Origin: Neptunicoccus cionae
GTDB lineage: Bacteria > Pseudomonadota > Alphaproteobacteria > Rhodobacterales > Rhodobacteraceae
Assembly: GCF_014643735.1 (NCBI RefSeq)
Contig: NZ_BMKA01000004.1
Coordinates: 248,001-312,000, forward strand
Direction: 5' to 3'
Length of the DNA stretch: 64,000 nt
Shown: in pieces, positions 1-64,000 of the stretch
Position numbering within the stretch: position 1 is the stretch's first letter
How the letters are laid out: every line of letters starts with the position of its first letter
The notes under the pieces: model-generated
The model's database searches: none
What the model was told of the DNA's origin: nothing
What the model saw: the letters and a program-made list of their open reading frames with translations, nothing else
Translations under genes and position numbers: made by a program

Positions 1-803
1 ACTCCGGCGAACCCGTGTACTGCGCCCAGTCCGCCATTCGCCAGCGCCAACCCGCCGCAGGTGCTGACCCAGGCCATTTCGTCCATCGCCTCCGCTGAAT
101 TTTCCTCAATCAGCGGTTTCAGCGCGGATAGGCCGACAGGAATCGCCGCCAGACACAGGGCGTCCGTCATCGGGTTCGCCTTGGTTGAAAGATAGGGTTC
201 GATAGCCTGCGTCACCGCGTCCAGTGCTGCGGATAATTTGACGGTGCGGGGTGCGCTTTCCATCAGGCTTGCATCGACAATGGCAACACGAGGTATCATG
301 CGGGGGTCCCGCAGGCTGACTTTGATGCCGCGATCGGGAACGGTGATCACCGCGTTGCGCGTTACTTCCGATCCCGTCCCGGCCGTTGTGGGCAGCGCGA
401 TTACCGGCAGCGGCGCGGTGTCGAGCGTTCGCCCGTCGCCAACACCTTCAAGGTAGGCGCGGGGCGGGCCCTCACAAGGGATCAGCGCGGCAAGGGCTTT
501 GGCGAAATCCATCACCGATCCGCCGCCAAGGGCGATGATCAGATCTGGCGGTGTTTCCTTGAACCGTGGCAGCGCGGTTTCCAGCAGGGGCAGGTCAGGT
601 TCCCCGGCGCAGCCGATGGTTTCAACCTTCAGTCCTGCATCAGCGCATTGCGTTAACAGCCAGTCGGCCCGCTTTGGGTTCGCCCCGTGAACCAGCAGCA
701 CAGAGCGTCCGAACCCTGCCGCCAGATTGGCCGCAAGATCACATGTGCCGCGCCCGAAGTGGATCGAGTTCGGGGCGCTAAAGGCGAAATTCGTGAATGT
801 CAT
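1..803 (-). CDS. Iron-containing alcohol dehydrogenase, 3' end outside the window
   Basis: NAD(P)-dependent group III alcohol dehydrogenase / maleylacetate reductase fold. About 267 residues are visible from an ATG at 803; the C-terminus lies before base 1. Seen: the nucleotide-binding GGGS at residues 93-96, the family signature TTAGTGSE at 139-146, [12 protein letters not shown] near 195-206, and a second signature ending AVHGFAG at the edge. The first metal-ligand Asp (195) is present, but the usual His four residues later is Gln 199, a variant I recall from a subgroup of the family. It follows glpK by 12 bases, so it is probably the last gene of the glycerol operon. A role on a three-carbon aldehyde or ketone is inference; the substrate cannot be read from sequence. 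Confidence 0.85.
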
Positions 804-815
804 TTTCGCAGAACC

Positions 816-2303
816 TCAAACGCTCATCGTGGCGTCGATTGCTTTCTTCCAACCGGCGTATTTGGCTTTGCGCTGGTCTTCTTTCATATCGGGCGTGAAC
901 TGTTTGTCGAGCGCCCAACCTTTGGCAAACGTTTCCTGATCGGGGTAAAGGCCCACGTGCATCCCCGCCAGCCACGCCGCGCCCAGTGCGGTTGTTTCCA
1001 GTACTTTCGGACGGTCCACAGGCGCTGCGATAATGTCAGAAAGGAACTGCATGGCAAAGTCGTTCGCGGACATGCCCCCGTCCACACGCAGAGTCGGTTG
1101 CACGCCGTCGACCTGCCAGTCCGCCGACATCGCATCAAGCAGATCGCGGGTCTGGAAGCCGACACTTTGCAGCGCGGCCCGTGCCATTTCCGCTGGACCG
1201 GATCCCCGCGTCAGCCCGAACACCGCACCACGGCAATCGGGGTTCCAATAGGGTGCGCCAAGGCCGACAAATGCGGGGACAAGGATCACGTCCTGATTGT
1301 CATCCGCCTCCATCGCCAGCGCTTGGGTCGCGGCTGCATCCTTGATAATCTGCAAACCGTCCCGCAGCCATTGCACCACGGCCCCCGCAACAAAGATCGA
1401 CCCTTCCAGCGCATAGGTTGGTTTGCCGTCGAGTTGATAGGCAATCGTCGTCAGCAGCCGGTTTTTTGACACAACAGGGGTCTCACCCGTATTAAGCAGG
1501 GCAAAACATCCGGTGCCATAGGTGGATTTCAGCATCCCGGGTTTGAAACAGGCCTGCCCGACCGTGGCCGCCTGTTGGTCCCCCGCGACGCCGCAAATCG
1601 GGATTTCATGGCCGAACAGATCGGCCCGAGCACTGCCAAAATCGGCTGCGCAATCCTTGACTTCGGGCAGCATTTCCATCGGAATATCAAGCAGTTCGCA
1701 AATTGTACTGCTCCAACGGCCCTTGCGGATATCATAAAGCATGGTGCGCGCTGCATTGGTGGCGTCCGTGGCATGGACCTTGCCGCCCGTCAGCTTCCAG
1801 ATCAGATAACAATCGACCGTGCCAAACAGCAGTTCGCCGTTTTCTGCTGCTTCGCGTGCGCCCTCTACGTTTTCTAGGATCCAGCGCAGTTTTGTGCCGG
1901 AGAAATATGGATCAACCAGCAATCCTGTGCGGTCTGCGATCATGTCGCCTTGCCCGCTGTCGCGCAAACTGCGGCAATATTCAGCGGTGCGGCGGTCCTG
2001 CCAGACGATGGCGTTGTAAACCGGGGCGCCGGTTTTGGCGTTCCAGACGATGGTGGTTTCGCGCTGGTTGGTGATGCCAATGGCCGTCACCTCGCGCGAG
2101 GATAATCCCGCCCGCTCAATCGCCGCGCGACAGGTGCCTGCTGTCGTCGCCCATAGGTCCGCTGGATCATGTTCGACCCAACCGGAGTTGGGGAAAATCT
2201 GGCGGAACTCTTCCTGCGCACTGGCAACAGGTTTCATGTTTTTGTCAAACAGAATGGCCCGCGTCGAAGTCGTGCCCTGATCAATGGCGAGGATATGGGT
2301 CAT
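816..2303 (-). CDS. glpK: Glycerol kinase
   Basis: Phosphorylates glycerol to sn-glycerol 3-phosphate in the cytoplasm, trapping what the upstream ABC importer brings in; GlpD then oxidises it. 495 residues, the normal length for FGGY-family glycerol kinases. Seen: the N-terminal phosphate loop DQGTTSTRA at residues 8-16, the catalytic-Asp segment [10 protein letters not shown] near 240, [11 protein letters not shown], and the C-terminal ATP-binding segment [15 protein letters not shown]. The ATG at 2303 has an upstream AGGTGG. It is the penultimate gene of the glp operon and is separated from glpV by 160 bases holding two strong hairpins, so it may be expressed at a different level from the transporter. 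Confidence 0.97.
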
Positions 2304-2388
2304 GGGATGTCCACCTGTTTTTGAGATGTCGATAGAATGTCGGTGCGCGGGCGTCTGTCAAGCCTTTGGCCGCAAGCCTGCGCGGGGT

Positions 2389-2452
2389 GGACTGGCCCGC
2401 GCATTCGGGGCCAGTCCGGTGTTGCGGATCGCAGGGGCGGCGAACCGCCCCT
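2389..2452 (-). promoter_or_regulatory. Two tandem RNA hairpins between glpV and glpK
   Basis: The first hairpin is a perfect 10-bp stem (2389-2398 GGACTGGCCC with 2408-2417 GGGCCAGTCC). The second is a perfect 8-bp stem (2433-2440 AGGGGCGG with 2445-2452) closed by four bases. Neither is followed by a T-run in the minus direction, so mRNA 3'-end protection or partial termination after the binding-protein gene is more likely than full termination. These hairpins and the spacer account for the 160-base gap. Confidence 0.6.
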
Positions 2453-2463
2453 TGATCACCGGC

Positions 2464-4185
2464 TTACTGCCAGGATTTGATCAGCTCGTCGTAAGAAACC
2501 GTTTTTGGCTCTTCGTCTTCATTGGCCAGTTTGGCCTTAGGCGAACCAGGTTGGGACAGCCAGTGCTCTGGGTCCATTTCCTCGTTCATCTTCGGGCCGA
2601 TGTCGCCTTGAACACCTGCACGCTCCAGACGGATCAGAACTTTTTCCTGATCGGCACACAAAGCGTCGAGCGCTTCTTGTGGGGTTTTCGCACCGGACAT
2701 TGCGTCACCGATGTTCTGCCACCACAGCTGGGCCAGTTTCGGGTAGTCAGGCACGTTTGTACCGGTTGGGGACCACTGAACGCGGGCAGGGGAGCGGTAG
2801 AATTCTACCAGACCGCCAAGTTTTGGCGCCCGTTCGGTGAAGCTGTCGTGCTGGATCGTGGATTCACGGATGAATGTCAGACCAACGTGGGATTTCTTCA
2901 CGTCTACAGTTTTGGATGTCACAAACTGGGCATAGAGCCACGCTGCTTGTGCGCGATCCACAGGTGTGGATTTCATCAGTGTCCAGGAACCGGCGTCTTG
3001 GTAGCCGATTTTGGTGCCTTCAGACCAGTAAGCGCCGTGTGGCGAAGGTGCCATCCGCCATTTCGGTGTACCGTCCTCGTTCATTACAGGCAGATCAGGT
3101 TCTACTGATGCCGCTGTAAAGGCTGTGTACCAGAACATTTGCTGTGCAACATTACCCTGCGCAGGAATTGGGCCTGCTTCGGAGAATGTCATACCGGCAG
3201 CCGCTGGTGGAGAGTATTTTTCCAGCCATTCGATTGCCTTGGTCACAGCATAAACCGCTGCTGGTCCGTTTGTGGCACCGCCACGGGCGACACAGGAACC
3301 AACAGGCTGGGAGTTCTCATTCACACGGATACCCCATTCGTCCACAGGCAGGCCGTTCGGCTCACCCACATCGCCTGCACCAGCCATGGACAGCCACGCA
3401 TCGGTGTAGCGCCAGCCAAGGGACGGGTCTTTCTTACCGTAATCCATGTTGCCATAGATGTCGCCGTCAACGCCCATGTGGGACAGATCACGGCCGGTGA
3501 AGAATTCAGCGATGTCCTCATAGGCAGACCAGTTTACAGGCACGCCCAGATCATAGCCGTATTTCTCTTTGAAATCAGCTTTGTTCTTGTCGTCGTTGAA
3601 CCAGTCATACCGGAACCAGTAAAGGTTGGCGAACTGCTGATCCGGCAGCTGGTAAACCTTGCCATCCGGTCCTGTCGTGAAGGACAGACCGATGAAATCT
3701 TCCAGATCCAGACCCGGATTTGTCACAGAAGCGCCTTCGCCTTCCATCCAGTCGGATAGGTTGCGGGCTTGCTGGTAACGCCAGTGGGTGCCGATCAGAT
3801 CGGAGTCGTTGATATAGGCGTCATAGATGTTTTCGCCGGACTGCATTTGTGTTTGCAGCTTTTCAACCACGTCACCTTCACCAATCAGGTCGTGTGTGAC
3901 CTTGATACCGGTGATCGCTTCAAAAGCAGGTGCCAAAGTGTTGGCTTCGTATTCGTGGGTGCCGATGGTCTCGGAAACCACATTGATGGACATGCCCTCA
4001 AACGGTTTGGCTGCATCCACAAAGAACTGAAGCTCTGCTTCTTGTTCTGCGCGGGACAGGACGGACATGTCTTTGATTTCGGAATCCAGAAACGCTTTGG
4101 CGGCGTCCATATCTGCGAACACAGGCGTGCTCAGCATACAGGCCACCACGCTTAACGCGGATGTTCCTTTAAGTCGCAAGTTCAT
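2464..4185 (-). CDS. glpV: Glycerol ABC transporter, periplasmic substrate-binding protein
   Basis: Binding protein of the GlpSTPQUV-type glycerol importer. 573 residues, long for a carbohydrate binding protein but expected for GlpV. Seen: a signal peptide of about 24 residues (MNLRLKG..., hydrophobic core, cleavage after PVFA), then a family-1 extracellular binding-protein body. I chose the ATG at 4185 because GGGAGG lies just upstream; an in-frame TTG at 4200 sits on top of that ribosome site and is not the start. Gene order glpD-S-T-P-Q-U-V-K matches the operon described in Rhizobium leguminosarum. Two hairpins follow its stop codon. Glycerol specificity is inferred from gene order plus glpK and glpD. 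Confidence 0.92.
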   Translation of the reverse strand: MNLRLKGTSALSVVACMLSTPVFADMDAAKAFLDSEIKDMSVLSRAEQEAELQFFVDAAKPFEGMSINVVSETIGTHEYEANTLAPAFEAITGIKVTHDLIGEGDVVEKLQTQMQSGENIYDAYINDSDLIGTHWRYQQARNLSDWMEGEGASVTNPGLDLEDFIGLSFTTGPDGKVYQLPDQQFANLYWFRYDWFNDDKNKADFKEKYGYDLGVPVNWSAYEDIAEFFTGRDLSHMGVDGDIYGNMDYGKKDPSLGWRYTDAWLSMAGAGDVGEPNGLPVDEWGIRVNENSQPVGSCVARGGATNGPAAVYAVTKAIEWLEKYSPPAAAGMTFSEAGPIPAQGNVAQQMFWYTAFTAASVEPDLPVMNEDGTPKWRMAPSPHGAYWSEGTKIGYQDAGSWTLMKSTPVDRAQAAWLYAQFVTSKTVDVKKSHVGLTFIRESTIQHDSFTERAPKLGGLVEFYRSPARVQWSPTGTNVPDYPKLAQLWWQNIGDAMSGAKTPQEALDALCADQEKVLIRLERAGVQGDIGPKMNEEMDPEHWLSQPGSPKAKLANEDEEPKTVSYDELIKSWQ

Positions 4186-4251
4186 TTTTGTTCCTCCCAA
4201 GGTTTGAACAATTAAGGCTTTCCGGTCTTGCGTGCCGGTGGGCCACTTTGA

Positions 4252-4524
4252 TTACACCCAGCGAAACACCGCTACGGCGTAGAAAAAACAGACAATCAAC
4301 GCGCCCCATTGCGACACGTCGGTCGTTGCGAGCCATGCCAGATTGATAAAGGCAGACCCCAACAGGGTGATGAACAGACGATCCCCCCGTGTGGTTTCAA
4401 TCCGCAAAATGCCAACCCGAGGTGTCTCGGGGAATTTAATCGCAAGGATCGTGAACACGATCAGGGTCGCGGCGATGACTGCGAAGAAAATTGCAGTGGG
4501 CCAGGTCCATGCCATCCATTCCAT
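4252..4524 (-). CDS. glpU: Small membrane protein of the glycerol ABC transporter (DUF2160)
   Basis: 90 residues with three hydrophobic segments (about 9-29, 50-66 and 73-88). The length, hydrophobic profile and place between the GlpQ permease and the GlpV binding protein match the DUF2160 predicted membrane protein called GlpU in rhizobial glycerol operons. The ATG at 4524 is preceded by AAGGAGAG at good spacing. Its exact part in transport is unclear; other CUT1-type importers, including the smo system here, lack such a subunit. It lies 21 bases after glpQ and 66 bases before the glpV start. Confidence 0.88.
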   Translation of the reverse strand: MEWMAWTWPTAIFFAVIAATLIVFTILAIKFPETPRVGILRIETTRGDRLFITLLGSAFINLAWLATTDVSQWGALIVCFFYAVAVFRWV

Positions 4525-4545
4525 AAGGTCTCTCCTTCGGTTTGT

Positions 4546-5379
4546 TTACACGCGACCCAGGGCAAAACCCTTGGCGATGTAGTTGCGGACAAAGTAAATC
4601 ACCAATGCGCCGGGAACGATGGTCAGCACACCGGCAGCAGCCAGCACGCCCCAGTCAATACCGGCAGCCCCGACGGTGCGGGTCATGGTGGCTGCGATAG
4701 GTTTGGCGTCCACACTGGTCAGTGTCCGGCTGAGCAGCAATTCGACCCAGCTGAACATGAACAGGAAGAAAGCGGTAACACCGATGCCAGAGGCAACCAG
4801 AGGGGTGAAGATGCGGATAAAGAAGCGCGGGAACGAATAGCCGTCGATGTAGGCGGTCTCGTCGATTTCTTTTGGCACGCCACGCATGAAGCCTTCCAAA
4901 ATCCAAACAGCCAGCGGCACGTTGAACAGACAATGGGCCAGCGCAACTGCGATATGGGTGTCAAACAACCCGACCGAGGAATACAGCTGAAAGAACGGCA
5001 GCGCGAAAACCGCAGGCGGTGCCATCCGGTTGGTCAGCAGCCAGAAGAACAGGTGTTTGTCGCCCATAAATGTATAGCGGCTGAAAGCATAGGCCGCTGG
5101 CAGCGCCACCGCGAGGCTGATCACCATGTTGATCACTACATAAGCCATCGAATTGAGATAGCCGGTGTACCAAGACGCATCCGTCAGGATGGTTAGATAG
5201 TTGTCAAAGGTCAGATCACGGGGCCACAGAGTAAATGTGTTCAGGATTTCCGTGTTGGTCTTCAGGCTCATCGTCAGCAGCCAATAGATCGGCAGCAGCA
5301 GGAATAACAGATAGAGCCCCATGACAATGGCGTTGCCCTTGATGCGGAAGCCACCGCGTTTTTGTGCAGAAACAGACAT
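4546..5379 (-). CDS. glpQ: Glycerol ABC transporter permease 2
   Basis: MalG-type inner-membrane permease of 277 residues with about six membrane segments. Seen: the EAA loop that docks on the ATPases, KEIDETAYIDGYSFPRFF near residues 173-190, and the conserved ALPAAYAFSR segment. The start ATG overlaps the glpP stop by one base (TGATG), so the two permeases are translationally coupled. A close paralogue lies at 12018-12827, sharing stretches such as ALAHCLFN, DETA-IDGYS and FMFSWVE. Confidence 0.95.
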   Translation of the reverse strand: MSVSAQKRGGFRIKGNAIVMGLYLLFLLLPIYWLLTMSLKTNTEILNTFTLWPRDLTFDNYLTILTDASWYTGYLNSMAYVVINMVISLAVALPAAYAFSRYTFMGDKHLFFWLLTNRMAPPAVFALPFFQLYSSVGLFDTHIAVALAHCLFNVPLAVWILEGFMRGVPKEIDETAYIDGYSFPRFFIRIFTPLVASGIGVTAFFLFMFSWVELLLSRTLTSVDAKPIAATMTRTVGAAGIDWGVLAAAGVLTIVPGALVIYFVRNYIAKGFALGRV

Positions 5380-6251
5380 CAGTGGCCATCCCTTTTATCG
5401 AGGTTCGTCATAACGGTGTAGAACACATAGGAGATCAGCAGGATCACCAGATAATACATGATCGAGAAAGCCGCCGCCGGTCCAAGGTCAAACTGCCCCA
5501 GCGCCATTTTCACAAGATCAATCGACAGGAAGGTTGTCGAGTTACCCGGTCCACCGCCCGTCACCACGAATGGTTCGGTGTAGATCATGAAACTGTCCAT
5601 AAACCGCAGCAGGATCGCGATCATCAGAACGCCGGTGATCTTTGGCAGCTCGATGAAACGGAACACGGCCCAGCGGCTGGCTTGGTCGATCTTGGCCGCC
5701 TGATAATAAGCATCCGGAATGGATTGCAGACCGGCATAGGCCAGAAGTGCGACAAGCGAGGTCCAGTGCCACACATCCATAACAATGACCGTAATCCACG
5801 CGGCATAGAAGTTCTGGGTGTAATTATAATCAATCCCCATTGCATCCAGCGTGTAACCCAGCAGGCCAATATCGACCCGACCGAAAATCTGCCAGATCGT
5901 GCCAACCACATTCCACGGGATCAACAGGGGCAGGGACATCAGTACCAGACAGAAGGACGCCCAGAACCCTTTCTTGGGCATATTCAGTGCTACAAAGATG
6001 CCGAGCGGAATTTCAATGGCGAGGATGATCGCGGAAAAAGCGATCTGCCGCCCCAGCGCATCCCACATCCGTTCGGACGCCATCATTTCGCGGAACCAGT
6101 CGATACCGGCCCAGAAGAACTGGTTGTTACCGAAAGTGTCCTGCACAGAATAGTTCACCACCGTCATCAGCGGGATCACAGCCGAAAAGGCGACAAGCAC
6201 CAGAACGGGCAGGATCAGGAACCATGCCTTTTGGTTGACAGTCTTGTTCAT
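5379..6251 (-). CDS. glpP: Glycerol ABC transporter permease 1
   Basis: MalF-type inner-membrane permease of 290 residues with about six membrane segments. The docking loop QAAKIDQASRWAVFRFIELP near residues 190-209 is intact, followed by LLRFMDSFMIYTE. The start ATG overlaps the glpT stop by one base (TAATG). A second, very similar permease is at 11155-12021; both keep IPL-TVVNYS, DVWHWTSLV and LLRFMDSFMIYTE, which suggests a fairly recent shared origin. Confidence 0.95.
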   Translation of the reverse strand: MNKTVNQKAWFLILPVLVLVAFSAVIPLMTVVNYSVQDTFGNNQFFWAGIDWFREMMASERMWDALGRQIAFSAIILAIEIPLGIFVALNMPKKGFWASFCLVLMSLPLLIPWNVVGTIWQIFGRVDIGLLGYTLDAMGIDYNYTQNFYAAWITVIVMDVWHWTSLVALLAYAGLQSIPDAYYQAAKIDQASRWAVFRFIELPKITGVLMIAILLRFMDSFMIYTEPFVVTGGGPGNSTTFLSIDLVKMALGQFDLGPAAAFSIMYYLVILLISYVFYTVMTNLDKRDGH

Positions 6252-7333
6252 TATTTCTCCCCCGCAGGTGCAACGCGCCAGCTGTCCGCGTAGATGTTGA
6301 TCCCCGCCGGATCGAACACGATCCGGTTGGCATCCGGTGAAATAGAGCTGCCTTCTTCGGCAATCACGTTGATCTCGGTGCCGTTGAAGTCTGCGCGCAC
6401 GATCTTGTGGCGGCCAACGTCCTCGACCCTTTTAACGGTCACGGGCAGTCCGGTGTCTCCGCTGGTCAGCGTAGTGAATTCCGGACGGACGCCCAGTTCA
6501 ACCTTGCCAGAAACCGCACCGAACCCTTGGCCAAGCGCAATTTCTGTACCGTTCAGAACCGCCTTGTCGCCAGACACTGTCGCATCCAGCACGTTCATAC
6601 CGGGGGAGCCGATGAAATAGCCCACGAAGGTATGTTCAGGACGTTCGAACAGCTCTTGCGGCGTGCCCATTTGCACCACGCGACCATCATACATCACCAC
6701 AACCTTATCCGCAAAGGTCAGCGCCTCTGTCTGGTCGTGGGTCACGTAAATCATGGTGTGGCCAAATTCGTGGTGAAGGGATTTCAACTGCGTGCGCAGT
6801 TCCCATTTCATATGTGGGTCGATCACCGTCAGTGGCTCGTCAAACAGCAGCGCGTTCACATCTTCACGCACCATCCCCCGCCCGAGCGAGATCTTCTGCT
6901 TGGCATCCGCGGTCAGTCCACGGGCCTTGCGGTTCAGCATTTCTTCCATGCCGATCATCTGTGCGATCTGTTGCACACGGTCCCGCACATAGGCCGCATC
7001 CGCCCCGCGATTGCGCAGCGGAAAGGCCAGATTGTCCCGCACAGTCATCGTGTCATAGACCACCGGAAACTGGAAAACCTGCGCGATGTTGCGCTCCGTC
7101 GTGGGCGCGTGGGTCACGTCCTTGTCGTCAAACAGGATACGTCCCTGACTGGGATGCAACAGGCCGGAAATGATGTTGAGCAACGTGGATTTCCCGCACC
7201 CCGAGGAGCCGAGCAGCGCATAGGCTTCGCCGTCCACCCAATCGTGGTTCAGCTCTTTCAGGGCGTAATCCTGTTCCCCTTTCGGGTTTGGCAGATAGGA
7301 ATGAGCCAGATTGTCGAGGGTGATTTTAGCCAT
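6251..7333 (-). CDS. glpT: Glycerol ABC transporter ATPase with degenerate signature motif
   Basis: 360-residue CUT1-type ATPase with a C-terminal regulatory (TOBE-like) domain. Seen: canonical Walker A GSSGCGKST (42-50), Q-loop VFQF (86-89), Walker B LLFDE (162-166) and switch His 199 in YVTHDQTEA. The ABC signature, LSGGQ in nearly all family members, is instead LTADAKQ (140-146), and the D-loop is LTVID rather than SNLD. The partner GlpS has the opposite pattern. A GlpS/GlpT heterodimer would therefore have one consensus ATP site (GlpT Walker motifs with the GlpS signature) and one degenerate site. Start ATG overlaps the glpS end by 8 bases. Confidence 0.95.
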   Translation of the reverse strand: MAKITLDNLAHSYLPNPKGEQDYALKELNHDWVDGEAYALLGSSGCGKSTLLNIISGLLHPSQGRILFDDKDVTHAPTTERNIAQVFQFPVVYDTMTVRDNLAFPLRNRGADAAYVRDRVQQIAQMIGMEEMLNRKARGLTADAKQKISLGRGMVREDVNALLFDEPLTVIDPHMKWELRTQLKSLHHEFGHTMIYVTHDQTEALTFADKVVVMYDGRVVQMGTPQELFERPEHTFVGYFIGSPGMNVLDATVSGDKAVLNGTEIALGQGFGAVSGKVELGVRPEFTTLTSGDTGLPVTVKRVEDVGRHKIVRADFNGTEINVIAEEGSSISPDANRIVFDPAGINIYADSWRVAPAGEK

Positions 7334-8447
7334 GGGTCAAGCCCTCTGTCGCTGTCGCGGTTTGTGTCTCTGTAGCGTAGGCAGCAGGGGCAACAGATGT
7401 GCCGTCCTGCGCAAAGATGTAAACGTGGCGGGGATCAAGAAAGACTTTCAGCGCTACCCCGATTTCAAGGTCTTTCACCCCGTGGATCAGACCCACCCAA
7501 TTTTCACCGTGATGATCCAGATGGACGAAAGTCTCTGATCCGGTGATCTCTTTGACCTGCAAGGTTCCGGTAAATTCCAGCGTGGCATTGCCACGGTTTT
7601 CCAGTTCCAGATGGTTGGGCCGGAAACCGGCCACGTATTCACCGTCAGGCAGAGCCGCAAATCCGGCGGAACCGGCGCTTTGCCCGTCGCCGAAGTGCAA
7701 AGTATCGCCGGATTTACGAATGTTGAGAAAGTTCATCGGCGGATCGGAAAACACCCGCGCTGTGGTCGCATCTACCGGCTGGCGGTAGACGATCGGGGTC
7801 TTGTCGAATTGTGTGATCCGGCCTTCCCACATGGTCGCCGTGTTCCCGCCAAGCAGCAGGGCTTCCTCAGGTTCTGTTGTGGCGTAAACAAAGATCGACC
7901 CGGCTTCCTCAAAAATCTTCGGGATCTCTGCGCGCAGTTCTTCACGCAGTTTATAGTCCAGATTGGCCAGCGGTTCATCGAGCAGCACCAGACCCGCATC
8001 CTTGACCAGCGCACGAGCCAGCGCACACCGTTGCTGTTGCCCGCCGGACAGTTCCAGCGGCTTGCGGTCCAGCATTTCCGACAGTTTCATCAGATCTGCG
8101 GCTTTCTTCACAGCCGCGTCAATTTCCGCCGCAGTCTTGCCAAGAAGGCGCATCGGGCTGGCGATGTTTTCATAAACAGTCATCGAAGGGTAGTTGATAA
8201 ACTGTTGGTACACCATCGCAACACCACGATCCTGCACCCGCATGCCGGTGACATCCTTGCCGTCCCAGAACACCTTGCCGGTGTTGGGCACATCAAGCCC
8301 CGCCATTAAGCGCATCAGGGATGTTTTACCCGCCAAAGTCGGGCCAAGCAGCACGTTCATGGTTCCCGAGCGCAGCTCAAGATCCGTGGGGTGGATATGG
8401 GTCTGGCCGTTCACGACCTTGGATACACCCTCAAGTACAAGTGCCAT
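7326..8447 (-). CDS. glpS: Glycerol ABC transporter ATPase lacking the switch histidine
   Basis: 373-residue CUT1-type ATPase. Seen: a divergent Walker A GPTLAGKT (35-42), Q-loop VYQQF (79-83), canonical signature LSGGQ (133-137), Walker B LVLLDE (153-158) and D-loop LANLD. The switch histidine is missing: the usual Y-V-T-H-D reads YATTE (188-192), with Thr 191 in place of His. ATG 8447 was chosen because AAGGAG precedes it and glpD stops one base upstream; upstream codons in frame lie inside glpD. The two ATPases are separate genes, as in rhizobial glycerol operons, unlike the single homodimeric ATPase of the smo system here. Confidence 0.95.
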   Translation of the reverse strand: MALVLEGVSKVVNGQTHIHPTDLELRSGTMNVLLGPTLAGKTSLMRLMAGLDVPNTGKVFWDGKDVTGMRVQDRGVAMVYQQFINYPSMTVYENIASPMRLLGKTAAEIDAAVKKAADLMKLSEMLDRKPLELSGGQQQRCALARALVKDAGLVLLDEPLANLDYKLREELRAEIPKIFEEAGSIFVYATTEPEEALLLGGNTATMWEGRITQFDKTPIVYRQPVDATTARVFSDPPMNFLNIRKSGDTLHFGDGQSAGSAGFAALPDGEYVAGFRPNHLELENRGNATLEFTGTLQVKEITGSETFVHLDHHGENWVGLIHGVKDLEIGVALKVFLDPRHVYIFAQDGTSVAPAAYATETQTATATEGLTHG

Positions 8448-8448
8448 G

Positions 8449-10068
8449 CTATTCTCCTTGTGCGCGTTTTGCGGGCGCCTGACCGGAATTCGTGGCAGAA
8501 TTATCAGCCATCCATTTATCCAGCGCGTCAATTTCCTGTGGCGTCATGCGCAGCCCCAATTTGGAGCGCCGCCAGACGATATCCTGCGCCGTGCGCGCGT
8601 ATTCCTTATCCATCAGCCAGAGCACTTCACGTTGATAAAGGTCACTGCCGAAATCCTGCCCCAGATCAGCGGCAGATTTTGCATCGCCGAGAATTTCAAA
8701 AGCGTCGGTGCCATAGGCCTTGATCAGACGGGCACACCAACGTGGGGACAGAAAATCGTATTGCGCAGAAAGCTTGCTTTTCAGCTCCTCAACCCCGCGC
8801 ACCGGAAAATCACCACCCGGCAAAGGTACGCCAGCGGTCCAGCGGTCCGGCAACCCGTCAAAATGCGGCGCAATCTTTTCCAGCGCGGTTTCGGCCAAAC
8901 GGCGGTAGGTAGTGATCTTCCCGCCAAACACGTTCAACATCGGCGCACCCGCAGAGGTGTCCACCTTCAGCACATAATCCCGTGTCGCCGCCGTGGCCGA
9001 ACTTGCCCCGTCATTATAAAGCGGGCGCACGCCGGAATAGGTCCAGACGATGTCCTCTTTGGTGACAGTTGACTTGAGATAGTTTGACGCGAACTCAAGC
9101 AGATAATCCCGTTCTTCGGGGGTGCATTCCGGCTTTTGGGACACGTCGTCATGATCCGCGTCGGTGGTGCCGATTAGGGTGAAATCTGTCTCGTAGGGGA
9201 TTGTAAAGATGATGCGTCCATCTTCGCCTTGAAAGAAATAGCATTTGTCGTGGTCGTACAGCTTGCGGGTCACAATGTGGCTGCCTCGCACCAGACGCAC
9301 GCCTTCGGTTGTGTTGATCCGCGCGGTGTTGCGGATCACGTTTTCCACCCAAGGCCCGCCCGCATTAACCAGCATCTTCGCGGTAACGGTGCGCTGGTCG
9401 CCCGTATCGGTATCTTCCAGCGTGATCGACCAATGGCCGTCCACTTGTTCGGCAGACACAACCTTGGTGCGCACGTTGATTTTCGCACCGCGGGCTTCGG
9501 CATCCCGTGCATTCAGCACAACAAGGCGGCTGTCTTCAATCCAGCAATCCGAATATTCATAGGCTTTGTGAAAGCGGTCTTGCAGCGGCGCGCCGTCGAC
9601 TGAGTTGTCCAGACTGACAGACTTGGTGCCTTCCAGTATCTCGCGGCCACCCAAATTATCGTAAAGAAACAGGCCCAGCCGTACCAACCATGCAGGGCGG
9701 CGGCCCTTCATCCACGGCATCACAAATCCCAGCAGTTTGGACGTGGGGGTATCGCCCTCAAAGCGCATGTCTTTGTGATAGGGCAGCACAAATCGCATCG
9801 GCCAGGAAATATGAGGCATCGCCTTGAGCAGGGTTTCCCGTTCAATCAGGGCTTCGCGCACCAGACGCACTTCCCAGTATTCCAGATAGCGCAATCCGCC
9901 GTGGAACAGTTTAGTTGATGCTGAAGAGGTAGCAGACGCCAGATCGTTCATCTCGGCCAGTTCAACCCGCAAGCCACGTCCCGCCGCATCACGGGCGATG
10001 CCGCATCCGTTAATGCCGCCGCCAATGACGAACAGGTCAATCATATCCTGATTTCCGTGCTGACTCAC
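8449..10068 (-). CDS. glpD: Aerobic glycerol-3-phosphate dehydrogenase
   Basis: FAD flavoprotein at the inner membrane that oxidises glycerol 3-phosphate to dihydroxyacetone phosphate and feeds electrons to quinone. 539 residues. Seen: N-terminal dinucleotide-binding VIGGGINGCGIARDAAGRG (about 14-32), the SSASTKLFHGGLRYLE segment near 48-63, and a C-terminal domain typical of GlpD. The start is GTG at 10068, preceded by GGAGG at 5-base spacing; no better ATG lies upstream. First gene of the glp operon, reading away from glpR across a 293-base control region. Confidence 0.96.
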   Translation of the reverse strand: MSQHGNQDMIDLFVIGGGINGCGIARDAAGRGLRVELAEMNDLASATSSASTKLFHGGLRYLEYWEVRLVREALIERETLLKAMPHISWPMRFVLPYHKDMRFEGDTPTSKLLGFVMPWMKGRRPAWLVRLGLFLYDNLGGREILEGTKSVSLDNSVDGAPLQDRFHKAYEYSDCWIEDSRLVVLNARDAEARGAKINVRTKVVSAEQVDGHWSITLEDTDTGDQRTVTAKMLVNAGGPWVENVIRNTARINTTEGVRLVRGSHIVTRKLYDHDKCYFFQGEDGRIIFTIPYETDFTLIGTTDADHDDVSQKPECTPEERDYLLEFASNYLKSTVTKEDIVWTYSGVRPLYNDGASSATAATRDYVLKVDTSAGAPMLNVFGGKITTYRRLAETALEKIAPHFDGLPDRWTAGVPLPGGDFPVRGVEELKSKLSAQYDFLSPRWCARLIKAYGTDAFEILGDAKSAADLGQDFGSDLYQREVLWLMDKEYARTAQDIVWRRSKLGLRMTPQEIDALDKWMADNSATNSGQAPAKRAQGE

Positions 10069-10361
10069 TTATACCTCCACCATCACAACGATCACCGAAT
10101 TTGGCTCCACCCTCCGGCTTGTGACTTGGAATATACCAACAGCATTTCCAGATTTGTTGCAATAACGAATGTTCGTTTATTTTCTTTTTCAGATTAAACA
10201 TTGATTTTGCTCTGTTTATTTTTTCGTTTTAACCGATATTTCGCCGCGCTTCACAAACTTTCTCGAATCGCGCTCTTGACCTTCGTCGGCGCTCGTTGAT
10301 TGATGCAGGGTGGAGGACAACCCAAGGCAGGTGTTGAAAACGGGAAGAGGGACACATCATT
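10069..10361 (-). promoter_or_regulatory. Divergent glpD / glpR control region with candidate GlpR sites
   Basis: A 293-base AT-rich gap between divergent genes. At 10164-10177 there is AACGAA-TG-TTCGTT, a 6-bp inverted repeat. The half-site TTCGTTT at 10172-10178 recurs as TTCGTTTT at 10223-10230, about 51 bases (near five helical turns) away. DeoR-family GlpR proteins commonly bind repeated TTCG-type sites, so these are candidate operators controlling both directions. No -10/-35 pair was assigned. Confidence 0.5.
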
Positions 10362-11153
10362 ATGGTGTCAAATTTCAGGCAGCAGGAAATTCTCGAAATT
10401 GCGCGGGAACAAGGCAAAGTCACTGTCGACGGGCTGGCGGAACGCTACGATGTTACGGTGCAAACCATCCGGCGCGATCTCGCGGAACTGTCCGAAAGCG
10501 GGCGGTTGGAGCGGGTTCACGGCGGGGCTGTGATGCCTTCTGGGGTGGTGAATATCATTTACGAAGAACGCCGCCGTTTGAACGAGGCTGGCAAAAAGGC
10601 CATCGGCCAGCGCTGTGCGGCGGCTATTCCCAATGGGGCATCTGTTTTTATGAACATCGGCACCAGCACGGAAGCGGTGGCGCGGGAACTGCTCGATCAT
10701 GAAAACCTGTTGGTGGTGACGAACAACCTGAACATCGCGAATATTCTAGCCGCGAACCAAAGCTGCGAGATCATCCTGGCGGGTGGTGTCCTGCGCCGCG
10801 CGGACTCCGGTATTGTGGGCGGGTTAACGGTAGAGATGGTGAAACAGTTCAAATTTGATTACTCGGTTCTGGGGTGCTCTGCCATTGATACGGACGGAGA
10901 TTTGCTGGATTTTGACGGTCAGGAAATCATGGTCAGCAGCACCGCGATCCAGCGGTCCCGCAAGGTCATGATCGTGGCGGATCATCTGAAATTCCAGCGA
11001 AAAGCCCCCCTGAACATCTGTTCCCTGCGCGACGTGGATGTGTTCTACACAGACGGCAAATTGCCCAAATCCCTTATGGAGGATTGCGTCGGCTGGGGCA
11101 CTGAGGTCGAGATTGCCGAACCTGCAGGTTTGCGGGGGCGCAGAGCGACTTAG
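10362..11153 (+). CDS. glpR: DeoR-family transcriptional regulator, GlpR type
   Basis: 263 residues. Seen: an N-terminal DeoR winged helix (RQQEILEIAREQGKVTVDGL..., recognition region DVTVQTIRRDLAELSESGRLERVHGGA, about 6-55) and a C-terminal sugar-phosphate-sensing domain with GTSTEAVARELL, VTNNLNIA and ILAGGVLRR. Known GlpR proteins repress glycerol genes and are released by glycerol 3-phosphate; its position divergent from glpD supports the same role. The ribosome site is weak (GGGAAGAGGG about 11 bases before the ATG). The next gene starts one base after its stop, so it shares a transcript with two permeases. Confidence 0.92.
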   Translation: MVSNFRQQEILEIAREQGKVTVDGLAERYDVTVQTIRRDLAELSESGRLERVHGGAVMPSGVVNIIYEERRRLNEAGKKAIGQRCAAAIPNGASVFMNIGTSTEAVARELLDHENLLVVTNNLNIANILAANQSCEIILAGGVLRRADSGIVGGLTVEMVKQFKFDYSVLGCSAIDTDGDLLDFDGQEIMVSSTAIQRSRKVMIVADHLKFQRKAPLNICSLRDVDVFYTDGKLPKSLMEDCVGWGTEVEIAEPAGLRGRRAT

Positions 11154-11154
11154 C

Positions 11155-12021
11155 ATGAAACCGACAGACAATACCGGGTGGTTCTTTGTGCTGCCCGCCA
11201 TGGCAGTGCTTGGCCTGATCGGGCTGATCCCGCTGATCACGGTTGTGAACTATTCCTTCTTTGAAATTTTCATCCTCAGTTCGCGCTTTTGGGTCGGGCT
11301 TGAATGGTACGCAGAACTGATCGGCTCTGCCCGCTTCTGGCAGAGCTTTGCCCGCAGTGCGCTGTTTTCGATGATTGTTCTACTCATTCAAATTCCGCTC
11401 GGCATCGCGCTTGCCCTATGCATCCCGAGGGGGCGCATCTGGATCGGCTTGTCGCTTGTGGTGGTGGCACTGCCACTGCTGGTACCGTGGAATATGATCC
11501 CCGCGCTGTGGCTCAGCCTGCTCAATCCGGACACTGGAATTTTGGGGCGTTTGGGTGCGGTTCTCGGATGGCCTGCGAATTGGAAGGATTCCGTGCTTCA
11601 CACTTGGGTGGTGATTGTTGCGATGGATGTCTGGCACTGGACTAGCCTTGTGGTGATCTTGTGCTATTCGGCGCTGACAACCATTCCCGCCGCTTATTAT
11701 CAGGCTGCTGCAATTGACGGCGCGCGTCCTTGGGACGTGTTCCGGTTTATCCAGTTTCCACGCTTGCAGAATGTCCTGCTGATGGCCGTTTTGCTGCGCT
11801 TTATGGATTCCTTTATGATCTACACCGAAGCGTTCCCGATAAACGCAGGCGGTCCGGCACAGGCGACACTGTTTCTGGCGGTTGATCTTGGGGAGGAAAT
11901 AAAAGCGTTTAATTACGGTCCCTCTGCGGCGCGCTCGGTTCTCTATTTCCTAATCATCGTGACTGTGGCGTGGCTGTTTACCAAGGCGCAGGGCAAGCTG
12001 GAGGATAAGGCCGCGTCATGA
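11155..12021 (+). CDS. Orphan ABC permease, GlpP paralogue
   Basis: 288-residue MalF-type permease. Its sequence follows GlpP along most of its length, with shared stretches including IPLITVVNYS, PLLVPWN, AMDVWHWTSLV, AAYYQAA-IDGA and LLRFMDSFMIYTE. The ATPase-docking EAA loop (QAAAIDGARPWDVFRFIQFP) is intact, so it can in principle still engage an ATPase. Start ATG is one base after the glpR stop. No ATPase or binding-protein gene follows, so it must borrow GlpS/GlpT or be a remnant. No frameshift or stop is seen, which argues it is maintained. Confidence 0.88.
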   Translation: MKPTDNTGWFFVLPAMAVLGLIGLIPLITVVNYSFFEIFILSSRFWVGLEWYAELIGSARFWQSFARSALFSMIVLLIQIPLGIALALCIPRGRIWIGLSLVVVALPLLVPWNMIPALWLSLLNPDTGILGRLGAVLGWPANWKDSVLHTWVVIVAMDVWHWTSLVVILCYSALTTIPAAYYQAAAIDGARPWDVFRFIQFPRLQNVLLMAVLLRFMDSFMIYTEAFPINAGGPAQATLFLAVDLGEEIKAFNYGPSAARSVLYFLIIVTVAWLFTKAQGKLEDKAAS

Positions 12022-12827
12022 TCCTGATCTATCGACACCTCGGCGCGATAAAGATCGCGGGCTTGCTGATTTTTATGGTTTTCGTCTGCTTGCCACTTGT
12101 GCAAATGACCCTGCTCAGCTTTATTGCAACGCTGCCCCATGAGGGACTAGAGGTCGGCCAATTCACGATCCGCAACTTCACCACCATCCTGACTGAGCCC
12201 AACCTGCGCGCCGCTTTCGCAAATTCCATTGCTTACGTGCTGATTAACATCTGCATCACCATTCCCGTCGCGCTGCCTGCGGCTTATGCATTTTCACGCA
12301 TGTCGTTTCTGGGGGATAAATCCCTGTTTCTGGCCTTCATCGCCTTTCGCATTACCCCGCCTGTCGTGCTGACGCTGCCAGTGTTCCAGCTGTTCTCGGC
12401 CCTTGGGATTGTCAATTCCGTGTTTGGCATCGCGTTGGCCCATTGCCTGTTCAACTTGCCGATTTCCATCTGGATTTTGCAGGGTTTCATTTCCGCAATC
12501 CCCAAGGAGATGGACGAAACCGCCTTTATTGATGGCTATTCGCGGCCCCGTTTTATCTGGTCGATCCTGATCCCCCAGATCAGGGCGGGCGTCGCTGTGG
12601 CGGCTTTCTTTTGCTTTATGTTCTCTTGGGTAGAGGTGGTTTTTGCCCGCATCCTGACCACCACCAACGGCAAGCCGATCAGCATGGCGATCAGTTCCTT
12701 GTTCGGGTTCCAAACCGATATCGGGCTGGTCATGGCCGTGACACTGGCGTCAATGGCGCCCGGCGCGGTTTTGCTTTTTGCAATGCGAAACCACCTGTCA
12801 CGCGGTTTCCGGATCGGTCAGGTTTGA
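12018..12827 (+). CDS. Orphan ABC permease, GlpQ paralogue
   Basis: 269-residue MalG-type permease that overlaps the previous gene by four bases (ATGA), a sign of translational coupling. It follows GlpQ closely: SIAYVLINICI, ALPAAYAFSRMSFLGDKSLF, ALAHCLFNLPISIWIL, and the docking loop KEMDETAFIDGYSRPRF. With the upstream gene it forms a complete permease pair without its own ATPase, binding protein or GlpU-like subunit. Pairing with GlpS/GlpT is inference from sequence similarity and shared control. Confidence 0.88.
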   Translation: MILIYRHLGAIKIAGLLIFMVFVCLPLVQMTLLSFIATLPHEGLEVGQFTIRNFTTILTEPNLRAAFANSIAYVLINICITIPVALPAAYAFSRMSFLGDKSLFLAFIAFRITPPVVLTLPVFQLFSALGIVNSVFGIALAHCLFNLPISIWILQGFISAIPKEMDETAFIDGYSRPRFIWSILIPQIRAGVAVAAFFCFMFSWVEVVFARILTTTNGKPISMAISSLFGFQTDIGLVMAVTLASMAPGAVLLFAMRNHLSRGFRIGQV

Positions 12828-12905
12828 CGCGGGGGGCTGGAGCATGCAGAACTTGTGCAGGATACGGATTTAACAAAATTTGCTTTATGCAGGAGCCTGA
12901 TTTTT

Positions 12906-13502
12906 ATGACACCCGAACAACTGCGCAGCCTTTACGGTGCCCCTTCTCCAGCGGCAGCGGCAAAAGTGATCACGACGCTGGATCATCATTGCCGCGCCTT
13001 TATTGAAAACTCTACGTTTCTGGTTATGGCCACAAGCAATGGGCAAACTCTCGACGTGTCGCCAAAGGGTGATCCGGCGGGTTTTGTCACGGTAGAAAGC
13101 GATACCACGTTGCTGATACCGGATCGTCCGGGCAACAACCGGATCGACGGTTTGATGAATATACTGGCCAACCCGCAAGTGGCGCTGATCTTTCTAATTC
13201 CCACGGTAGGGGAAACTCTGCGCGTGAACGGGCGCGCAGAAATTCTGGACGATCCGGCGATTTGCGCGCAATTTCAGGTCAACGGGCGCAGTCCTAAAAC
13301 GGTCACACGGGTAACAGCGGAAAAAGTACTGACGCACTGTGGCAAGGCACCGATCCGCGCAGGACTGTGGAAACCAGAGAACTGGCCCGACGAACGGCCC
13401 GTAGCCACGCTCAGCGATATGATCCGCGATCACGCCGCAGGAGAGGCTGAGGTAGTGGATGATGCGACAATGCAAGCGAATTATCAAAAGACACTCTACT
13501 AG
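12906..13502 (+). CDS. Pyridoxamine 5'-phosphate oxidase-like flavin-binding protein
   Basis: 198 residues from ATG 12906, chosen because AGGAG lies ten bases upstream; a GTG at 12855 in the same frame lacks this. The split-barrel flavin-binding core is recognisable: [61 protein letters not shown]. This matches the MSMEG_1061-type branch of the PNPOx-like superfamily, whose members mostly lack an assigned reaction. It lies 78 bases after the orphan permease and 23 bases before the HMG-CoA reductase gene, so it may share a transcript with either. Function unknown. Confidence 0.8.
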
Positions 13503-13525
13503 GGCTTTGGCCGGACAGGTTTATA

Positions 13526-14815
13526 ATGACACAAGACAACCACATCTGCTCGCGGATTGAAAACATGCGCGGGCTTGATCCTGCTCAACGGCTTGAAGCT
13601 GTCGGGCAGGCTGCCGGATTGTCGCCCGAAGATCTGAATATTCTGGCCGGACGGGATGTTCTCGATATGGCCCGCGCCGATGGCATGATCGAAAACGTGG
13701 TCGGCAAATTCGAACTGCCGCTCGGCGTTGCGACGAATTTTGTGGTGAACGGTAAGGAATACCTTGTCCCGATGGCGGTTGAGGAACCATCGGTGGTGGC
13801 CGCCGCGTCCTACATGGCAAAAATTGCGCGGGGGTTTGGCGGTTTCAAAACCAATGCAACCGCGCCTTTGATGCGGGCACAGGTACAAGTGCTCGGGCTT
13901 GGTGATCCCCATGCCGCCCGCCAGCGTATCCTGTCCAATCGTGACAGCCTGATTGCAGCGGCCAATAAGAAAGACACACTGTTGGTCGAACTTGGCGGTG
14001 GCTGTCAGGATATCGAGGTTCACGTTTTCGACGACACACCTGTTGGGCCGATGGTGGTGGCCCATTTGATCGTTGATGTGCGCGATGCAATGGGTGCGAA
14101 TACTGTCAACACGATGGCGGAGGCGCTTGCCCCCGAAGTGGAACAGATCACAGGTGGCACGGTGCGGCTGCGCATCCTGTCCAATCTTGCGGACAAACGG
14201 ATCGTGCGCGCTCGTGTGGAACTGCCCCCAGAGGCGCTGGATACCAAGGATCTGAACGGGGCGGATGTGGCCAGAGGCATGGTTGAGGCCTGCACGCTGG
14301 CGATCATCGATCCCTACCGCGCGGCGACCCACAACAAGGGGATCATGAACGGGATTGATCCGGTCGTTCTGGCCACCGGCAACGACTGGCGCGCGATTGA
14401 GGCTGGCGCCCATGCCTATGCGGCGCGGGACGGGCGTTACACATCGCTGACGCGGTGGGAACTGACGGCGGATGGCGGGCTGGCGGGGAGTATTGAACTG
14501 CCCCTCGCGCTTGGTCTGGTGGGCGGGGCGACGAAAACCCATCCTTCTGCGCAGGCTGCCTTGCGTCTGATGGACGTGACATCTGCGGTCGAACTGGCCG
14601 AGGTAACGGCGGCTGTCGGTTTGGCACAAAATATGGCGGCATTGCGCGCACTTTCGACCGAGGGCATCCAAAAGGGTCACATGGCGCTTCATGCCCGCAA
14701 TATCGCGATCCTTGCCGGTGCAACGGGTGCGGACGTAGACCGGATCGCCCGCGCATTGGTCGCGTCCGGGGATGTCAGTGCCGCGAACGCACAGAAGCTG
14801 CTGACCGACGATTAA
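13526..14815 (+). CDS. mvaA: Class II (degradative-type) hydroxymethylglutaryl-CoA reductase
   Basis: Interconverts HMG-CoA and mevalonate with NAD(P)(H). 429 residues, almost the length of the Pseudomonas mevalonii enzyme. Seen: catalytic-Glu segment MAVEEPSV (83-90), dinucleotide-binding [10 protein letters not shown], catalytic-Lys and Asp region [21 protein letters not shown], and the C-terminal His segment KGHMALHA (about 383-390). No membrane segments, as expected for class II. No HMG-CoA lyase, mevalonate kinase or other mevalonate gene is in the window, so whether it works in mevalonate breakdown or synthesis cannot be told. No strong ribosome site precedes the ATG. Confidence 0.93.
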
Positions 14816-14851
14816 CCACACTGCCGAAGCATCGCTGCCCTATAAAAACGA

Positions 14852-14877
14852 CGCGCCCAACCCATTGGTCGAGCGCG
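14852..14877. terminator. Hairpin between convergent mvaA and hutU
   Basis: CGCGC at 14852-14856 pairs with GCGCG at 14873-14877, and CCAA/TTGG pair inside. It lies in the 101-base gap between converging genes. There is no clear T-run on either side, so termination is possible but weakly supported. Confidence 0.35.
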
Positions 14878-14916
14878 CCGGTGTATTGATCTAACCGCTG
14901 GTGCGGACCGCGGAAA

Positions 14917-16584
14917 TTACAAAATTCCCGGCAGGTTCAGGCCGTTTTCCCGCGCACAGTCTTTGGCCTCTTCATACCCCGCATCCGCGTGGCGCATAAC
15001 GCCCGTTGCCGGATCGTTCCAAAGCACCCGAGCAATGCGGCGGTCGGCGTCTTCTGACCCGTCACAGCAAATTACCATGCCCGAATGCTGGGAAAAGCCC
15101 ATGCCAACGCCGCCACCGTGATGCAGCGACACCCAAGTCGCACCAGATGCGGTGTTCAAAAGCGCGTTCAGCAGGGGCCAGTCCGATACAGCGTCAGAGC
15201 CGTCCATCATCGCCTCGGTTTCGCGGTTGGGCGATGCCACAGAGCCGCTGTCCAGATGGTCGCGTCCGATCACAATCGGGGCTTTCAACTCGCCGTTGCG
15301 CACCATTTCGTTGAAGGCCAGCCCCAGTTTGTGGCGGACACCCAGACCCACCCAGCAAATCCGTGCGGGCAGCCCTTGGAATGAAATACGCTCGCGGGCC
15401 ATATCAAGCCAGTTGTGCAGATGGGCGTCCTCGGACAGGATCTCTTTCACTTTGGCGTCTGTTTTGTAAATGTCTTCAGGATCACCCGACAGCGCGGCCC
15501 AGCGGAACGGACCGACACCGCGGCAGAACAGCGGGCGAATATAGGCGGGCACAAAACCGGGGAAGTCAAACGCGTTGTCCAGCCCTTCTTCCAGCGCCAT
15601 CTGACGAATGTTGTTGCCGTAATCCACGGTCGGAATGCCCATTGCGTGGAAATCACACATCGCTTTGACCTGCACCTTCATGCTGGCCCGTGCTGCTTTT
15701 TCTACGGTTTTTGGATCGCTCTCGCGCTTTTCGCGCCACTGTCCCATCGTCCAGCCCTGCGGCAGGTAGCCGTTCACCGGATCATGGGCCGAGGTCTGGT
15801 CTGTTACGATATCAGGGCGCACGCCCCGCTTCACCAATTCGGGGAAAATATCAGCGGCGTTGCCCAGCAGGCCAACGGATTTTGCCTCCCCTGCGGCGGT
15901 CCAGCGTTCGATCATCTCAAGCGCTTCGTCCAGCGTCTCGGCCTTTTCGTCCACGTATTTGGTGCGCAGGCGGAAGTCGATGGATTCCGGATTACACTCC
16001 ACCGCCAGACAGCAGGCCCCCGCCATCACAGCCGCCAGAGGTTGCGCACCGCCCATGCCACCAAGACCGCCCGTCAAGATCCATTTGCCTTTCAGATCGC
16101 CGTCAAAATGCTGGCGACCTGCCTCGACGAAGGTTTCATAGGTGCCCTGCACAATCCCTTGCGAGCCGATGTAAATCCACGATCCGGCAGTCATCTGCCC
16201 GTACATTGCCAGACCTTTTTTATCCAGCTCGTTGAAATGGTCCCAATTGGCCCAATGGGGCACGAGGTTGGAGTTGGCGATCAAAACGCGGGGCGCGTCT
16301 TTGTGGGTTTGGAACACACCAACAGGTTTGCCCGATTGCACCATTAGGGTCTGGTCTTCCTCAAGCGCCTTCAGGCTTTCGACGATCTTGTCAAAATCCG
16401 CCCAAGTACGTGCCGCACGACCAATGCCGCCGTAGACCACCAGCTCGTGCGGGTTTTCAGCCACATCGGGGTGCAAGTTGTTCATTAACATCCGCATGGG
16501 TGCTTCGGTCAGCCAGCTTTTGGCGGTGATTTCAGTGCCGGTAGCGGGAAAGACATCGCGGGCATTTTTACGGGGATTGGTCAT
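14917..16584 (-). CDS. hutU: Urocanate hydratase
   Basis: Second step of histidine breakdown: urocanate to imidazolonepropionate, using tightly bound NAD+. 555 residues, the standard length. Seen: the NAD-binding stretch [18 protein letters not shown] near 170-188, QDAPRV-ANS-LVPHWAN-type N-terminal region, and the C-terminal [20 protein letters not shown] with the family signature. ATG 16584 has AAAGG seven bases upstream. Third and last gene of the hut set here, 38 bases after hutH. Confidence 0.97.
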
Positions 16585-16622
16585 GGGGTACCTTTCGAAA
16601 TGAATCTCGGTAATAGGATGGA

Positions 16623-18161
16623 TCAGGCTCTGAGAGCGGGGGATGTGACGGCGGCGGCCTTCAGGATTGCGCCGGTGCGGATCAGCGTTGACGCTTGTTC
16701 CAGATCAGGGGCGAGATAGCGGTCGTCCTCGATCGTGGCGACAGTCTTGCGCAGTTCTTTCACAACACGCTCCAGCGGGGCGCTGGTGGTCAGGGGCGCG
16801 CGGAATTCAATCCCTTGTGCGGCACATAGCAATTCGACGCCAAGGATGCGCTCCAGATTGGCGACCATGCGTCCCAGACGCACAGCGCCGTGGGCGGCCA
16901 TGCTGACGTGGTCTTCCTGATTGGCGCTGGTGGGGGTGCTGTCCGTGACACAAGGGTTCGCCAGATGTTTGTTTTCAGACATCAGGGCTGCGGTTGTGAC
17001 CTCGGCGATCATCAGGCCGGAGTTCAGGCCCGGATTAGGTGTCAGAAATGGCGGCAGATCGTGGCTCAGCACCGGATCAACGATCAGCGCGATGCGGCGC
17101 TGTGCGATTGCGCCGATTTCGGCAACGGCAAGTGCGATCATATCCGCCGCAAAGCCCACGGGTTCGGCGTGGAAATTCCCGCCCGATACGATCAGATCGG
17201 CCCCCACCAGCACCAGCGGATTGTCAGTGGCGGCGTTGGCCTCGATCTCTAGCGTGCGGGCGGCCATGCGCAGCATGTCCATCGCGGCCCCGGTGACTTG
17301 GGGCTGGCAGCGGATGCAATAGGGGTCTTGCACACGGGTGTCACCCTCGCGGTGGCTTTCCCGAATGACGGAGCCTTCCAGAAGGTCGCGCATTGTGGCG
17401 GCGGCTTCGATCTGTCCGGCATGGCCGCGCAGGGCGTGGATTTCCGGTTGCAGCGGCGCGGTGGAGCCCATGATGGCATCCGTGGACAAAGCAGAGGTCA
17501 CCAAAGCAGAGCTCATCGATTGCCACGCATCAAACAATCCGGCAAGCGCAAAGGCCGTGCTGAATTGCGTGCCGTTGATTAGCGCCAGACCCTCTTTTGC
17601 GCCAAGCACTACAGGGGTCAGGCCTGCGCGTTTCAAGGCTTCGCCACCGGAAAGGGTTTCCCCTTCAAATTCCGCCTCGGCGTGTCCCATCATCACAGCG
17701 GCCATATGGGCCAGTGGCGCAAGGTCGCCAGAGGCCCCGACAGACCCTTGCACAGGGATCAGCGGCGTCACGCCGTTTTCCAGCATGGCTTCGATCAGTT
17801 GCACGATCTCAAGCCGCACACCGGAGGCCCCGCGCCCGAGGCTCAGCAGCTTTAGCGCCATCATCAGGCGGGCGTGTCCGGTCGCGATCGGTTCCCCGAC
17901 GCCGCAGCAGTGGGACAGGATCAGGTTGCGTTGCAAAGTTGCTGTGTCTTTGGATTTGATCTTAACACTGGCGAGTTTGCCAAAGCCGGTGTTCACCCCG
18001 TAAACGGCGGCATCCCCATTGGCGGCGGACTCGATCCGTTTATGTGCTTCGATGATATCGGGGTGGCAGGCGGTGTCCAGTTTAACACTGGTGCCCTCGC
18101 GGTAGATCATGGCCAGATCGTCCAGCGTTACAGAACCGGGGGTGAGGGTAAGCGTGGTCAT
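16623..18161 (-). CDS. hutH: Histidine ammonia-lyase
   Basis: First step of histidine breakdown: removes ammonia from histidine to give urocanate. 512 residues. Seen: the Ala-Ser-Gly triad (143-145 within [12 protein letters not shown]) that cyclises into the MIO cofactor, the N-terminal [11 protein letters not shown] at 54-64, and [12 protein letters not shown] later. The start overlaps the hutI stop by four bases, so the two are translationally coupled. Confidence 0.97.
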
Positions 18162-19369
18162 GTAAGGTCTCCGAAAATACGGGTGTGGAGGGGATTAAAT
18201 CCGATGCGATAGGCCAGTTCGGCAGGGTGCTTTACATCCCAAACCGCAAGATCGGCCTTTTGACCCGCTGCAAGCGTGCCCTGATCCGTCAGGCCAAGTG
18301 CACGGGCCGCCTGCACGGTGACACCGCGCAGGGCTTCTTCGGGGGTCATGCGGAACAGGGTGCAGCCCATGTTCAGGGTCAGCAGAAGGGAGTTTAACGG
18401 CGAAGACCCCGGATTGATGTCTGTGGCCAAGGCCATCGGGACGCCGTGTTTGCGCAGCAGATCAATCGGCGGCGCCTGTGTTTCGCGCAGCGTATAGAAC
18501 GCTCCGGGCAGGATCACGGCAACGGTTCCAGCATCTGAGAGTGCTTTTACACCGTCCTCATCCAGATACTCGATATGATCCGCCGACAAAGCGCCGTAGC
18601 GGGCGGCAAGTTTTGCGCCCCCGAGATTGGACAGTTGTTCCGCGTGCAGCTTGACCGGAAGACCCAGTTCCTTAGCCACTTCAAAGACGCGGGCGATCTG
18701 ATCCGGCTGGAAGGCAATACCTTCGCAGAACCCGTCAACCGCATCCACCAGCCCTTCGGCGTGGGCGGCGCGCAGGGCAGGGATGCATACCTCGTCTATA
18801 TAGACGTCGTCGCGGTCTTTGTATTCAGCGGGTGTTGCGTGGGCCCCAAGGAAGCTGGTTACGACCTGAACGGGGCGGTGGTTCGCGATGGAACGGGCAA
18901 CCCGCAACATGCGCAGTTCGGTTTCAATATCCAGACCATAGCCGGATTTGATTTCCAGCGTGGTGACACCTTCGCTGATCAATACATCAACGCGGCGCAA
19001 GGCTTCGTCTGTAAGTTCGGCTTCGCTTGCGTTGCGGGTGGCTGTCACGGTTGAGACGATTCCACCACCGGCGCGGGCGACCTCTTCGTAAGATGCTCCG
19101 TTCAGGCGCATCTCAAATTCGACAGCGCGGTCTCCGCCGTGAACGATATGGGTGTGACAGTCGATCAGGCCGGGTGTGACCAGCTTTCCGTCCAGAGATG
19201 TCTTTTCAAACGATTGATATTGCGCAGGAATACTCGCGTCAGAGCCGATCCAGACGATCTGTCCGCCCTCGAGCGCAATGGCCGCATCTTCGATCATTCC
19301 ATAAGACGCGTCAGTTTGCGTCATAGTTGCTGCATTCAAATCGGTAAGCAGGCGGTTCTGTTTCGGCAT
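18158..19369 (-). CDS. hutI: Imidazolonepropionase
   Basis: Third step of histidine breakdown: opens the imidazolone ring to N-formimino-L-glutamate. 403 residues of the amidohydrolase superfamily. Seen: metal-binding [12 protein letters not shown] near 70-80, the central KLHAEQLSN, and [12 protein letters not shown] and [13 protein letters not shown] farther on. First gene of the operon, with AAGGAG upstream of ATG 19369. The next enzyme (hutF or hutG type) and a hutC regulator are not in the window. Confidence 0.96.
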
Positions 19370-19417
19370 GGCTGTGAGTCTCCTTCGAGTTTGTTAATAA
19401 GTATAATCTCAATCGCA

Positions 19418-19433
19418 TTATGTCTATACATAA
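19418..19433. promoter_or_regulatory. Candidate HutC-type operator upstream of hutI
   Basis: TTATGTCTATACATAA is an inverted repeat (TTATGT / ACATAA) 49 bases before the hutI start. Its core GTCTATAC fits the GntR-family pattern GT-N-TA-N-AC, and HutC belongs to that family. The gap also separates hutI from the divergent psd gene. Confidence 0.55.
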
Positions 19434-19620
19434 AGTGAGTATAACCTGATGTAGGCGAACACACGCACGCCATATACCGTGCATTCTAGCCCGCCAGCTA
19501 ATCGCTCACAGCGCCTGAACTTGCCGATAGATGGCAGCAGTTATATTTCGCGTTGTAGTGTGCTTGGTGTTCGGGATAGAAAGCGGACAACTCGGCACGA
19601 AAGGCAACTTCTCCGTGAAA

Positions 19621-20307
19621 ATGCGCGATACATTCATTAAACCGATGCACCCCGAAGGCCGCAAGTTTGTGGCTATCTTTGCAGCGGTAACTTTGGTCCT
19701 GTTCCTCATCGCTGACGTGCTCGGCTGGATTGGGGTCGGCCTGACAGTCTGGTGCTATTACTTTTTCCGCGATCCCAAGCGGGTCACACCGGAGCGGGAC
19801 GGTCTGATCGTCAGCCCGGCGGACGGGGTCGTGTCCCTGATCGAAAAAGCGGTGCCGCCAGCGGAACTTGGCATGGCGGATACGCCCCTGACCCGCGTAA
19901 GTGTGTTTATGAGCGTCTTCAACTGCCACGTGAACCGCGCGCCAATCGGGGGTAAGATTACGGCCATTGCCTATCGTCCGGGTAAATTCTTTAACGCCTC
20001 TCTGGATAAGGCGAGTTCGGATAACGAGCGCAACAGCCTGTGCATTGAAATGGAAGACGGACGCCAGATTGCCGTCGTGCAGATCGCCGGACTGGTGGCG
20101 CGCCGTATCGTTTGTTTTTCAAAAGTTGGTGATGGCATCCGCACTGGCGCAAGGTTCGGTCTGATCCGGTTCGGCTCGCGTCTGGATGTCTATCTGCCTG
20201 ACGATGTCGCGCCTCTGGTGTGTCTGGGGCAGAATATGGTCGCGGGGGAAACGGTTCTCGCTGATCTGACCAGCGACGAGCCGCGCCGGACAGGGCGGAC
20301 GGATTAA
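19621..20307 (+). CDS. psd: Phosphatidylserine decarboxylase
   Basis: Makes phosphatidylethanolamine from phosphatidylserine at the inner membrane. 228 residues from ATG 19621, matching the short proenzyme type; in-frame codons back to 19531 give an unlikely extension. Seen: hydrophobic N-terminal segments (about 16-46), SPADGVV, HVNRAP near 103-108, and the self-cleavage site FGSR with Gly 185-Ser 186, which becomes the pyruvoyl cofactor. It precedes pssA by three bases, so the enzyme and the maker of its substrate are co-expressed. Confidence 0.95.
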
Positions 20308-20310
20308 GCC

Positions 20311-21078
20311 ATGTCCACCCCCCCAAGTGATACTAAAGCGGAAATCAGCATACTCCAGCTTTTGCCCAATGTGATCACCATCGGGGCAATCTGTGCAGGG
20401 TTGACCGCGATCCGTTTCGGGTATCAGGGAGATTTTGAAACCTCGGTGCGTCTTATCCTGCTGGCCTGTGTTCTGGATGGAATTGACGGGCGGCTCGCGC
20501 GGATGATGAACAGCGACAGTGCGGTTGGTGCGGAGCTGGACTCGCTTGCGGATTTTCTGAATTTCGGCGTGGCTCCGGTGTTGATCCTGCACCACTGGGC
20601 GCTGACGGATACCACCGGATTGGGCTGGATTGCGGTGCTTTGTTACACGATCTGCTGTGTGCTGCGCTTGGCGCGGTTCAATGTCTCGAGCCGTTTGGAA
20701 AAACTGTCCCCAGACCCAAGCAGCGGAACCGATCACTTCATCGGCGTGCCTTCTCCGGCAGGGGCGGTGCTGGTTATGTTGCCGATGTTTGTGGCCTTCC
20801 TGTTCCCTGACATCGGGATAATCCCACCTGTTGCGATTGCTATTTATATCGGAGCGATCGGCTTGCTGATGATCAGCCGCCTGCCTACATATTCATTCAA
20901 GAACGTCTCTATCGCCCGCACTTACGCAAAATACCTGATGCTGGTGGCAGTGCTGATGGCGGCGGCGTTGTTCACATATCTTTGGGCAACACTCGTTCTG
21001 TTCTGCGTGATCTATCTGCTGGGACTGGTGCGGGCATTTCAACTGGATCGAAGAGCGAAGAAAAACACAGAAGGGTAG
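20311..21078 (+). CDS. pssA: CDP-diacylglycerol-serine O-phosphatidyltransferase
   Basis: Integral-membrane enzyme that makes phosphatidylserine from CDP-diacylglycerol and serine. 255 residues. The CDP-alcohol phosphatidyltransferase motif DG-x2-AR-x8-G-x3-D-x3-D is complete: D59, G60, A63, R64, G73, D77, D81. Several hydrophobic segments flank it and extend through the C-terminal half. It supplies Psd, encoded just upstream, and is followed five bases later by the methyltransferase gene. Confidence 0.96.
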   Translation: MSTPPSDTKAEISILQLLPNVITIGAICAGLTAIRFGYQGDFETSVRLILLACVLDGIDGRLARMMNSDSAVGAELDSLADFLNFGVAPVLILHHWALTDTTGLGWIAVLCYTICCVLRLARFNVSSRLEKLSPDPSSGTDHFIGVPSPAGAVLVMLPMFVAFLFPDIGIIPPVAIAIYIGAIGLLMISRLPTYSFKNVSIARTYAKYLMLVAVLMAAALFTYLWATLVLFCVIYLLGLVRAFQLDRRAKKNTEG

Positions 21079-21083
21079 TTTTG

Positions 21084-21713
21084 ATGGAACTTGAGGCAGT
21101 CAAATCCTCGTATGCGCGATGGGCTCCTGTTTATGACAAGACGTTCGGCATAATCACTGGCAGCGGAAGACGCGCTGCGGTGGGGTTCATCAACCGCCAG
21201 AAAAACTGCCACGGTGTGCTAGAGGTGGGCGTGGGCACCGGACTTGCCCTGCCGCACTACCATGAAGAGCTGAATGTGACGGGCGTGGATTTCAGCACGG
21301 ATATGCTCGACAAGGCCCGTTCCAAGGTGGAAAAACAGGGGCTGAAACACGTAAAAGCACTGCGCCAGATGGATGCGAGAGAGCTGGATTTCCCTGACAA
21401 CTGTTTTGATGCGGTCGCTGCGATGCACATCGTGTCTGTGGTGCCGGAGCCGGAAAGGGTGATGGCAGAAATGGCCCGCGTTTGCAAACCGGGGGGAAAG
21501 ATTGTGATCACCAACCACTTTGCCAAAGAAGACGGCGCAATGGCGGTGGTTGAAAAAATGTCTGCACCTTTTGCCAATCTGCTCGGCTGGCATTCCGATT
21601 TCGCGATGGACACAGTGCTTCAGCAACCGAACCTAAAGCTTGTGGAAAAGCGTCCCTTGCCGCCTGTGAACATGATGACATTTCTGGTGTTGGAAAAAAT
21701 TCAAACCAATTAA
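21084..21713 (+). CDS. pmtA: Phosphatidylethanolamine N-methyltransferase
   Basis: Class I S-adenosylmethionine-dependent methyltransferase of 209 residues. Seen: N-terminal YARWAPVYDKTFG, SAM-binding LEVGVGTGLAL (46-56), a second motif GVDFSTDML near 75-83, and RVCKPGGKIVITNHF. This fits the Rhodobacter-type PmtA, which methylates phosphatidylethanolamine three times to phosphatidylcholine. Its place directly after psd-pssA makes a three-gene route from CDP-diacylglycerol to phosphatidylcholine. ATG 21084 chosen, with AAGGG upstream. Confidence 0.88.
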   Translation: MELEAVKSSYARWAPVYDKTFGIITGSGRRAAVGFINRQKNCHGVLEVGVGTGLALPHYHEELNVTGVDFSTDMLDKARSKVEKQGLKHVKALRQMDARELDFPDNCFDAVAAMHIVSVVPEPERVMAEMARVCKPGGKIVITNHFAKEDGAMAVVEKMSAPFANLLGWHSDFAMDTVLQQPNLKLVEKRPLPPVNMMTFLVLEKIQTN

Positions 21714-21803
21714 ACCGCCCCCTTTCTGATCGCACCGCGAACAGACGCGACACGGGGGCGCAGCCCCTTTAGCTTGCTGGATGTTGAGGGGTATAAGCCC
21801 CTT

Positions 21804-22157
21804 ATGATCCGTCGATTGACATATTCCCTACTGGCCTGCTGTGCCGCAGTTATGATTGCCTTGGCGGGCATCACTTCTGCGACAGTGATGGCACCGGAAC
21901 GAGGGGAAGTGGACAAGCTGGAAACCGCTTTCGCCTTTGGCCTGACAGGTGCCGATTTTTGCGAAGGTGGCACTGCGGGCCACAAGCATGAATGCCCGTT
22001 TTGTCTGACCGTATCCAAAGCACCTACGATCCGTCCGGTTGAAACGCTTTCCATTCTGCTGCCCTTTGACGGATGGCGGGCGCTGGCGGGGCTGACCCGT
22101 CACACACAAGCCGAACAACCGCATTACGCTGTACGCGCGCCTCCGACGCTCAGCTAA
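21804..22157 (+). CDS. Small exported DUF2946-like protein
   Basis: 117 residues from ATG 21804. Seen: an N-terminal hydrophobic segment (RRLTYSLLACCAAVMIALAG, 3-22), a HECPFC motif near 76-81 and a C-terminal YAVRAPPTLS. This resembles DUF2946-type proteins often found beside copper-handling genes; assignment is tentative. The downstream PCu(A)C and SCO genes support a copper or cytochrome-oxidase link. The likely ribosome site AGGGG (21787-21791) can pair with CCCCT (21798-21802) just before the ATG. Confidence 0.6.
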   Translation: MIRRLTYSLLACCAAVMIALAGITSATVMAPERGEVDKLETAFAFGLTGADFCEGGTAGHKHECPFCLTVSKAPTIRPVETLSILLPFDGWRALAGLTRHTQAEQPHYAVRAPPTLS

Positions 22158-22267
22158 AGCTGCCTGCTTTCAGGCAATCAAAACTGGTAGCGCGGACTGG
22201 AACAGGTCCGCATCAAGACAAGCGCGGGATGTGGTGTGTCCACCTGCGCGATCTTTCGGAGTATCTA

Positions 22268-22789
22268 ATGTATAAATCAATTCTTTTGGCCGGTGTTCTG
22301 GCAGGGTTCGGCGGTCTCGCCATCGCAGAACAGGTGACAGTGGATCCAAGCAGCAAGCCTTCAGCCCATGCTGTGATCCTCGGGCAGCTTTCGATAACAG
22401 ACGGCTTTGCCCGTGCGACCCTGCCAAACCAGCCGGTGGGCGGCGGGTTCTTTACGGTGACCAACAATGGCGACGCGGATGACCGTCTGGTGTCCGTATC
22501 TACCGCTGTTTCCTCCGGCGGTGAAATTCACGAGATGTCGATGACGGACTCGGTGATGAAAATGCGCAAACTAGAGGACGGTCTGGCGATCCCGGCGGGT
22601 GAAACCGTTGTACTGAAACCGGGCGGTTTCCATTTGATGTTCACGGGGCTGACACAGCCACTGGTCAAAGGTGAGGTACTGCCAGTGACCCTGACTTTTG
22701 AAGCCGCCGGAGAGGTCACCGTACCGCTTGCCATCAAGGCCCCGAACGCCCGTGGATCGGGCGGTCATTCAACCCACGATGGACACTAA
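22268..22789 (+). CDS. PCu(A)C-type periplasmic copper chaperone
   Basis: 173 residues with a signal peptide of about 20 residues (MYKSILLAGVLAGFGGLAIA). The copper site pattern is visible: HEMSM near 85-89, a further Met pair, and HLMF about 35 residues on, matching the H-(M)-x10-M-x21-H-x-M pattern of the family, followed by a His-rich tail (GGHSTHDGH). PCu(A)C proteins deliver Cu(I) in the periplasm, typically to cytochrome oxidase, working with SCO proteins. The SCO gene follows 15 bases later. ATG 22268 has GGAG upstream. Confidence 0.92.
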   Translation: MYKSILLAGVLAGFGGLAIAEQVTVDPSSKPSAHAVILGQLSITDGFARATLPNQPVGGGFFTVTNNGDADDRLVSVSTAVSSGGEIHEMSMTDSVMKMRKLEDGLAIPAGETVVLKPGGFHLMFTGLTQPLVKGEVLPVTLTFEAAGEVTVPLAIKAPNARGSGGHSTHDGH

Positions 22790-22804
22790 AGCGGAGCAGA
22801 TAAA

Positions 22805-23398
22805 ATGACTTTTCAACGTAAACACTATGCCATTCTGGGCCTCTGGGTTGTCGCCCTGATTGCCCTTGGGCTTTTTGTCTGGGCCCGTTTTGCCCAGCCT
22901 GGCTATCAAAACGCGATGGCAGATGTGATCGGGCCGGGGGACTATGAACTTGTCACCACCAGCGGTGAGAGCTTTACACAGGACAGTCTAAAGGGCCGCC
23001 CCTCTGCGGTGTTCTTCGGCTTTACCCATTGCCCTGATGTTTGTCCGACCAGCCTGGGGGATATTGCGACATGGCAGGAAGAGCTTGGTGCAGACAACCA
23101 GATCCGCGTGTTCTTCATCACGGTTGATCCGGAACGGGACACGGTGGAGAACCTCAAGGACTATGTGGGTTGGGTGCCTGATGCTGTTGGCGTATCCGGT
23201 AGCCCTGAAGAGGTGGAGAAAGCCGTGAAGGCGTTCAAAATCTACGCTCGTAAAGTGCCACAGGATGACGGCTATACGATGGATCATTCCTCTAACGTGT
23301 TGCTGTTTGATGCCAATGGCCGCTTCTTTGAACCGGTGGGATATCAGGAATCCTTCGACCGCGCTGTTGCAAAAATCAGGCGGATGCAGCGGGGTTGA
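22805..23398 (+). CDS. SCO1/SenC family copper-binding thioredoxin-fold protein
   Basis: 197 residues: an N-terminal membrane anchor (about 8-28) then a periplasmic thioredoxin fold. Seen: the CPDVC motif (Cys 76 and Cys 80) and a distal His in MDHSSNVLLFD, the three copper ligands. Family members help assemble the CuA centre of cytochrome c oxidase. It forms a unit with the upstream PCu(A)C chaperone. GGAG lies before the ATG and a strong terminator follows 45 bases after the stop. Confidence 0.93.
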   Translation: MTFQRKHYAILGLWVVALIALGLFVWARFAQPGYQNAMADVIGPGDYELVTTSGESFTQDSLKGRPSAVFFGFTHCPDVCPTSLGDIATWQEELGADNQIRVFFITVDPERDTVENLKDYVGWVPDAVGVSGSPEEVEKAVKAFKIYARKVPQDDGYTMDHSSNVLLFDANGRFFEPVGYQESFDRAVAKIRRMQRG

Positions 23399-23443
23399 CG
23401 ATCGGCCCCGCAATTTTGTGAAATCTGATAGACCGGATGTAAG

Positions 23444-23475
23444 GCGCGACAGGAGGCAATCCCTGTCGCGCTTTT
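23444..23475 (+). terminator. Rho-independent terminator after the SCO gene
   Basis: Perfect 10-bp stem GCGCGACAGG (23444-23453) with CCTGTCGCGC (23462-23471), 8-base loop, followed by TTTT. It ends the plus-strand copper/phospholipid gene run and abuts the convergent guaD stop. Confidence 0.85.
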
Positions 23476-24774
23476 CTATTGGGCGCTTTTGCAGGGTTCA
23501 CCCGCCACATAGGTCTTCACAATCGCGCGGTCGTCGCCAAGGGTTTGCAACAAAAACAACTCATCCGCGAGACTTTCGACCCGTTCCATTCGCAGCGCCA
23601 TTGCAGGCGTGGCGCGCGCATCAAGGACCACAACATCCGCTTCACTGCCAGCGTCCAGCGTGCCGATTTTGTCAGCCAGACCCAGCACCTGCGCATTTCC
23701 TCGTGTGATCCAGTCAAACGCTTGCAGGGCGTGCAGGCTCTGGTTCTGAAGTTGCAGCACTTTGTAGCCTTCATTCAATGTTTGCAGCATGGAATAGCTG
23801 GTGCCCGCGCCGATATCGCTGGCAATTCCGTTCGTGGTCCCCGCCCCACGCAGGCGGGCGTCGTCAAACAGGCCGCTGCCCAGAAACAGGTTAGAGGTGG
23901 GACAAAACACCGGATGGGCGCCGGTCGCGGCGAGCGTATCTACCTCTCGGTTGCTCAGGTGGATGGCATGGCCAAGCAGCATCTTGTCATTCAGCAATCC
24001 GTAGTCTTCATAGATCCCGAGATAGTCATGTGCGTCGGGATAAAGAGAGGTCGCAAAGGCGATCTCGTCGCGGTTTTCGGAAAGATGCGTCTGGATATGG
24101 CAGTCGGAATGCTGCTGGACAAGAGCGGCTGTCATCTCCATCTGTTCGGGTGTAGAGGTAATCGCAAAGCGGGGCGAAATCGCATAGCCTGCACGGCCCT
24201 TCCCGTGCCATTTGCCGATCAGCGCGGCGCTGTCGTCAAAACCCGATTGCGGTGTATCGCGCAAATTCTCGGGCGCGTTCCGGTCCATCATCACCTTGCC
24301 CCCGATCATGCGCATATTCCGCGCGGCCGCCGCGCCGAAGTAGGCATCGACCGAGGCAGAATGAACCGAACAAAACGCAACCGCCGTGGTGGTTCCGTGA
24401 TCTGTCAGCAAGTCGAGGAACCGTCCGGCCATTTCATCCCCGTGGACGGGGTCGATGAAACGGGCCTCTTCGGGGAACACATACCCGTTCAGCCAGTCGA
24501 GAAGCTGGCTGCCCCAAGATGCGATCACCTGCACCTGCGGGAAATGCACATGTGTGTCGATAAAACCGGCTGTGATCAGATGGGGGCGGTGGTCAACGAC
24601 CTCGGCCCCTGGCGCCTGTGTGCGAACCTGATCGTAGTTGCCCGAAGCCACGATCATCCCGTTCCGCATCAGGACAGCACCGTCCTCGACATAGGTGTAG
24701 GCGGCGGAGTCCTCTACCCCTTCAGGTCGGTGGTGGAATGTCAGGGTGCGTCCGCGCAGTAGTGTCTCGGTCAT
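23476..24774 (-). CDS. guaD: Guanine deaminase
   Basis: Zinc amidohydrolase that converts guanine to xanthine, the substrate of the xanthine dehydrogenase encoded upstream. 432 residues. Seen: the metal-binding GFIDTHVHFPQ near 70-80 that marks guanine deaminases, QTHLSENRDEI, GHAIHLSN, and the late metal Asp in ASDIGAGTSYSML. It is the last gene of the purine set, 58 bases after the permease; that gap carries an 8-bp inverted repeat TCCGGACA/TGTCCGGA (24797-24825). Confidence 0.95.
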   Translation of the reverse strand: MTETLLRGRTLTFHHRPEGVEDSAAYTYVEDGAVLMRNGMIVASGNYDQVRTQAPGAEVVDHRPHLITAGFIDTHVHFPQVQVIASWGSQLLDWLNGYVFPEEARFIDPVHGDEMAGRFLDLLTDHGTTTAVAFCSVHSASVDAYFGAAAARNMRMIGGKVMMDRNAPENLRDTPQSGFDDSAALIGKWHGKGRAGYAISPRFAITSTPEQMEMTAALVQQHSDCHIQTHLSENRDEIAFATSLYPDAHDYLGIYEDYGLLNDKMLLGHAIHLSNREVDTLAATGAHPVFCPTSNLFLGSGLFDDARLRGAGTTNGIASDIGAGTSYSMLQTLNEGYKVLQLQNQSLHALQAFDWITRGNAQVLGLADKIGTLDAGSEADVVVLDARATPAMALRMERVESLADELFLLQTLGDDRAIVKTYVAGEPCKSAQ

Positions 24775-24832
24775 GGGGCTCTCGGTTTTGTGTTGGTCCG
24801 GACAAGACAGGCTGCCCTGTCCGGATATTGGT

Positions 24833-26428
24833 TTATTGGGCAGGCATTGAAGTGTCTAAAAGATCAGGCTCGTCCGGTACAATCACGCGGGATTGCAGAT
24901 CCTCTTTCGGGGCAAGCAGCGGATAGATCAAAAGGAACAGACCGGTGATCAGATAGCCAATGGTGATACTGTCCAGCTCTGGCCATTGCAGCGCGGGCGC
25001 GTGGATAATCCCGACAGAGGACATCACCGCCGCCGCCAGCGCAAAACAACCGGCATTGCGGAACTTCCCGTCGATAACGCCGGCAAAGACCGCGCCCCAG
25101 ACAAGCCCTGTGATGATCGCCCCCTGCGCCAGTGCAAGGTGGCCGTCATAATGGGCGCCTTCTTGCAACAGCGCTGCTGTCAGCGCAGGATCACCCAGTT
25201 GGGGCAGCCCCTCCACGCCGGAATTACGCAGTGCATTCGACAGGGAGCCCCATTTTGTGACCAGAAAATTTGACACATGAGGCATGATCGCAATTGCGAC
25301 AGCGCCCATGTGGGCCGGCTTCACAGAATAGGCCGTGTTGGTGATCAGGCTGACAGAAACAAACACCAGAACCGGCGCAGCAGCGGCAATCGGGATCACC
25401 CCGTTGATAAAGGCCAACAGACCGAAGAACGCAGCCGCCGCGATCACCACGCCAACACCAATGATATACCCTGCATGGGCATTCATCTGCTTGTAGGCCG
25501 GATGCCCGATGTAAACCGTTGTCGGGAAAGGGGAACCAAACACGGCGCCGATCATAGTGCCGACCCCGTCCGTAACCTGACAAAAACCGACCGGATAACT
25601 GTCACCGGCGGCCTCGGCGCTTTCGACGTTGTTCATGGTTTCGATGAAGTTGTAGATTTGCACTGGCACCAGTACAAGGAACAGTTCGGGATTGGCGAAC
25701 AGGTACTGGATACCCGCAATCATATCGCCGATATAGGGCAGGGGTGGATAGAACCCGATCCCGTCCACCTGAAAGGACGACTGCCCCAAAATGATCGCCG
25801 CCACAGTGCCAAGCCCGATGGCGAGCAGGCCGGCGGGGATGTTGAACGGCAGGCGAAACCGCCCGATCAATCCCCACAGGATAATCGCGAGCGATGCAAA
25901 GCCGATCACCGGATTTTCGAAAATCTGCGCCAAGGGCACCGACCCGATAAACACCAGCGCAATACCACACAGCGTGCCCAGCATCCCTGCGCGCGGTGTG
26001 ACCCGCTTTAGGAACGGCCCGATCACAGCCCCGAATGCGGCCACTATGCCGCCCATAAAGCCGGCACCAATACCAACCTGCCACGCCAGAACCGCGTCTT
26101 GCGTCATCCAGTAAATCGGACCGATCACACCGAACAGATAAACAAACATCACCGGCGTTGAAATGCCGTAAGGCAGGGCAGTAACGTGCTGTCCGGTCCG
26201 GTTGGCCGTCCATTTCGCCATCAAAGTGTAGACCGCCACACCGGCGAGGATCGCGATCGCGGCCCCCGGTACAATCCGGCCATAGACGATCTCGGCAGGC
26301 ATCTGAAAGACAAATTGACAGACAGCTGACAACACCATCAAATTGACGAGGTTATCGGTGAAAAGCGCCCAGAAGGCGCTGTAATCGCTACGGGCGAATA
26401 ACCTGTAGCTGTAGGATGGGTGTGACAT
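24833..26428 (-). CDS. NCS2/AzgA-like purine permease
   Basis: 531-residue inner-membrane protein with about 12-14 hydrophobic segments. The N-terminal half (ALFTDNLVNLMVL, TALPYGISTPVMFVY) and FGSPFPTTVYIGHPAYKQM in the middle resemble AzgA-like members of the nucleobase transporter superfamily. Its position between xdhC and guaD points to uptake of guanine, xanthine or hypoxanthine. The substrate is inferred from neighbours only. Confidence 0.82.
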   Translation of the reverse strand: MSHPSYSYRLFARSDYSAFWALFTDNLVNLMVLSAVCQFVFQMPAEIVYGRIVPGAAIAILAGVAVYTLMAKWTANRTGQHVTALPYGISTPVMFVYLFGVIGPIYWMTQDAVLAWQVGIGAGFMGGIVAAFGAVIGPFLKRVTPRAGMLGTLCGIALVFIGSVPLAQIFENPVIGFASLAIILWGLIGRFRLPFNIPAGLLAIGLGTVAAIILGQSSFQVDGIGFYPPLPYIGDMIAGIQYLFANPELFLVLVPVQIYNFIETMNNVESAEAAGDSYPVGFCQVTDGVGTMIGAVFGSPFPTTVYIGHPAYKQMNAHAGYIIGVGVVIAAAAFFGLLAFINGVIPIAAAAPVLVFVSVSLITNTAYSVKPAHMGAVAIAIMPHVSNFLVTKWGSLSNALRNSGVEGLPQLGDPALTAALLQEGAHYDGHLALAQGAIITGLVWGAVFAGVIDGKFRNAGCFALAAAVMSSVGIIHAPALQWPELDSITIGYLITGLFLLIYPLLAPKEDLQSRVIVPDEPDLLDTSMPAQ

Positions 26429-26501
26429 TGTTGGGTTCCTCCCCGTTATAATCCGGTCCGTGCTGTGACGTTTCCTCCCTCCACAGCTTGGGCCGTATTG
26501 C

Positions 26502-27335
26502 TTAGTACTCTGCGATTAAAACTTTCTTCTCTACGCGAACCCCAGCAGGGCTGCCGGTCAATGCAGTGATCACTTCGGCCGCGACACAGGCGGCGATGAC
26601 GGCAGGTCGTTTGTCGGCACTCCCCATTGCGCCGATAGGACAGGTCAAGCCGCCGGTCTGTAAGTCTTCATAGCTCTCCGCTGCAAACCGTTTGAATTTC
26701 GCCCGTTTGGTGGCAGAACCGATCATCCCGACATAGGCGGCATCGTCCCTTTGCAATGCCTGTGCGGTCAGCAGAAAATCCAGCGCGTGATCGTGCGTCA
26801 GCACAACGAACGCACTGCCAGCGGGGGCCGCATCAATCTCGGCCTCTGGCAGGGCGCTTTCGCGCAACTCCACAAGGGCGTTGCATTGCATGAGTTCGTC
26901 CTTGCGGCTGTCGATCAGAATGGTGCGCAGGGGCAGAGCTTCGGCGAATGCGGCCAGAGCGCGGCCAACATGACCCGCCCCAAAGATATAGAGATGCGGA
27001 TAGGCAGACCGTTCGGCCTGCGCCTGTAACAGCGCCTGATCGCGGGCATAATTGCTCATTCTTTGCAAAGAAATTTCGACGCGCCCGCCACAGCACTGGC
27101 CGATCTCGGGGCCGAGGGGGATATCAAGTTGTCGGTGGTTTCCACCTTGTTTTAGAAGGGCGCGCGCCGCATCTATGGCCATATATTCCAGCTGCCCGCC
27201 GCCGATGGTGCCATACAGCCCCGCGCCTGTCACAAACATCTCCGTCCCTTCGCCACGGGGCGAAGAACCCCGCACACGGGTTAGGCAGATGCGGATCGTT
27301 TCAAAGGGATCAGACAGAAAAATAGCGAGGCTCAT
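26502..27335 (-). CDS. xdhC: Xanthine dehydrogenase accessory protein XdhC
   Basis: 277 residues. XdhC binds molybdenum cofactor, promotes its sulfuration and hands it to the XdhB subunit. Seen: the N-terminal XdhC/CoxI domain with RGSSPRGEG, GTIGGGQLEY and the paired cysteines QCCGG (about 80-84), then a C-terminal Rossmann domain with IFGAGHVGRAL and YVGMIGSATKRAKF. It follows xdhB by three bases, the usual order. Confidence 0.95.
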   Translation of the reverse strand: MSLAIFLSDPFETIRICLTRVRGSSPRGEGTEMFVTGAGLYGTIGGGQLEYMAIDAARALLKQGGNHRQLDIPLGPEIGQCCGGRVEISLQRMSNYARDQALLQAQAERSAYPHLYIFGAGHVGRALAAFAEALPLRTILIDSRKDELMQCNALVELRESALPEAEIDAAPAGSAFVVLTHDHALDFLLTAQALQRDDAAYVGMIGSATKRAKFKRFAAESYEDLQTGGLTCPIGAMGSADKRPAVIAACVAAEVITALTGSPAGVRVEKKVLIAEY

Positions 27336-27338
27336 GAT

Positions 27339-29642
27339 TTAGCCCCTGTCCTGCAAACGGTCCACTGCCATCAAAACACGCTCCGGTGTGGCAGGGGCGT
27401 CAAGGCGGGGACAGACGGTGTAATCCGCGACGCTCGCCACTGCCATGGAAAGCGCTTCAAACACTGAAATCCCGAGCATGAAGGGCGGCTCGCCCACGGC
27501 TTTGGACCGTTTGATCGTCTTTTCGCGGTTCACCGACCAATCGGCCAGCGCCACGTTAAATTCACGGGGACGGTCCGAGGCAAGCGGAATTTTATAGGTC
27601 GAGGGCGCATGGGTGCGCAACTGGCCTTGCTTGTCCCACCACAGCTCTTCCGTCGTTAGCCAGCCCATGCCCTGAATGAACGCGCCTTCCACCTGCCCGA
27701 TATCAAGCTGTGCGTTGAGGGACTGTCCCACATCATGCAGAATATCGGTGCGATCCACGGAATATTCGCCGGTCAAAGTGTCAATCGTGACTTCTGAACA
27801 GGATGCGCCGTAAGCGAAGTAATAGAACGGGCGGCCCTTGCCCGTTTCACGGTCCCAATGGATTTTCGGAGTTTTGTAAAATCCCGCCGCCGAAAGTTGC
27901 ACCCGCGCCATGTAGGCTTGTTTGATGAAATCGGGAAATGCCACCGTATCTGCCCCGATATAGACAAGGTTATTGGCGAAACGAATGTCTTCCGGTTTTG
28001 CCTGCCAATGCTGACAGGCAAATTCCACCAGCCGCGCCTTGATCTGCTCACACCCGTCAAGTGCTGCCATTCCGTTCAGATCAGACCCCGAGGAAGCCGC
28101 CGTAGCCGAGGTGTTGGGCACTTTTTCCGTGGTGGTCTTTGTGATCTTGATCCGCTCGAAATCCACGCCGAAAGCATCCGCTGCGATCTGGGCGACTTTG
28201 GTGTTCAAACCCTGACCCATCTCGGTCCCGCCGTGGTTCAGCGCGATAGAGCCATCGTTATAGATATGCACCAGCGAACCGGCTTGGTTGTACCATGTGG
28301 CTGTAAAGGAAATGCCGAATTTCACAGGCGTCAGCGCGATGCCCTTGCGGGTGATACCCCCTTTGGCGTTATGGGCCAGCACCGCGTTGCGCCGTGCTTG
28401 ATAATCCGCGCTCGCCTCCAATTCGTCGATGATGCGGGGCATGATGTTGTCCTCCACCGTCTGATGGTAAGGCGTCACATTGCGATCCTCTGTGCCGTAA
28501 AAATTCGCGCGCCGGATTTCGAGCGTATCCTTGTTCAGCGCATAGGCGATCTCTTCCATGATCCGTTCTGCCGCGATAACACCTTGGGGGCCGCCAAAAC
28601 CGCGAAAGGCGGTGTTGGACACGGTGTTGGTTTTCATCGGGTGCGAATGCAAAAGCACATTGGGGTAGTAATAAGCGTTGTCCGCATGGAACAGCGCCCG
28701 ATCCGTCACAGGTCCGGACAGGTCCGAGGAAAAACCGCAGCGGGCGGCAAAATTGCCTTCCAACGCCTGTATCTTTCCCTCGCCATCAAAGGCCACGTCG
28801 TAATCAATCACAAAGTCGTGCCGCTTACCTGTAGCGGACATATCGTCATCGCGGTCGGGGCGGATTTTGACCGCGCGGTTCCACTTTTTCGCGGCCAGTG
28901 CAGCCACGGCGCAGAACAGGTTCATCTGGGTTTCTTTGCCACCAAACCCGCCCCCCATCCGGCGCACGTTGATCGTCACATCGCTGGAGTTCAGGCCCAA
29001 CACGCGGGCCACCATATGTTGCGCTTCAGATGGATGCTGGGTTGAGGAATGGATTGACACGTCGTCATCCTCGCCCGGAATGGCAAAGGCGATATGGCCT
29101 TCGAGATACATATGATCCTGCCCGCCGACCCGCATCTGCCCTTTGATCCGGTGCTCTGCTGCGGCAAGGGCAGGGGCAACATCGCCCCGCTCCAGTTTGA
29201 GCGGCGGCGTCACATAGTCCCCGCCCTGCGCACGGGCCTCTGCCGCGTCGAGCGTATGGGGCAAGTCTTCGTAATCTACCTTTGCCAACAAAGCCGCGCG
29301 GCGGGCGGCATCGCGGGTTTCGGCCACCACTGCAAACATCGGCTGGCCCCAGAACTCTACCTTGTCTGTGGCAAAGATCGGTTCATCGTTGCGCCCTGTC
29401 GGGCTGACATCGTTTTCGCCCGGAATATCGCCAGCGGTCAAAACACCAACTACACCAGCCGCGCCGCGAACGGCGGACAGGTCAACCGAAAGCAGCTTGG
29501 CATGGGCGCGCGTCGACAGACCCAGATAGGCGTGCAGGGTGCCGGCGGGTTCGGGAATGTCGTCAGCGTATTCAGCGCGGCCCGTGACGTGTTTGACAGC
29601 AGAGTCGTGGCGCTGGTCCAGTTTGAAGCTTTCGTCTTTCAT
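27339..29642 (-). CDS. xdhB: Xanthine dehydrogenase, molybdenum-binding subunit
   Basis: 767 residues from ATG 29642, which has AAGGAGA upstream; an in-frame extension to 29675 would run past that site. Oxidises hypoxanthine and xanthine to urate with the partner XdhA. Seen: the xanthine-oxidase hammerhead region, DHMYLEGH with the substrate-binding Glu, the cofactor loop GGGFGGKET, the substrate Arg in NTAFRGFGG, and the catalytic base Glu in KAVGEPPFMLG near the C-terminus. All key residues expected of true xanthine dehydrogenases are present. Confidence 0.96.
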   Translation of the reverse strand: MKDESFKLDQRHDSAVKHVTGRAEYADDIPEPAGTLHAYLGLSTRAHAKLLSVDLSAVRGAAGVVGVLTAGDIPGENDVSPTGRNDEPIFATDKVEFWGQPMFAVVAETRDAARRAALLAKVDYEDLPHTLDAAEARAQGGDYVTPPLKLERGDVAPALAAAEHRIKGQMRVGGQDHMYLEGHIAFAIPGEDDDVSIHSSTQHPSEAQHMVARVLGLNSSDVTINVRRMGGGFGGKETQMNLFCAVAALAAKKWNRAVKIRPDRDDDMSATGKRHDFVIDYDVAFDGEGKIQALEGNFAARCGFSSDLSGPVTDRALFHADNAYYYPNVLLHSHPMKTNTVSNTAFRGFGGPQGVIAAERIMEEIAYALNKDTLEIRRANFYGTEDRNVTPYHQTVEDNIMPRIIDELEASADYQARRNAVLAHNAKGGITRKGIALTPVKFGISFTATWYNQAGSLVHIYNDGSIALNHGGTEMGQGLNTKVAQIAADAFGVDFERIKITKTTTEKVPNTSATAASSGSDLNGMAALDGCEQIKARLVEFACQHWQAKPEDIRFANNLVYIGADTVAFPDFIKQAYMARVQLSAAGFYKTPKIHWDRETGKGRPFYYFAYGASCSEVTIDTLTGEYSVDRTDILHDVGQSLNAQLDIGQVEGAFIQGMGWLTTEELWWDKQGQLRTHAPSTYKIPLASDRPREFNVALADWSVNREKTIKRSKAVGEPPFMLGISVFEALSMAVASVADYTVCPRLDAPATPERVLMAVDRLQDRG

Positions 29643-29652
29643 GGTCGTCTCC

Positions 29653-31113
29653 TTAAGCCTGCACCAACCGCGCATCTGCGCCGGTTTCGCTGTGTTCCAG
29701 ATAAAAGCGGCGGAACAGGTTTTGCGCCACTTTCAGGCGGTATTCGGCGGACGCGCGCCAGTCGCTGAGCGGGGTGAAATCCTCGGCCAGTTTTGCAGCA
29801 GCTTTGATCAGAGTGGCTTCGCTGAAGGGGGCGCCGAGCAGCGCAGCTTCCGCTGCGGATGCCCGTTTCGGGGTCGCCGCCATGCCGCCAAACGCAATGC
29901 GGGCGGATGTGATGATGCCATCGTCCACGGATACGTTGAATGCGGCGCAGACAGAGGAAATATCTTCATCCCGCCGTTTGGAGATTTTATAGGCAGCGTG
30001 CAGATTGGCAGCTTGCGGTTTGGGAATTGTGATCTGTTCCAAAAACTCGCCCTCCGCCAGATCCTGTTTGCCGTAGTCGATGAAATACTCCTCAATCGGC
30101 AGGCTTCGCCGTTCAGTGCCACGCCGCAGAGTGATTTCGCCGCCCAATGCGATCAGGACTGGGGGCATATCCCCGATAGGAGAGCCGTTCGCCACATTGC
30201 CGCCGATGGTCCCCATATTGCGGATTTGCCATCCCGCGATCCGGTCCCAAAAAGCAGAAAGGTGGGGGTAGGTTTCACAGAGCACCTTCCCGCAATCCGA
30301 ATAACTGACGCCGCTGCCAATGCTAATTCCAGATCCATCCGAGATGATCTGTTTCAACCCATCAAGATGGTTCAGGAAAATAACCGGAGAGATATCTCGC
30401 AGGAATTTTGTCACCCACAACCCGACATCTGTTGCACCGGCGACGAGGGTGGCCTGCGGGTATTCCAGCAATGCTTGTGCCAGATCGTCCACATCCGCGG
30501 GCAGAATGGCGCGGCTGTTATCTTTGACCAGCTCCACACGACGGTTGTCTTCAAGAGCGCTCAGGTTTCGGGTGATGCCCTCCCGTTCCGTGATCAACAC
30601 GTCATGTGCAGCACTGCCATAGGACGTGATCGCTTTGGCTGCACGAATGATTGGTGCGTAACCGGTGCAGCGGCAGAGGTTGCCCTGCAATGCGGTTTCG
30701 ATCTCGGTTTCGCTCGGGTCAGGGTTCTGCATCCAGAGGGCATAAAGCGACATGACAAAGCCGGGAGTGCAAAACCCGCACTGGCTGCCGTGATGCTCGA
30801 CCATTGCCTGTTGCACAGGATGTAACCGGCCTTGCGGCCCGCTCAGGTATTCGATTGTCACCACATGGCATCGGTCGAGCGAGGCCATCAACCGGATGCA
30901 GGCGTTCACCGCTTCATACCGCAAGTTTCCCTGATGAAAGCGCCCCACAAGAATGGTGCAGGCCCCGCAGTCACCTTCAGCGCAGCCTTCTTTCGTGCCA
31001 GTCAGACGCTGGTTCAGCCGCAAATAATCCAGCAGCGTATCGCTGGCGGAAATATCGCTCAGGTAGACATTGCGGCCGTTGAGCATAAAGCGGATTTCGG
31101 TGCGTGGGGTCAT
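29653..31113 (-). CDS. xdhA: Xanthine dehydrogenase, iron-sulfur and FAD subunit
   Basis: 486 residues from ATG 31113 (GAGAGGA upstream). Electron-transfer subunit passing electrons from the molybdenum site to NAD+. Seen: a plant-type 2Fe-2S domain with Cys 44, 49, 52 and 72, a second all-helical 2Fe-2S domain with QCGFCTPG and CRCTGY, and a FAD domain with VAGATDVGLWVTK and TIGGNVANGSPIGDMPP. First gene of the purine operon, ten bases before xdhB and divergent from the LysR gene at 31272. Confidence 0.96.
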   Translation of the reverse strand: MTPRTEIRFMLNGRNVYLSDISASDTLLDYLRLNQRLTGTKEGCAEGDCGACTILVGRFHQGNLRYEAVNACIRLMASLDRCHVVTIEYLSGPQGRLHPVQQAMVEHHGSQCGFCTPGFVMSLYALWMQNPDPSETEIETALQGNLCRCTGYAPIIRAAKAITSYGSAAHDVLITEREGITRNLSALEDNRRVELVKDNSRAILPADVDDLAQALLEYPQATLVAGATDVGLWVTKFLRDISPVIFLNHLDGLKQIISDGSGISIGSGVSYSDCGKVLCETYPHLSAFWDRIAGWQIRNMGTIGGNVANGSPIGDMPPVLIALGGEITLRRGTERRSLPIEEYFIDYGKQDLAEGEFLEQITIPKPQAANLHAAYKISKRRDEDISSVCAAFNVSVDDGIITSARIAFGGMAATPKRASAAEAALLGAPFSEATLIKAAAKLAEDFTPLSDWRASAEYRLKVAQNLFRRFYLEHSETGADARLVQA

Positions 31114-31196
31114 CGTCGTATCCTCTCGACGTTGCTTTGAATGCCGTCTTGCCCCAGATTTCAGTTCATAAAAACACGCCAGAATGGTAAGCTTTT

Positions 31197-31211
31197 TCAA
31201 CGTTTCGTTGA
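31197..31211. promoter_or_regulatory. Inverted repeat between xdhA and the LysR gene
   Basis: TCAACG-TTT-CGTTGA is a perfect 6-bp inverted repeat in the 158-base divergent gap, about 60 bases before the LysR start. LysR regulators usually bind dyads in such a gap, so it is a candidate site. Confidence 0.4.
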
Positions 31212-31271
31212 TAATTGGCGATTCCACCCTGATATTGCAGGGGTTTACCTACAGAGAGAAAGGTTAACGCT

Positions 31272-32171
31272 ATGCCCTATCTGGAGAGTCTTCGGGTCTT
31301 TGTACGTGTGGTCGAACTGGGCAGTATCACCGCTGGCGGGCGCGATTTGCGTCTGACGCCTGCTGTGGCAAGCAACCGGATAAAAGAGCTGGAAAGCCGC
31401 CTTGCGGTGCGCCTGTTCAATCGGACCACCCGTAAACTGTCCCCGACAGATGCAGGGGTCAGCTTTTACGACCACGCCCGACTGGTGATTGAAAACCTTG
31501 AAAATGCCGAAGCGGTGATTGCGGGGTTTGCAGGGAATCCACGCGGGACGATCCATGTCACAGCCCCCCTTGGCATGGGCAAACGTATCGTTGCGCCGCT
31601 GGTGCCGGAGTTCGTGGACCTTTATCCCGATATTTCAGTGCGCCTGCGTCTGTCGGACCGGAAGGTGGATATTCTGGAGGACGGGCTGGATGTGGCATTC
31701 TTCGTCGGCACGCCGCCGGATTCTACGTTGAAACTGCGAAAAATCGTCGACTGTCCGCGCGTGCTGTGTGCAGCGCCGTCTTATCTGAAAAAGCACGGCA
31801 CGCCGAAATCACCGCAGGATTTGACGCAAGGCGATCACAACTGTTTGTTGCTGCGCTATCCCCGCTCTCCTGAATACTTCTGGACATTGGAGACACCGGA
31901 CGGACCGCAAAAATGCGAAGTGGCGGGGAAATATGACAGCGACGACGGGGATGTGCTGACCCAGTGGGCACTGGACGGGCGGGGTATTGTGAACAAGCCC
32001 CGCTTTGATGTGGCGGCGGATTTGACAGCGGGGCGTCTGGTGGAAATCCTGCCGGACACGCCGCCGGTTGCCTCGGTCATGGGGTGCCTCTATCCCCATC
32101 GGCGCTTGCAGGACCCAAAGGTGCGCAGCTTCATTGATTTCATGATCGAAGCGGCGCGCCGCACGCTATAA
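31272..32171 (+). CDS. LysR-family transcriptional regulator
   Basis: 299 residues. N-terminal winged helix (SLRVFVRVVELGSITAGGRDLRLTPAVASNRIKELESRL, about 4-42), then an effector-binding domain resembling the CrgA/DmlR branch (GTIHVTAPLGMGKRIVAPL, LSDRKVDILEDGLDVAFFVG). Divergent from xdhA, so control of purine genes is the simplest guess, but this regulator branch is diverse and the effector is unknown. Its 3' end is 30 bases from the converging aminotransferase gene, with a short hairpin GTCCTG-T-CAGGAC (32178-32190) between them. Confidence 0.9.
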   Translation: MPYLESLRVFVRVVELGSITAGGRDLRLTPAVASNRIKELESRLAVRLFNRTTRKLSPTDAGVSFYDHARLVIENLENAEAVIAGFAGNPRGTIHVTAPLGMGKRIVAPLVPEFVDLYPDISVRLRLSDRKVDILEDGLDVAFFVGTPPDSTLKLRKIVDCPRVLCAAPSYLKKHGTPKSPQDLTQGDHNCLLLRYPRSPEYFWTLETPDGPQKCEVAGKYDSDDGDVLTQWALDGRGIVNKPRFDVAADLTAGRLVEILPDTPPVASVMGCLYPHRRLQDPKVRSFIDFMIEAARRTL

Positions 32172-32201
32172 AAGGCCGTCCTGTCAGGACCAAGAACGTG
32201 A

Positions 32202-33131
32202 TCAGCCCTGATGTTCGGCAACGTTCTCGCGGATCAACTCTTTGTAAAGCTTCTGGATGCGGGCCATGACGGGGCGATTGCCTGAACCGATCTTTTTCCC
32301 GTCAATTTCTGCCACCGGTGTTTGTGCGCCGAATGTGCCGGTCAGGAAAGCTTCATCCGCGCTATAGGCCTCATAGAGCGAGTAGTTTTTCTCATACACG
32401 GGGATGTCGTTTGCGCGGCACAGATCAATCACCTTTTGACGGGTCACGCCGTTCATGCAGTAATCGCCGGTAGAGGTCCAAACCTCCCCCTTTCGCACAA
32501 TGAAAAAGTTGCAGGCGTTGGTGGTATTCACAAAACCATGCGGGTCCAGCATCAGCCCCTCATCCGCGCCGGCCTGTTCTGCTTGCAAACAGGCGATGAC
32601 GCAGTTCAGCTTGGAGTGGCTGTTGAACTTGGCGTCCTGACTGTTGGGCAGACCGCGCACCTGCGGAACAGAGGCAAGCCGGATTCCTGCGCTGTGCAGG
32701 CTGTCTACCGGTTTGGAATGCTCCATGATGATCACCAGTGTCGGCCCCGAACGGCTGAGCGAAGGGTGCTGGAAGGGTTTGACCTTGGTCCCCCGTGTCA
32801 GCATCAAACGACAGTGGACATCCCTTGTCATCCCATTGGCCGCAGCCGTTTTTGTAAGCGCCTCCATAATGCCCGCGCGATCCATGCCCACATCCAGAGA
32901 GACAGCTTTGCACGAACCGAAAAACCGGTCCATATGTTCGTCAAAGAAGGCCCAGACCCCGTCATAAAGGCGCATACCTTCCCACATTCCGTCGCCAAGC
33001 ATAAAACCACTGTCGTAGACCGAAACCTTGGCTTCGTCCCGATGGAACAAGTCTCCATTGATGTAGATCTTAATGTCCTGATTGCGAATATCTTCATCGG
33101 CATCGTGTGTGGTATGCGTTGTATCAGTCAT
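32202..33131 (-). CDS. Class IV (branched-chain / D-amino acid type) aminotransferase
   Basis: 309-residue PLP enzyme of fold type IV. Seen: VYDSGFMLGDGMWEGMRLYDG near 39-59, the PLP-lysine region SHSKLNCVIACLQAEQAGADEGLMLD near 168-193, NTTNACNFFIVRKGEV, and the C-terminal LTGTFGAQTPVAEIDG. Family members act on branched-chain amino acids, D-alanine or aminodeoxychorismate, and this sequence alone does not decide. It is divergent from the GntR gene, with a long palindrome between them. No strong ribosome site precedes ATG 33131. Confidence 0.88.
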   Translation of the reverse strand: MTDTTHTTHDADEDIRNQDIKIYINGDLFHRDEAKVSVYDSGFMLGDGMWEGMRLYDGVWAFFDEHMDRFFGSCKAVSLDVGMDRAGIMEALTKTAAANGMTRDVHCRLMLTRGTKVKPFQHPSLSRSGPTLVIIMEHSKPVDSLHSAGIRLASVPQVRGLPNSQDAKFNSHSKLNCVIACLQAEQAGADEGLMLDPHGFVNTTNACNFFIVRKGEVWTSTGDYCMNGVTRQKVIDLCRANDIPVYEKNYSLYEAYSADEAFLTGTFGAQTPVAEIDGKKIGSGNRPVMARIQKLYKELIRENVAEHQG

Positions 33132-33196
33132 TCTAAAAGTCGCTATCTATTCGAAGGTTTTGGGGGAGGGCTTTCCACGCGACAGTGAGGTTGCAG

Positions 33197-33220
33197 TCTA
33201 GGATTGTCAACAATCCTAGA
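33197..33220. promoter_or_regulatory. Perfect 11-bp palindrome between aminotransferase and GntR genes
   Basis: Each arm is TCTAGGATTGT (33197-33207) or its complement (33210-33220) around a CA spacer. The core TTGT-CA-ACAA resembles sites of FCD-type GntR regulators. The half-site GGATTGTC recurs at 33309-33316. It lies 66 bases from the aminotransferase start and 174 bases from the GntR start in a 262-base gap that otherwise shows only AT-rich promoter-like sequence. Confidence 0.6.
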
Positions 33221-33393
33221 GAGTCGCATACGTTCTGGCGGGTAGTCTTATTCAGTAGCTCGGGGACAGCGCATCGCGGATCCGATCGGATGCAAGGAAG
33301 TAAATCGCGGATTGTCCTGCAGATGGGGATATATATACTCGGTCCGAATGTGCCGCGAAATATATCGATGCCATCTAGCAGGAGCCCTCACCC

Positions 33394-34107
33394 GTGTCCA
33401 AAACAGAAGATGCCTATCAGGCGTTAAAGCAGGATATTCTGTTTACGCGGCTGGCCCCTGATGCGCCTTTGAACCTTAAGAAACTATGCGCCCAATACGG
33501 GTTTGGCTGGACACCCATGCGGGAGGCTCTGGCGCGTCTGGAATCCGAACAGCTGGTGCATTCGCGGGAAAATCGCGGGTTTATCGTGGCGCCGGTGTCC
33601 GAAGCGGAGCTGCACGACCTGACCAATGCGCGGCAAACGGTTGAACTGGCGATGTTGCGGGATGCGATGGTTCAGGGCGACGAAGCCTGGGAAGAGGAAA
33701 TCGTCACGGCCCATTTTAGACTTAGCCGGTTCACGGTGGATGCAGCCAAACTGACAGAAGCAGATTTTGATGCGTGGGAGGCATTGCACGACCGGTTCCA
33801 CCGCGCCTTGCTTGCCGCTTGTACGTCAAAAACGCTGCATCACTTTTACGACCATGTGAACGCGCAATTGTTGCGGCATCGCAAGCACCTTGCGATCAGT
33901 CCGGCCATTCGCGCCGCCCAAGCAGCGGGTGCAGATCACGATGCGGTTGTGGCCCGCCTTGCAGAAGCGCTGTCGCTGGAAGGTCATACGGAGATTATGG
34001 AAGCGGTGATTGATCGGGACAAAAAACGCGCCGAACGTCTGCTCGGCGCGCATATCCAACTGACACGTCAGGTGTTTAACGCTGCTAGCGGCGAACAGGT
34101 CAGGTGA
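33394..34107 (+). CDS. GntR-family (FCD) transcriptional regulator
   Basis: 237 residues. N-terminal winged helix (DAYQALKQDILFTRLAPDAPLNLKKLCAQYG..., TPMREALARLESEQLVHSRENRGFIV, about 5-65) and a helical FCD ligand domain with the expected metal-type residues (WEALHDRFHRALL, ADHDAVVARLAEA). Start is GTG 33394 with AGGAG nine bases upstream. It is divergent from the aminotransferase gene and overlaps the convergent kynU end by eight bases. Control of one or both is inferred; the effector is unknown. Confidence 0.9.
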   Translation: MSKTEDAYQALKQDILFTRLAPDAPLNLKKLCAQYGFGWTPMREALARLESEQLVHSRENRGFIVAPVSEAELHDLTNARQTVELAMLRDAMVQGDEAWEEEIVTAHFRLSRFTVDAAKLTEADFDAWEALHDRFHRALLAACTSKTLHHFYDHVNAQLLRHRKHLAISPAIRAAQAAGADHDAVVARLAEALSLEGHTEIMEAVIDRDKKRAERLLGAHIQLTRQVFNAASGEQVR

Positions 34108-35350
34108 CGGCCTGACGGGTTTTGAACTTGGCCTGATCCCATTCCCCGGTTTTCATAATTTCGCGCAGGTGGCTGACCGAGTCCCAGATGTCCTGATAGC
34201 TCACATAGGGCGCTGCAAAACCAAAGCGCAGGATGTCGGGCGCGCGGAAGTCGCCGATCACGCCCCGCGCAATCAACGCCTGCACAATCGGATAGCCTTC
34301 GGCATGTGTCAGGGAGACCTGACTGCCCCGCGCCGCGCCATCACGCGGGCTGGCAAGTTCAAAGCCCATGCCGTCCAGTTCCTGTTCGACCAAAGCGATG
34401 AACAGATCGCCAAGCTGCTGGTTCTTCTTGCGAAGCGCGCTCATATCCACATCAGCAAACACTTTTAGCGCGGATTCCAGCGCGATCAGACCCAGTTGTG
34501 ACGCGGTGCCGGTCAGCATCTGGTCGATCTTGGCATGAGGTTCATACCCTTGGGTGAACGCGAACGGTTTGGCGTGACCATGCCAGCCCGCCAGCGGCTG
34601 GTGCATCTCCGCCAGATGGCGGGACGCCACAAACAGGAAGGCTGGCGCGCCCGGACCGCCGTTAAGGTATTTATACCCGCACCCGACTGCAAAGTCGGCG
34701 TTGCAGCCGTTCAGATCGACCGGCAGCGCTCCTGCGGAATGGGCGAGATCCCAGATCACCAGCCCCCCCAAAGTCTGCGCCTGTTCGGTGATACCCTTCA
34801 TGTCGTAAATTCGGCCGGATTTGTAATGCACATGGGTCAGTTGCACAGCGGCGAGGGTTTCACCCGCCTCTGCAATGGCTTGCTCTACGTCTTCGGGCGC
34901 GACACAGCGCAGTTCGTAGCCCATCATATCGGCCACTTCCGCGTTGATATAAACGTCAGTCGGGAAGTTGCCCTGTTCGGAAATGATCACCTTCCGGTCC
35001 TTGCGCATCCGCAGCGCACCAACAAGAACCTTGTAAAGGTTCACAGAGGTGGAGTCGCAGACAACCACTTCGTCTTCTCCCGCTCCGATCAGACGGGCAA
35101 TTGCCGCGCCGGTGCGTTGGGGTGCCGGATACCAGTCCGCGTCATTCCAGCTGCGGATCAGGCCCTTGCCCCATTCCTCTGTGACAGCTTTTTGCAGGCG
35201 TTCGTTAACCCCTTTAGGCAGCGCACCAAGGGAATTGCCATCGAGGTAGATCACGCCTTCTGGCAGTTCAAAGCGGTCGCGCAGATGGGCCATCGGGTCA
35301 TTGGCATCCATTTGTGCGATCGCGTTACGGGTATAGGTGTGCTGGGTCAT
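34100..35350 (-). CDS. kynU: Kynureninase
   Basis: PLP enzyme that splits kynurenine to anthranilate and alanine in tryptophan breakdown. 416 residues from ATG 35350 (GGAG six bases upstream; farther in-frame codons have no such site). Seen: VIYLDGNSLGALP near 32-44, the PLP Asp in WDLAHSAGALPVDL, and the PLP Lys in GCGYKYLNGGPGAPAF. No kynA or kynB lies nearby, so the other kynurenine-pathway genes must be elsewhere. The 3' end overlaps the convergent GntR gene by eight bases. Confidence 0.96.
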   Translation of the reverse strand: MTQHTYTRNAIAQMDANDPMAHLRDRFELPEGVIYLDGNSLGALPKGVNERLQKAVTEEWGKGLIRSWNDADWYPAPQRTGAAIARLIGAGEDEVVVCDSTSVNLYKVLVGALRMRKDRKVIISEQGNFPTDVYINAEVADMMGYELRCVAPEDVEQAIAEAGETLAAVQLTHVHYKSGRIYDMKGITEQAQTLGGLVIWDLAHSAGALPVDLNGCNADFAVGCGYKYLNGGPGAPAFLFVASRHLAEMHQPLAGWHGHAKPFAFTQGYEPHAKIDQMLTGTASQLGLIALESALKVFADVDMSALRKKNQQLGDLFIALVEQELDGMGFELASPRDGAARGSQVSLTHAEGYPIVQALIARGVIGDFRAPDILRFGFAAPYVSYQDIWDSVSHLREIMKTGEWDQAKFKTRQAVT

Positions 35351-35409
35351 GTCAGGCTCCACTAAGGTTATGGCTTGGTGTGTATATATCTTCGGAGCCA
35401 TTTTCAATG

Positions 35410-35421
35410 ATTATATATAAT
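35410..35421. promoter_or_regulatory. AT palindrome upstream of kynU
   Basis: ATTATATATAAT, a perfect 12-base palindrome 59 bases before the kynU start. A related TGTATATATC lies at 35381-35390, and a GATATATATAC stretch also occurs before the GntR start. It may be a regulator site or simply a -10 region. Confidence 0.3.
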
Positions 35422-35465
35422 TTTGCTTGAGGATAAAAATTGCTTGCGAACGACCGTAAAACGAA

Positions 35466-35491
35466 AAAAGACCGCACATTGGCGGTCTTTT
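35466..35491 (-). terminator. Rho-independent terminator after the M20 peptidase gene
   Basis: A stem of AAAGACCGC (35467-35475) with GCGGTCTTT (35482-35490) and a 6-base loop. Read on the minus strand it ends in six T (35464-35469 region), fitting the end of the peptide operon; the plus-strand side has a weaker T-run toward kynU. Confidence 0.8.
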
Positions 35492-35511
35492 ATATCCTAT
35501 TGCGTCTGGCG

Positions 35512-36912
35512 CTATTTCGTTTTGGCAGGAACGGCATCCTTATCCGATCCAATGTCCCAAAACAGACCGGCCATCACCTGCAAGGCGTCACGGCAAACGG
35601 GCTTTAAAACATGCTCGTCCGGTGCGTGCTGCGAACAACCGCGATAGCTGTGAGGCACCCAAACCGTGGGCAGGTCCAACACTTCGCTAAAGCTGTCATT
35701 CGGCAGGGAGCCTGCCAGATTGGGCAGCACATGGGGTTCCTGCCCAGCGGTGCGGGTAAGGCTGTCCTTGACGTAAGCCACCCAAGGGTGATTGGGATCA
35801 AGGCGGGTCGCCGCAAAGAAGCCGCGGTCCTGCGGGGTGATTTGTATATCCTCAAACCCGTTTGCATCCAGATGGCGGCGCAAGGCTGGCAGGATGTCGT
35901 CTGTTTCAGTCCCGACCACATAACGCAACTGACAAGTCGCCCGCGCGGTCGCTGAAATCGCGTTCACAGGCGCTTCGGGCACGCCAGAGGACATGGCCAA
36001 CACTGCAAAACTGTTCCAGCCATAGACTCGCTCCGCAGGGGTCAGGCTTTCCTCGCCCCAGTCCTCATTCACCTCTGGCCCATCGCCTTCGGACACGGGC
36101 AGGTCTTTGAGAGCAGCGCGAATATCATCCGTTAAACTGGTCGGGCGCCACTCGGGGATCTGGATCTGGCCGCGACGATCACAAATAGTGGCGAGCGCAT
36201 GGGACAGGATCATCGCCGGATCGGCCAGCAAGCCGCCCCAGTTACCAGAATGATGCGCCCCTTCGCGCAACTCAAGCGTCAGATCAAAGCCGACTCCGCC
36301 CCGTGATCCCATAAACATGGTCGGGCGTTCGGGCTGCAAGCGTGGTCCGTCGGATGCGATCAGGACATCCGCAGACAGACCGTCCTTTTGGGCTTCAAAA
36401 AATTCGCGCAGACCGGCGGAACCGGTTTCTTCGCTCATCTCCAGAACGATTTTAGCATTAAAGCCAAGGGATCCGCGTTCGGCCAGCACAGCCTCTATCG
36501 CGGCGATGTTGATCAGATGTTGGCCTTTGTTGTCAGCCGTTCCGCGCCCGTACAGCCGCTCGCCTTCTTCTACCAGCTTGAAGGGATGCAACCCCTCGCG
36601 CCATTGATCCGTCTGGGCACGGATCACATCGCCGTGGCCGTAGGTCAGAACAGTGGTCAAGGCAGGGTCCTCGATCCGCTCCCCGATCAGCAGCGGACCA
36701 CCGACGGGATTGGGGTTGGGGAAGATTTCACAAGTGAAACCGGCAGCTTCAAGGCGAGGTTGGATAGCCTCTTCCAGATAAATCCCCAGCTTGGCTTTCT
36801 GCTCGGGGTTCTGGCTTTCGGTTTCATGGGAGACCAGATCGGCCAGTTCGGACTGGAAAGTGCCACTGTCGAAGTAGCTGCTGATACGCTCTATTGCTGC
36901 GTCACGGGTCAT
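35512..36912 (-). CDS. M20-family metallopeptidase (dipeptidase/deacylase type)
   Basis: 466 residues from ATG 36912 (GAGGATC upstream). Di-zinc peptidase of the ArgE/DapE/carnosinase group: metal ligands in YGHGDVI (H93, D95) and GTADNKG (D127), catalytic and ligand Glu pair in SEETGS (E161, E162), and a C-terminal His in [13 protein letters not shown]. The start overlaps the ggt stop by four bases. No signal peptide, so it acts in the cytoplasm, where it could cut dipeptides left after gamma-glutamyl removal. The exact substrate is inference. Confidence 0.92.
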
Positions 36913-38489
36913 ATTTGATCCTCGGATATTGCATCGCCCCACGGCGACATTATTTCGGTACAGCCGGCGTTTTTTCCGTTACGGCGCATCACACCAGCGG
37001 TGCAGGCAAATGCGTACGGAAATACGGTGCGGCGTGCGCTGTGGATCGGGTGTTTTTCGGCCAGACCGGCCTGCACATCAGCAGGCAAGCTGTCGTCCAC
37101 AACCACCGTATCACCGCCCGACACATCAATGCGCGGGTGGTGGAAGGCGTCCGACAGGGACATGCCGTAGTCACTGACGAATGACGATAGCTGTGAGACC
37201 GCGCCAACGATCTTGCGTCCGCCCGATGCGCCAAAGGCAAAGCGGGCACCGTCACCGGTTTCCCCCAGAACAGGGCAAACATTCATCAGACAGGGCTTGC
37301 CCGCCGCCAGAGAGTTCGGCTTGCCCTGTGTCGGATCAAACCACATAATGCCATTGTTCATCAGGAAACCTGTTGAAGGCGACACAACGCGGCTGCCAAA
37401 GATCGACAGCAGGGTTTGGGTCTGGGCAACCATATTGCCGTGCCGGTCCACAACCGAAAAGTGGGTAGTGCATCCGGGGGCTTCGGGGGATTCCCCGTCA
37501 TGGCCCATTTCGTCCAGCCGCTTGGCATAGGCCGATTTCAACCCGTCCACATAGGCGGCATAGGCCGCGCCATCCGGCGTTGTGCCATTCATGGCAGCAG
37601 GGTCGAGGTGACTGAATACCTGCTGGAAGGTGGGACCAGCGGTCAGACCGGGCAGAACGTTGAATTTTGCGCTGCCGTGGCTGAATTGCAGGGGATCATG
37701 GAAGGTGGCGTGATAGGCGCGTAGGTCTTCATGGCTAAGGCTGCCGCCTTTGGCTTGAATATCCGCAGCCATCGCCGCGCCGAGCTCTCCGTCATAAAGC
37801 TCCCGTGCGCCTTTTTCGGCGATCTGCGCCAGTGACTTTGCCATAGCCGACATATCCAGCCGCTTTTCCGCAATGCTGGTCCAACCCGCGATGGTGGGCC
37901 ATTGGCCATCTTCCAGAAACAGCGCGGCTGCATCGGAATCTTGGGACAGGGCACGGGTGGTTGAGGCAATTATCAGCGCCGCATACCAGTCCACATAGAG
38001 CCCTTCATTGGCCAGATCGACAGCAGGCTGCACCAGATCGCGCCAAGGCATTTTGCCAAACCGTTCGTGGGCTTTGCCGACACCATCGACAAGACCAGGT
38101 ACGGCGATGGATTTGGCGCCCTGAACATTACGGTCATCAACGACTTTTTCCCATGGGAACAGGTCATCGGCCTTGCCTTCGCCTGATAAAGGATAGTCCG
38201 CAATATCGAGGTTTTTGGGGGAGCGCATGCCATAGTTGAGCGTATAGGCGCGCTGTTCGTCAGCACGCCACAACATCATCGCGCCACCACCCGCTGGTCC
38301 GGACATCCAAGGTTCGACCACACCAATCGCAAAGGACACGGCTGTGGCCGCATCTACCGCGTCGCCACGCGCGGCAAGCACTTCTGCACCAATCCGTGCA
38401 GCGCGGGAGTGTTGCGCCGCAACCACGCCATGTTCTGTTTCGATCACGGTTTTGCGCACGGTCTGGCTGTTTGAAAGATTCGGGATCAT
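36909..38489 (-). CDS. ggt: Gamma-glutamyltransferase-like protein without signal peptide
   Basis: 526 residues from ATG 38489, overlapping the ABC ATPase stop by one base (TGATG) with GGAGG upstream; a GTG at 38492 is an alternative. N-terminal nucleophile hydrolase precursor: the cleavage/nucleophile segment CTTHFSVVD has Thr 341, and the substrate Arg lies in YGMRSPKN (R89). [12 protein letters not shown] and [14 protein letters not shown] are conserved. Most bacterial GGTs are exported, but this one starts [15 protein letters not shown] with no hydrophobic leader, so it is probably cytoplasmic. Between a peptide importer and a peptidase, it likely works on imported gamma-glutamyl compounds. 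Confidence 0.92.
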
Positions 38490-39505
38490 CACACGCCCTC
38501 CCGCATCAGCGGTGTGCCGGTGTCATGGCCGTTTTCCGTGTCAAACAAATGGCATTCCACATGGCCCTCGGGCGTTGGAACGGGACGCGGCGGCACTGTC
38601 GCGCAATGGGTCATTGCCATCGGACAGCGGGGGTGAAAGTGACATCCGCTTGGCGGGGCAATCGGGTTGGGGTATTCCATGCCAAGTTCGGTGTCAGGCA
38701 CGCCTTTGCCCGCTTCCGGTGTCAGAACCGATTTCAGCAGGGCCTGCGTGTAGGGGTGGCCCGAAGTATCAAACAGCCCCCCGACAGACGACTCCTCCAC
38801 TATCCGCCCCAGATACATCACAGCCACACGAGTGGCGAGATGTTCAACCACGGCAAGGTCGTGACTGATGAACAGGTAAGTCAGATTAAACTCGGCCCGC
38901 AAGTCGTTCAGAAGGTTCAAGATCTGGCTTTGCACCGACACGTCCAGCGCGGAGGTTGGTTCATCGCAAATCACGATTTCAGGCTTCATGATCAAGGCCC
39001 GCGCGATCGCAACACGCTGGCGCTGGCCACCGGACATCTGGCTTGGATAGGTGCGCATTACCCGTTGCGGCAGGCCGACAATGTCAAGAATTTCCCGAAC
39101 TGCCTTATCCTGCGTGTTGCTGTCCCCGATGCTATGCACCCGCAACGGCAAAGAGATAATATCCTCAATGGATTTGCGCGGATTAAGCGAGGAGTAAGGG
39201 TCCTGAAAAATCGGCTGGATGCGGCGGGCGAGGGTTCGTCTGTCAGTGGCGCCGATGACCTCTCCGTCTACGCGCACTTCGCCTTTGGTCGGCTCTTCAA
39301 GGCCGAGCAGGATTTTGGCGAGCGTGGATTTACCACAGCCAGATTCCCCGACCAGCCCGAGAACCTCGCCCCGTTTCAACGAAATTGAGACATCGTTGAT
39401 CGCTTTAAGGGGCTTGGGCTTGCCAAACATGCCCTGTTTCACGGTGTAGGTTTTGGAAACGCTCCGCAGTTCCAGCACCGGTTGGGTCGTGTCGGTATTG
39501 CTCAT
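38489..39505 (-). CDS. Peptide-type ABC transporter ATPase (DppF/OppF-like)
   Basis: 338 residues. Seen: Walker A GESGCGKST, signature MSGGQRQR, Walker B IVICDEPTSALD, switch His in FISHDLAVV, and the C-terminal oligopeptide/dipeptide extension with four Cys-like motif CHFHPRCPMAMTHC that binds an iron-sulfur cluster in family members. Start overlaps the next ATPase stop by four bases. Confidence 0.95.
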   Translation of the reverse strand: MSNTDTTQPVLELRSVSKTYTVKQGMFGKPKPLKAINDVSISLKRGEVLGLVGESGCGKSTLAKILLGLEEPTKGEVRVDGEVIGATDRRTLARRIQPIFQDPYSSLNPRKSIEDIISLPLRVHSIGDSNTQDKAVREILDIVGLPQRVMRTYPSQMSGGQRQRVAIARALIMKPEIVICDEPTSALDVSVQSQILNLLNDLRAEFNLTYLFISHDLAVVEHLATRVAVMYLGRIVEESSVGGLFDTSGHPYTQALLKSVLTPEAGKGVPDTELGMEYPNPIAPPSGCHFHPRCPMAMTHCATVPPRPVPTPEGHVECHLFDTENGHDTGTPLMREGV

Positions 39506-40497
39506 ACGACGGTCTCCGCTGTTTGATGGCCTGTCTCGTGGACGCAGCGGAAACGGTGGTTCTCCGCAGGCTTTCTATGGGGGATGGCGTTGCGGCAGGC
39601 CGCAACAGCATGGTCGCAACGGGTGCGGAAGGGGCAGCCGGTCACACCGCCCACAAGGTTGGGAACGATGCCCGGAATGGTGCCAAGCCGCGCGCCCCGT
39701 TCGGTTTTGCCCGGTTGCGGGATGCAGCGCAGCAGACCACGGGTGTAGGGGTGCATCGGCGCGTTGAACACCTGATCGGCTGATCCGGTTTCCACCAACT
39801 CGCCCGCATACATCACCGCGACTTTATCCGCGACACGGGCCACAACGCCCAGATCGTGCGTGATCAGGATCATCGCCATGTTCATTTCGCGCCCGAGATC
39901 CACCAGCAGACGCAGGATTTGCGCTTGAATGGTCACATCAAGCGCGGTCGTGGGTTCGTCCGCAATGATCAATTCGGGTTCGCACATCAGCGCCATCGCG
40001 ATCATCACACGCTGGCGTAAACCACCCGAAAGCTGGTGGGGATATTGCGACAGGCGACTCTCGGCGGCGGTGATGCCAACCTTTTCCAACAGCTCGATCG
40101 CACGGGCGCGAGCGGCCTCCTTGCCGACATTGCGGTGCAGCAGCAGCGCTTCCATCAACTGGTTGCCAATGGTGAAAGCGGGATTGAGCGAGGTCATCGG
40201 CTCCTGAAAGATCATCGCCATGCGATCACCGCGTAAAGCGCGCATTGTCTTGCTGTTGGCTTTGGTGAGGTCGATGCCGTCAAATTCCATCTGGCTGGCG
40301 GTGCGTTTGATCCGCCCGCCAAGCAACCCCATCAATGCCAGCGAGGTCAGGGATTTCCCCGATCCGCTTTCCCCGACGATACACAAGGTTTCCCCGCGGT
40401 TCAGATCAAAATCAATGCCGCGCACCGCATTCAGAGTGCCCCCACCGACAGGAATGTCGATGGTCAGGTCTTTGACGCGTAAAAGTGGACTGTTCAT
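39502..40497 (-). CDS. Peptide-type ABC transporter ATPase (DppD/OppD-like)
   Basis: 331 residues from ATG 40497 (GGAG eight bases upstream; four bases after the dppC-like stop). Seen: Walker A GESGSGKSL, signature LSGGLRQR, Walker B LIIADEPTTALD, switch His in LITHDLGVV, and the C-terminal CPFRTRCDHAVAAC cluster motif. Both ATPases of this importer keep every consensus motif, unlike the glycerol ATPases. Confidence 0.95.
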   Translation of the reverse strand: MNSPLLRVKDLTIDIPVGGGTLNAVRGIDFDLNRGETLCIVGESGSGKSLTSLALMGLLGGRIKRTASQMEFDGIDLTKANSKTMRALRGDRMAMIFQEPMTSLNPAFTIGNQLMEALLLHRNVGKEAARARAIELLEKVGITAAESRLSQYPHQLSGGLRQRVMIAMALMCEPELIIADEPTTALDVTIQAQILRLLVDLGREMNMAMILITHDLGVVARVADKVAVMYAGELVETGSADQVFNAPMHPYTRGLLRCIPQPGKTERGARLGTIPGIVPNLVGGVTGCPFRTRCDHAVAACRNAIPHRKPAENHRFRCVHETGHQTAETVV

Positions 40498-40501
40498 CAG
40501 C

Positions 40502-41413
40502 TCAACTCCGGTTTTCTGGGGCAGTGACGTCACGCAGACCGTCGCCCATCAGGTTGATTGCCAGAACCAACACAAACAAAACGGCACCCGGTATCAGGAC
40601 CATCCACGGCTCGAACAGCATCATGTTCTTGCCCTCGGATACCATCAGACCCCAGCTTGGGGTGGGGGGTTGGACACCCAGACCCAGAAACGACAGTGCA
40701 GCTTCCAACAGAATGGCGTGGGCCATTTCCAGTGTCATGACAACGATCAGGTTGTTGGCGATGTTCGGCATGATTTCGGACATCAGGATGCGCGGGGTGG
40801 AACAGCCAACGGCCTTTGCGGCCGCTACATATTCCCGTCCACGCACCTGCAAAGTGCTGGCGCGCATGACAACCGCGAACCGGTCCCACAGCAGCAGACC
40901 CAGCACCACAATCACCACCTGCAACGATCCGCCAAGGATCGCAACGACGGCCAGCGCCACCAGAACCACCGGCATCGCCAGTCGCACGTTGATCAGATAG
41001 GTCACAACCGCATCAACTTTGCCGCCGAAGTAACCGGCAGCCACCCCCATCGCAGTCCCGATCACGCCGGAAATAGTGGCAGCTACGACACCGATCATAA
41101 GCGAGACTCGGGCGCCGTAGATCAGCCGCGACAGGTAGTCCCGTCCCAGATGGTCGGTGCCAAGGGGATGCTCCCATGTGCCGCCCAGAAATACCGGCGG
41201 TTTCATCCGCGCCATCAGGCTTTGGGCGTAGGGGTCATGGGGTGCAAGAAGAGGCGCGAAAATGGCCACAAGCACCAGGATGCCCAGCACCACGACACCG
41301 ATCATCAGACCTTGGTGGCCGAAAATCCGTTTGCGCAGCATTTGTCCGGGCGTGGGGCCGACAATGGCCTCCAGCATGGGGTCGGACGTCATGTTTGTTG
41401 TTGCGTCGCTCAT
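40502..41413 (-). CDS. Peptide-type ABC transporter permease (DppC-like)
   Basis: 303 residues with an N-terminal extension (about 35 residues) before the first of six membrane segments, as in DppC/OppC. The docking loop reads YVAAAKAVGCSTPRILMSEIMPN near 204-226. It follows the dppB-like gene by one base. Confidence 0.94.
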   Translation of the reverse strand: MSDATTNMTSDPMLEAIVGPTPGQMLRKRIFGHQGLMIGVVVLGILVLVAIFAPLLAPHDPYAQSLMARMKPPVFLGGTWEHPLGTDHLGRDYLSRLIYGARVSLMIGVVAATISGVIGTAMGVAAGYFGGKVDAVVTYLINVRLAMPVVLVALAVVAILGGSLQVVIVVLGLLLWDRFAVVMRASTLQVRGREYVAAAKAVGCSTPRILMSEIMPNIANNLIVVMTLEMAHAILLEAALSFLGLGVQPPTPSWGLMVSEGKNMMLFEPWMVLIPGAVLFVLVLAINLMGDGLRDVTAPENRS

Positions 41414-41414
41414 A

Positions 41415-42332
41415 TCAACCGGCCCTCATACGCGGATCAAGCCAAGCGTTAAGAACGTCCGACAAGAATGTGAAAACGATATAGAAAAGGGAAAACACAA
41501 GGATCAGCGCCTGCACGGTTGGCAGATCGTTCCGCGCGATGCTTTCCCACGCCAGATACCCCGCACCGTGAAGCGCAAAGATGCTTTCTACCACGATGGA
41601 ACCCCCCAGCATAAAGCCCATTTGCACAGCCGCGAGGCTGACCACCGGAATGATCGCATTGCGCAGCGCGTGTTTGAACAGAACGGTAAACTCGCTCGCG
41701 CCTTTGGCCCGTGCTGTGCGGATATACTCAGAGGACAGAACCTCCAGCATACCGGCACGAGTCAGACGCATAATCGCTGGCATCGCGTAATAGCCAAGCA
41801 CAATGGTCGGCATAATAAAGTGGCGCCAAGTCGCTGTACCGGACGGCGGCAACCACCCAAGCTGGATGGAAAAAACCACAATCAGGATCAGGCCGAACCA
41901 GAAAGACGGCATCGCCTGACCGGCAACCGACAAAAACAGCGCGATGCGGTCAATGATAGAGTTGGGGCGGATCGCAGCCGCAACACCCAGAGGCACCGCT
42001 GTCAGCAGTGCAAACGAAATCCCGCACAACCCCAGCAGCATGGTCACTTGCAGACGTTCCGCAATCAAGCTCGATACGGGCAGTTTGAAGTAATAGCTTT
42101 CGCCCAGATCCCCAACCAGAGCAGAGGACAACCAGTCCCAGTATTGGACCAACATAGGACGGTCAAAACCATAGAGAACCCGGATCGCTTCGACGTCCTG
42201 GTCCGATGCTGTCTCGCCTGCCAGTGCAGCTGCGGGATCACCGGACAGGAACATCAGCGAAAAACTGATGAATGACACGGTGAACGCAACCAGAACGGCA
42301 AGGCCCAAGCGTTTCAAGATAAAGTTCAGCAC
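41415..42332 (-). CDS. Peptide-type ABC transporter permease (DppB-like)
   Basis: 305 residues if started at GTG 42332 (VLNFILKRLGLAVLV..., the normal DppB N-terminus, with GAGG upstream). A TTG at 42389 in frame would add 19 residues but has no ribosome site and sits near the terminator, so I reject it. Six membrane segments and the docking loop YIRTARAKGASEFTVLFKHALRNA are visible. Confidence 0.92.
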   Translation of the reverse strand: MLNFILKRLGLAVLVAFTVSFISFSLMFLSGDPAAALAGETASDQDVEAIRVLYGFDRPMLVQYWDWLSSALVGDLGESYYFKLPVSSLIAERLQVTMLLGLCGISFALLTAVPLGVAAAIRPNSIIDRIALFLSVAGQAMPSFWFGLILIVVFSIQLGWLPPSGTATWRHFIMPTIVLGYYAMPAIMRLTRAGMLEVLSSEYIRTARAKGASEFTVLFKHALRNAIIPVVSLAAVQMGFMLGGSIVVESIFALHGAGYLAWESIARNDLPTVQALILVFSLFYIVFTFLSDVLNAWLDPRMRAG

Positions 42333-42409
42333 TGGCGTGAATACCTCTTTGCTAAGTGCGGGAAAGGGGCCCGTTGCGCCAAAGGTCAAGGAACCGCGCA
42401 GGGGGCAAT

Positions 42410-42445
42410 AAAAAAACGGGCGAAGGCCATGACAGCCTCCGCCCG
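42410..42445 (-). terminator. Terminator-like hairpin between binding-protein and permease genes
   Basis: Stem CGGGCGAAGGC (42417-42427) with GCCTCCGCCCG (42435-42445), one mismatch, followed on the minus strand by seven T (42416-42410). It directly follows the binding-protein gene, so most transcripts probably stop here and a minority read into the permeases. Confidence 0.8.
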
Positions 42446-42459
42446 ATATTCAGGATGGA

Positions 42460-43980
42460 TTAGTTCCAGCTCATTGTAGTGAAGCGCAGAACCTCATCCG
42501 GTGTCGGTGTGTAGTCGATCTCTTTGGTGTACACGTAGTTCGTGTTGTAAGAGAACATCGGCACCCAATAGGCTTGGTCTGCAATCTTCTTTAACGCTTT
42601 GGAGTAGTTTTCCTTGCGCACTTCTGGATCAGTGGCACTGTCCGCAGTGTTCAGCCAGTCGCGGATTTCCTCGTCGCGTGCATCATCGAGCGAGCCGAAC
42701 TTGAAGAACTGGCTGGTGATCGCGGACGTGTCGTTGATCGAATAGGAACCCCAAGTCTGGAACGATACCGGCGTCCCTTCCTTCATGCGCAATTCACGCA
42801 GTGCGGAATATTGCAGCATGTTGAAGTTGGTGTCGATTCCAACCGCATTCAGGAAAGAGGAGATCGCTTCAGCATAATCGCGGTCGCGGTATGCGTAGAA
42901 GTCGGTGGAAAATCCGTCCGGATAACCCGCTTCGGCCAGCAGAGCCTTGGCTTTTTCAGGGTCGTATTCATAGCTTGTCAAATCCTGTTCACACCCGAAC
43001 TGGCTGGGGAAACACGCGGAGGAGACAACTTTACTTTTACCCTTCAACAGCGCACCAACCAGTGCTTCGCGGTCAATGGCGTGTGCCACGGCCTGACGCA
43101 CCTTCAGCTTGGTAAACGGGTTATCGTCGCCTGTGCGGCCAGCCGCGTCCAGTGTCAGATAACCGATCCGCATGGTGCTTTCATTAGCCACTGTAAACTG
43201 CTCCATTGTAGAGAGTTTTTCAGCTTGGTCCGCAGGTGTTTGCCAGATCAGATCCAAAGAACCGGAGAACAGTTCGGCAATTTGTGTGTTCACATCAGGG
43301 ATCGTACGGATGTCAACTTTTGCGATTTCCGGCTGGCCTTTGGGGCTGTCGTGATAGTTCTCGTTCTTTTCCAGAACAAAGTGAGAGCCCGGTACAACCT
43401 TGGTTACTTTGTAGGGGCCAGTGCCAACAGGTTCGAGACCCATGCCCGATGGGCCAGCTTCAGCGTAATATTCATTCGGATACATGGATACCGGACCGGA
43501 CAGAAATTCAATCGCTGCTGGGAAAGCTTCCTTAAGGTGGATGCGGACGGTGTAATCGTCGATTTTCTCGGCCGATTTCATCCAGTTCACGTTGCGCTGT
43601 GTTTTAACGCCGTTCTTTTCATCAGCGACAAAGTTTACGGTGTAAACAACGTCATCCGCGTTGAACGCTTCGCCGTTGTGGAACGTCACGCCTTCACGCA
43701 GTTTGAATTCCAGCGTTGTATCGTCAATCCACTCCCAGGATGTGGCGAGGTTCCCTTTATATTCGTTTGTGGCCGGATCACGATAGATCAGGCCGTCCCA
43801 GATAGCCCGTTGAAGAACAACGCCCTCGCGGGAGGAGTTAAAGTAGCTATCTACGTTTTCCAGCTCTTTGGTGAAGGCTGCGTTCAGAACGCCGTCTGCC
43901 TTATTTGCGTGTGCCGCGCCAGCGGCGATCATCGCAGCGGCAGCCGCAGCCATTCCCAATGCTTTAGCTTTGAAAGTCAT
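42460..43980 (-). CDS. Peptide-type ABC transporter, periplasmic binding protein
   Basis: 506-residue family-5 extracellular binding protein (DppA/OppA group). Signal peptide of about 25 residues (MTFKAKALGMAAAAAAMIAAGAAHA). Seen: typical FNSSREGVVLQRAIWDGLIYRD, TLEFKLREGVTFHNGEAFNADDVVY and EPVGTGPYKV segments. AAGGGA precedes ATG 43980. The bound ligand is unknown, but the operon encodes a gamma-glutamyltransferase and a peptidase, pointing to a small, possibly gamma-glutamyl, peptide. A divergent IclR regulator lies 190 bases away. Confidence 0.94.
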   Translation of the reverse strand: MTFKAKALGMAAAAAAMIAAGAAHANKADGVLNAAFTKELENVDSYFNSSREGVVLQRAIWDGLIYRDPATNEYKGNLATSWEWIDDTTLEFKLREGVTFHNGEAFNADDVVYTVNFVADEKNGVKTQRNVNWMKSAEKIDDYTVRIHLKEAFPAAIEFLSGPVSMYPNEYYAEAGPSGMGLEPVGTGPYKVTKVVPGSHFVLEKNENYHDSPKGQPEIAKVDIRTIPDVNTQIAELFSGSLDLIWQTPADQAEKLSTMEQFTVANESTMRIGYLTLDAAGRTGDDNPFTKLKVRQAVAHAIDREALVGALLKGKSKVVSSACFPSQFGCEQDLTSYEYDPEKAKALLAEAGYPDGFSTDFYAYRDRDYAEAISSFLNAVGIDTNFNMLQYSALRELRMKEGTPVSFQTWGSYSINDTSAITSQFFKFGSLDDARDEEIRDWLNTADSATDPEVRKENYSKALKKIADQAYWVPMFSYNTNYVYTKEIDYTPTPDEVLRFTTMSWN

Positions 43981-44027
43981 TTTGTTTCCCTTGTTGACTT
44001 GCCAGGTGCCCCCGGCTTCGTTGTTGC

Positions 44028-44046
44028 CATATTATATTATAATATG
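44028..44046. promoter_or_regulatory. Perfect 19-base palindrome between peptide operon and IclR gene
   Basis: CATATTATATTATAATATG has 9-bp arms around one T, 47 bases upstream of the binding-protein start in the 190-base divergent gap. TATAAT occurs within it on both strands, so it could be both a -10 element and a regulator site. It is the clearest operator candidate for the divergent IclR protein. Confidence 0.55.
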
Positions 44047-44170
44047 TAGCATCGAATTGTAATTAAACGTATCAACGGGTTTAACGAGTCGTCAAGAACA
44101 AAACATTCCGGTAAAGACTGATCTTTAAGGTCATCGACCTAACGTTTGCGACTTGGGAGGGGTAACAACG

Positions 44171-44956
44171 GTGAATTTCGAAACAAAACCAAAGCAGAAT
44201 ACGCTTTTTGTGGCCTCTCTTGCAAAAGGTCTAAGTCTTATGAAGGCGTTTGACGAGAACCACACTGAAATGTCGCTCCCTGAACTGGCGGAACGCACAG
44301 GGTTGGAAAAAAGTGCAGTGCAGCGGTTGGCCAATACGCTGCACCTTGAGGGGATGTTGGAAAAAGACCCCCACACGCGGCGATTCAGGCCATCACATGC
44401 GTTTCTAAACTTCGCGTATTCCTACCTTTGGTCCGACCCGCTGATCCCTGTGGCGATGCCTAAACTGATCGACCTGTCGCAGGAACTGGGGGAAACGATC
44501 AATCTGGCCGAGATGTCAGGGGACCACATCATATATGTCAGTCGTCTGCCCTGTAAGCGGACCTACTTTGCAGCCACGGTAATCGGTCGTCGGCTTCCGG
44601 TTCTAAGTACCTCTTCGGGACGGGCCATGCTTGGGACCCATCCAGATGAGGTGCGCCAACAGGCGGTTGCAGACTGGACCTTGCGGCGCCTTACCCCCAG
44701 CACGACACTAGACCGCGAGGAAATTGCCCGCAGCGTTGAAAAAGCCCGCATCGATGGTTTTGCTATATCGCGTAACCAAATGATCCTGAACGAAATTGGT
44801 GTTGCCGCCCCCATTTGCGGCCCTTCCGGTGTGGCCTATGCCGCGATACAATGTTCGGTTTCTTCGTTCCAGTGGAGCGAGGATGAAATACAAAAGAAGA
44901 TCGTGCCGCTCCTGCTTGATACTGCGAATGCAATGGGACCAGCACTGCGCCACTGA
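44171..44956 (+). CDS. IclR-family transcriptional regulator (peptide operon)
   Basis: 261 residues from GTG 44171, with GGGAGGGG ten bases upstream; an in-frame TTG at 44153 overlaps that site. Seen: N-terminal helix-turn-helix (SLPELAERTGLEKSAVQRLANTLHLEGML, about 36-64) and the C-terminal effector domain with INLAEMSGDHIIYVSRL and VLSTSSGRAMLG. It is divergent from the peptide transporter operon and most likely controls it; the effector is unknown. Confidence 0.9.
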   Translation: MNFETKPKQNTLFVASLAKGLSLMKAFDENHTEMSLPELAERTGLEKSAVQRLANTLHLEGMLEKDPHTRRFRPSHAFLNFAYSYLWSDPLIPVAMPKLIDLSQELGETINLAEMSGDHIIYVSRLPCKRTYFAATVIGRRLPVLSTSSGRAMLGTHPDEVRQQAVADWTLRRLTPSTTLDREEIARSVEKARIDGFAISRNQMILNEIGVAAPICGPSGVAYAAIQCSVSSFQWSEDEIQKKIVPLLLDTANAMGPALRH

Positions 44957-45052
44957 GCGCCGAGGTTTTCCTTGATCCCCGATCCCCAAGGACGTTAGCC
45001 TTGGGTGCGCCGTGAATTCGGCCAACAAGTTTTTTGTTTACGTGTGTTGAAA

Positions 45053-46126
45053 ATGACCAAAGTAATTATCCACGTTGGATCCCATAAAACGGGAACAACC
45101 CTGTTGCAATCTGTGCTGGCGGATAACCGTGCGGCGCTGAAAGAGCGGGGTGTGTACTATCCCGAAACCTACCGCTTCATCGGAAAAAAGCGCAGTACCG
45201 CGATCAGTACGAATGCCCATTTCGAGGTGCCAAAATCGCTGGGTATATACGGGGCGCAAGACCGCGAAGAATTGGCCGGGTTTCGTCAACATCTGTTAGA
45301 AATACGGCAGGAATATTCAAAAATTATCCTGAGTGCAGAGACATTCTACAGGATGCTTCCGAACAAGACGAACCTAAGTACGGCGGAGCGCTCGGCTGCC
45401 ACAAATATCCGTGGACTGCGTTCAATTATATTTGCACGACTTGCAGAGCTGCTCGACGGTTTTGATGCAGAAATACTGGTCTACTTCAGACGTCCTGACA
45501 GTTTTGCGGAATCCATGTACACCGAAGGGATCGTGAACGGAAAATCCACACGCAGCTTTGAGGAATTCCAGAATTTCCAAAAATTCCGCTTTGACTATGG
45601 CGCGCAAATCGCGACTTTCAAACAGTTTTTTCCAGTGCGTCATTTTGTATATGAAAACAGGGCCAAGGGTGGCTTGATCGGCAATATGTTTTCGGATCTT
45701 GGCATCGGCGCGGTGTTTCAACAGGACGCAGTGATGGAGCGCCGATCTGTTCCAAAACCGGCAACGCTGTGGTTGCGGCGCTTTAAGAAGCTACCGAAGT
45801 TTACCAAACGAGCGTTCAATCAGCGGAAATTGTTCGCCTATTTGCCAGAACATCGGAGGTTTTTTGGGGACGATACGACCTATGGGTTCTGGCGCACGCC
45901 CAAGGAACGGGACGCTTTTACAGCAGAGGCGCTTCGATATGCGCCCGAGTTGGATTTTCCGGCTGCGCCGTCTACGGTGCCCGAAGTATGTGAATGGTCA
46001 CAAGACGACCATGCCAAAGCCGAAGCCGCATTTCGTGACTGGCGCGAAAGAGAGCAAGACTGGATCAAGCAACGCCGGAAAAACCGGATTAAACCGTTTA
46101 TGATCGATCGAGACCCCGGCGAGTGA
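45053..46126 (+). CDS. Sulfotransferase-like protein
   Basis: 357 residues from ATG 45053. Seen: an N-terminal nucleotide-binding loop HVGSHKTGTTLL (7-18) like the 5'-phosphosulfate loop of PAPS-dependent sulfotransferases, and YFRRPDSFAESMY near 147 resembling the 3'-phosphate site (Arg...Ser). The C-terminal part is basic and unassigned. No ribosome site is apparent and no glycan or sulfur gene is adjacent; it stands alone between the IclR gene and the converging polyol operon (6-base gap). Local base use seems more AT-rich than its neighbours, which may mean acquisition. The acceptor is unknown. Confidence 0.7.
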   Translation: MTKVIIHVGSHKTGTTLLQSVLADNRAALKERGVYYPETYRFIGKKRSTAISTNAHFEVPKSLGIYGAQDREELAGFRQHLLEIRQEYSKIILSAETFYRMLPNKTNLSTAERSAATNIRGLRSIIFARLAELLDGFDAEILVYFRRPDSFAESMYTEGIVNGKSTRSFEEFQNFQKFRFDYGAQIATFKQFFPVRHFVYENRAKGGLIGNMFSDLGIGAVFQQDAVMERRSVPKPATLWLRRFKKLPKFTKRAFNQRKLFAYLPEHRRFFGDDTTYGFWRTPKERDAFTAEALRYAPELDFPAAPSTVPEVCEWSQDDHAKAEAAFRDWREREQDWIKQRRKNRIKPFMIDRDPGE

Positions 46127-46132
46127 CCCTGA

Positions 46133-47059
46133 TCAAAGTTCCGAATGCCAAGGCGGGTTGGCGCCTGCGCGGGATACAACGATGCCAGCAACACGGGCGC
46201 CGAGTGCAAGCGCTTTTTCCAGTGTGTCTTTTGACAGCGATGCGATTGCCTGCTTGTTCAATGCGCCGGATTGGGCCAGTGACGCCAACACGCCCGCGTT
46301 GAACGTGTCGCCCGCGCCCACGGTGTCTGCGACCTCTACTTTTTGGGCCGGAACGCTGACTTGCGCACCGCCTCTCAAGAAACCGCATGCCCCTTCGCTG
46401 CCTTTTGTCAGAATCACTAATTGCGGTCCTGACGACAAAAGCTCGGTAGCTTTTTCCTCGTATGATCGTGCGCCCACAATAAGCCAGCCCAGATCTTCAT
46501 CGGAGATTTTCACTATGTCGGCCATCGCGATCATCCGCTTTAACCGTGCACGGTAAGCTGTTTCATCCGTTATGAAATTTTCCCTGATGTTCGGGTCTAT
46601 CATGACAACGCGCCCATCCCCTTGGGAGGTCAGGAGCGTTTCGTAGGTTTGGGCGCAAGGCATGGAGGCAAGGCTGATGCCGCCAAAGAACAGCGCGTTG
46701 ACCGTGTCAGGCAGTTGTGGCAGGTTCTCTGGTGCGATCATCCGTCCGGCGGAATTTTCGTCGTAGAAATCGTATTTTGCCTGACCGTCCTGCAATTTCA
46801 CAAACGCCAGTGTGGTCGGGCGATCCGATACAATCGCGTGGGCGGTGTCTACGTTGCTATCCGCCAAGGCGCGTTGCAATTGTGCTCCGAACAGATCTGT
46901 GGACAAACCGGTCAGCAGGCCGGAGTCCATTCCAAGTCGGCCCAATGCCACGGAGGTGTTGAAGACCGCGCCGCCCGTGTGGGCGACGAAACCGTCTACT
47001 CCGTTAAGGGTCGGTTTGGGGATCATGTCGATCAGGGCTTCACCGCAACACAGGATCAT
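46133..47059 (-). CDS. mtlZ: PfkB-family carbohydrate kinase, probable fructokinase
   Basis: 308 residues from ATG 47059, which overlaps the mannitol dehydrogenase stop by four bases. Seen: N-terminal CCGEALIDMIP and HTGGAVFNTSVALGRLG, and the PfkB signature DTVGAGDTFNAGVLA near 247-261 with the catalytic Asp. After mannitol oxidation to fructose, a fructokinase is the logical next enzyme, as in the Rhodobacter sphaeroides polyol operon (mtlZ). Long in-frame upstream sequence belongs to the preceding gene. Confidence 0.88.
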   Translation of the reverse strand: MILCCGEALIDMIPKPTLNGVDGFVAHTGGAVFNTSVALGRLGMDSGLLTGLSTDLFGAQLQRALADSNVDTAHAIVSDRPTTLAFVKLQDGQAKYDFYDENSAGRMIAPENLPQLPDTVNALFFGGISLASMPCAQTYETLLTSQGDGRVVMIDPNIRENFITDETAYRARLKRMIAMADIVKISDEDLGWLIVGARSYEEKATELLSSGPQLVILTKGSEGACGFLRGGAQVSVPAQKVEVADTVGAGDTFNAGVLASLAQSGALNKQAIASLSKDTLEKALALGARVAGIVVSRAGANPPWHSEL

Positions 47060-48534
47060 GAGTTCAGATAACCTTCGAGAGTGTCCTCCAGACCTTTGGT
47101 CTGAATTTTTTCGAACCACTGCGTAAATGCATCTGCAAAGCGTTGGTTCTGACCGAGATCGCCGTAGTATTGCGACATCTCTAGCCAGCGCATTGGTGCG
47201 TCCGCGGCCTCTTGTGCGGTTTGCGTCAGGTCTTCCCAATGGGGATCGTTCGGCGCGATTGTACTGCCGTCCTCTCGGTGGCCCTGACAGTACCGCGCCC
47301 AGATTGCCGAGACGAGGGCGAGCCCCTCAACTGGAGCACCGCTTTGGAGCCCGTCACGGATGGAGGGGATGATAAAGCCGGGTTGGCGGCTTGAGCCGTC
47401 AAAGGCGACACGACGGGTCGTGTCAAAGATCTCGCTGTTAGAGAAGCGAGCGGTGATCAGATCAAGATAGGCCAGCGGCGTGATGTTTGGAACAGGGGCG
47501 ATGTGGGGGACAATTTCTTCGGTTTCGACCTTGCGCATCAGCGCATTCAGCTGCGGATGCGCCATAGCTTGCGCGACGGTTTCCAACCCCAAAAGGTCAC
47601 CAGCCCCTGCGATGATCTGATGCCCGCCGTTCAACATGCGGATTTTCATCGTCTCATAAAGATCGACATCGTTGACCAGAACTGCGCCCGCGTCATCCCA
47701 TGAAGGACGGCCTGCGCAGAAGTTGTCTTCAATCACCCACTGGCGGAAATTTTCGTGCGTTACCGGAGCATTATCAGCGACACCAAAAGCAGCAGCCAGC
47801 GCAATTTCTTTTGGACCGGTGGCAGGCACAATGCAATCCACCATTGAATCAGGAAAGCTGCAGTTTTGATCAATCCAAGCAGCAAGATCAGGATCGGACA
47901 GCCGCGCGAGAGACGTCAACGTCTGATGCAACACGGTGCCGTTGCCTTGCAGGTTGTCGCAACTCATGCAGGTGAACGGGCCCGTGCCGGATTCGCGGCG
48001 CAGACGCAGCGCTGCAATCATCGCGCCAAATGCGGTGCGGGGTTCGGCAGGATTTTCGGCGTCGTGCCGGATTTCGGGGTGGCCAGCGTCGAAACCACCG
48101 GTCGCGGCGTCGAGGTAATATCCGCCTTCTGTGACAGTCAAAGACACAATGCGGATTTCGGGACGGGCCATACATGTGATTAGTGCCTGATTGGTTGGCT
48201 CTACCGGCAGATAATCTATCATGGCACCGCAGATTTCGGCGGAAGTGCCAGAAGGATCAAGCTCTATCAGAGTTGTCAGGCAGTTTTGTGCCAGCAGTTT
48301 TTCCCGCTGCAACGCATCCGAAGGTCGCACGCCTGCACCGACGATGGCCCAGTCATGGTTTTTGCCCGCATCAAACAGCCGGTGCGTGTACCATGCCTGA
48401 TGGGCACGGTGAAAATTTCCCAGTCCAATATGCACCATCCCGGCGGTTAGGTTGGCGCGGTCGTACTTGGGCGTGCGGATGTCACTGGCCAATTGACCAA
48501 GAGAACTGTCGGACAGGGGTACAAGCGGTTTCAT
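47056..48534 (-). CDS. mtlK: Mannitol 2-dehydrogenase family polyol dehydrogenase
   Basis: 492-residue long-chain dehydrogenase from ATG 48534. Seen: NAD-binding HIGLGNFHRAHQAWY near 33-47, SCDNLQGNG, the conserved VDCIVPAT, and the C-terminal catalytic-Lys region KIRMLNGGHQ. Converts mannitol (and often sorbitol or arabitol) to the 2-ketose with NAD+. Follows smoK by 82 bases. The sorbitol dehydrogenase gene smoS found between these two in Rhodobacter sphaeroides is missing here. Confidence 0.92.
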   Translation of the reverse strand: MKPLVPLSDSSLGQLASDIRTPKYDRANLTAGMVHIGLGNFHRAHQAWYTHRLFDAGKNHDWAIVGAGVRPSDALQREKLLAQNCLTTLIELDPSGTSAEICGAMIDYLPVEPTNQALITCMARPEIRIVSLTVTEGGYYLDAATGGFDAGHPEIRHDAENPAEPRTAFGAMIAALRLRRESGTGPFTCMSCDNLQGNGTVLHQTLTSLARLSDPDLAAWIDQNCSFPDSMVDCIVPATGPKEIALAAAFGVADNAPVTHENFRQWVIEDNFCAGRPSWDDAGAVLVNDVDLYETMKIRMLNGGHQIIAGAGDLLGLETVAQAMAHPQLNALMRKVETEEIVPHIAPVPNITPLAYLDLITARFSNSEIFDTTRRVAFDGSSRQPGFIIPSIRDGLQSGAPVEGLALVSAIWARYCQGHREDGSTIAPNDPHWEDLTQTAQEAADAPMRWLEMSQYYGDLGQNQRFADAFTQWFEKIQTKGLEDTLEGYLNS

Positions 48535-48616
48535 TTTTGTATGCCTTGCTTTCGGGTGGCCATAGGGCGACCCCGGGCCGCTCTCGCGTCCCGTCGTGTC
48601 TTGGAAATCCATTTGG

Positions 48617-49621
48617 TTATTCCACGCGCAGCCCGGAGGCATCAAAGCGGTGAATCTGATCGGCGCGCGGGGTAAGGTGAATGGTGTCGCCATATTTGAA
48701 GCCGACTTCGCCGGTTGCCCGCACGGTGATGGTTTCACCCAGCCCTGTCCCATGCACGTGGAAGAAGGTGTCCGAACCGAGGTGTTCTGCGACCGCGACC
48801 GTACCTTGCCACTGCCCGCCGCTGTCCGCTACGTCGATGTGCTCTGGGCGGATGCCGATGGTGTGGGCATTGTGCTTGGCGGCTTCAGAGCCTTCGATCA
48901 GGTTCATTTTCGGAGACCCGATGAAGCCTGCCACAAAGCTGTTGCGCGGCTTGTGGTAAAGTTCCAACGGGCTGCCAACCTGTTCGATATGACCTGCGCG
49001 TAGCACCACGATCTTATCGGCCATTGTCATGGCTTCTACCTGATCGTGGGTCACATAAATCATCGTTGTTTCAAGGCGTTTGTGCAGCTCGCTGATTTCC
49101 AGCCGCATGCCAACCCGCAGGGCGGCATCAAGGTTGGACAGCGGTTCGTCGAACAAGAAGGCTTCGGGTTCGCGAACGATGGCACGTCCTATGGCAACAC
49201 GCTGGCGTTGGCCACCTGAGAGTTGACCGGGACGACGCTCCAAGTAGTCGGTCAGGTTCAGCGCAGCGGCTGCCTGTTCGATCCGACGGTCCTGTTCAGC
49301 TTTATCGACACCTGCCATTCGCATTGGAAAGGCGATGTTCTTGCGCACGCTCATATGCGGATAAAGCGCGTAAGACTGGAACACCATCGCCAGACCGCGT
49401 TTGGCGGGGGGCACGTGGGTAGCGTCCTGTCCGTCAATTTTCAGAGTACCAGAGGACATGTCCTCCAGCCCTGCAATCAAGCGCAGCAGCGTAGACTTAC
49501 CGCAGCCGGATGGTCCGACGAAGACTGTGAACTCTCCGTTTTCAATCGTCAGATCGAGCGGCGGGATGACTTCGACATCGCCGAAGGTCTTGCTCACTTT
49601 TTCGAGTGTAATCTGTCCCAT
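48617..49621 (-). CDS. smoK: Polyol ABC transporter ATPase
   Basis: 334-residue MalK/UgpC-type ATPase. All motifs are canonical: Walker [10 protein letters not shown] (36-44), Q-loop VFQSYALYP, signature LSGGQRQR, Walker [12 protein letters not shown] and switch His in YVTHDQVEA; a C-terminal regulatory domain follows. Expected to work as a homodimer with SmoF and SmoG. A single consensus ATPase here is a useful contrast to the GlpS/GlpT pair. Confidence 0.95.
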
Positions 49622-49632
49622 GTGTAACTTCC

Positions 49633-50463
49633 TTATTTAACTGCGCCGAAGGTCAGGCCACGGACAAGCTGTTTCTGGCTGAACCAGCCGAGGATCAAAA
49701 TCGGTGCAATCGCCATTGTCGAAGCCGCCGAGAGTTTGGCGTAGAACAACCCTTCAGGGCTGGAATAGCTCGCGATGAACGCGGTGAGCGGGGCCGCTTT
49801 GGCGGCGGTGAGGTTGAGGGTCCAGAAGGCCTCGTTCCAAGCTAGGATGAAGTTCAGCAGCAAGGTTGATGCGATACCGGGAACGGCCATCGGAGTGAGG
49901 ACATAAAGAATTTCCGATTTCAGAGTCGCCCCATCCATCCGCGCCGCTTCAAGGATTTCACCTGGAATTTCGCGGAAGTAGGTATAAAGCATCCAGACAA
50001 TGATCGGCAGGTTGATAAGCATGATCACGACTGTCAGACCGATGCGGCTGTCCAGAAGGCCCATTTTGATGAAGATAAGGTAGATCGGGTAAAGTACCCC
50101 AACCGCCGGAAGCATCTTTGTGGACAACATCCACAACAGGATGTCTTTGGTGCGGCGTGATGGAACAAAGGCCATCGACCAAGCCGCAGGGATCGCGATG
50201 ATCAGGCCGAGCAGTGTAGAGCCGCCGGCGATGAAAATCGAGTTCCACAAGAAGCGGGCATAGTTGGACCGCTCCAGAACCACTTCGTAGTTTTCCAGTG
50301 TCCAGTTGAAAGCCAGGAAGACCGGTGGATCGGCGATGGCCGTGGCTTCGGTTTTGAAACTGGTCAGGATTGTCCAGAGGATCGGGAAGAAGATCAGGAA
50401 CCCGATCGACCAAGCGGCGATGGTGTTAACGAGCTTGCGTTGTGTTGTGACGCTGCGAGCCAT
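49633..50463 (-). CDS. smoG: Polyol ABC transporter permease 2
   Basis: 276 residues from ATG 50463, preceded by GGAGGAAC; an in-frame codon at 50499 lies before this site and is rejected. MalG-type permease with six membrane segments and docking loop [24 protein letters not shown]. Thirteen bases follow the smoF stop. Confidence 0.94.
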
Positions 50464-50476
50464 GTTCAGTTCCTCC

Positions 50477-51343
50477 TCAGGCGTCCAGGTTCTTGCCAAC
50501 GATGCGCATCAGGAAGACTGCCATGATGTTCGCAAGGATGACGGCATAGATGCCACCGGCAGAGCCAAGTCCGATGTTCTGGCTTTCCAGTACGCGTTGA
50601 TAAATCAGATAGGTCAGTGTGCGGGTGCCAAAGCTGCCTTGGGTGGTCACAAAGATTTCAGCAAAGATCGACAGCAGGAAAATGGTCTGGATCAGCACGA
50701 CAATTGTGATCGCTCGGGACAGGTGGGGCAGGGTGATATAGCCAAAGCGCGACAGGGGCGGGGCGCCGTCCATTTCGGCGGCTTCCAGTTGTTCACTGTC
50801 CAGCGACTGGATCGCGGTCAGCAGGATCAGGGTCGCAAAAGGCAGCCATTGCCAAGACACGATCATCACGATAGAGCCGAGCGACGCCTGACTGAGCCAT
50901 TCTACAGGCGTCAGCCCGAAAGCCTGCCACAGATGGGCAAACAGACCGTTCACAGGGTCCATAAACATGTTCTTCCAGACCAGCGCGGTAACGGTCGGCA
51001 TCACAAAGAAGGGTGCGATAACCAGAATGCGCACGATACCCTGTCCCCACATAGGCTGGTCCAGAAGGATCGCCAGCAGGACACCGAAGACAACGGTGAT
51101 AAAGAGGACGCCGAGCACGATAATCAGGGTGGCGGCAACCGAAGGCCAGAAGGCGCTGGAGGTGACAAATCGGATGTAGTTGTCAAATCCTACCCATCCA
51201 AGATCCCCACCTCGCATCGGCAGGTATTTCTTGAAAGAGAAAAACAACGTCATTGTCAGGGGCACGAGCATCCAGCCTAGAAGCAGTATTACTGCTGGGG
51301 CCATCATCATGCGGGCAGCGGATCGGGAATGTTGGGTCGCCAT
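50477..51343 (-). CDS. smoF: Polyol ABC transporter permease 1
   Basis: 288-residue MalF-type permease with GGAGAT upstream of ATG 51343. Six membrane segments; docking loop QLEAAEMDGAPPLSRFGYITLP near 195-216. Separated from smoE by 135 bases that hold a very strong hairpin. Confidence 0.94.
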   Translation of the reverse strand: MATQHSRSAARMMMAPAVILLLGWMLVPLTMTLFFSFKKYLPMRGGDLGWVGFDNYIRFVTSSAFWPSVAATLIIVLGVLFITVVFGVLLAILLDQPMWGQGIVRILVIAPFFVMPTVTALVWKNMFMDPVNGLFAHLWQAFGLTPVEWLSQASLGSIVMIVSWQWLPFATLILLTAIQSLDSEQLEAAEMDGAPPLSRFGYITLPHLSRAITIVVLIQTIFLLSIFAEIFVTTQGSFGTRTLTYLIYQRVLESQNIGLGSAGGIYAVILANIMAVFLMRIVGKNLDA

Positions 51344-51426
51344 GACATATCTCCTCGCGCAGAAAGGGGCGCGGCTGTTTGCACGGGTTCCGTGCAGTTG
51401 TTCTTGTCTGTCAGGAAAGGATATAA

Positions 51427-51471
51427 CACAGCCCGGGGTCCTGGTGTCCCGGGGATCGCCCCCGGGCTGTG
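51427..51471 (-). promoter_or_regulatory. Long GC-rich hairpin between smoE and smoF
   Basis: A perfect 12-bp stem CACAGCCCGGGG (51427-51438) with its complement at 51460-51471, and a GC-rich inner part that can fold further. No T-run follows in the minus direction. Position after the binding-protein gene suggests stabilisation of smoE mRNA over the permease part, as known for malE-malF. Confidence 0.75.
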
Positions 51472-51478
51472 CAAAGGA

Positions 51479-52786
51479 TTAGTAGCCTGCAGCTTCCATT
51501 TCTTCAGCGGTTAGGGCTTGGGCTTTTTCAAGCGCCTCTTGCACGGACTGCTGGCCTGCCAGCGCTGCCGAGAATTCCTGACCAACCTGAGTTGCGATAC
51601 CGGCAAATTCGGGAATGGCAACAAACTGCACACCTGTGTAGGGAACCGGATCAACAGTCGGGTTCGTCGGGTCAGCAGAATTGATGGAGTTCAGTGTCAT
51701 CTCTGCGAAAGGAACCTTCTTGTATTCCTCGTTTTCATAGAGGGATGTCCGCGTGCCCGGAGGTACGTTTGCCCAACCTTCGCTTTCAGCAACAAGGGCG
51801 GTGTATTCCTTGGATGTGGCCCAAGCGACGAATTTCTTGGCTTCGTCTGTTGCATCGGAACCGGCAGGGATCGCCAGCGACCATGCCCAGAGCCAGTTGC
51901 CCCGTTTGCCAAGACCGTTGTCCGGTGCCAGCGCAAAGCCGACGTGTTCGGCCACGGTGGAATCTGTCGGGTTTGTCACGAACGACGCAGCAACTGTCGC
52001 GTCAATCCACATGCCGCATTTGCCTTGCTGGAACAGGGACAGGTTTTCGTTGAAACCGTTTGTAGAAGCACCCGGAGGACCGTAGTTGTTCATCAGGTCC
52101 ATGTAAGTGTTCAGCGTTGCGGCCCATTCTTCGGTGTCGAACTGGGGCTTCCAGTCTTCGTCAAACCAACGTGCGCCATAGCTGTTTGCCATTGCAGAGA
52201 GGAACGCCATGTTCTCGCCCCAGCCTGCTTTACCGCGCAGACAGATGCCGTAGATGCCTTTTTCCTTGTCGGTCATGGCTTCGGCAGCTTTGGCGATTTC
52301 GTCCCATGTTGGCGCTTCGGGCATTTCCATGCCAGCATTTGCCATCAGGTCTTTGCGATACATCACCATAGAGCTCTCACCGTAGAACGGTGCGGCGTAG
52401 AGGTTGCCGTCTACTGTCAGGCCACCGCGGATTGCGGGCAGAATATCGTCTTTGTCCCACTCAGCAGGCAGGTCATCCAAAGATACCAGCCAGTCTTGTG
52501 CACCCCAGATTGGGACTTCGTAAGTGCCGATGGTCATCACGTCAAACTGGCCGCCCTTGGCCGCGATGTCCTGCGTGACGCGCTGGCGCAAAACGTTCTC
52601 TTCCAGTGTCACCCATTCCAGTTTGATGTCAGGGTTTTTCGACGTGAAGTCTTCGGTCAGACCCTGCATGCGGATCATGTCGCCGTTGTTCACTGTCGCG
52701 ATGGTAATAGTAGTTTCCGCAAACGCGGCATTGGCTGCTAGTATGGCAGCAATGCTTGTTAGGCGTAGTGGCATAGTCAAATTCAT
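51479..52786 (-). CDS. smoE: Polyol ABC transporter, periplasmic binding protein
   Basis: 435-residue family-1 extracellular binding protein with a signal peptide of about 23 residues (MNLTMPLRLTSIAAILAANAAFA). Seen: TITIATVNNGDMIRMQGLTEDF, EWVTLEENVLRQRVTQDIAAKGGQFDVM, and the C-terminal WANVPPGTRTSLYENEEY typical of polyol-binding SmoE/MtlE proteins. AGGGAGG precedes the ATG. First gene of the polyol operon, with a candidate LacI-type operator about 80 bases upstream. Confidence 0.94.
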   Translation of the reverse strand: MNLTMPLRLTSIAAILAANAAFAETTITIATVNNGDMIRMQGLTEDFTSKNPDIKLEWVTLEENVLRQRVTQDIAAKGGQFDVMTIGTYEVPIWGAQDWLVSLDDLPAEWDKDDILPAIRGGLTVDGNLYAAPFYGESSMVMYRKDLMANAGMEMPEAPTWDEIAKAAEAMTDKEKGIYGICLRGKAGWGENMAFLSAMANSYGARWFDEDWKPQFDTEEWAATLNTYMDLMNNYGPPGASTNGFNENLSLFQQGKCGMWIDATVAASFVTNPTDSTVAEHVGFALAPDNGLGKRGNWLWAWSLAIPAGSDATDEAKKFVAWATSKEYTALVAESEGWANVPPGTRTSLYENEEYKKVPFAEMTLNSINSADPTNPTVDPVPYTGVQFVAIPEFAGIATQVGQEFSAALAGQQSVQEALEKAQALTAEEMEAAGY

Positions 52787-52861
52787 CCCTAGTCCTCCCT
52801 TGGTGAATCAGATGCTGGGATGACCTTAGAATGTATCTTGTCGCGGTGTCAATTAAAAATT

Positions 52862-52877
52862 AACGCGCGTAAAGTTA
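52862..52877. promoter_or_regulatory. Candidate LacI-type operator upstream of smoE
   Basis: The sequence here, AACGCGCGTAAAGTTAT, is nearly symmetric about its GCGC centre (TTAACGC/GCGTAAA from 52860). CGCGCGYAAAGTTAT is repeated at 53956-53969 before the regulator gene. LacI-family operators have this form. Confidence 0.6.
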
Positions 52878-52881
52878 TCGG

Positions 52882-53910
52882 TTAGGCAGATGACCGCATA
52901 ATCAAACGGCCCTCGTACAAAGTGTCCTGACGTTGCTTTGTCGCGCGCCCGTGCTCGATCAGGTTTACCAGCGCATCGACACTGCGCTCCGTGATAGCTT
53001 CATAGTCTTGCGAGATCGTTGTCAGTGACGGACAGGTATATCGGGCGAAAGGATGATCGTCGTGGCCGGCGATCCGTAAGCTGCAATCGGGTGCAATACC
53101 AACCTTTATGTCTAATTCATAAGCGGCGGCCATAAGGCCGATGGCAAGCCTGTCATTGCTGCAAAGGATTGTCCGGCTTGGCAAATCGTCCTTTCCAAGT
53201 AGTTTCAAACCGCCCTTGTATCCGATCTCCTCAAATTCCCAATCGTTGCCGTCAACGCGGATCACGTGGGGGGTATGACCCAGTTCTTCCATCGCCTGAG
53301 TATAGGCTGCGCGCCGCTTGTTGGCGTTTGGATTGACTGGAGGCATCTCGAAGAAACAGGGCGGCTCTCCGGTGCGGCAGAGATATTCGACCATCAAAGG
53401 CACTGACTGAAAGTTGTTGGAGCCGATAAACGTCGCGCCGATTCCCTCAAGATTGCTATCGACCAGAACTGTCGGAATCTCCCTGCAGAAAGCCTCCAGT
53501 TTATTTTTGTGGGAAACTCGACCGATCGGCGCCATTAAAACACCCGCAGGGCGCATGGATCGCAATATTTCGAGGATCTCGACCTCGTGGTCGGGGCTGC
53601 CGTGGGAACTGAAGGTAGACGGAGAGAAACCCGCTTCGATACAGCATCGCTCCAGTTTACGGGCAACTTCGGAAAAGAACGGGTCAGCCACGTAAGGCAC
53701 GACAATGCCGATGTTCTTCGTGATCCGCCGGTTTTGGTTGACGGCGTATAGATTGGGGCGAAAGTCATATTGCTCCAGCGCCGCCTCTATTTTTTGACGG
53801 GTGGAGGCACGCACGCTGGTCGGTTCGTTAAAGTATTTAGAGACTGTCGGACGGGACACGCCGCATTTCGCGGAGAATTCTTCCATGTTCCGAATTTTCT
53901 GACCAACCAT
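52882..53910 (-). CDS. LacI-family regulator of the polyol operon
   Basis: 342 residues. N-terminal LacI helix-turn-helix (NMEEFSAKCGVSRPTVSKYFNEPTSVRASTRQKI, about 8-41) with hinge, then a periplasmic-binding-protein-like effector domain (NIGIVVPYVADPFFSEVARKLE, LCSNDRLAIGLMAAAYE). It lies directly upstream of smoE on the same strand and both are preceded by the same candidate operator, so it likely represses the operon and itself until a polyol binds. Confidence 0.93.
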   Translation of the reverse strand: MVGQKIRNMEEFSAKCGVSRPTVSKYFNEPTSVRASTRQKIEAALEQYDFRPNLYAVNQNRRITKNIGIVVPYVADPFFSEVARKLERCCIEAGFSPSTFSSHGSPDHEVEILEILRSMRPAGVLMAPIGRVSHKNKLEAFCREIPTVLVDSNLEGIGATFIGSNNFQSVPLMVEYLCRTGEPPCFFEMPPVNPNANKRRAAYTQAMEELGHTPHVIRVDGNDWEFEEIGYKGGLKLLGKDDLPSRTILCSNDRLAIGLMAAAYELDIKVGIAPDCSLRIAGHDDHPFARYTCPSLTTISQDYEAITERSVDALVNLIEHGRATKQRQDTLYEGRLIMRSSA

Positions 53911-53950
53911 TGGGCGTCCTTGATAAAGCTTCTCTGCCGCAAATAGAAAT

Positions 53951-53970
53951 TTTCCGCGCGCAAAGTTATA
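53951..53970. promoter_or_regulatory. Candidate LacI-type operator upstream of the regulator gene
   Basis: TTTCCGCGCGCAAAGTTATA, nearly symmetric (TTTCCGC/GCGCAAA) and sharing CGCGCG(C/T)AAAGTTAT with the site before smoE. Lies about 41 bases before the regulator start; autoregulation is inferred. Confidence 0.55.
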
Positions 53971-54086
53971 CTGTGTTACAATTGGGCTGCGGTCAACAGA
54001 GCAGGTTAGTTAATACGATAACCCGGACGGGAAAGCCGAAACACCCGCTCCCGTGAGGCGGGAAAAATCAACCAACGGTAGTTACT

Positions 54087-55253
54087 TTACGAAAGTGGCA
54101 TCCGTCGCTCTATGATTCGCGACAGGATGCTGGCCCCAACGGGCAGGATGTCGTCATCAAGCGTATAGGCGGGGTTGTGAACAGAGACGGTCCCGCTGTG
54201 TCCAAGCGTGCAATACGCCCCCGGCACCACCTTCAGCATATCGGCAAAATCCTCGCTACCGGTGCGCAACTGGTCCGACCGCTCTATCATATCGGTCCCG
54301 ACCACTTCGGCGGCGGCATCCAGCATTTCTTCGGATAGGTCGGCATCATTCATCAGAACATCGAATACGTTCCAGATTTTGACGTAGATCTCAATGCCGT
54401 GGGCTTTTGCCAGACCGGTGCAGATTTCATTGATGCGCAGCTCCACCAGTTCGCGCACGTCGTCGTGGAAGTATCGCAAAGTACCTGTCAGTGTGGCCGA
54501 AGCTGGCACCACGTTGTAGGCGTTCCCTGAATTAAAAGTAGTCACCGAAAGAACTGCCGGTTTGGTTGGGGCGACGTTACGGCTTACAATGGATTGAAGT
54601 TCTCCAACCAGAGACGCGGCGATCACAATCGTGTCCCGTCCGGCTTGGGGCATGGCGGCATGGCTGCCAATTCCGTTTACGGTAATATCGAAAAAGCACG
54701 CCCCCGCCATAGCCGCACCGGGTTTCACGCTGACATGGTTGGGCTTGCCGTTGGGATTGTTGTGCATCCCGTAGATTTCGTCGCAAGGAAACTTCTCAAA
54801 CAGACCATCTGCAATCATAGTGCGCGCACCGCCAAGACCCTCTTCGGCGGGCTGGAAAACCAGCACGGCTGTGCCGTCGAAATCTCGTGTTTGGGACAGG
54901 TATTTTGCAGCCCCCAGAAGCATCGTAGTGTGGCTGTCATGGCCACAGGCATGCATCAGTCCCGGCGTTTTAGAGGCGTAGGGCAGATTGGTTGTTTCAT
55001 GGATTGGCAGGGCATCCATATCCGCCCGCAGCCCGATGCGTTTGGGGCCTGTTCCCTTGCCGTGGATCAAGCCGACAACCCCTGTTGTGGCAAGACCGCT
55101 GTGGACCTCATCCACGCCGTATTCCTTTAACAAACCCTGCACAATGCCACTGGTGCGGTGTTCCTGAAAACCGAGTTCGGGGTGTGCATGAAGATCGCGC
55201 CGGATTTCGGTAAGGGTCTCTGCGTGGTCGGCAATCTGGGGCAATACAGGCAT
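54087..55253 (-). CDS. M20-family amidohydrolase, hippurate hydrolase / aminoacylase type
   Basis: 388 residues. Cytoplasmic di-metal hydrolase of the HipO/AmhX/IAA-amino-acid hydrolase branch. Seen: RRDLHAHPELGFQEHRT, LRADMDALPIHE, HACGHDSHTTMLLGAA with the metal Cys/His, PAEEGLGGARTMI with the catalytic Glu pair, and GSHAAMPQAG. Acts on N-acyl amino acids or similar amides; the substrate is unknown. It is followed on the minus strand by nothing close, and preceded by the siderophore-interacting protein gene 65 bases away. Confidence 0.93.
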   Translation of the reverse strand: MPVLPQIADHAETLTEIRRDLHAHPELGFQEHRTSGIVQGLLKEYGVDEVHSGLATTGVVGLIHGKGTGPKRIGLRADMDALPIHETTNLPYASKTPGLMHACGHDSHTTMLLGAAKYLSQTRDFDGTAVLVFQPAEEGLGGARTMIADGLFEKFPCDEIYGMHNNPNGKPNHVSVKPGAAMAGACFFDITVNGIGSHAAMPQAGRDTIVIAASLVGELQSIVSRNVAPTKPAVLSVTTFNSGNAYNVVPASATLTGTLRYFHDDVRELVELRINEICTGLAKAHGIEIYVKIWNVFDVLMNDADLSEEMLDAAAEVVGTDMIERSDQLRTGSEDFADMLKVVPGAYCTLGHSGTVSVHNPAYTLDDDILPVGASILSRIIERRMPLS

Positions 55254-55318
55254 GGTCTGGTCCTAAATCTCTGCGGGTTTGCAGCACTTTAGGCTGCGCA
55301 CCGCAGGTTGACCAGAGA

Positions 55319-56119
55319 TTAGCTGACCGGAGTTGCCTCCTTGCGTTTTTCGATCTGGTGTTCGTCCTCAATCAGTCCGATTTTCCAGTAGCCAGCGATA
55401 TAAGCGTCTGCTTTTGGCAGCTTGCGATCCAAAAGGATGTACTGTCGCAGGGCGCGGATCATACTGCTTTCCCCTGCGATGCAAACTTGCAAACGCTCCT
55501 TTGGCCAAGGGAGCTGACGCACCAGTTTGTCCACCTGACCATCCGGTTTGGACGGGGTGGGATTTACCAGCCAATGGGCTGTGACACCTGCAGGCATCGT
55601 AAGGGTTTGCCGGTCATCGGGATGGGTGATCTCAAAGATTGCAGTGCCTTTGGCCGTGTCCGGCATAGCCTCCAGTGTTGCAGCGGCCAGTGGAAGAGCA
55701 GAAAGATCAGCCACCACCAAGTAGTGTTCGGCCTCAAAGGATTTGACTTTAACCATACCGGGTCCTGCAAAACCGCAATACGCACCAACCTGTGCTGCCC
55801 TTGCCCATGCAGAGGCCGGACCAGCGTCTCCGTGATCAACGAAATCGATGTCCATTTCGCAGGCAGCCTGCCGTTGATGGCGGACTGTATAGGTGCGCAC
55901 ATCCGGACGCGGGCCTTCGTTCAATTGCTTGCGAAAGGCTGCTATGTCCTGACCCGGTTCGGGAAGGAACAGTTTGCAATTTGCCCCCTCACATCCATCG
56001 GCGATCTCCCCGATCTCGGGGCTGCTGAATGTCACGCGGATCATATGGGCCGAAACCCGACGAACGGCGGAAACGGTAAAAAGGCGGGGCGGACGTTTGC
56101 TACGGGCTGGTTCTTTCAT
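55319..56119 (-). CDS. Siderophore-interacting protein (FAD ferric reductase)
   Basis: 266 residues. Seen: an N-terminal flavin-binding barrel (RRVSAHMIRVTFSS, RTYTVRHQR with the FAD Arg-Tyr-Thr) and a C-terminal nucleotide-binding domain (VVADLSALPLAAATLEAMP, CIAGESSMIRALRQYIL, AGYWKIG). Matches the SIP/ViuB family that releases iron from siderophores by reduction. No siderophore receptor or synthesis gene is nearby, so its partner system is elsewhere. The neighbouring amidohydrolase might share a transcript. Confidence 0.9.
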   Translation of the reverse strand: MKEPARSKRPPRLFTVSAVRRVSAHMIRVTFSSPEIGEIADGCEGANCKLFLPEPGQDIAAFRKQLNEGPRPDVRTYTVRHQRQAACEMDIDFVDHGDAGPASAWARAAQVGAYCGFAGPGMVKVKSFEAEHYLVVADLSALPLAAATLEAMPDTAKGTAIFEITHPDDRQTLTMPAGVTAHWLVNPTPSKPDGQVDKLVRQLPWPKERLQVCIAGESSMIRALRQYILLDRKLPKADAYIAGYWKIGLIEDEHQIEKRKEATPVS

Positions 56120-56220
56120 GGTATCTTCCTGTCATGTCGTGGGTGGGAAAATACCTGCCTGTTGAAATGGATTGTATCACGGTATCTTGAAAGGTTCGAG
56201 CGTAAAGGCACCTCGCCGGA

Positions 56221-57735
56221 TCAGGTTTTGCTGTCGATCGCCTCCGCTTCAGCGTTCTTGCGCATAAAATAGACAAAAGACACCACCGACAGCACCAGTA
56301 AAGCGACTGCAACGGGGCTTTTGAACATCTGCGTCAGGTCTCCGTTCGTCAAAGCCAGCGATTGCGCGATGGATTTTTCAAAACGGGGTCCAAGGAAAAA
56401 CGCGATGATGAAGATGACCAGTGAATAGCCGAAGGTGGACATCAGATAGCCGACAATGGCGAAGATCAGCATGATGGCTACGCCGAACAATCCGCTGGTA
56501 GCCATGGAAACCCCGACGATGCACAACAACAAAGCTGCGGAAAAGATGATGGACTCCGGTGCCGACACCACTTTGGTCCAGAAGCGCAGCCCCAATTGTC
56601 CCACCCAAAGGTTCACAAAATTCGCCATCAGCATCGCGCCAAACAGCCCATAGACCAGACGACCCTGTTGTTCAAACAACAGCGGGCCGGGCTGCATTCC
56701 GTGGATCATAAAGGCCGAAATGATCAGCGCCGCACCCACACTGCCCGGAATACCGAGTGTCAGCAGCGGGATAAGGTTTGCTCCGACCACGGCAGAGTTT
56801 GCGGATTCAGATGCTGCGATCCCTTGCAGATTGCCCTTGCCAAAGCTTGACGGGTCTTTTGATCCGGCTTTGGTCATGGCGTAGGACATGAAGGCCGCCG
56901 CCGTGGATCCGATACCGGGTAGGGCGCCTAGGATTGTTCCAATCGTTGCACCGCGCAGCATCGTATAACGGCAGGCCCAGTATTCTGCCCAACTGACACG
57001 GCGGTCTTCCGGCCTGTTGGAACCGTCGGTGATAATACCCGATTTCACGTTACCATGGGCCAGCGACATACGGCGCAGGATTTCGGAAATGGCGAGCATC
57101 CCGATCGCGACCGAGGGCAGGGGCAGCCCGTCGAACAGATCCCAATACCCGAAAATCAGGCGCGGAGTGTAATGCTCGGGGTCTTGTCCGACCGAGGCCA
57201 CCAGCAGGCCAAGTGCGGCCGCGATCATGCCTTTGATCAGGGAGTTTCCGATTAGTCCTGCCAAAATGGAAAAAGCGAAGATCATTAGCGCGACAACCTC
57301 AATCGGGCCCATTTTCAGCGCCATAATCGCCAGCGGGGCAGACACAGTAATCAGAACAATATCGCTGAATAGATCCCCCGTAACGGACGAAAACAGCGCC
57401 ATTTTTGTCGCCTTCAGCGGCTTTCCCCTTTTGGCCAGCGGATGCCCGTCCAGCGCCGTGGCGGCCGCATCGGGTGTGCCGGGCGTATTCATCAGGATTG
57501 CAGGCACCGCACCGCCAACCAGCCCGCCTTTGTTCACGCCCACAAGAAAGGCAATCGCGGGCAGTGGATCCAACCCGAAGGTAAAGGGGATCGCGATGGC
57601 CATGGCCATGATCGGCCCGATCCCTGGCACCGCGCCGACGAACTGGCCAAGCAGTACCCCAAACAACACGAACATCAGGTTGAACGGGGTAAACGCGTCA
57701 CCAAAACCGGCGGTTATTGTTGCTAAATCCACCAT
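56221..57735 (-). CDS. tctA: Tripartite tricarboxylate transporter, large membrane subunit
   Basis: 504 residues with about 12 hydrophobic segments. Seen: the TctA hallmark regions GAVPGIGPIMAMAIAIPFTFGLDPLPAIAFLVGVNKGG, near 33-70, and GALPGIGSTAAAFMSYAMTKAGS near the middle. Works with TctB and TctC in sodium- or proton-driven uptake of carboxylates. Follows tctB by 11 bases. Confidence 0.95.
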   Translation of the reverse strand: MVDLATITAGFGDAFTPFNLMFVLFGVLLGQFVGAVPGIGPIMAMAIAIPFTFGLDPLPAIAFLVGVNKGGLVGGAVPAILMNTPGTPDAAATALDGHPLAKRGKPLKATKMALFSSVTGDLFSDIVLITVSAPLAIMALKMGPIEVVALMIFAFSILAGLIGNSLIKGMIAAALGLLVASVGQDPEHYTPRLIFGYWDLFDGLPLPSVAIGMLAISEILRRMSLAHGNVKSGIITDGSNRPEDRRVSWAEYWACRYTMLRGATIGTILGALPGIGSTAAAFMSYAMTKAGSKDPSSFGKGNLQGIAASESANSAVVGANLIPLLTLGIPGSVGAALIISAFMIHGMQPGPLLFEQQGRLVYGLFGAMLMANFVNLWVGQLGLRFWTKVVSAPESIIFSAALLLCIVGVSMATSGLFGVAIMLIFAIVGYLMSTFGYSLVIFIIAFFLGPRFEKSIAQSLALTNGDLTQMFKSPVAVALLVLSVVSFVYFMRKNAEAEAIDSKT

Positions 57736-57746
57736 AGAGCGGTCCT

Positions 57747-58166
57747 TTAAGGCAATGCGCGGCCTAGCGCTTGGGTCACGAGAAACCAGATCAGTGCTGG
57801 CATTCCGACGGCTCCGAAGGCCAACCAGAAGGGGCGGCGTTCACCGATGAACCACATGATGGCAAAGGCAAGGACCGGTGCGACATACTCAAAACCGAAC
57901 CGTGACATGGCATAGAGCCCCGCGATCAGAAGCAGGCTGTAAAACCCCGTCCGCGCGATATTTCGAAGATCGCCTACTTCGTGGTGCGTCGGTTTCACCA
58001 CCAAAAGTCCGCCGCACAGCGCAATGATCACAGAGATAATATTGGGCACGGTTTTGGGGTTCAAACTGCCCCCTTCCACCGTCTCGATATAGGCGGGGTT
58101 GACCACGAAATACATCGCGAGCCCGAGCAACAAAAAGAAAATACCGGAAATGCGGTCCGCTGACAC
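57747..58166 (-). CDS. tctB: Tripartite tricarboxylate transporter, small membrane subunit
   Basis: 139 residues with four predicted membrane segments (about 7-24, 41-57, 72-88 and 95-130 region), the TctB profile. Start is GTG 58166 with GGGGGAT upstream. Lies between tctC and tctA, the standard order. Confidence 0.9.
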   Translation of the reverse strand: MSADRISGIFFLLLGLAMYFVVNPAYIETVEGGSLNPKTVPNIISVIIALCGGLLVVKPTHHEVGDLRNIARTGFYSLLLIAGLYAMSRFGFEYVAPVLAFAIMWFIGERRPFWLAFGAVGMPALIWFLVTQALGRALP

Positions 58167-58186
58167 TACGTGATCCCCCCTTGGAT

Positions 58187-58214
58187 GCCCCCCGCTGGAT
58201 TGCCAGCAGGGGGC
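58187..58214 (-). promoter_or_regulatory. Hairpin between tctC and tctB
   Basis: A 12-bp stem with one mismatch: GCCCCCCGCTGG (58187-58198) with CCAGCAGGGGGC (58203-58214), loop ATTG. Not followed by a T-run. It again separates a binding-protein gene from its membrane partners. Confidence 0.7.
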
Positions 58215-58222
58215 GTTCAGTT

Positions 58223-59170
58223 TTACTTGCCAAACAGGACTTTGGCGTTGGCCAGACCGTCTACCATCATTTGCTTGGTGCCTTCGACGCCCATGTTGAT
58301 CGGATCGCCTTTCACCGCATTGCGCACGATTTCTGCAAATTCGGGCGCTTTAATCGCCTCGTCTATGGCCGCTGAAATCGCCTTGATGGCCTCTGGATCA
58401 GTGCCGCCGGTCATCGCAAGGAAGAACACCGGATCAACATAGGCTGGCACACCGGATTCAGTGAAGGTTTTCACATCCGGCGCATAGCTCAGACGGGATT
58501 GGTTCGCACCGGCAATGACCTTCATGTCACCGGACTCAAGGTAGGGGTATTGCTCACCCGAGCCGAAACCCGCCAGAACCTGTCCGCCAAGAATCAGCTT
58601 CATCACTTCAGCCCCGCCGTCGGCTGTCACTAGGTTAAAGCTCGCGCCGGTTTTGGCTTCGGTCTGCTTCATCACCAGGACCTGCGGTGGCGCCATTGTG
58701 GCGACTGCCAGCGTGCCTTGTTCTTTGGCGTGTGCGACCATTTCTTCCAGCGTATCAAAGGGTGCGTCCTTGCTGGCCACAAGCGCCAGTTCGGCCTTGG
58801 CGACAGTGCCAAGGTAATCAAAACTGTCGATATCAAACGGCAGTTGGTCGCCGCGATTTACCAGTTGAACCAGCACAGGGATGCTGACCCCCATCCCGAC
58901 GATATTCCGGTTTGGCGGCATCTGGGACAGGCCGGTAAACATGGCCACGCCCCCCCCGCCCGGTTTGTTTTCAACGACGACATTCCAGCCGGTATTGTCC
59001 TTCATCACCTTGCCCAGCACGCGCCCCATTGTATCGGTAGAGCCCCCCGCGCCAAAGCCGATCTGAATGGTAAGCGGGCCGTCCGGTGCCCAATCCTCTG
59101 CGAGAACCGGCGCTGAAAAGGCCATAAGAGCGGATGCGCCGAGCGCAAAAATTTTGGATTTCAGGTTCAC
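58223..59170 (-). CDS. tctC: Tripartite tricarboxylate transporter, periplasmic binding protein
   Basis: 315 residues with signal peptide of about 24 residues (MNLKSKIFALGASALMAFSAPVLA). Seen: the TctC body with IQIGFGAGGSTDTMGRVLGKVM, VVVENKPGGGG and later VKTFTESGVPAYVDPVFFLAM. Start is GTG 59170 with GGAGG seven bases upstream. Ligand unknown; family members bind citrate, tartrate, glutamate, phthalates and others. First gene of tctCBA. Confidence 0.94.
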   Translation of the reverse strand: MNLKSKIFALGASALMAFSAPVLAEDWAPDGPLTIQIGFGAGGSTDTMGRVLGKVMKDNTGWNVVVENKPGGGGVAMFTGLSQMPPNRNIVGMGVSIPVLVQLVNRGDQLPFDIDSFDYLGTVAKAELALVASKDAPFDTLEEMVAHAKEQGTLAVATMAPPQVLVMKQTEAKTGASFNLVTADGGAEVMKLILGGQVLAGFGSGEQYPYLESGDMKVIAGANQSRLSYAPDVKTFTESGVPAYVDPVFFLAMTGGTDPEAIKAISAAIDEAIKAPEFAEIVRNAVKGDPINMGVEGTKQMMVDGLANAKVLFGK

Positions 59171-59289
59171 TTGTTATCCTCCCGTAAAGTGAAATTCTTG
59201 TTAATATGTTAAGCATCTTTTGCAAGGGCGTTCAATGCAGGAAATTCGGACGACGCCTAATGTTCCCCTCCCAAGCGAATTAACCCCCT

Positions 59290-59306
59290 AATTATGCTTA
59301 ATAATT
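59290..59306. promoter_or_regulatory. Inverted repeat upstream of tctC
   Basis: AATTAT-GCTTA-ATAATT, with the half-site ATGCTTAA (59294-59301) repeated inverted as TTAAGCAT at 59209-59216. It lies in the 225-base gap between the IclR gene end and tctC, otherwise AT-rich promoter-like sequence. Confidence 0.4.
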
Positions 59307-59395
59307 TTCGGACACGCAAACTGCTTTGGTATCATTGTGTCAGCTAAACACATTAAAGAATGGAACAACAGGGGCGTATTTCGGCGTAGCGCGTG

Positions 59396-60202
59396 TTAGA
59401 TGGAGGGCAGCAAGAGATTGGGATGTTCTGCTGCCAGTTGCGCGCCGATAGTCTGCGCTGTCGCGTGCAGGCGGCCCAAATGTTGCGCGACCACCGTGTC
59501 TGTGTCGTAGTCTTCAGCGAGCCACACTAAGCTGAGGGCGCCAACCGCATTTGGGCCGAATCGGATTGCAACGCTGATGGCCGTGGGCACGCCCCCATAA
59601 TCCACCGCACGTCCCCAATATCCCTTCTCGCGCACAGCAAATTCCGTCGCCTTTATGTCTGCTAATTTGGTTGGGAACTCCAAGGCCGCTGCCCGGTCTG
59701 ATCCTGTAAGCGTGGCTGACAGTTTAGTGATACATTTGCTGCGGCTTTCGTCTTCCAAAGTTGCCAGGAACACGCATCCGAGCGCAGAGCGGAACGGGGA
59801 GGGGCGATAGCCGATACAATCGGGAAAAATGCCATGAACCGAAAACTGGCGGGTTGTGTCGACAATCTCCAGTCGCCCGTCACCGATGGACGCAGCCAGA
59901 TCAACTCCCAGACCAGTCTTTACGGACAATTCCACGATGGGGCCGCTGCCTACTTCAACCAACGCATCAATCAGAACTGGCGCGGTTTCCATTCGTGGGA
60001 AACGTGGACCCATCCGGTAGCGTCTGTCATTTCTGCTTTGGGACAGCCACCTGCGTGCAACCAGTGTGGCGCAAATCCGCAGCACTGTGGGTTTGGGCAA
60101 ACCGGTCTGTGCGGCTAGAAATGCCAGCGAAGACACGCCGGTTTCCGATACGACTTCCAGAATTTCCATACTGCGCTCTACGGAGCGATTTGTCTTCGTC
60201 AT
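59396..60202 (-). CDS. IclR-family transcriptional regulator (TRAP/tct)
   Basis: 268 residues. Helix-turn-helix SSLAFLAAQTGLPKPTVLRICATLVARRWL (about 24-53) and effector domain with VDLAASIGDGRLEIVDTT, RPSPFRSALGCVFLA and EKGYWGRAVDYGGVPTAISVAIRF. Divergent from the TRAP permease and upstream of tctC, so it could control either. A near-perfect palindrome starts two bases before its start codon, suggesting self-control. Confidence 0.92.
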   Translation of the reverse strand: MTKTNRSVERSMEILEVVSETGVSSLAFLAAQTGLPKPTVLRICATLVARRWLSQSRNDRRYRMGPRFPRMETAPVLIDALVEVGSGPIVELSVKTGLGVDLAASIGDGRLEIVDTTRQFSVHGIFPDCIGYRPSPFRSALGCVFLATLEDESRSKCITKLSATLTGSDRAAALEFPTKLADIKATEFAVREKGYWGRAVDYGGVPTAISVAIRFGPNAVGALSLVWLAEDYDTDTVVAQHLGRLHATAQTIGAQLAAEHPNLLLPSI

Positions 60203-60203
60203 T

Positions 60204-60226
60204 TGCGTTCCACCTAGTGAAACGCA
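60204..60226. promoter_or_regulatory. 10-bp inverted repeat between IclR and TRAP genes
   Basis: Arms TGCGTTCCAC (60204-60213) and GTGAAACGCA (60217-60226) around CTA, one mismatch. Directly abuts the IclR start and lies 100 bases before the TRAP start. Strong candidate IclR operator for both directions. Confidence 0.6.
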
Positions 60227-60326
60227 GTCTCGACTAAATTTATCGGGGTGTCTAGGTAGTCACATAAGAATCACCGCGTCTAGCACATTTGCGAGATTGG
60301 TGATGATCATGGAGGAGAACAATCGG

Positions 60327-62195
60327 ATGGTGCAAAACCTGCTTTCCCGATCCATCAACGGTGCGAGTTTGGCGCTATCTGCGCTTATCGTTTCTGTTGT
60401 GTTTTACGTTTCGGTTTTTGGTGTCTTTAACGAATCTTACCTGCGGGTGGGGATGTTGCTGCTGGCGGGGCTGCTGGTCTTGCTGTTTCACATCAACGAG
60501 AGCCTGAAATTCTCGGACCGACTGGTTGCGGTGGTGACGGCAGGTTTCCTCGCGGTTGCGGTCTGGCAATATTTCAAAGCTGCCGCCGAGATTGAGACAG
60601 GGCTGTACTTTCTGACAAATGCGGACATCTGGCTTGGCTGGTTGGGGCTGATCGCTGTGATCGAACTGACCCGCCGGTCTGTCGGGATGGTGATGGCCAG
60701 TGTGGCAGCGATTGTTTTGCTTTACGGTGCGCTTGGACAATATGCACCCGGTTTTATGCGTCATGCGGGGATCACATCCGAAGAATTGATACAGGTCCTG
60801 TGGTATTCTTTTGACGGCGTGTTCGGGCGTCCTATGGCGACGGTGGTTTCGACCATTCTGATTTTTATCATATTCGGCGCGGTGCTGGAGTTTCTGACCA
60901 TCGATCAGGTGCTGGTGAAGTTGGCTCTTGCCGCAACGGGGCGGGTGCGCTCCGGGCCGGCGGCAGCGGCCACTGTGGCAAGCGGGCTGTTCGGGACAAT
61001 TTCGGGTAGTGCTGTGGCCAATGTAGTGGGCACCGGTGTCATCACCATTCCCCTTATCAAGAAACGCGGCTTTAAAGCCCATTTCGCCGGCGCGGTAGAG
61101 GCTGCGGCCTCAAGCGGCGGTCAGATCACGCCACCGATTATGGGGGCTGTGGCCTTCATTATGGCGGATGTGACCGGCCAGCCCTACCTGACGATCTGCG
61201 CGGCTGCGACGGTTCCGGCGATCCTGTATTATGCGGGACTGTTCATGTCGATTTCCAGCGCCGCGCGGGATATGGATCTGGACGTTGCGCCCCCTGAGAA
61301 AGTTCAGTTCAGCTGGCGCGAAGTTGCGCAGATCATTGTTTTCATGCTGTCCCTCACAGCGATTGTTGTGGCGATGGTGGGCGGCGCGTCCCCGGCATAC
61401 TCCGGCTTTATCGGCGTTGCCTTTGCGGTCGTGCTCGGCTTTGCGCTGCGCCCTAATTTGTTGGTGGATCTGAAATCATGGCTCCGGTTTATCCGGTCTG
61501 CGGGGATGATCTCGGCGCAGTTAGTTGTCATTGTGGGCGCAGTTGGCATCATTATCGGAATTCTGAACCTAACCGGTGTTGGCCTGCGGTTCGCGTCTCT
61601 TGTGGCAAGCTATGCTGAAGGGCAGCTTATGGTCTCGTTGCTTTTGATGGCGCTGGCCTGTCTGTTTCTCGGGATGGGGATGCCCACGGTTCCGGCTTAT
61701 CTGATCATCGTTCTGGTGATGGGTCCGGCGCTGCAACGTCTTGGTGTGCCGATCATTCACACCCACATGTTCGTGCTATACTTCGGGGTGTTGTCCGCCG
61801 TGACCCCGCCTGTCGCTCTGGCTGCATTTGCAGCGGCGCCTATCGCGCGCTCCGGTGCCATGCGCACAGCGGTTGAGGCATCACGGCTGGCGTTGCCGGG
61901 GTTCGTGATCCCGTTCGCCTTTATTTACCAACCCGCGATGCTGCTTGGAACCGGCTACAGCCTGTCGGACTCCGCACAGTCCATCCTGTTTGTCGGCTTT
62001 GCCGTCCTGCTGATCTCGCGCGCCTGCTATCCGGCGCGGGGCAAGAAACGCTACGCGCCAATCGGGCTCGCCATAGCGGTGGCGCTCTTGTTCTTTGGGC
62101 CGACTGTGTCCTGGATCGCTGTCGCGGCGGGTGTCGCGCTGTTGTCCGCTTCACGGTTCGGCGCTGTACCAATGCCTGAAAATTCACACACCTGA
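60327..62195 (+). CDS. TRAP transporter, fused DctQM-type permease
   Basis: 622 residues from ATG 60327, with GGAGGAG eight bases upstream; earlier in-frame ATGs at 60303 and 60309 lie on or before that site. Fused 4TM and 12TM permease, the form used with TAXI binding proteins. Seen: about 15 or more hydrophobic segments, the DctM core LFGTISGSAVANVVGTGVITIPLIKKRGF and SGGQITPPIMGAVAFIMAD, and LFLGMGMPTVPAYLIIV. Sodium-driven uptake of a carboxylate or related solute. The TAXI gene follows 12 bases later. Confidence 0.94.
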   Translation: MVQNLLSRSINGASLALSALIVSVVFYVSVFGVFNESYLRVGMLLLAGLLVLLFHINESLKFSDRLVAVVTAGFLAVAVWQYFKAAAEIETGLYFLTNADIWLGWLGLIAVIELTRRSVGMVMASVAAIVLLYGALGQYAPGFMRHAGITSEELIQVLWYSFDGVFGRPMATVVSTILIFIIFGAVLEFLTIDQVLVKLALAATGRVRSGPAAAATVASGLFGTISGSAVANVVGTGVITIPLIKKRGFKAHFAGAVEAAASSGGQITPPIMGAVAFIMADVTGQPYLTICAAATVPAILYYAGLFMSISSAARDMDLDVAPPEKVQFSWREVAQIIVFMLSLTAIVVAMVGGASPAYSGFIGVAFAVVLGFALRPNLLVDLKSWLRFIRSAGMISAQLVVIVGAVGIIIGILNLTGVGLRFASLVASYAEGQLMVSLLLMALACLFLGMGMPTVPAYLIIVLVMGPALQRLGVPIIHTHMFVLYFGVLSAVTPPVALAAFAAAPIARSGAMRTAVEASRLALPGFVIPFAFIYQPAMLLGTGYSLSDSAQSILFVGFAVLLISRACYPARGKKRYAPIGLAIAVALLFFGPTVSWIAVAAGVALLSASRFGAVPMPENSHT

Positions 62196-62207
62196 GGAGG
62201 AACTATT

Positions 62208-63239
62208 ATGACTGATACAACACTTACACGGCGCGGCCTACTGGCTGGAACCGCCGGCATTGCAGCCGTTGCAGCCTTGCCAACAGGCGCATTCGCCAAG
62301 GAACTGCTGCGCATGTCCACGCTGGGGCCGGGCACCAGCCCGAACCTTGTGATGACGACTTTTGCCAATGTGGTGAACAAATCTCTGCCCGACTACGAAA
62401 TCCAGTTGAACGCCACAGGTGCTGCCACCCGTCACGTTCTGGAAGTGGCGATGGGCCGGAGCGATTTTTGCATGTCCTCCCCGACCATCCACGCACTGAT
62501 GCGCAACAAGGCGGCGATGTATGCGAAAATCGACAAGGCGCCAGAACTGGTTGAAAAATTGCGCACCGTGCTGAATTTCCCGATGGGCGTTTATCACATC
62601 GCGGTTTACGGGGATTCCGGCATTACCTCGATTGATCAAGTCAAAGGCAAGCGGGTCTTTCTTGGACCACCAGGTGGTGCGGCTTATGCAACCATGTCCC
62701 GTCTGTTCAAAGCTGTGGCCGGTCTGGAAGAAGGCACGGATTATGAGGCCGTAAAGCTCGGCTGGGATGCGGCAACTGCAGCATTTCAGGACGGCAATCT
62801 TGATGTCTACTGCAATCCAACCAACGCGCCGAGCCCTGCGCTGACACAGATCGCCGTCACGAATGAAATCCGTTTCCTTGGCATTCCGGCTGACAAGCTG
62901 GAAACCGAAGCGGTGCAAAAACTGGTGAGCCGTCCGGGCTTTAGCGCGGCAACCCTGCCAGCGGGTGTTTACGGCGATAAACAGCTAAACGATTCCGATG
63001 TGACAACTCTTGGGGTGACTGTGGGGATCGTGACAAATGAACAGGCTGATGAAGCGATGGTTTATGAGATGACTAAAGCCTTCTACGCCGGTGTTGCAGC
63101 CGAGGCAGAAACATCCCCGTGGTTGCGCGCCGTCACACCACAAGGCGCGGTTGAGGACATCAATCTGCCGCTGCACCCGGGCAGCCTGCGTGCGCTGACT
63201 GAACTGGGCGTCGATATTCCAGACGCTGCAAAAGGCTGA
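62208..63239 (+). CDS. TAXI-family TRAP transporter binding protein
   Basis: 343 residues. N-terminal twin-arginine-like leader (LTRRGLLAGTAGIAAVAALPTGAFA, cleavage about residue 30). Seen: GTSPNLVMTTFANVVNKSLPDYEIQLNATGA, the TAXI-family IHALMRNK region, and GKRVFLGPPGGAAYATMSRL. AGGAGG lies before ATG 62208. Partner of the fused permease just upstream. Ligand not readable from sequence; the sulfatase that follows may act on it. Confidence 0.93.
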   Translation: MTDTTLTRRGLLAGTAGIAAVAALPTGAFAKELLRMSTLGPGTSPNLVMTTFANVVNKSLPDYEIQLNATGAATRHVLEVAMGRSDFCMSSPTIHALMRNKAAMYAKIDKAPELVEKLRTVLNFPMGVYHIAVYGDSGITSIDQVKGKRVFLGPPGGAAYATMSRLFKAVAGLEEGTDYEAVKLGWDAATAAFQDGNLDVYCNPTNAPSPALTQIAVTNEIRFLGIPADKLETEAVQKLVSRPGFSAATLPAGVYGDKQLNDSDVTTLGVTVGIVTNEQADEAMVYEMTKAFYAGVAAEAETSPWLRAVTPQGAVEDINLPLHPGSLRALTELGVDIPDAAKG

Positions 63240-63259
63240 TAAAGCGACTTGATACAGGT

Positions 63260-63278
63260 CGGAGCCGTCGAGGCTCCG
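63260..63278 (+). promoter_or_regulatory. Hairpin between TAXI and sulfatase genes
   Basis: Perfect 7-bp stem CGGAGCC (63260-63266) with GGCTCCG (63272-63278), loop GTCGA, in the 71-base gap. A short T-run (TTTT) comes 13 bases later. Could be a partial terminator after the binding-protein gene. Confidence 0.55.
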
Positions 63279-63310
63279 GCCAAACTAATTTTAAAGACTT
63301 AGGGATCGTC

Positions 63311-64000
63311 ATGGCTAAAAACGTGCTCTTTATTATGTGCGACCAACTGCGCTGGGACTATCTGTCTTGTGCAGGCCATCCCCATCTGGATACGCCCCAT
63401 ATCGACGCGCTTGCCAAACGGGGTGTCCGCTTTGATCGCGCCTATGTGCAATCCACAATCTGCGGTCCCTCGCGGATGTCGTTTTATACCGGACGATATG
63501 TCAGCTCCCACGGCTCTACGTGGAATAACATCCCTCTAAAAGTCGGGGAGATGACGCTGGGCGATCATCTGCGCCCCCTTGGCGTGCGCACTGCACTTTG
63601 TGGCAAGACACATATGTCTGCGGACGTGGAAGGGATGAAGCGTCTCGGCCTTGCCCCTGACAGCGAAATCGGTGCGCTGGTCTCGGAATGCGGTTTTGAA
63701 CCTTACGAGCGCGATGACGGTCTGCATCCGAGCGCGCGCAAGAAGAAGCGCAACGAAAACTATAAAGACTACATGAAGGATAAGGGCTGGGAGGATGAGA
63801 ATCCTTGGGAAAGCGTCGCCAACAGCGGTGAGGACGAAGACGGCAACCTGCTAAGCGGCTGGTTTCTGGACAATTCCGATCAGGCAGCGCGGGCAGAGGA
63901 GGAGGACTCCGAAACGCCCTACATCACCCGCCGCGCGATGGATTTTATCCAAGAGGCCGGCGATACCCCGTGGTGTCTTCACCTCAGTTACATCAAACCC
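63311..64000 (+). CDS. Sulfatase-family hydrolase, 3' end outside the window
   Basis: 230 residues visible from ATG 63311. Alkaline-phosphatase superfamily: metal-binding VLFIMCDQLRWD with D11, and the formylglycine signature C-x-P-x-R as CGPSR (51-55) followed by MSFYTGRY, so the enzyme needs Cys-to-formylglycine maturation. The start resembles both type I sulfatases and phosphonate monoester hydrolases; the visible part does not decide. It sits 71 bases after the TAXI gene and probably cleaves an ester imported by that TRAP system. No signal peptide, so it acts in the cytoplasm. Confidence 0.9.
   Translation, partial: MAKNVLFIMCDQLRWDYLSCAGHPHLDTPHIDALAKRGVRFDRAYVQSTICGPSRMSFYTGRYVSSHGSTWNNIPLKVGEMTLGDHLRPLGVRTALCGKTHMSADVEGMKRLGLAPDSEIGALVSECGFEPYERDDGLHPSARKKKRNENYKDYMKDKGWEDENPWESVANSGEDEDGNLLSGWFLDNSDQAARAEEEDSETPYITRRAMDFIQEAGDTPWCLHLSYIKP

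Follow-up and report, generated by a model that had tools for sequence, protein, structure and literature searches.

GlpS and GlpT, the two ATPases of a predicted glycerol importer in the 64,000-nucleotide stretch of Neptunicoccus cionae DNA that we analysed (“the window”), carry complementary motif deviations, all of which (in the GlpS A-loop, the GlpS switch, the GlpT signature and, weakly, the GlpT D-loop) fall in one of the two composite ATP sites. According to passages of a published account (PMC7756269), an ABC site is made up of Walker A and B and the A-, Q- and H-loops of one NBD together with the signature of the other. On that scheme the motifs predict that the Walker elements of GlpT and the signature of GlpS make up a complete composite site, and that the site joining the Walker elements of GlpS to the signature of GlpT is without the A-loop aromatic, the switch His and both signature glycines. 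The preliminary description had read the pair in this way, as one consensus and one degenerate composite site, and the sequences of 196 GlpS-GlpT pairs, in which we saw no random loss of these motifs among orthologues, support that reading.

The importer lies in a minus-strand operon ordered glpD-S-T-P-Q-U-V-K, which runs from glpD (8449..10068; glycerol-3-phosphate dehydrogenase, NF008899 above cut-off) through glpS (7326..8447) and glpT (6251..7333), whose ORFs overlap by eight bases, to glpP (5379..6251; a UgpA/MalF-like permease), glpQ (4546..5379; a MalG-like permease), glpU (4252..4524; a 90-aa membrane protein, DUF2160, PF09928), glpV (2464..4185; a solute-binding protein, SBP_bac_1) and glpK (816..2303; glycerol kinase, TIGR01311 above cut-off). 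Divergent from it, on the plus strand, is glpR (10362..11153), a DeoR/GlpR-type regulator with DeoRC and HTH_DeoR matches, whose best family lies below its curated cut-off. The GlpSTPQUV set (two ATPases, two permeases, the DUF2160 protein and the solute-binding protein) is complete in the window and stands beside glpD, glpK and glpR; it is on this gene context that we predict a glycerol transporter. Relatives of GlpT in Neptunicoccus and Amylibacter are 96-97% identical to it.

By their sequence matches both GlpS and GlpT are MalK/UgpC-type ATPases and belong with the CUT1/MalK type, the MalK-like fold having been tested for GlpS alone: the GlpS model (mean pLDDT 80.9) has MalK 2r6g as its best structural match (TM about 0.78), and the ATPase domain of the GlpT model is of low quality (mean pLDDT 57.5). 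Pfam ABC_tran is reported for both proteins, and OB_MalK for GlpT, not for GlpS. No biochemical study or structure of this transporter turned up: the structure searches found no close PDB relatives of GlpV or GlpP, and no entry named Glp occurs among the best 60 of 138 and the best 60 of 119 ATPase matches listed.

Within the window, GlpS has the Walker A GPTLAGKT (residues 35-42), the signature LSGGQQQR (133-140), Glu158 and, within VLLDEPLANLD, the D-loop LANLD (160-164); Val12 stands at its A-loop, and the place of the switch His is taken by Thr191 in an ATTE that HMMER aligns on the VTHD of solved MalK-type ATPases. GlpT has an intact Walker A (GSSGCGKS, 42-50), Walker B Glu166 and A-loop Tyr13 and a VTHD switch with His199, but its signature is LTADAKQK (140-147), aligned by HMMER on the LSGG signature of the same class of solved proteins, and its D-loop, within LLFDEPLTVID, is LTVID (168-172). 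The second signature glycine should face the gamma-phosphate, and GlpT has Asp there. Translation and alignment thus bear out what the preliminary description had said of GlpT, namely good Walker motifs and His199 together with a signature (LTADAKQ) and D-loop off consensus. For GlpS, its LSGGQ, D-loop and Thr191 in place of His stand, and its “divergent” Walker A was too strong a term, as the motif fits GxxxxGKT. To these asymmetries we add two more, the loss of the A-loop aromatic in GlpS and QAA for EAA in GlpP.

The 196 pairs consist of that of the window and 195 related pairs from related loci, whole genomes and plasmids; 80 of the 195 are close relatives of the window, the best 80 of 254. 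Where loci agreed exactly in the central stretches of the two proteins, we merged them (near-identical pairs remain, and four plasmid pairs entered without the merging step), and we left out L118, whose contig ends before GlpS, seven control loci and the repeats L081-L083 and L235-L261. Although pairwise identity falls as low as 34% for GlpS and 43% for GlpT, 192 of the 196 pairs agree with all 13 motif criteria that were scored, the exceptions being L019, where the contig end cuts GlpS short; L177, with Phe at the A-loop of GlpS; L231, which has an alignment gap at that same position; and L225, with a GlpT signature that reads LGAADKQ.

The Walker A, signature, D-loop and switch-His columns, which the preliminary description had proposed to score across orthologues, are near-invariant. 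All 196 GlpS proteins have LSGGQQQR, DEP and L-x-N-L-D; residue 191 is Thr in 184 and Ser in 12, and the adenine-stacking A-loop position is Val in 179/196, with the Phe of L177 as the single aromatic. The Walker A reads GxTxxGKT in all 195 GlpS sequences that cover it, which leaves the Lys and Thr of the P-loop intact; Lys41, Thr42, Asp157 and Glu158 are kept in every sequence covering them. The invariance of Glu158 and of the P-loop speaks against a one-site reading, since it is as expected of a site that still hydrolyses ATP. On the GlpT side, His199, DEP, Tyr13 and LTVID are each present in 196/196, and the signature has its own consensus, L-[TSGA]-[AP]-D-x-K-Q, with Asp143 in 195/196, Lys145 and Gln146 in all 196 and Thr or Ser at the serine position in 180. 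Within the window and its 80 related loci, ATTEPEEAL and LSGGQQQR in GlpS and VTHDQTEAL and L[TGA]ADxKQ in GlpT are found in 81/81 each. Drift or sequencing error is ruled out as the source of a pattern kept in 80 loci and then in 196 pairs. Half-lost intermediates were looked for as well, and SGG occurs in the signature of 0/196 GlpT and the switch His in 0/196 GlpS.

As controls we used 44 other ABC ATPases, three from the window and 41 from 40 stretches of two genomes, G001 and G003 (drawn from their 34 and 27 matches, GlpS and GlpT included). The switch His, the second signature glycine and the Walker B Glu are present in 44/44; SGG is found in 41, the other three having SNG or SYG, and none of the 44 has Asp at the second glycine. 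The A-loop has an aligned aromatic in 40 and none in four. These counts agree with the earlier claims that the asymmetry is unusual for an importer and that the window's other ATPases are consensus, the three non-Glp ATPases caught there by the search all keeping His and SGG. A Walker A like that of GlpS, GQTGAGKT, is present in one otherwise complete control. Because one otherwise complete control has the D-loop LGVLD, the LTVID of GlpT is the weakest sign of asymmetry, though invariant in the family. A symmetric tandem CUT1 ATPase pair (L266; also L084 and L085), found in two close relatives (G001 and G002), keeps LSGG and His in both proteins, so a two-ATPase operon brings no asymmetry by itself, and the idea that such operons are asymmetric in general is ruled out.

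The two proteins travel together. GlpT (E <= 1e-75) was detected in 85 of 398 phylum genomes searched with both proteins and GlpS (E <= 1e-60) in the same 85, neither being found without the other among the 398, and a class sample searched with GlpT alone had it in 33 of 289 genomes; these searches scored the best few candidates per genome, so that extra copies could be missed. In the class sample and the phylum the weakest family member has an E of about 1e-103, and no match lies between it and 1e-75. GlpT comes after GlpS on the same strand, no more than 150 bp away in 190 of 191 pairs and 324 bp away in the last. In a midpoint-rooted tree built from 24 of the pairs together with the 44 controls, GlpS and GlpT each form a clade (100/100 for both) on a long stem, and since each protein is one clade, the motif deviations fit one origin each. 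Recent duplication of one from the other is unsupported, as they are not sisters in this tree, the backbone of which is weak (77/78). Their divergences are correlated (r = 0.96), which adds little, being expected of any operon pair.

GlpT matches were also found in 572 plasmid records, the best place being 80-90% identical in 48 and 60-80% in 182. Ponticoccus alexandrii (L231) and a Streptomyces plasmid (L262) carry a sister system that consists of a solute-binding protein, two permeases and two ATPases and adjoins an alcohol dehydrogenase, with glpD and glpK not annotated in the stretch; an S. chartreusis record (L263) is without annotation at its pair and has the motif split. The first ATPase of both Streptomyces pairs reads GRTMAGKT, LSGGQQQR and TTTE, and the second LTADDKQ, LTVID and VTHD. 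Because these two pairs and the non-glycerol sister context share the split, it probably predates the glycerol role, the breadth beyond Pseudomonadota being two Streptomyces plasmid records and other phyla having been reached via plasmid records only.

The coupling loops of GlpP and GlpQ, to judge from their residues, are likewise non-equivalent. EAA is the canonical permease coupling loop, and both smo permeases of the window, read by eye, have it. In the window GlpP has QAA and GlpQ has ETA; among the rows that cover the loop, each assigned to its best match (186 GlpP, 164 GlpQ), GlpP reads QAA in 184 and RAA in 2, and GlpQ reads ETA in 158 and EMA in 6. In the sister systems, too, the first permease is without the EAA Glu (LAA, MAA, MAA). 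The window holds a second permease pair, P2/Q2, with no adjacent ATPase, which we saw in 17 of the 80 loci, some loci being cut short, and the pair may be encoded at another place in those genomes. Initially 20 P2 and 18 Q2 rows were assigned, four of which belong to the divergent sister systems; P2 has QAA in 17/17 loci, and Q2 has ETA in 13/17 and EAA in 4/17. These loops would fit a sharing of GlpS/GlpT, and passages of PMC7658222 and PMC8603345 document, for CUT1 systems, multitask ATPases that work for several importers.

We consider it likely that GlpS and GlpT form an obligate heterodimer beneath the GlpP/GlpQ permeases, with catalysis mainly at one site; judged by its motifs, neither protein as a homodimer could hold a complete ATP site. 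The Walker motifs, A-loop and His199 of GlpT with the LSGGQ and D-loop of GlpS would form the site doing the catalysis, and about one ATP would be spent per glycerol per cycle. The weak site (GlpS Walker motifs with the L-x-A-D-x-K-Q and LTVID of GlpT) probably binds nucleotide, as the kept Lys41, Thr42 and Glu158 suggest, and may hydrolyse it slowly or not at all, serving as a structural or regulatory “latch.” A one-site importer of the MalK type is not the default expectation, because loss of one functional MalK abolishes maltose transport. For heterodimeric exporters with one degenerate site, passages of PMC7756565 suggest that one ATP hydrolysis is enough for resetting.

Among the alternatives, the one that survives best, improbable as we think it, is that both sites hydrolyse ATP, with Lys145 and Thr/Ser141 of GlpT replacing the signature and Thr191-Glu192 of GlpS replacing His-Asp. 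It would account for the retention of the four P-loop and Walker B residues of GlpS wherever they are covered and for a GlpT D-x-K-Q that is conserved rather than random, with Thr or Ser so frequent at the serine position, and single Glu-to-Gln mutants of E. coli DppABCDF, where the motifs are complete, keep ATPase activity according to passages of PMC12136057. However, the aromatic, the His and both glycines are lost in one and the same site, which is more than compensation should need, and not one control is without the His or the second glycine. We give slightly less weight still to a GlpS-side site that holds another nucleotide or a permanent ATP in place of fuel and in this way senses cell state or substrate: the prevailing Val at the adenine-stacking position, with a single aromatic in the whole family and the phosphate-binding Lys and Thr kept, would suit such a role, but the four controls that also have no aligned A-loop aromatic show that this loss alone does not amount to a changed ligand. 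That GlpS and GlpT act as separate homodimers (e.g., one for GlpPQ and one for P2/Q2) is very hard to believe, for although the window has that second permease pair with no neighbouring ATPase, P2/Q2 occurs in few of the 80 loci, the split is identical in all of them and each homodimer would be without a complete ATP site.

Going beyond the obligate heterodimer with one main catalytic site, we propose tentatively, with somewhat less than even confidence, a family of binding-protein-dependent importers in Pseudomonadota and Actinomycetota, older than the glycerol/non-glycerol split, that would run MalK-type machinery on a fixed one-ATP cycle, its second site having become a non-hydrolysing latch that carries a conserved L-x-A-D-x-K-Q of its own. 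If true, a fixed one-ATP cycle would halve the price of importing a cheap three-carbon substrate. Whether one or two ATP are used per importer cycle is a long-standing question, mostly studied by mutation of symmetric machines. GlpS/GlpT offers a natural experiment in which one complete and one deviant site are fixed, near-unchanged, in a MalK-type importer; the family lends itself directly to measurements of ATP use per substrate, and because Glu158 is kept, the effects of switch His and signature are separated from those of the catalytic base.

The GlpSTPQUV glycerol ABC importer of Rhizobium leguminosarum was reportedly described by Ding et al. in 2012. R. leguminosarum WSM2304 has these genes in the order found in the window, D-S-T-P-Q-U-V-K, with a GlpR-type regulator next to them and a GlpT 66% identical to that of the window, but regulator and operon share one orientation on the WSM2304 plasmid and are divergent in the window. 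Passages of PMC7912956 give GlpSTPQUV as the glycerol ABC importer of that species, and passages of PMC11223650 report glycerol-raised expression for a Ralstonia strain. Our literature search, covering open-licence papers, found no account of ATP-site asymmetry in GlpSTPQUV.

TAP, TM287/288, CFTR, ABCG5/G8 and Pdr5 are exporters with one deviant composite site, whereas Glp is an importer. According to passages of PMC7756269, every human degenerate site has an altered signature, and the Glu change, second most frequent, is often linked to H-loop changes. Glp resembles this degenerate-site class in that its deviations gather in one composite site whose signature is altered, and differs in the Walker B Glu, whose change is frequent, not universal, in the class: GlpS has DEP in 196/196. 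The likeness to TAP and TM287/288 drawn in the preliminary description thus holds for one complete and one deviant site and does not extend to the Glu, which the weak site of Glp keeps while His, signature glycines and A-loop aromatic are lost. Among importers, asymmetry is also known from the fused RbsA-type ATPases and from mycobacterial Opp/Dpp systems, for which reason we claim novelty for CUT1-type importers only. E. coli DppABCDF is also an importer with two different ATPases and, unlike Glp, its motifs are described as functional in both; without DppA, according to passages of PMC12136057, a nucleotide analogue was seen only at DppF. The MalK/UgpC-type CUT1 systems MalFGK2, AlgM1M2SS and LpqY-SugABC have in common with Glp the fold with a C-terminal regulatory domain and the best sequence matches, and the two equivalent, complete ATP sites of that type are not found in the sequence motifs of the 196 pairs. 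Each of those systems uses two copies of one complete ATPase, whereas Glp has two different ATPases with complementary deviations.

A second permease pair resembling GlpP and GlpQ, here called P2/Q2, lies on the forward strand of the window immediately after glpR (11155-12827) and was seen in 17 of 80 related loci; P2 matches GlpP at 43% and Q2 matches GlpQ at 43-47%. Since the coupling loop reads QAA, as is typical of GlpP, in P2 from all 17 loci and ETA, as is typical of GlpQ, in 13 of the 17 Q2 proteins, and since neither an ATPase nor a binding protein is encoded beside the pair in the window, these sequences suggest that GlpS/GlpT may be common to P2/Q2 as well. The small DUF2160 protein gene glpU (90 aa; 4252-4524, reverse strand) is located between glpQ and glpV.

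On an Aliiroseovarius crassostreae plasmid (L229, 2054-8073), the binding protein gene leads the transporter genes, and glpD, glpK and glpR are all absent from the annotation of the stretch displayed.

The motif split of GlpS/GlpT recurs in a sister importer with two ATPases, carried by Ponticoccus alexandrii (L231, 3949-6089) and also by Actinomycetota plasmids, one from Streptomyces (L262, 3911-6080) and one recorded for S. chartreusis (L263). An alcohol dehydrogenase gene adjoins it in L231 and L262, as does a pyruvate carboxylase gene in Ponticoccus. In contrast, a CUT1 system with two tandem ATPases in close relatives (L266, 387-2569; also L084 and L085) has complete motifs in both ATPase subunits, making it a symmetric counterpart to the split-motif GlpS/GlpT pair.
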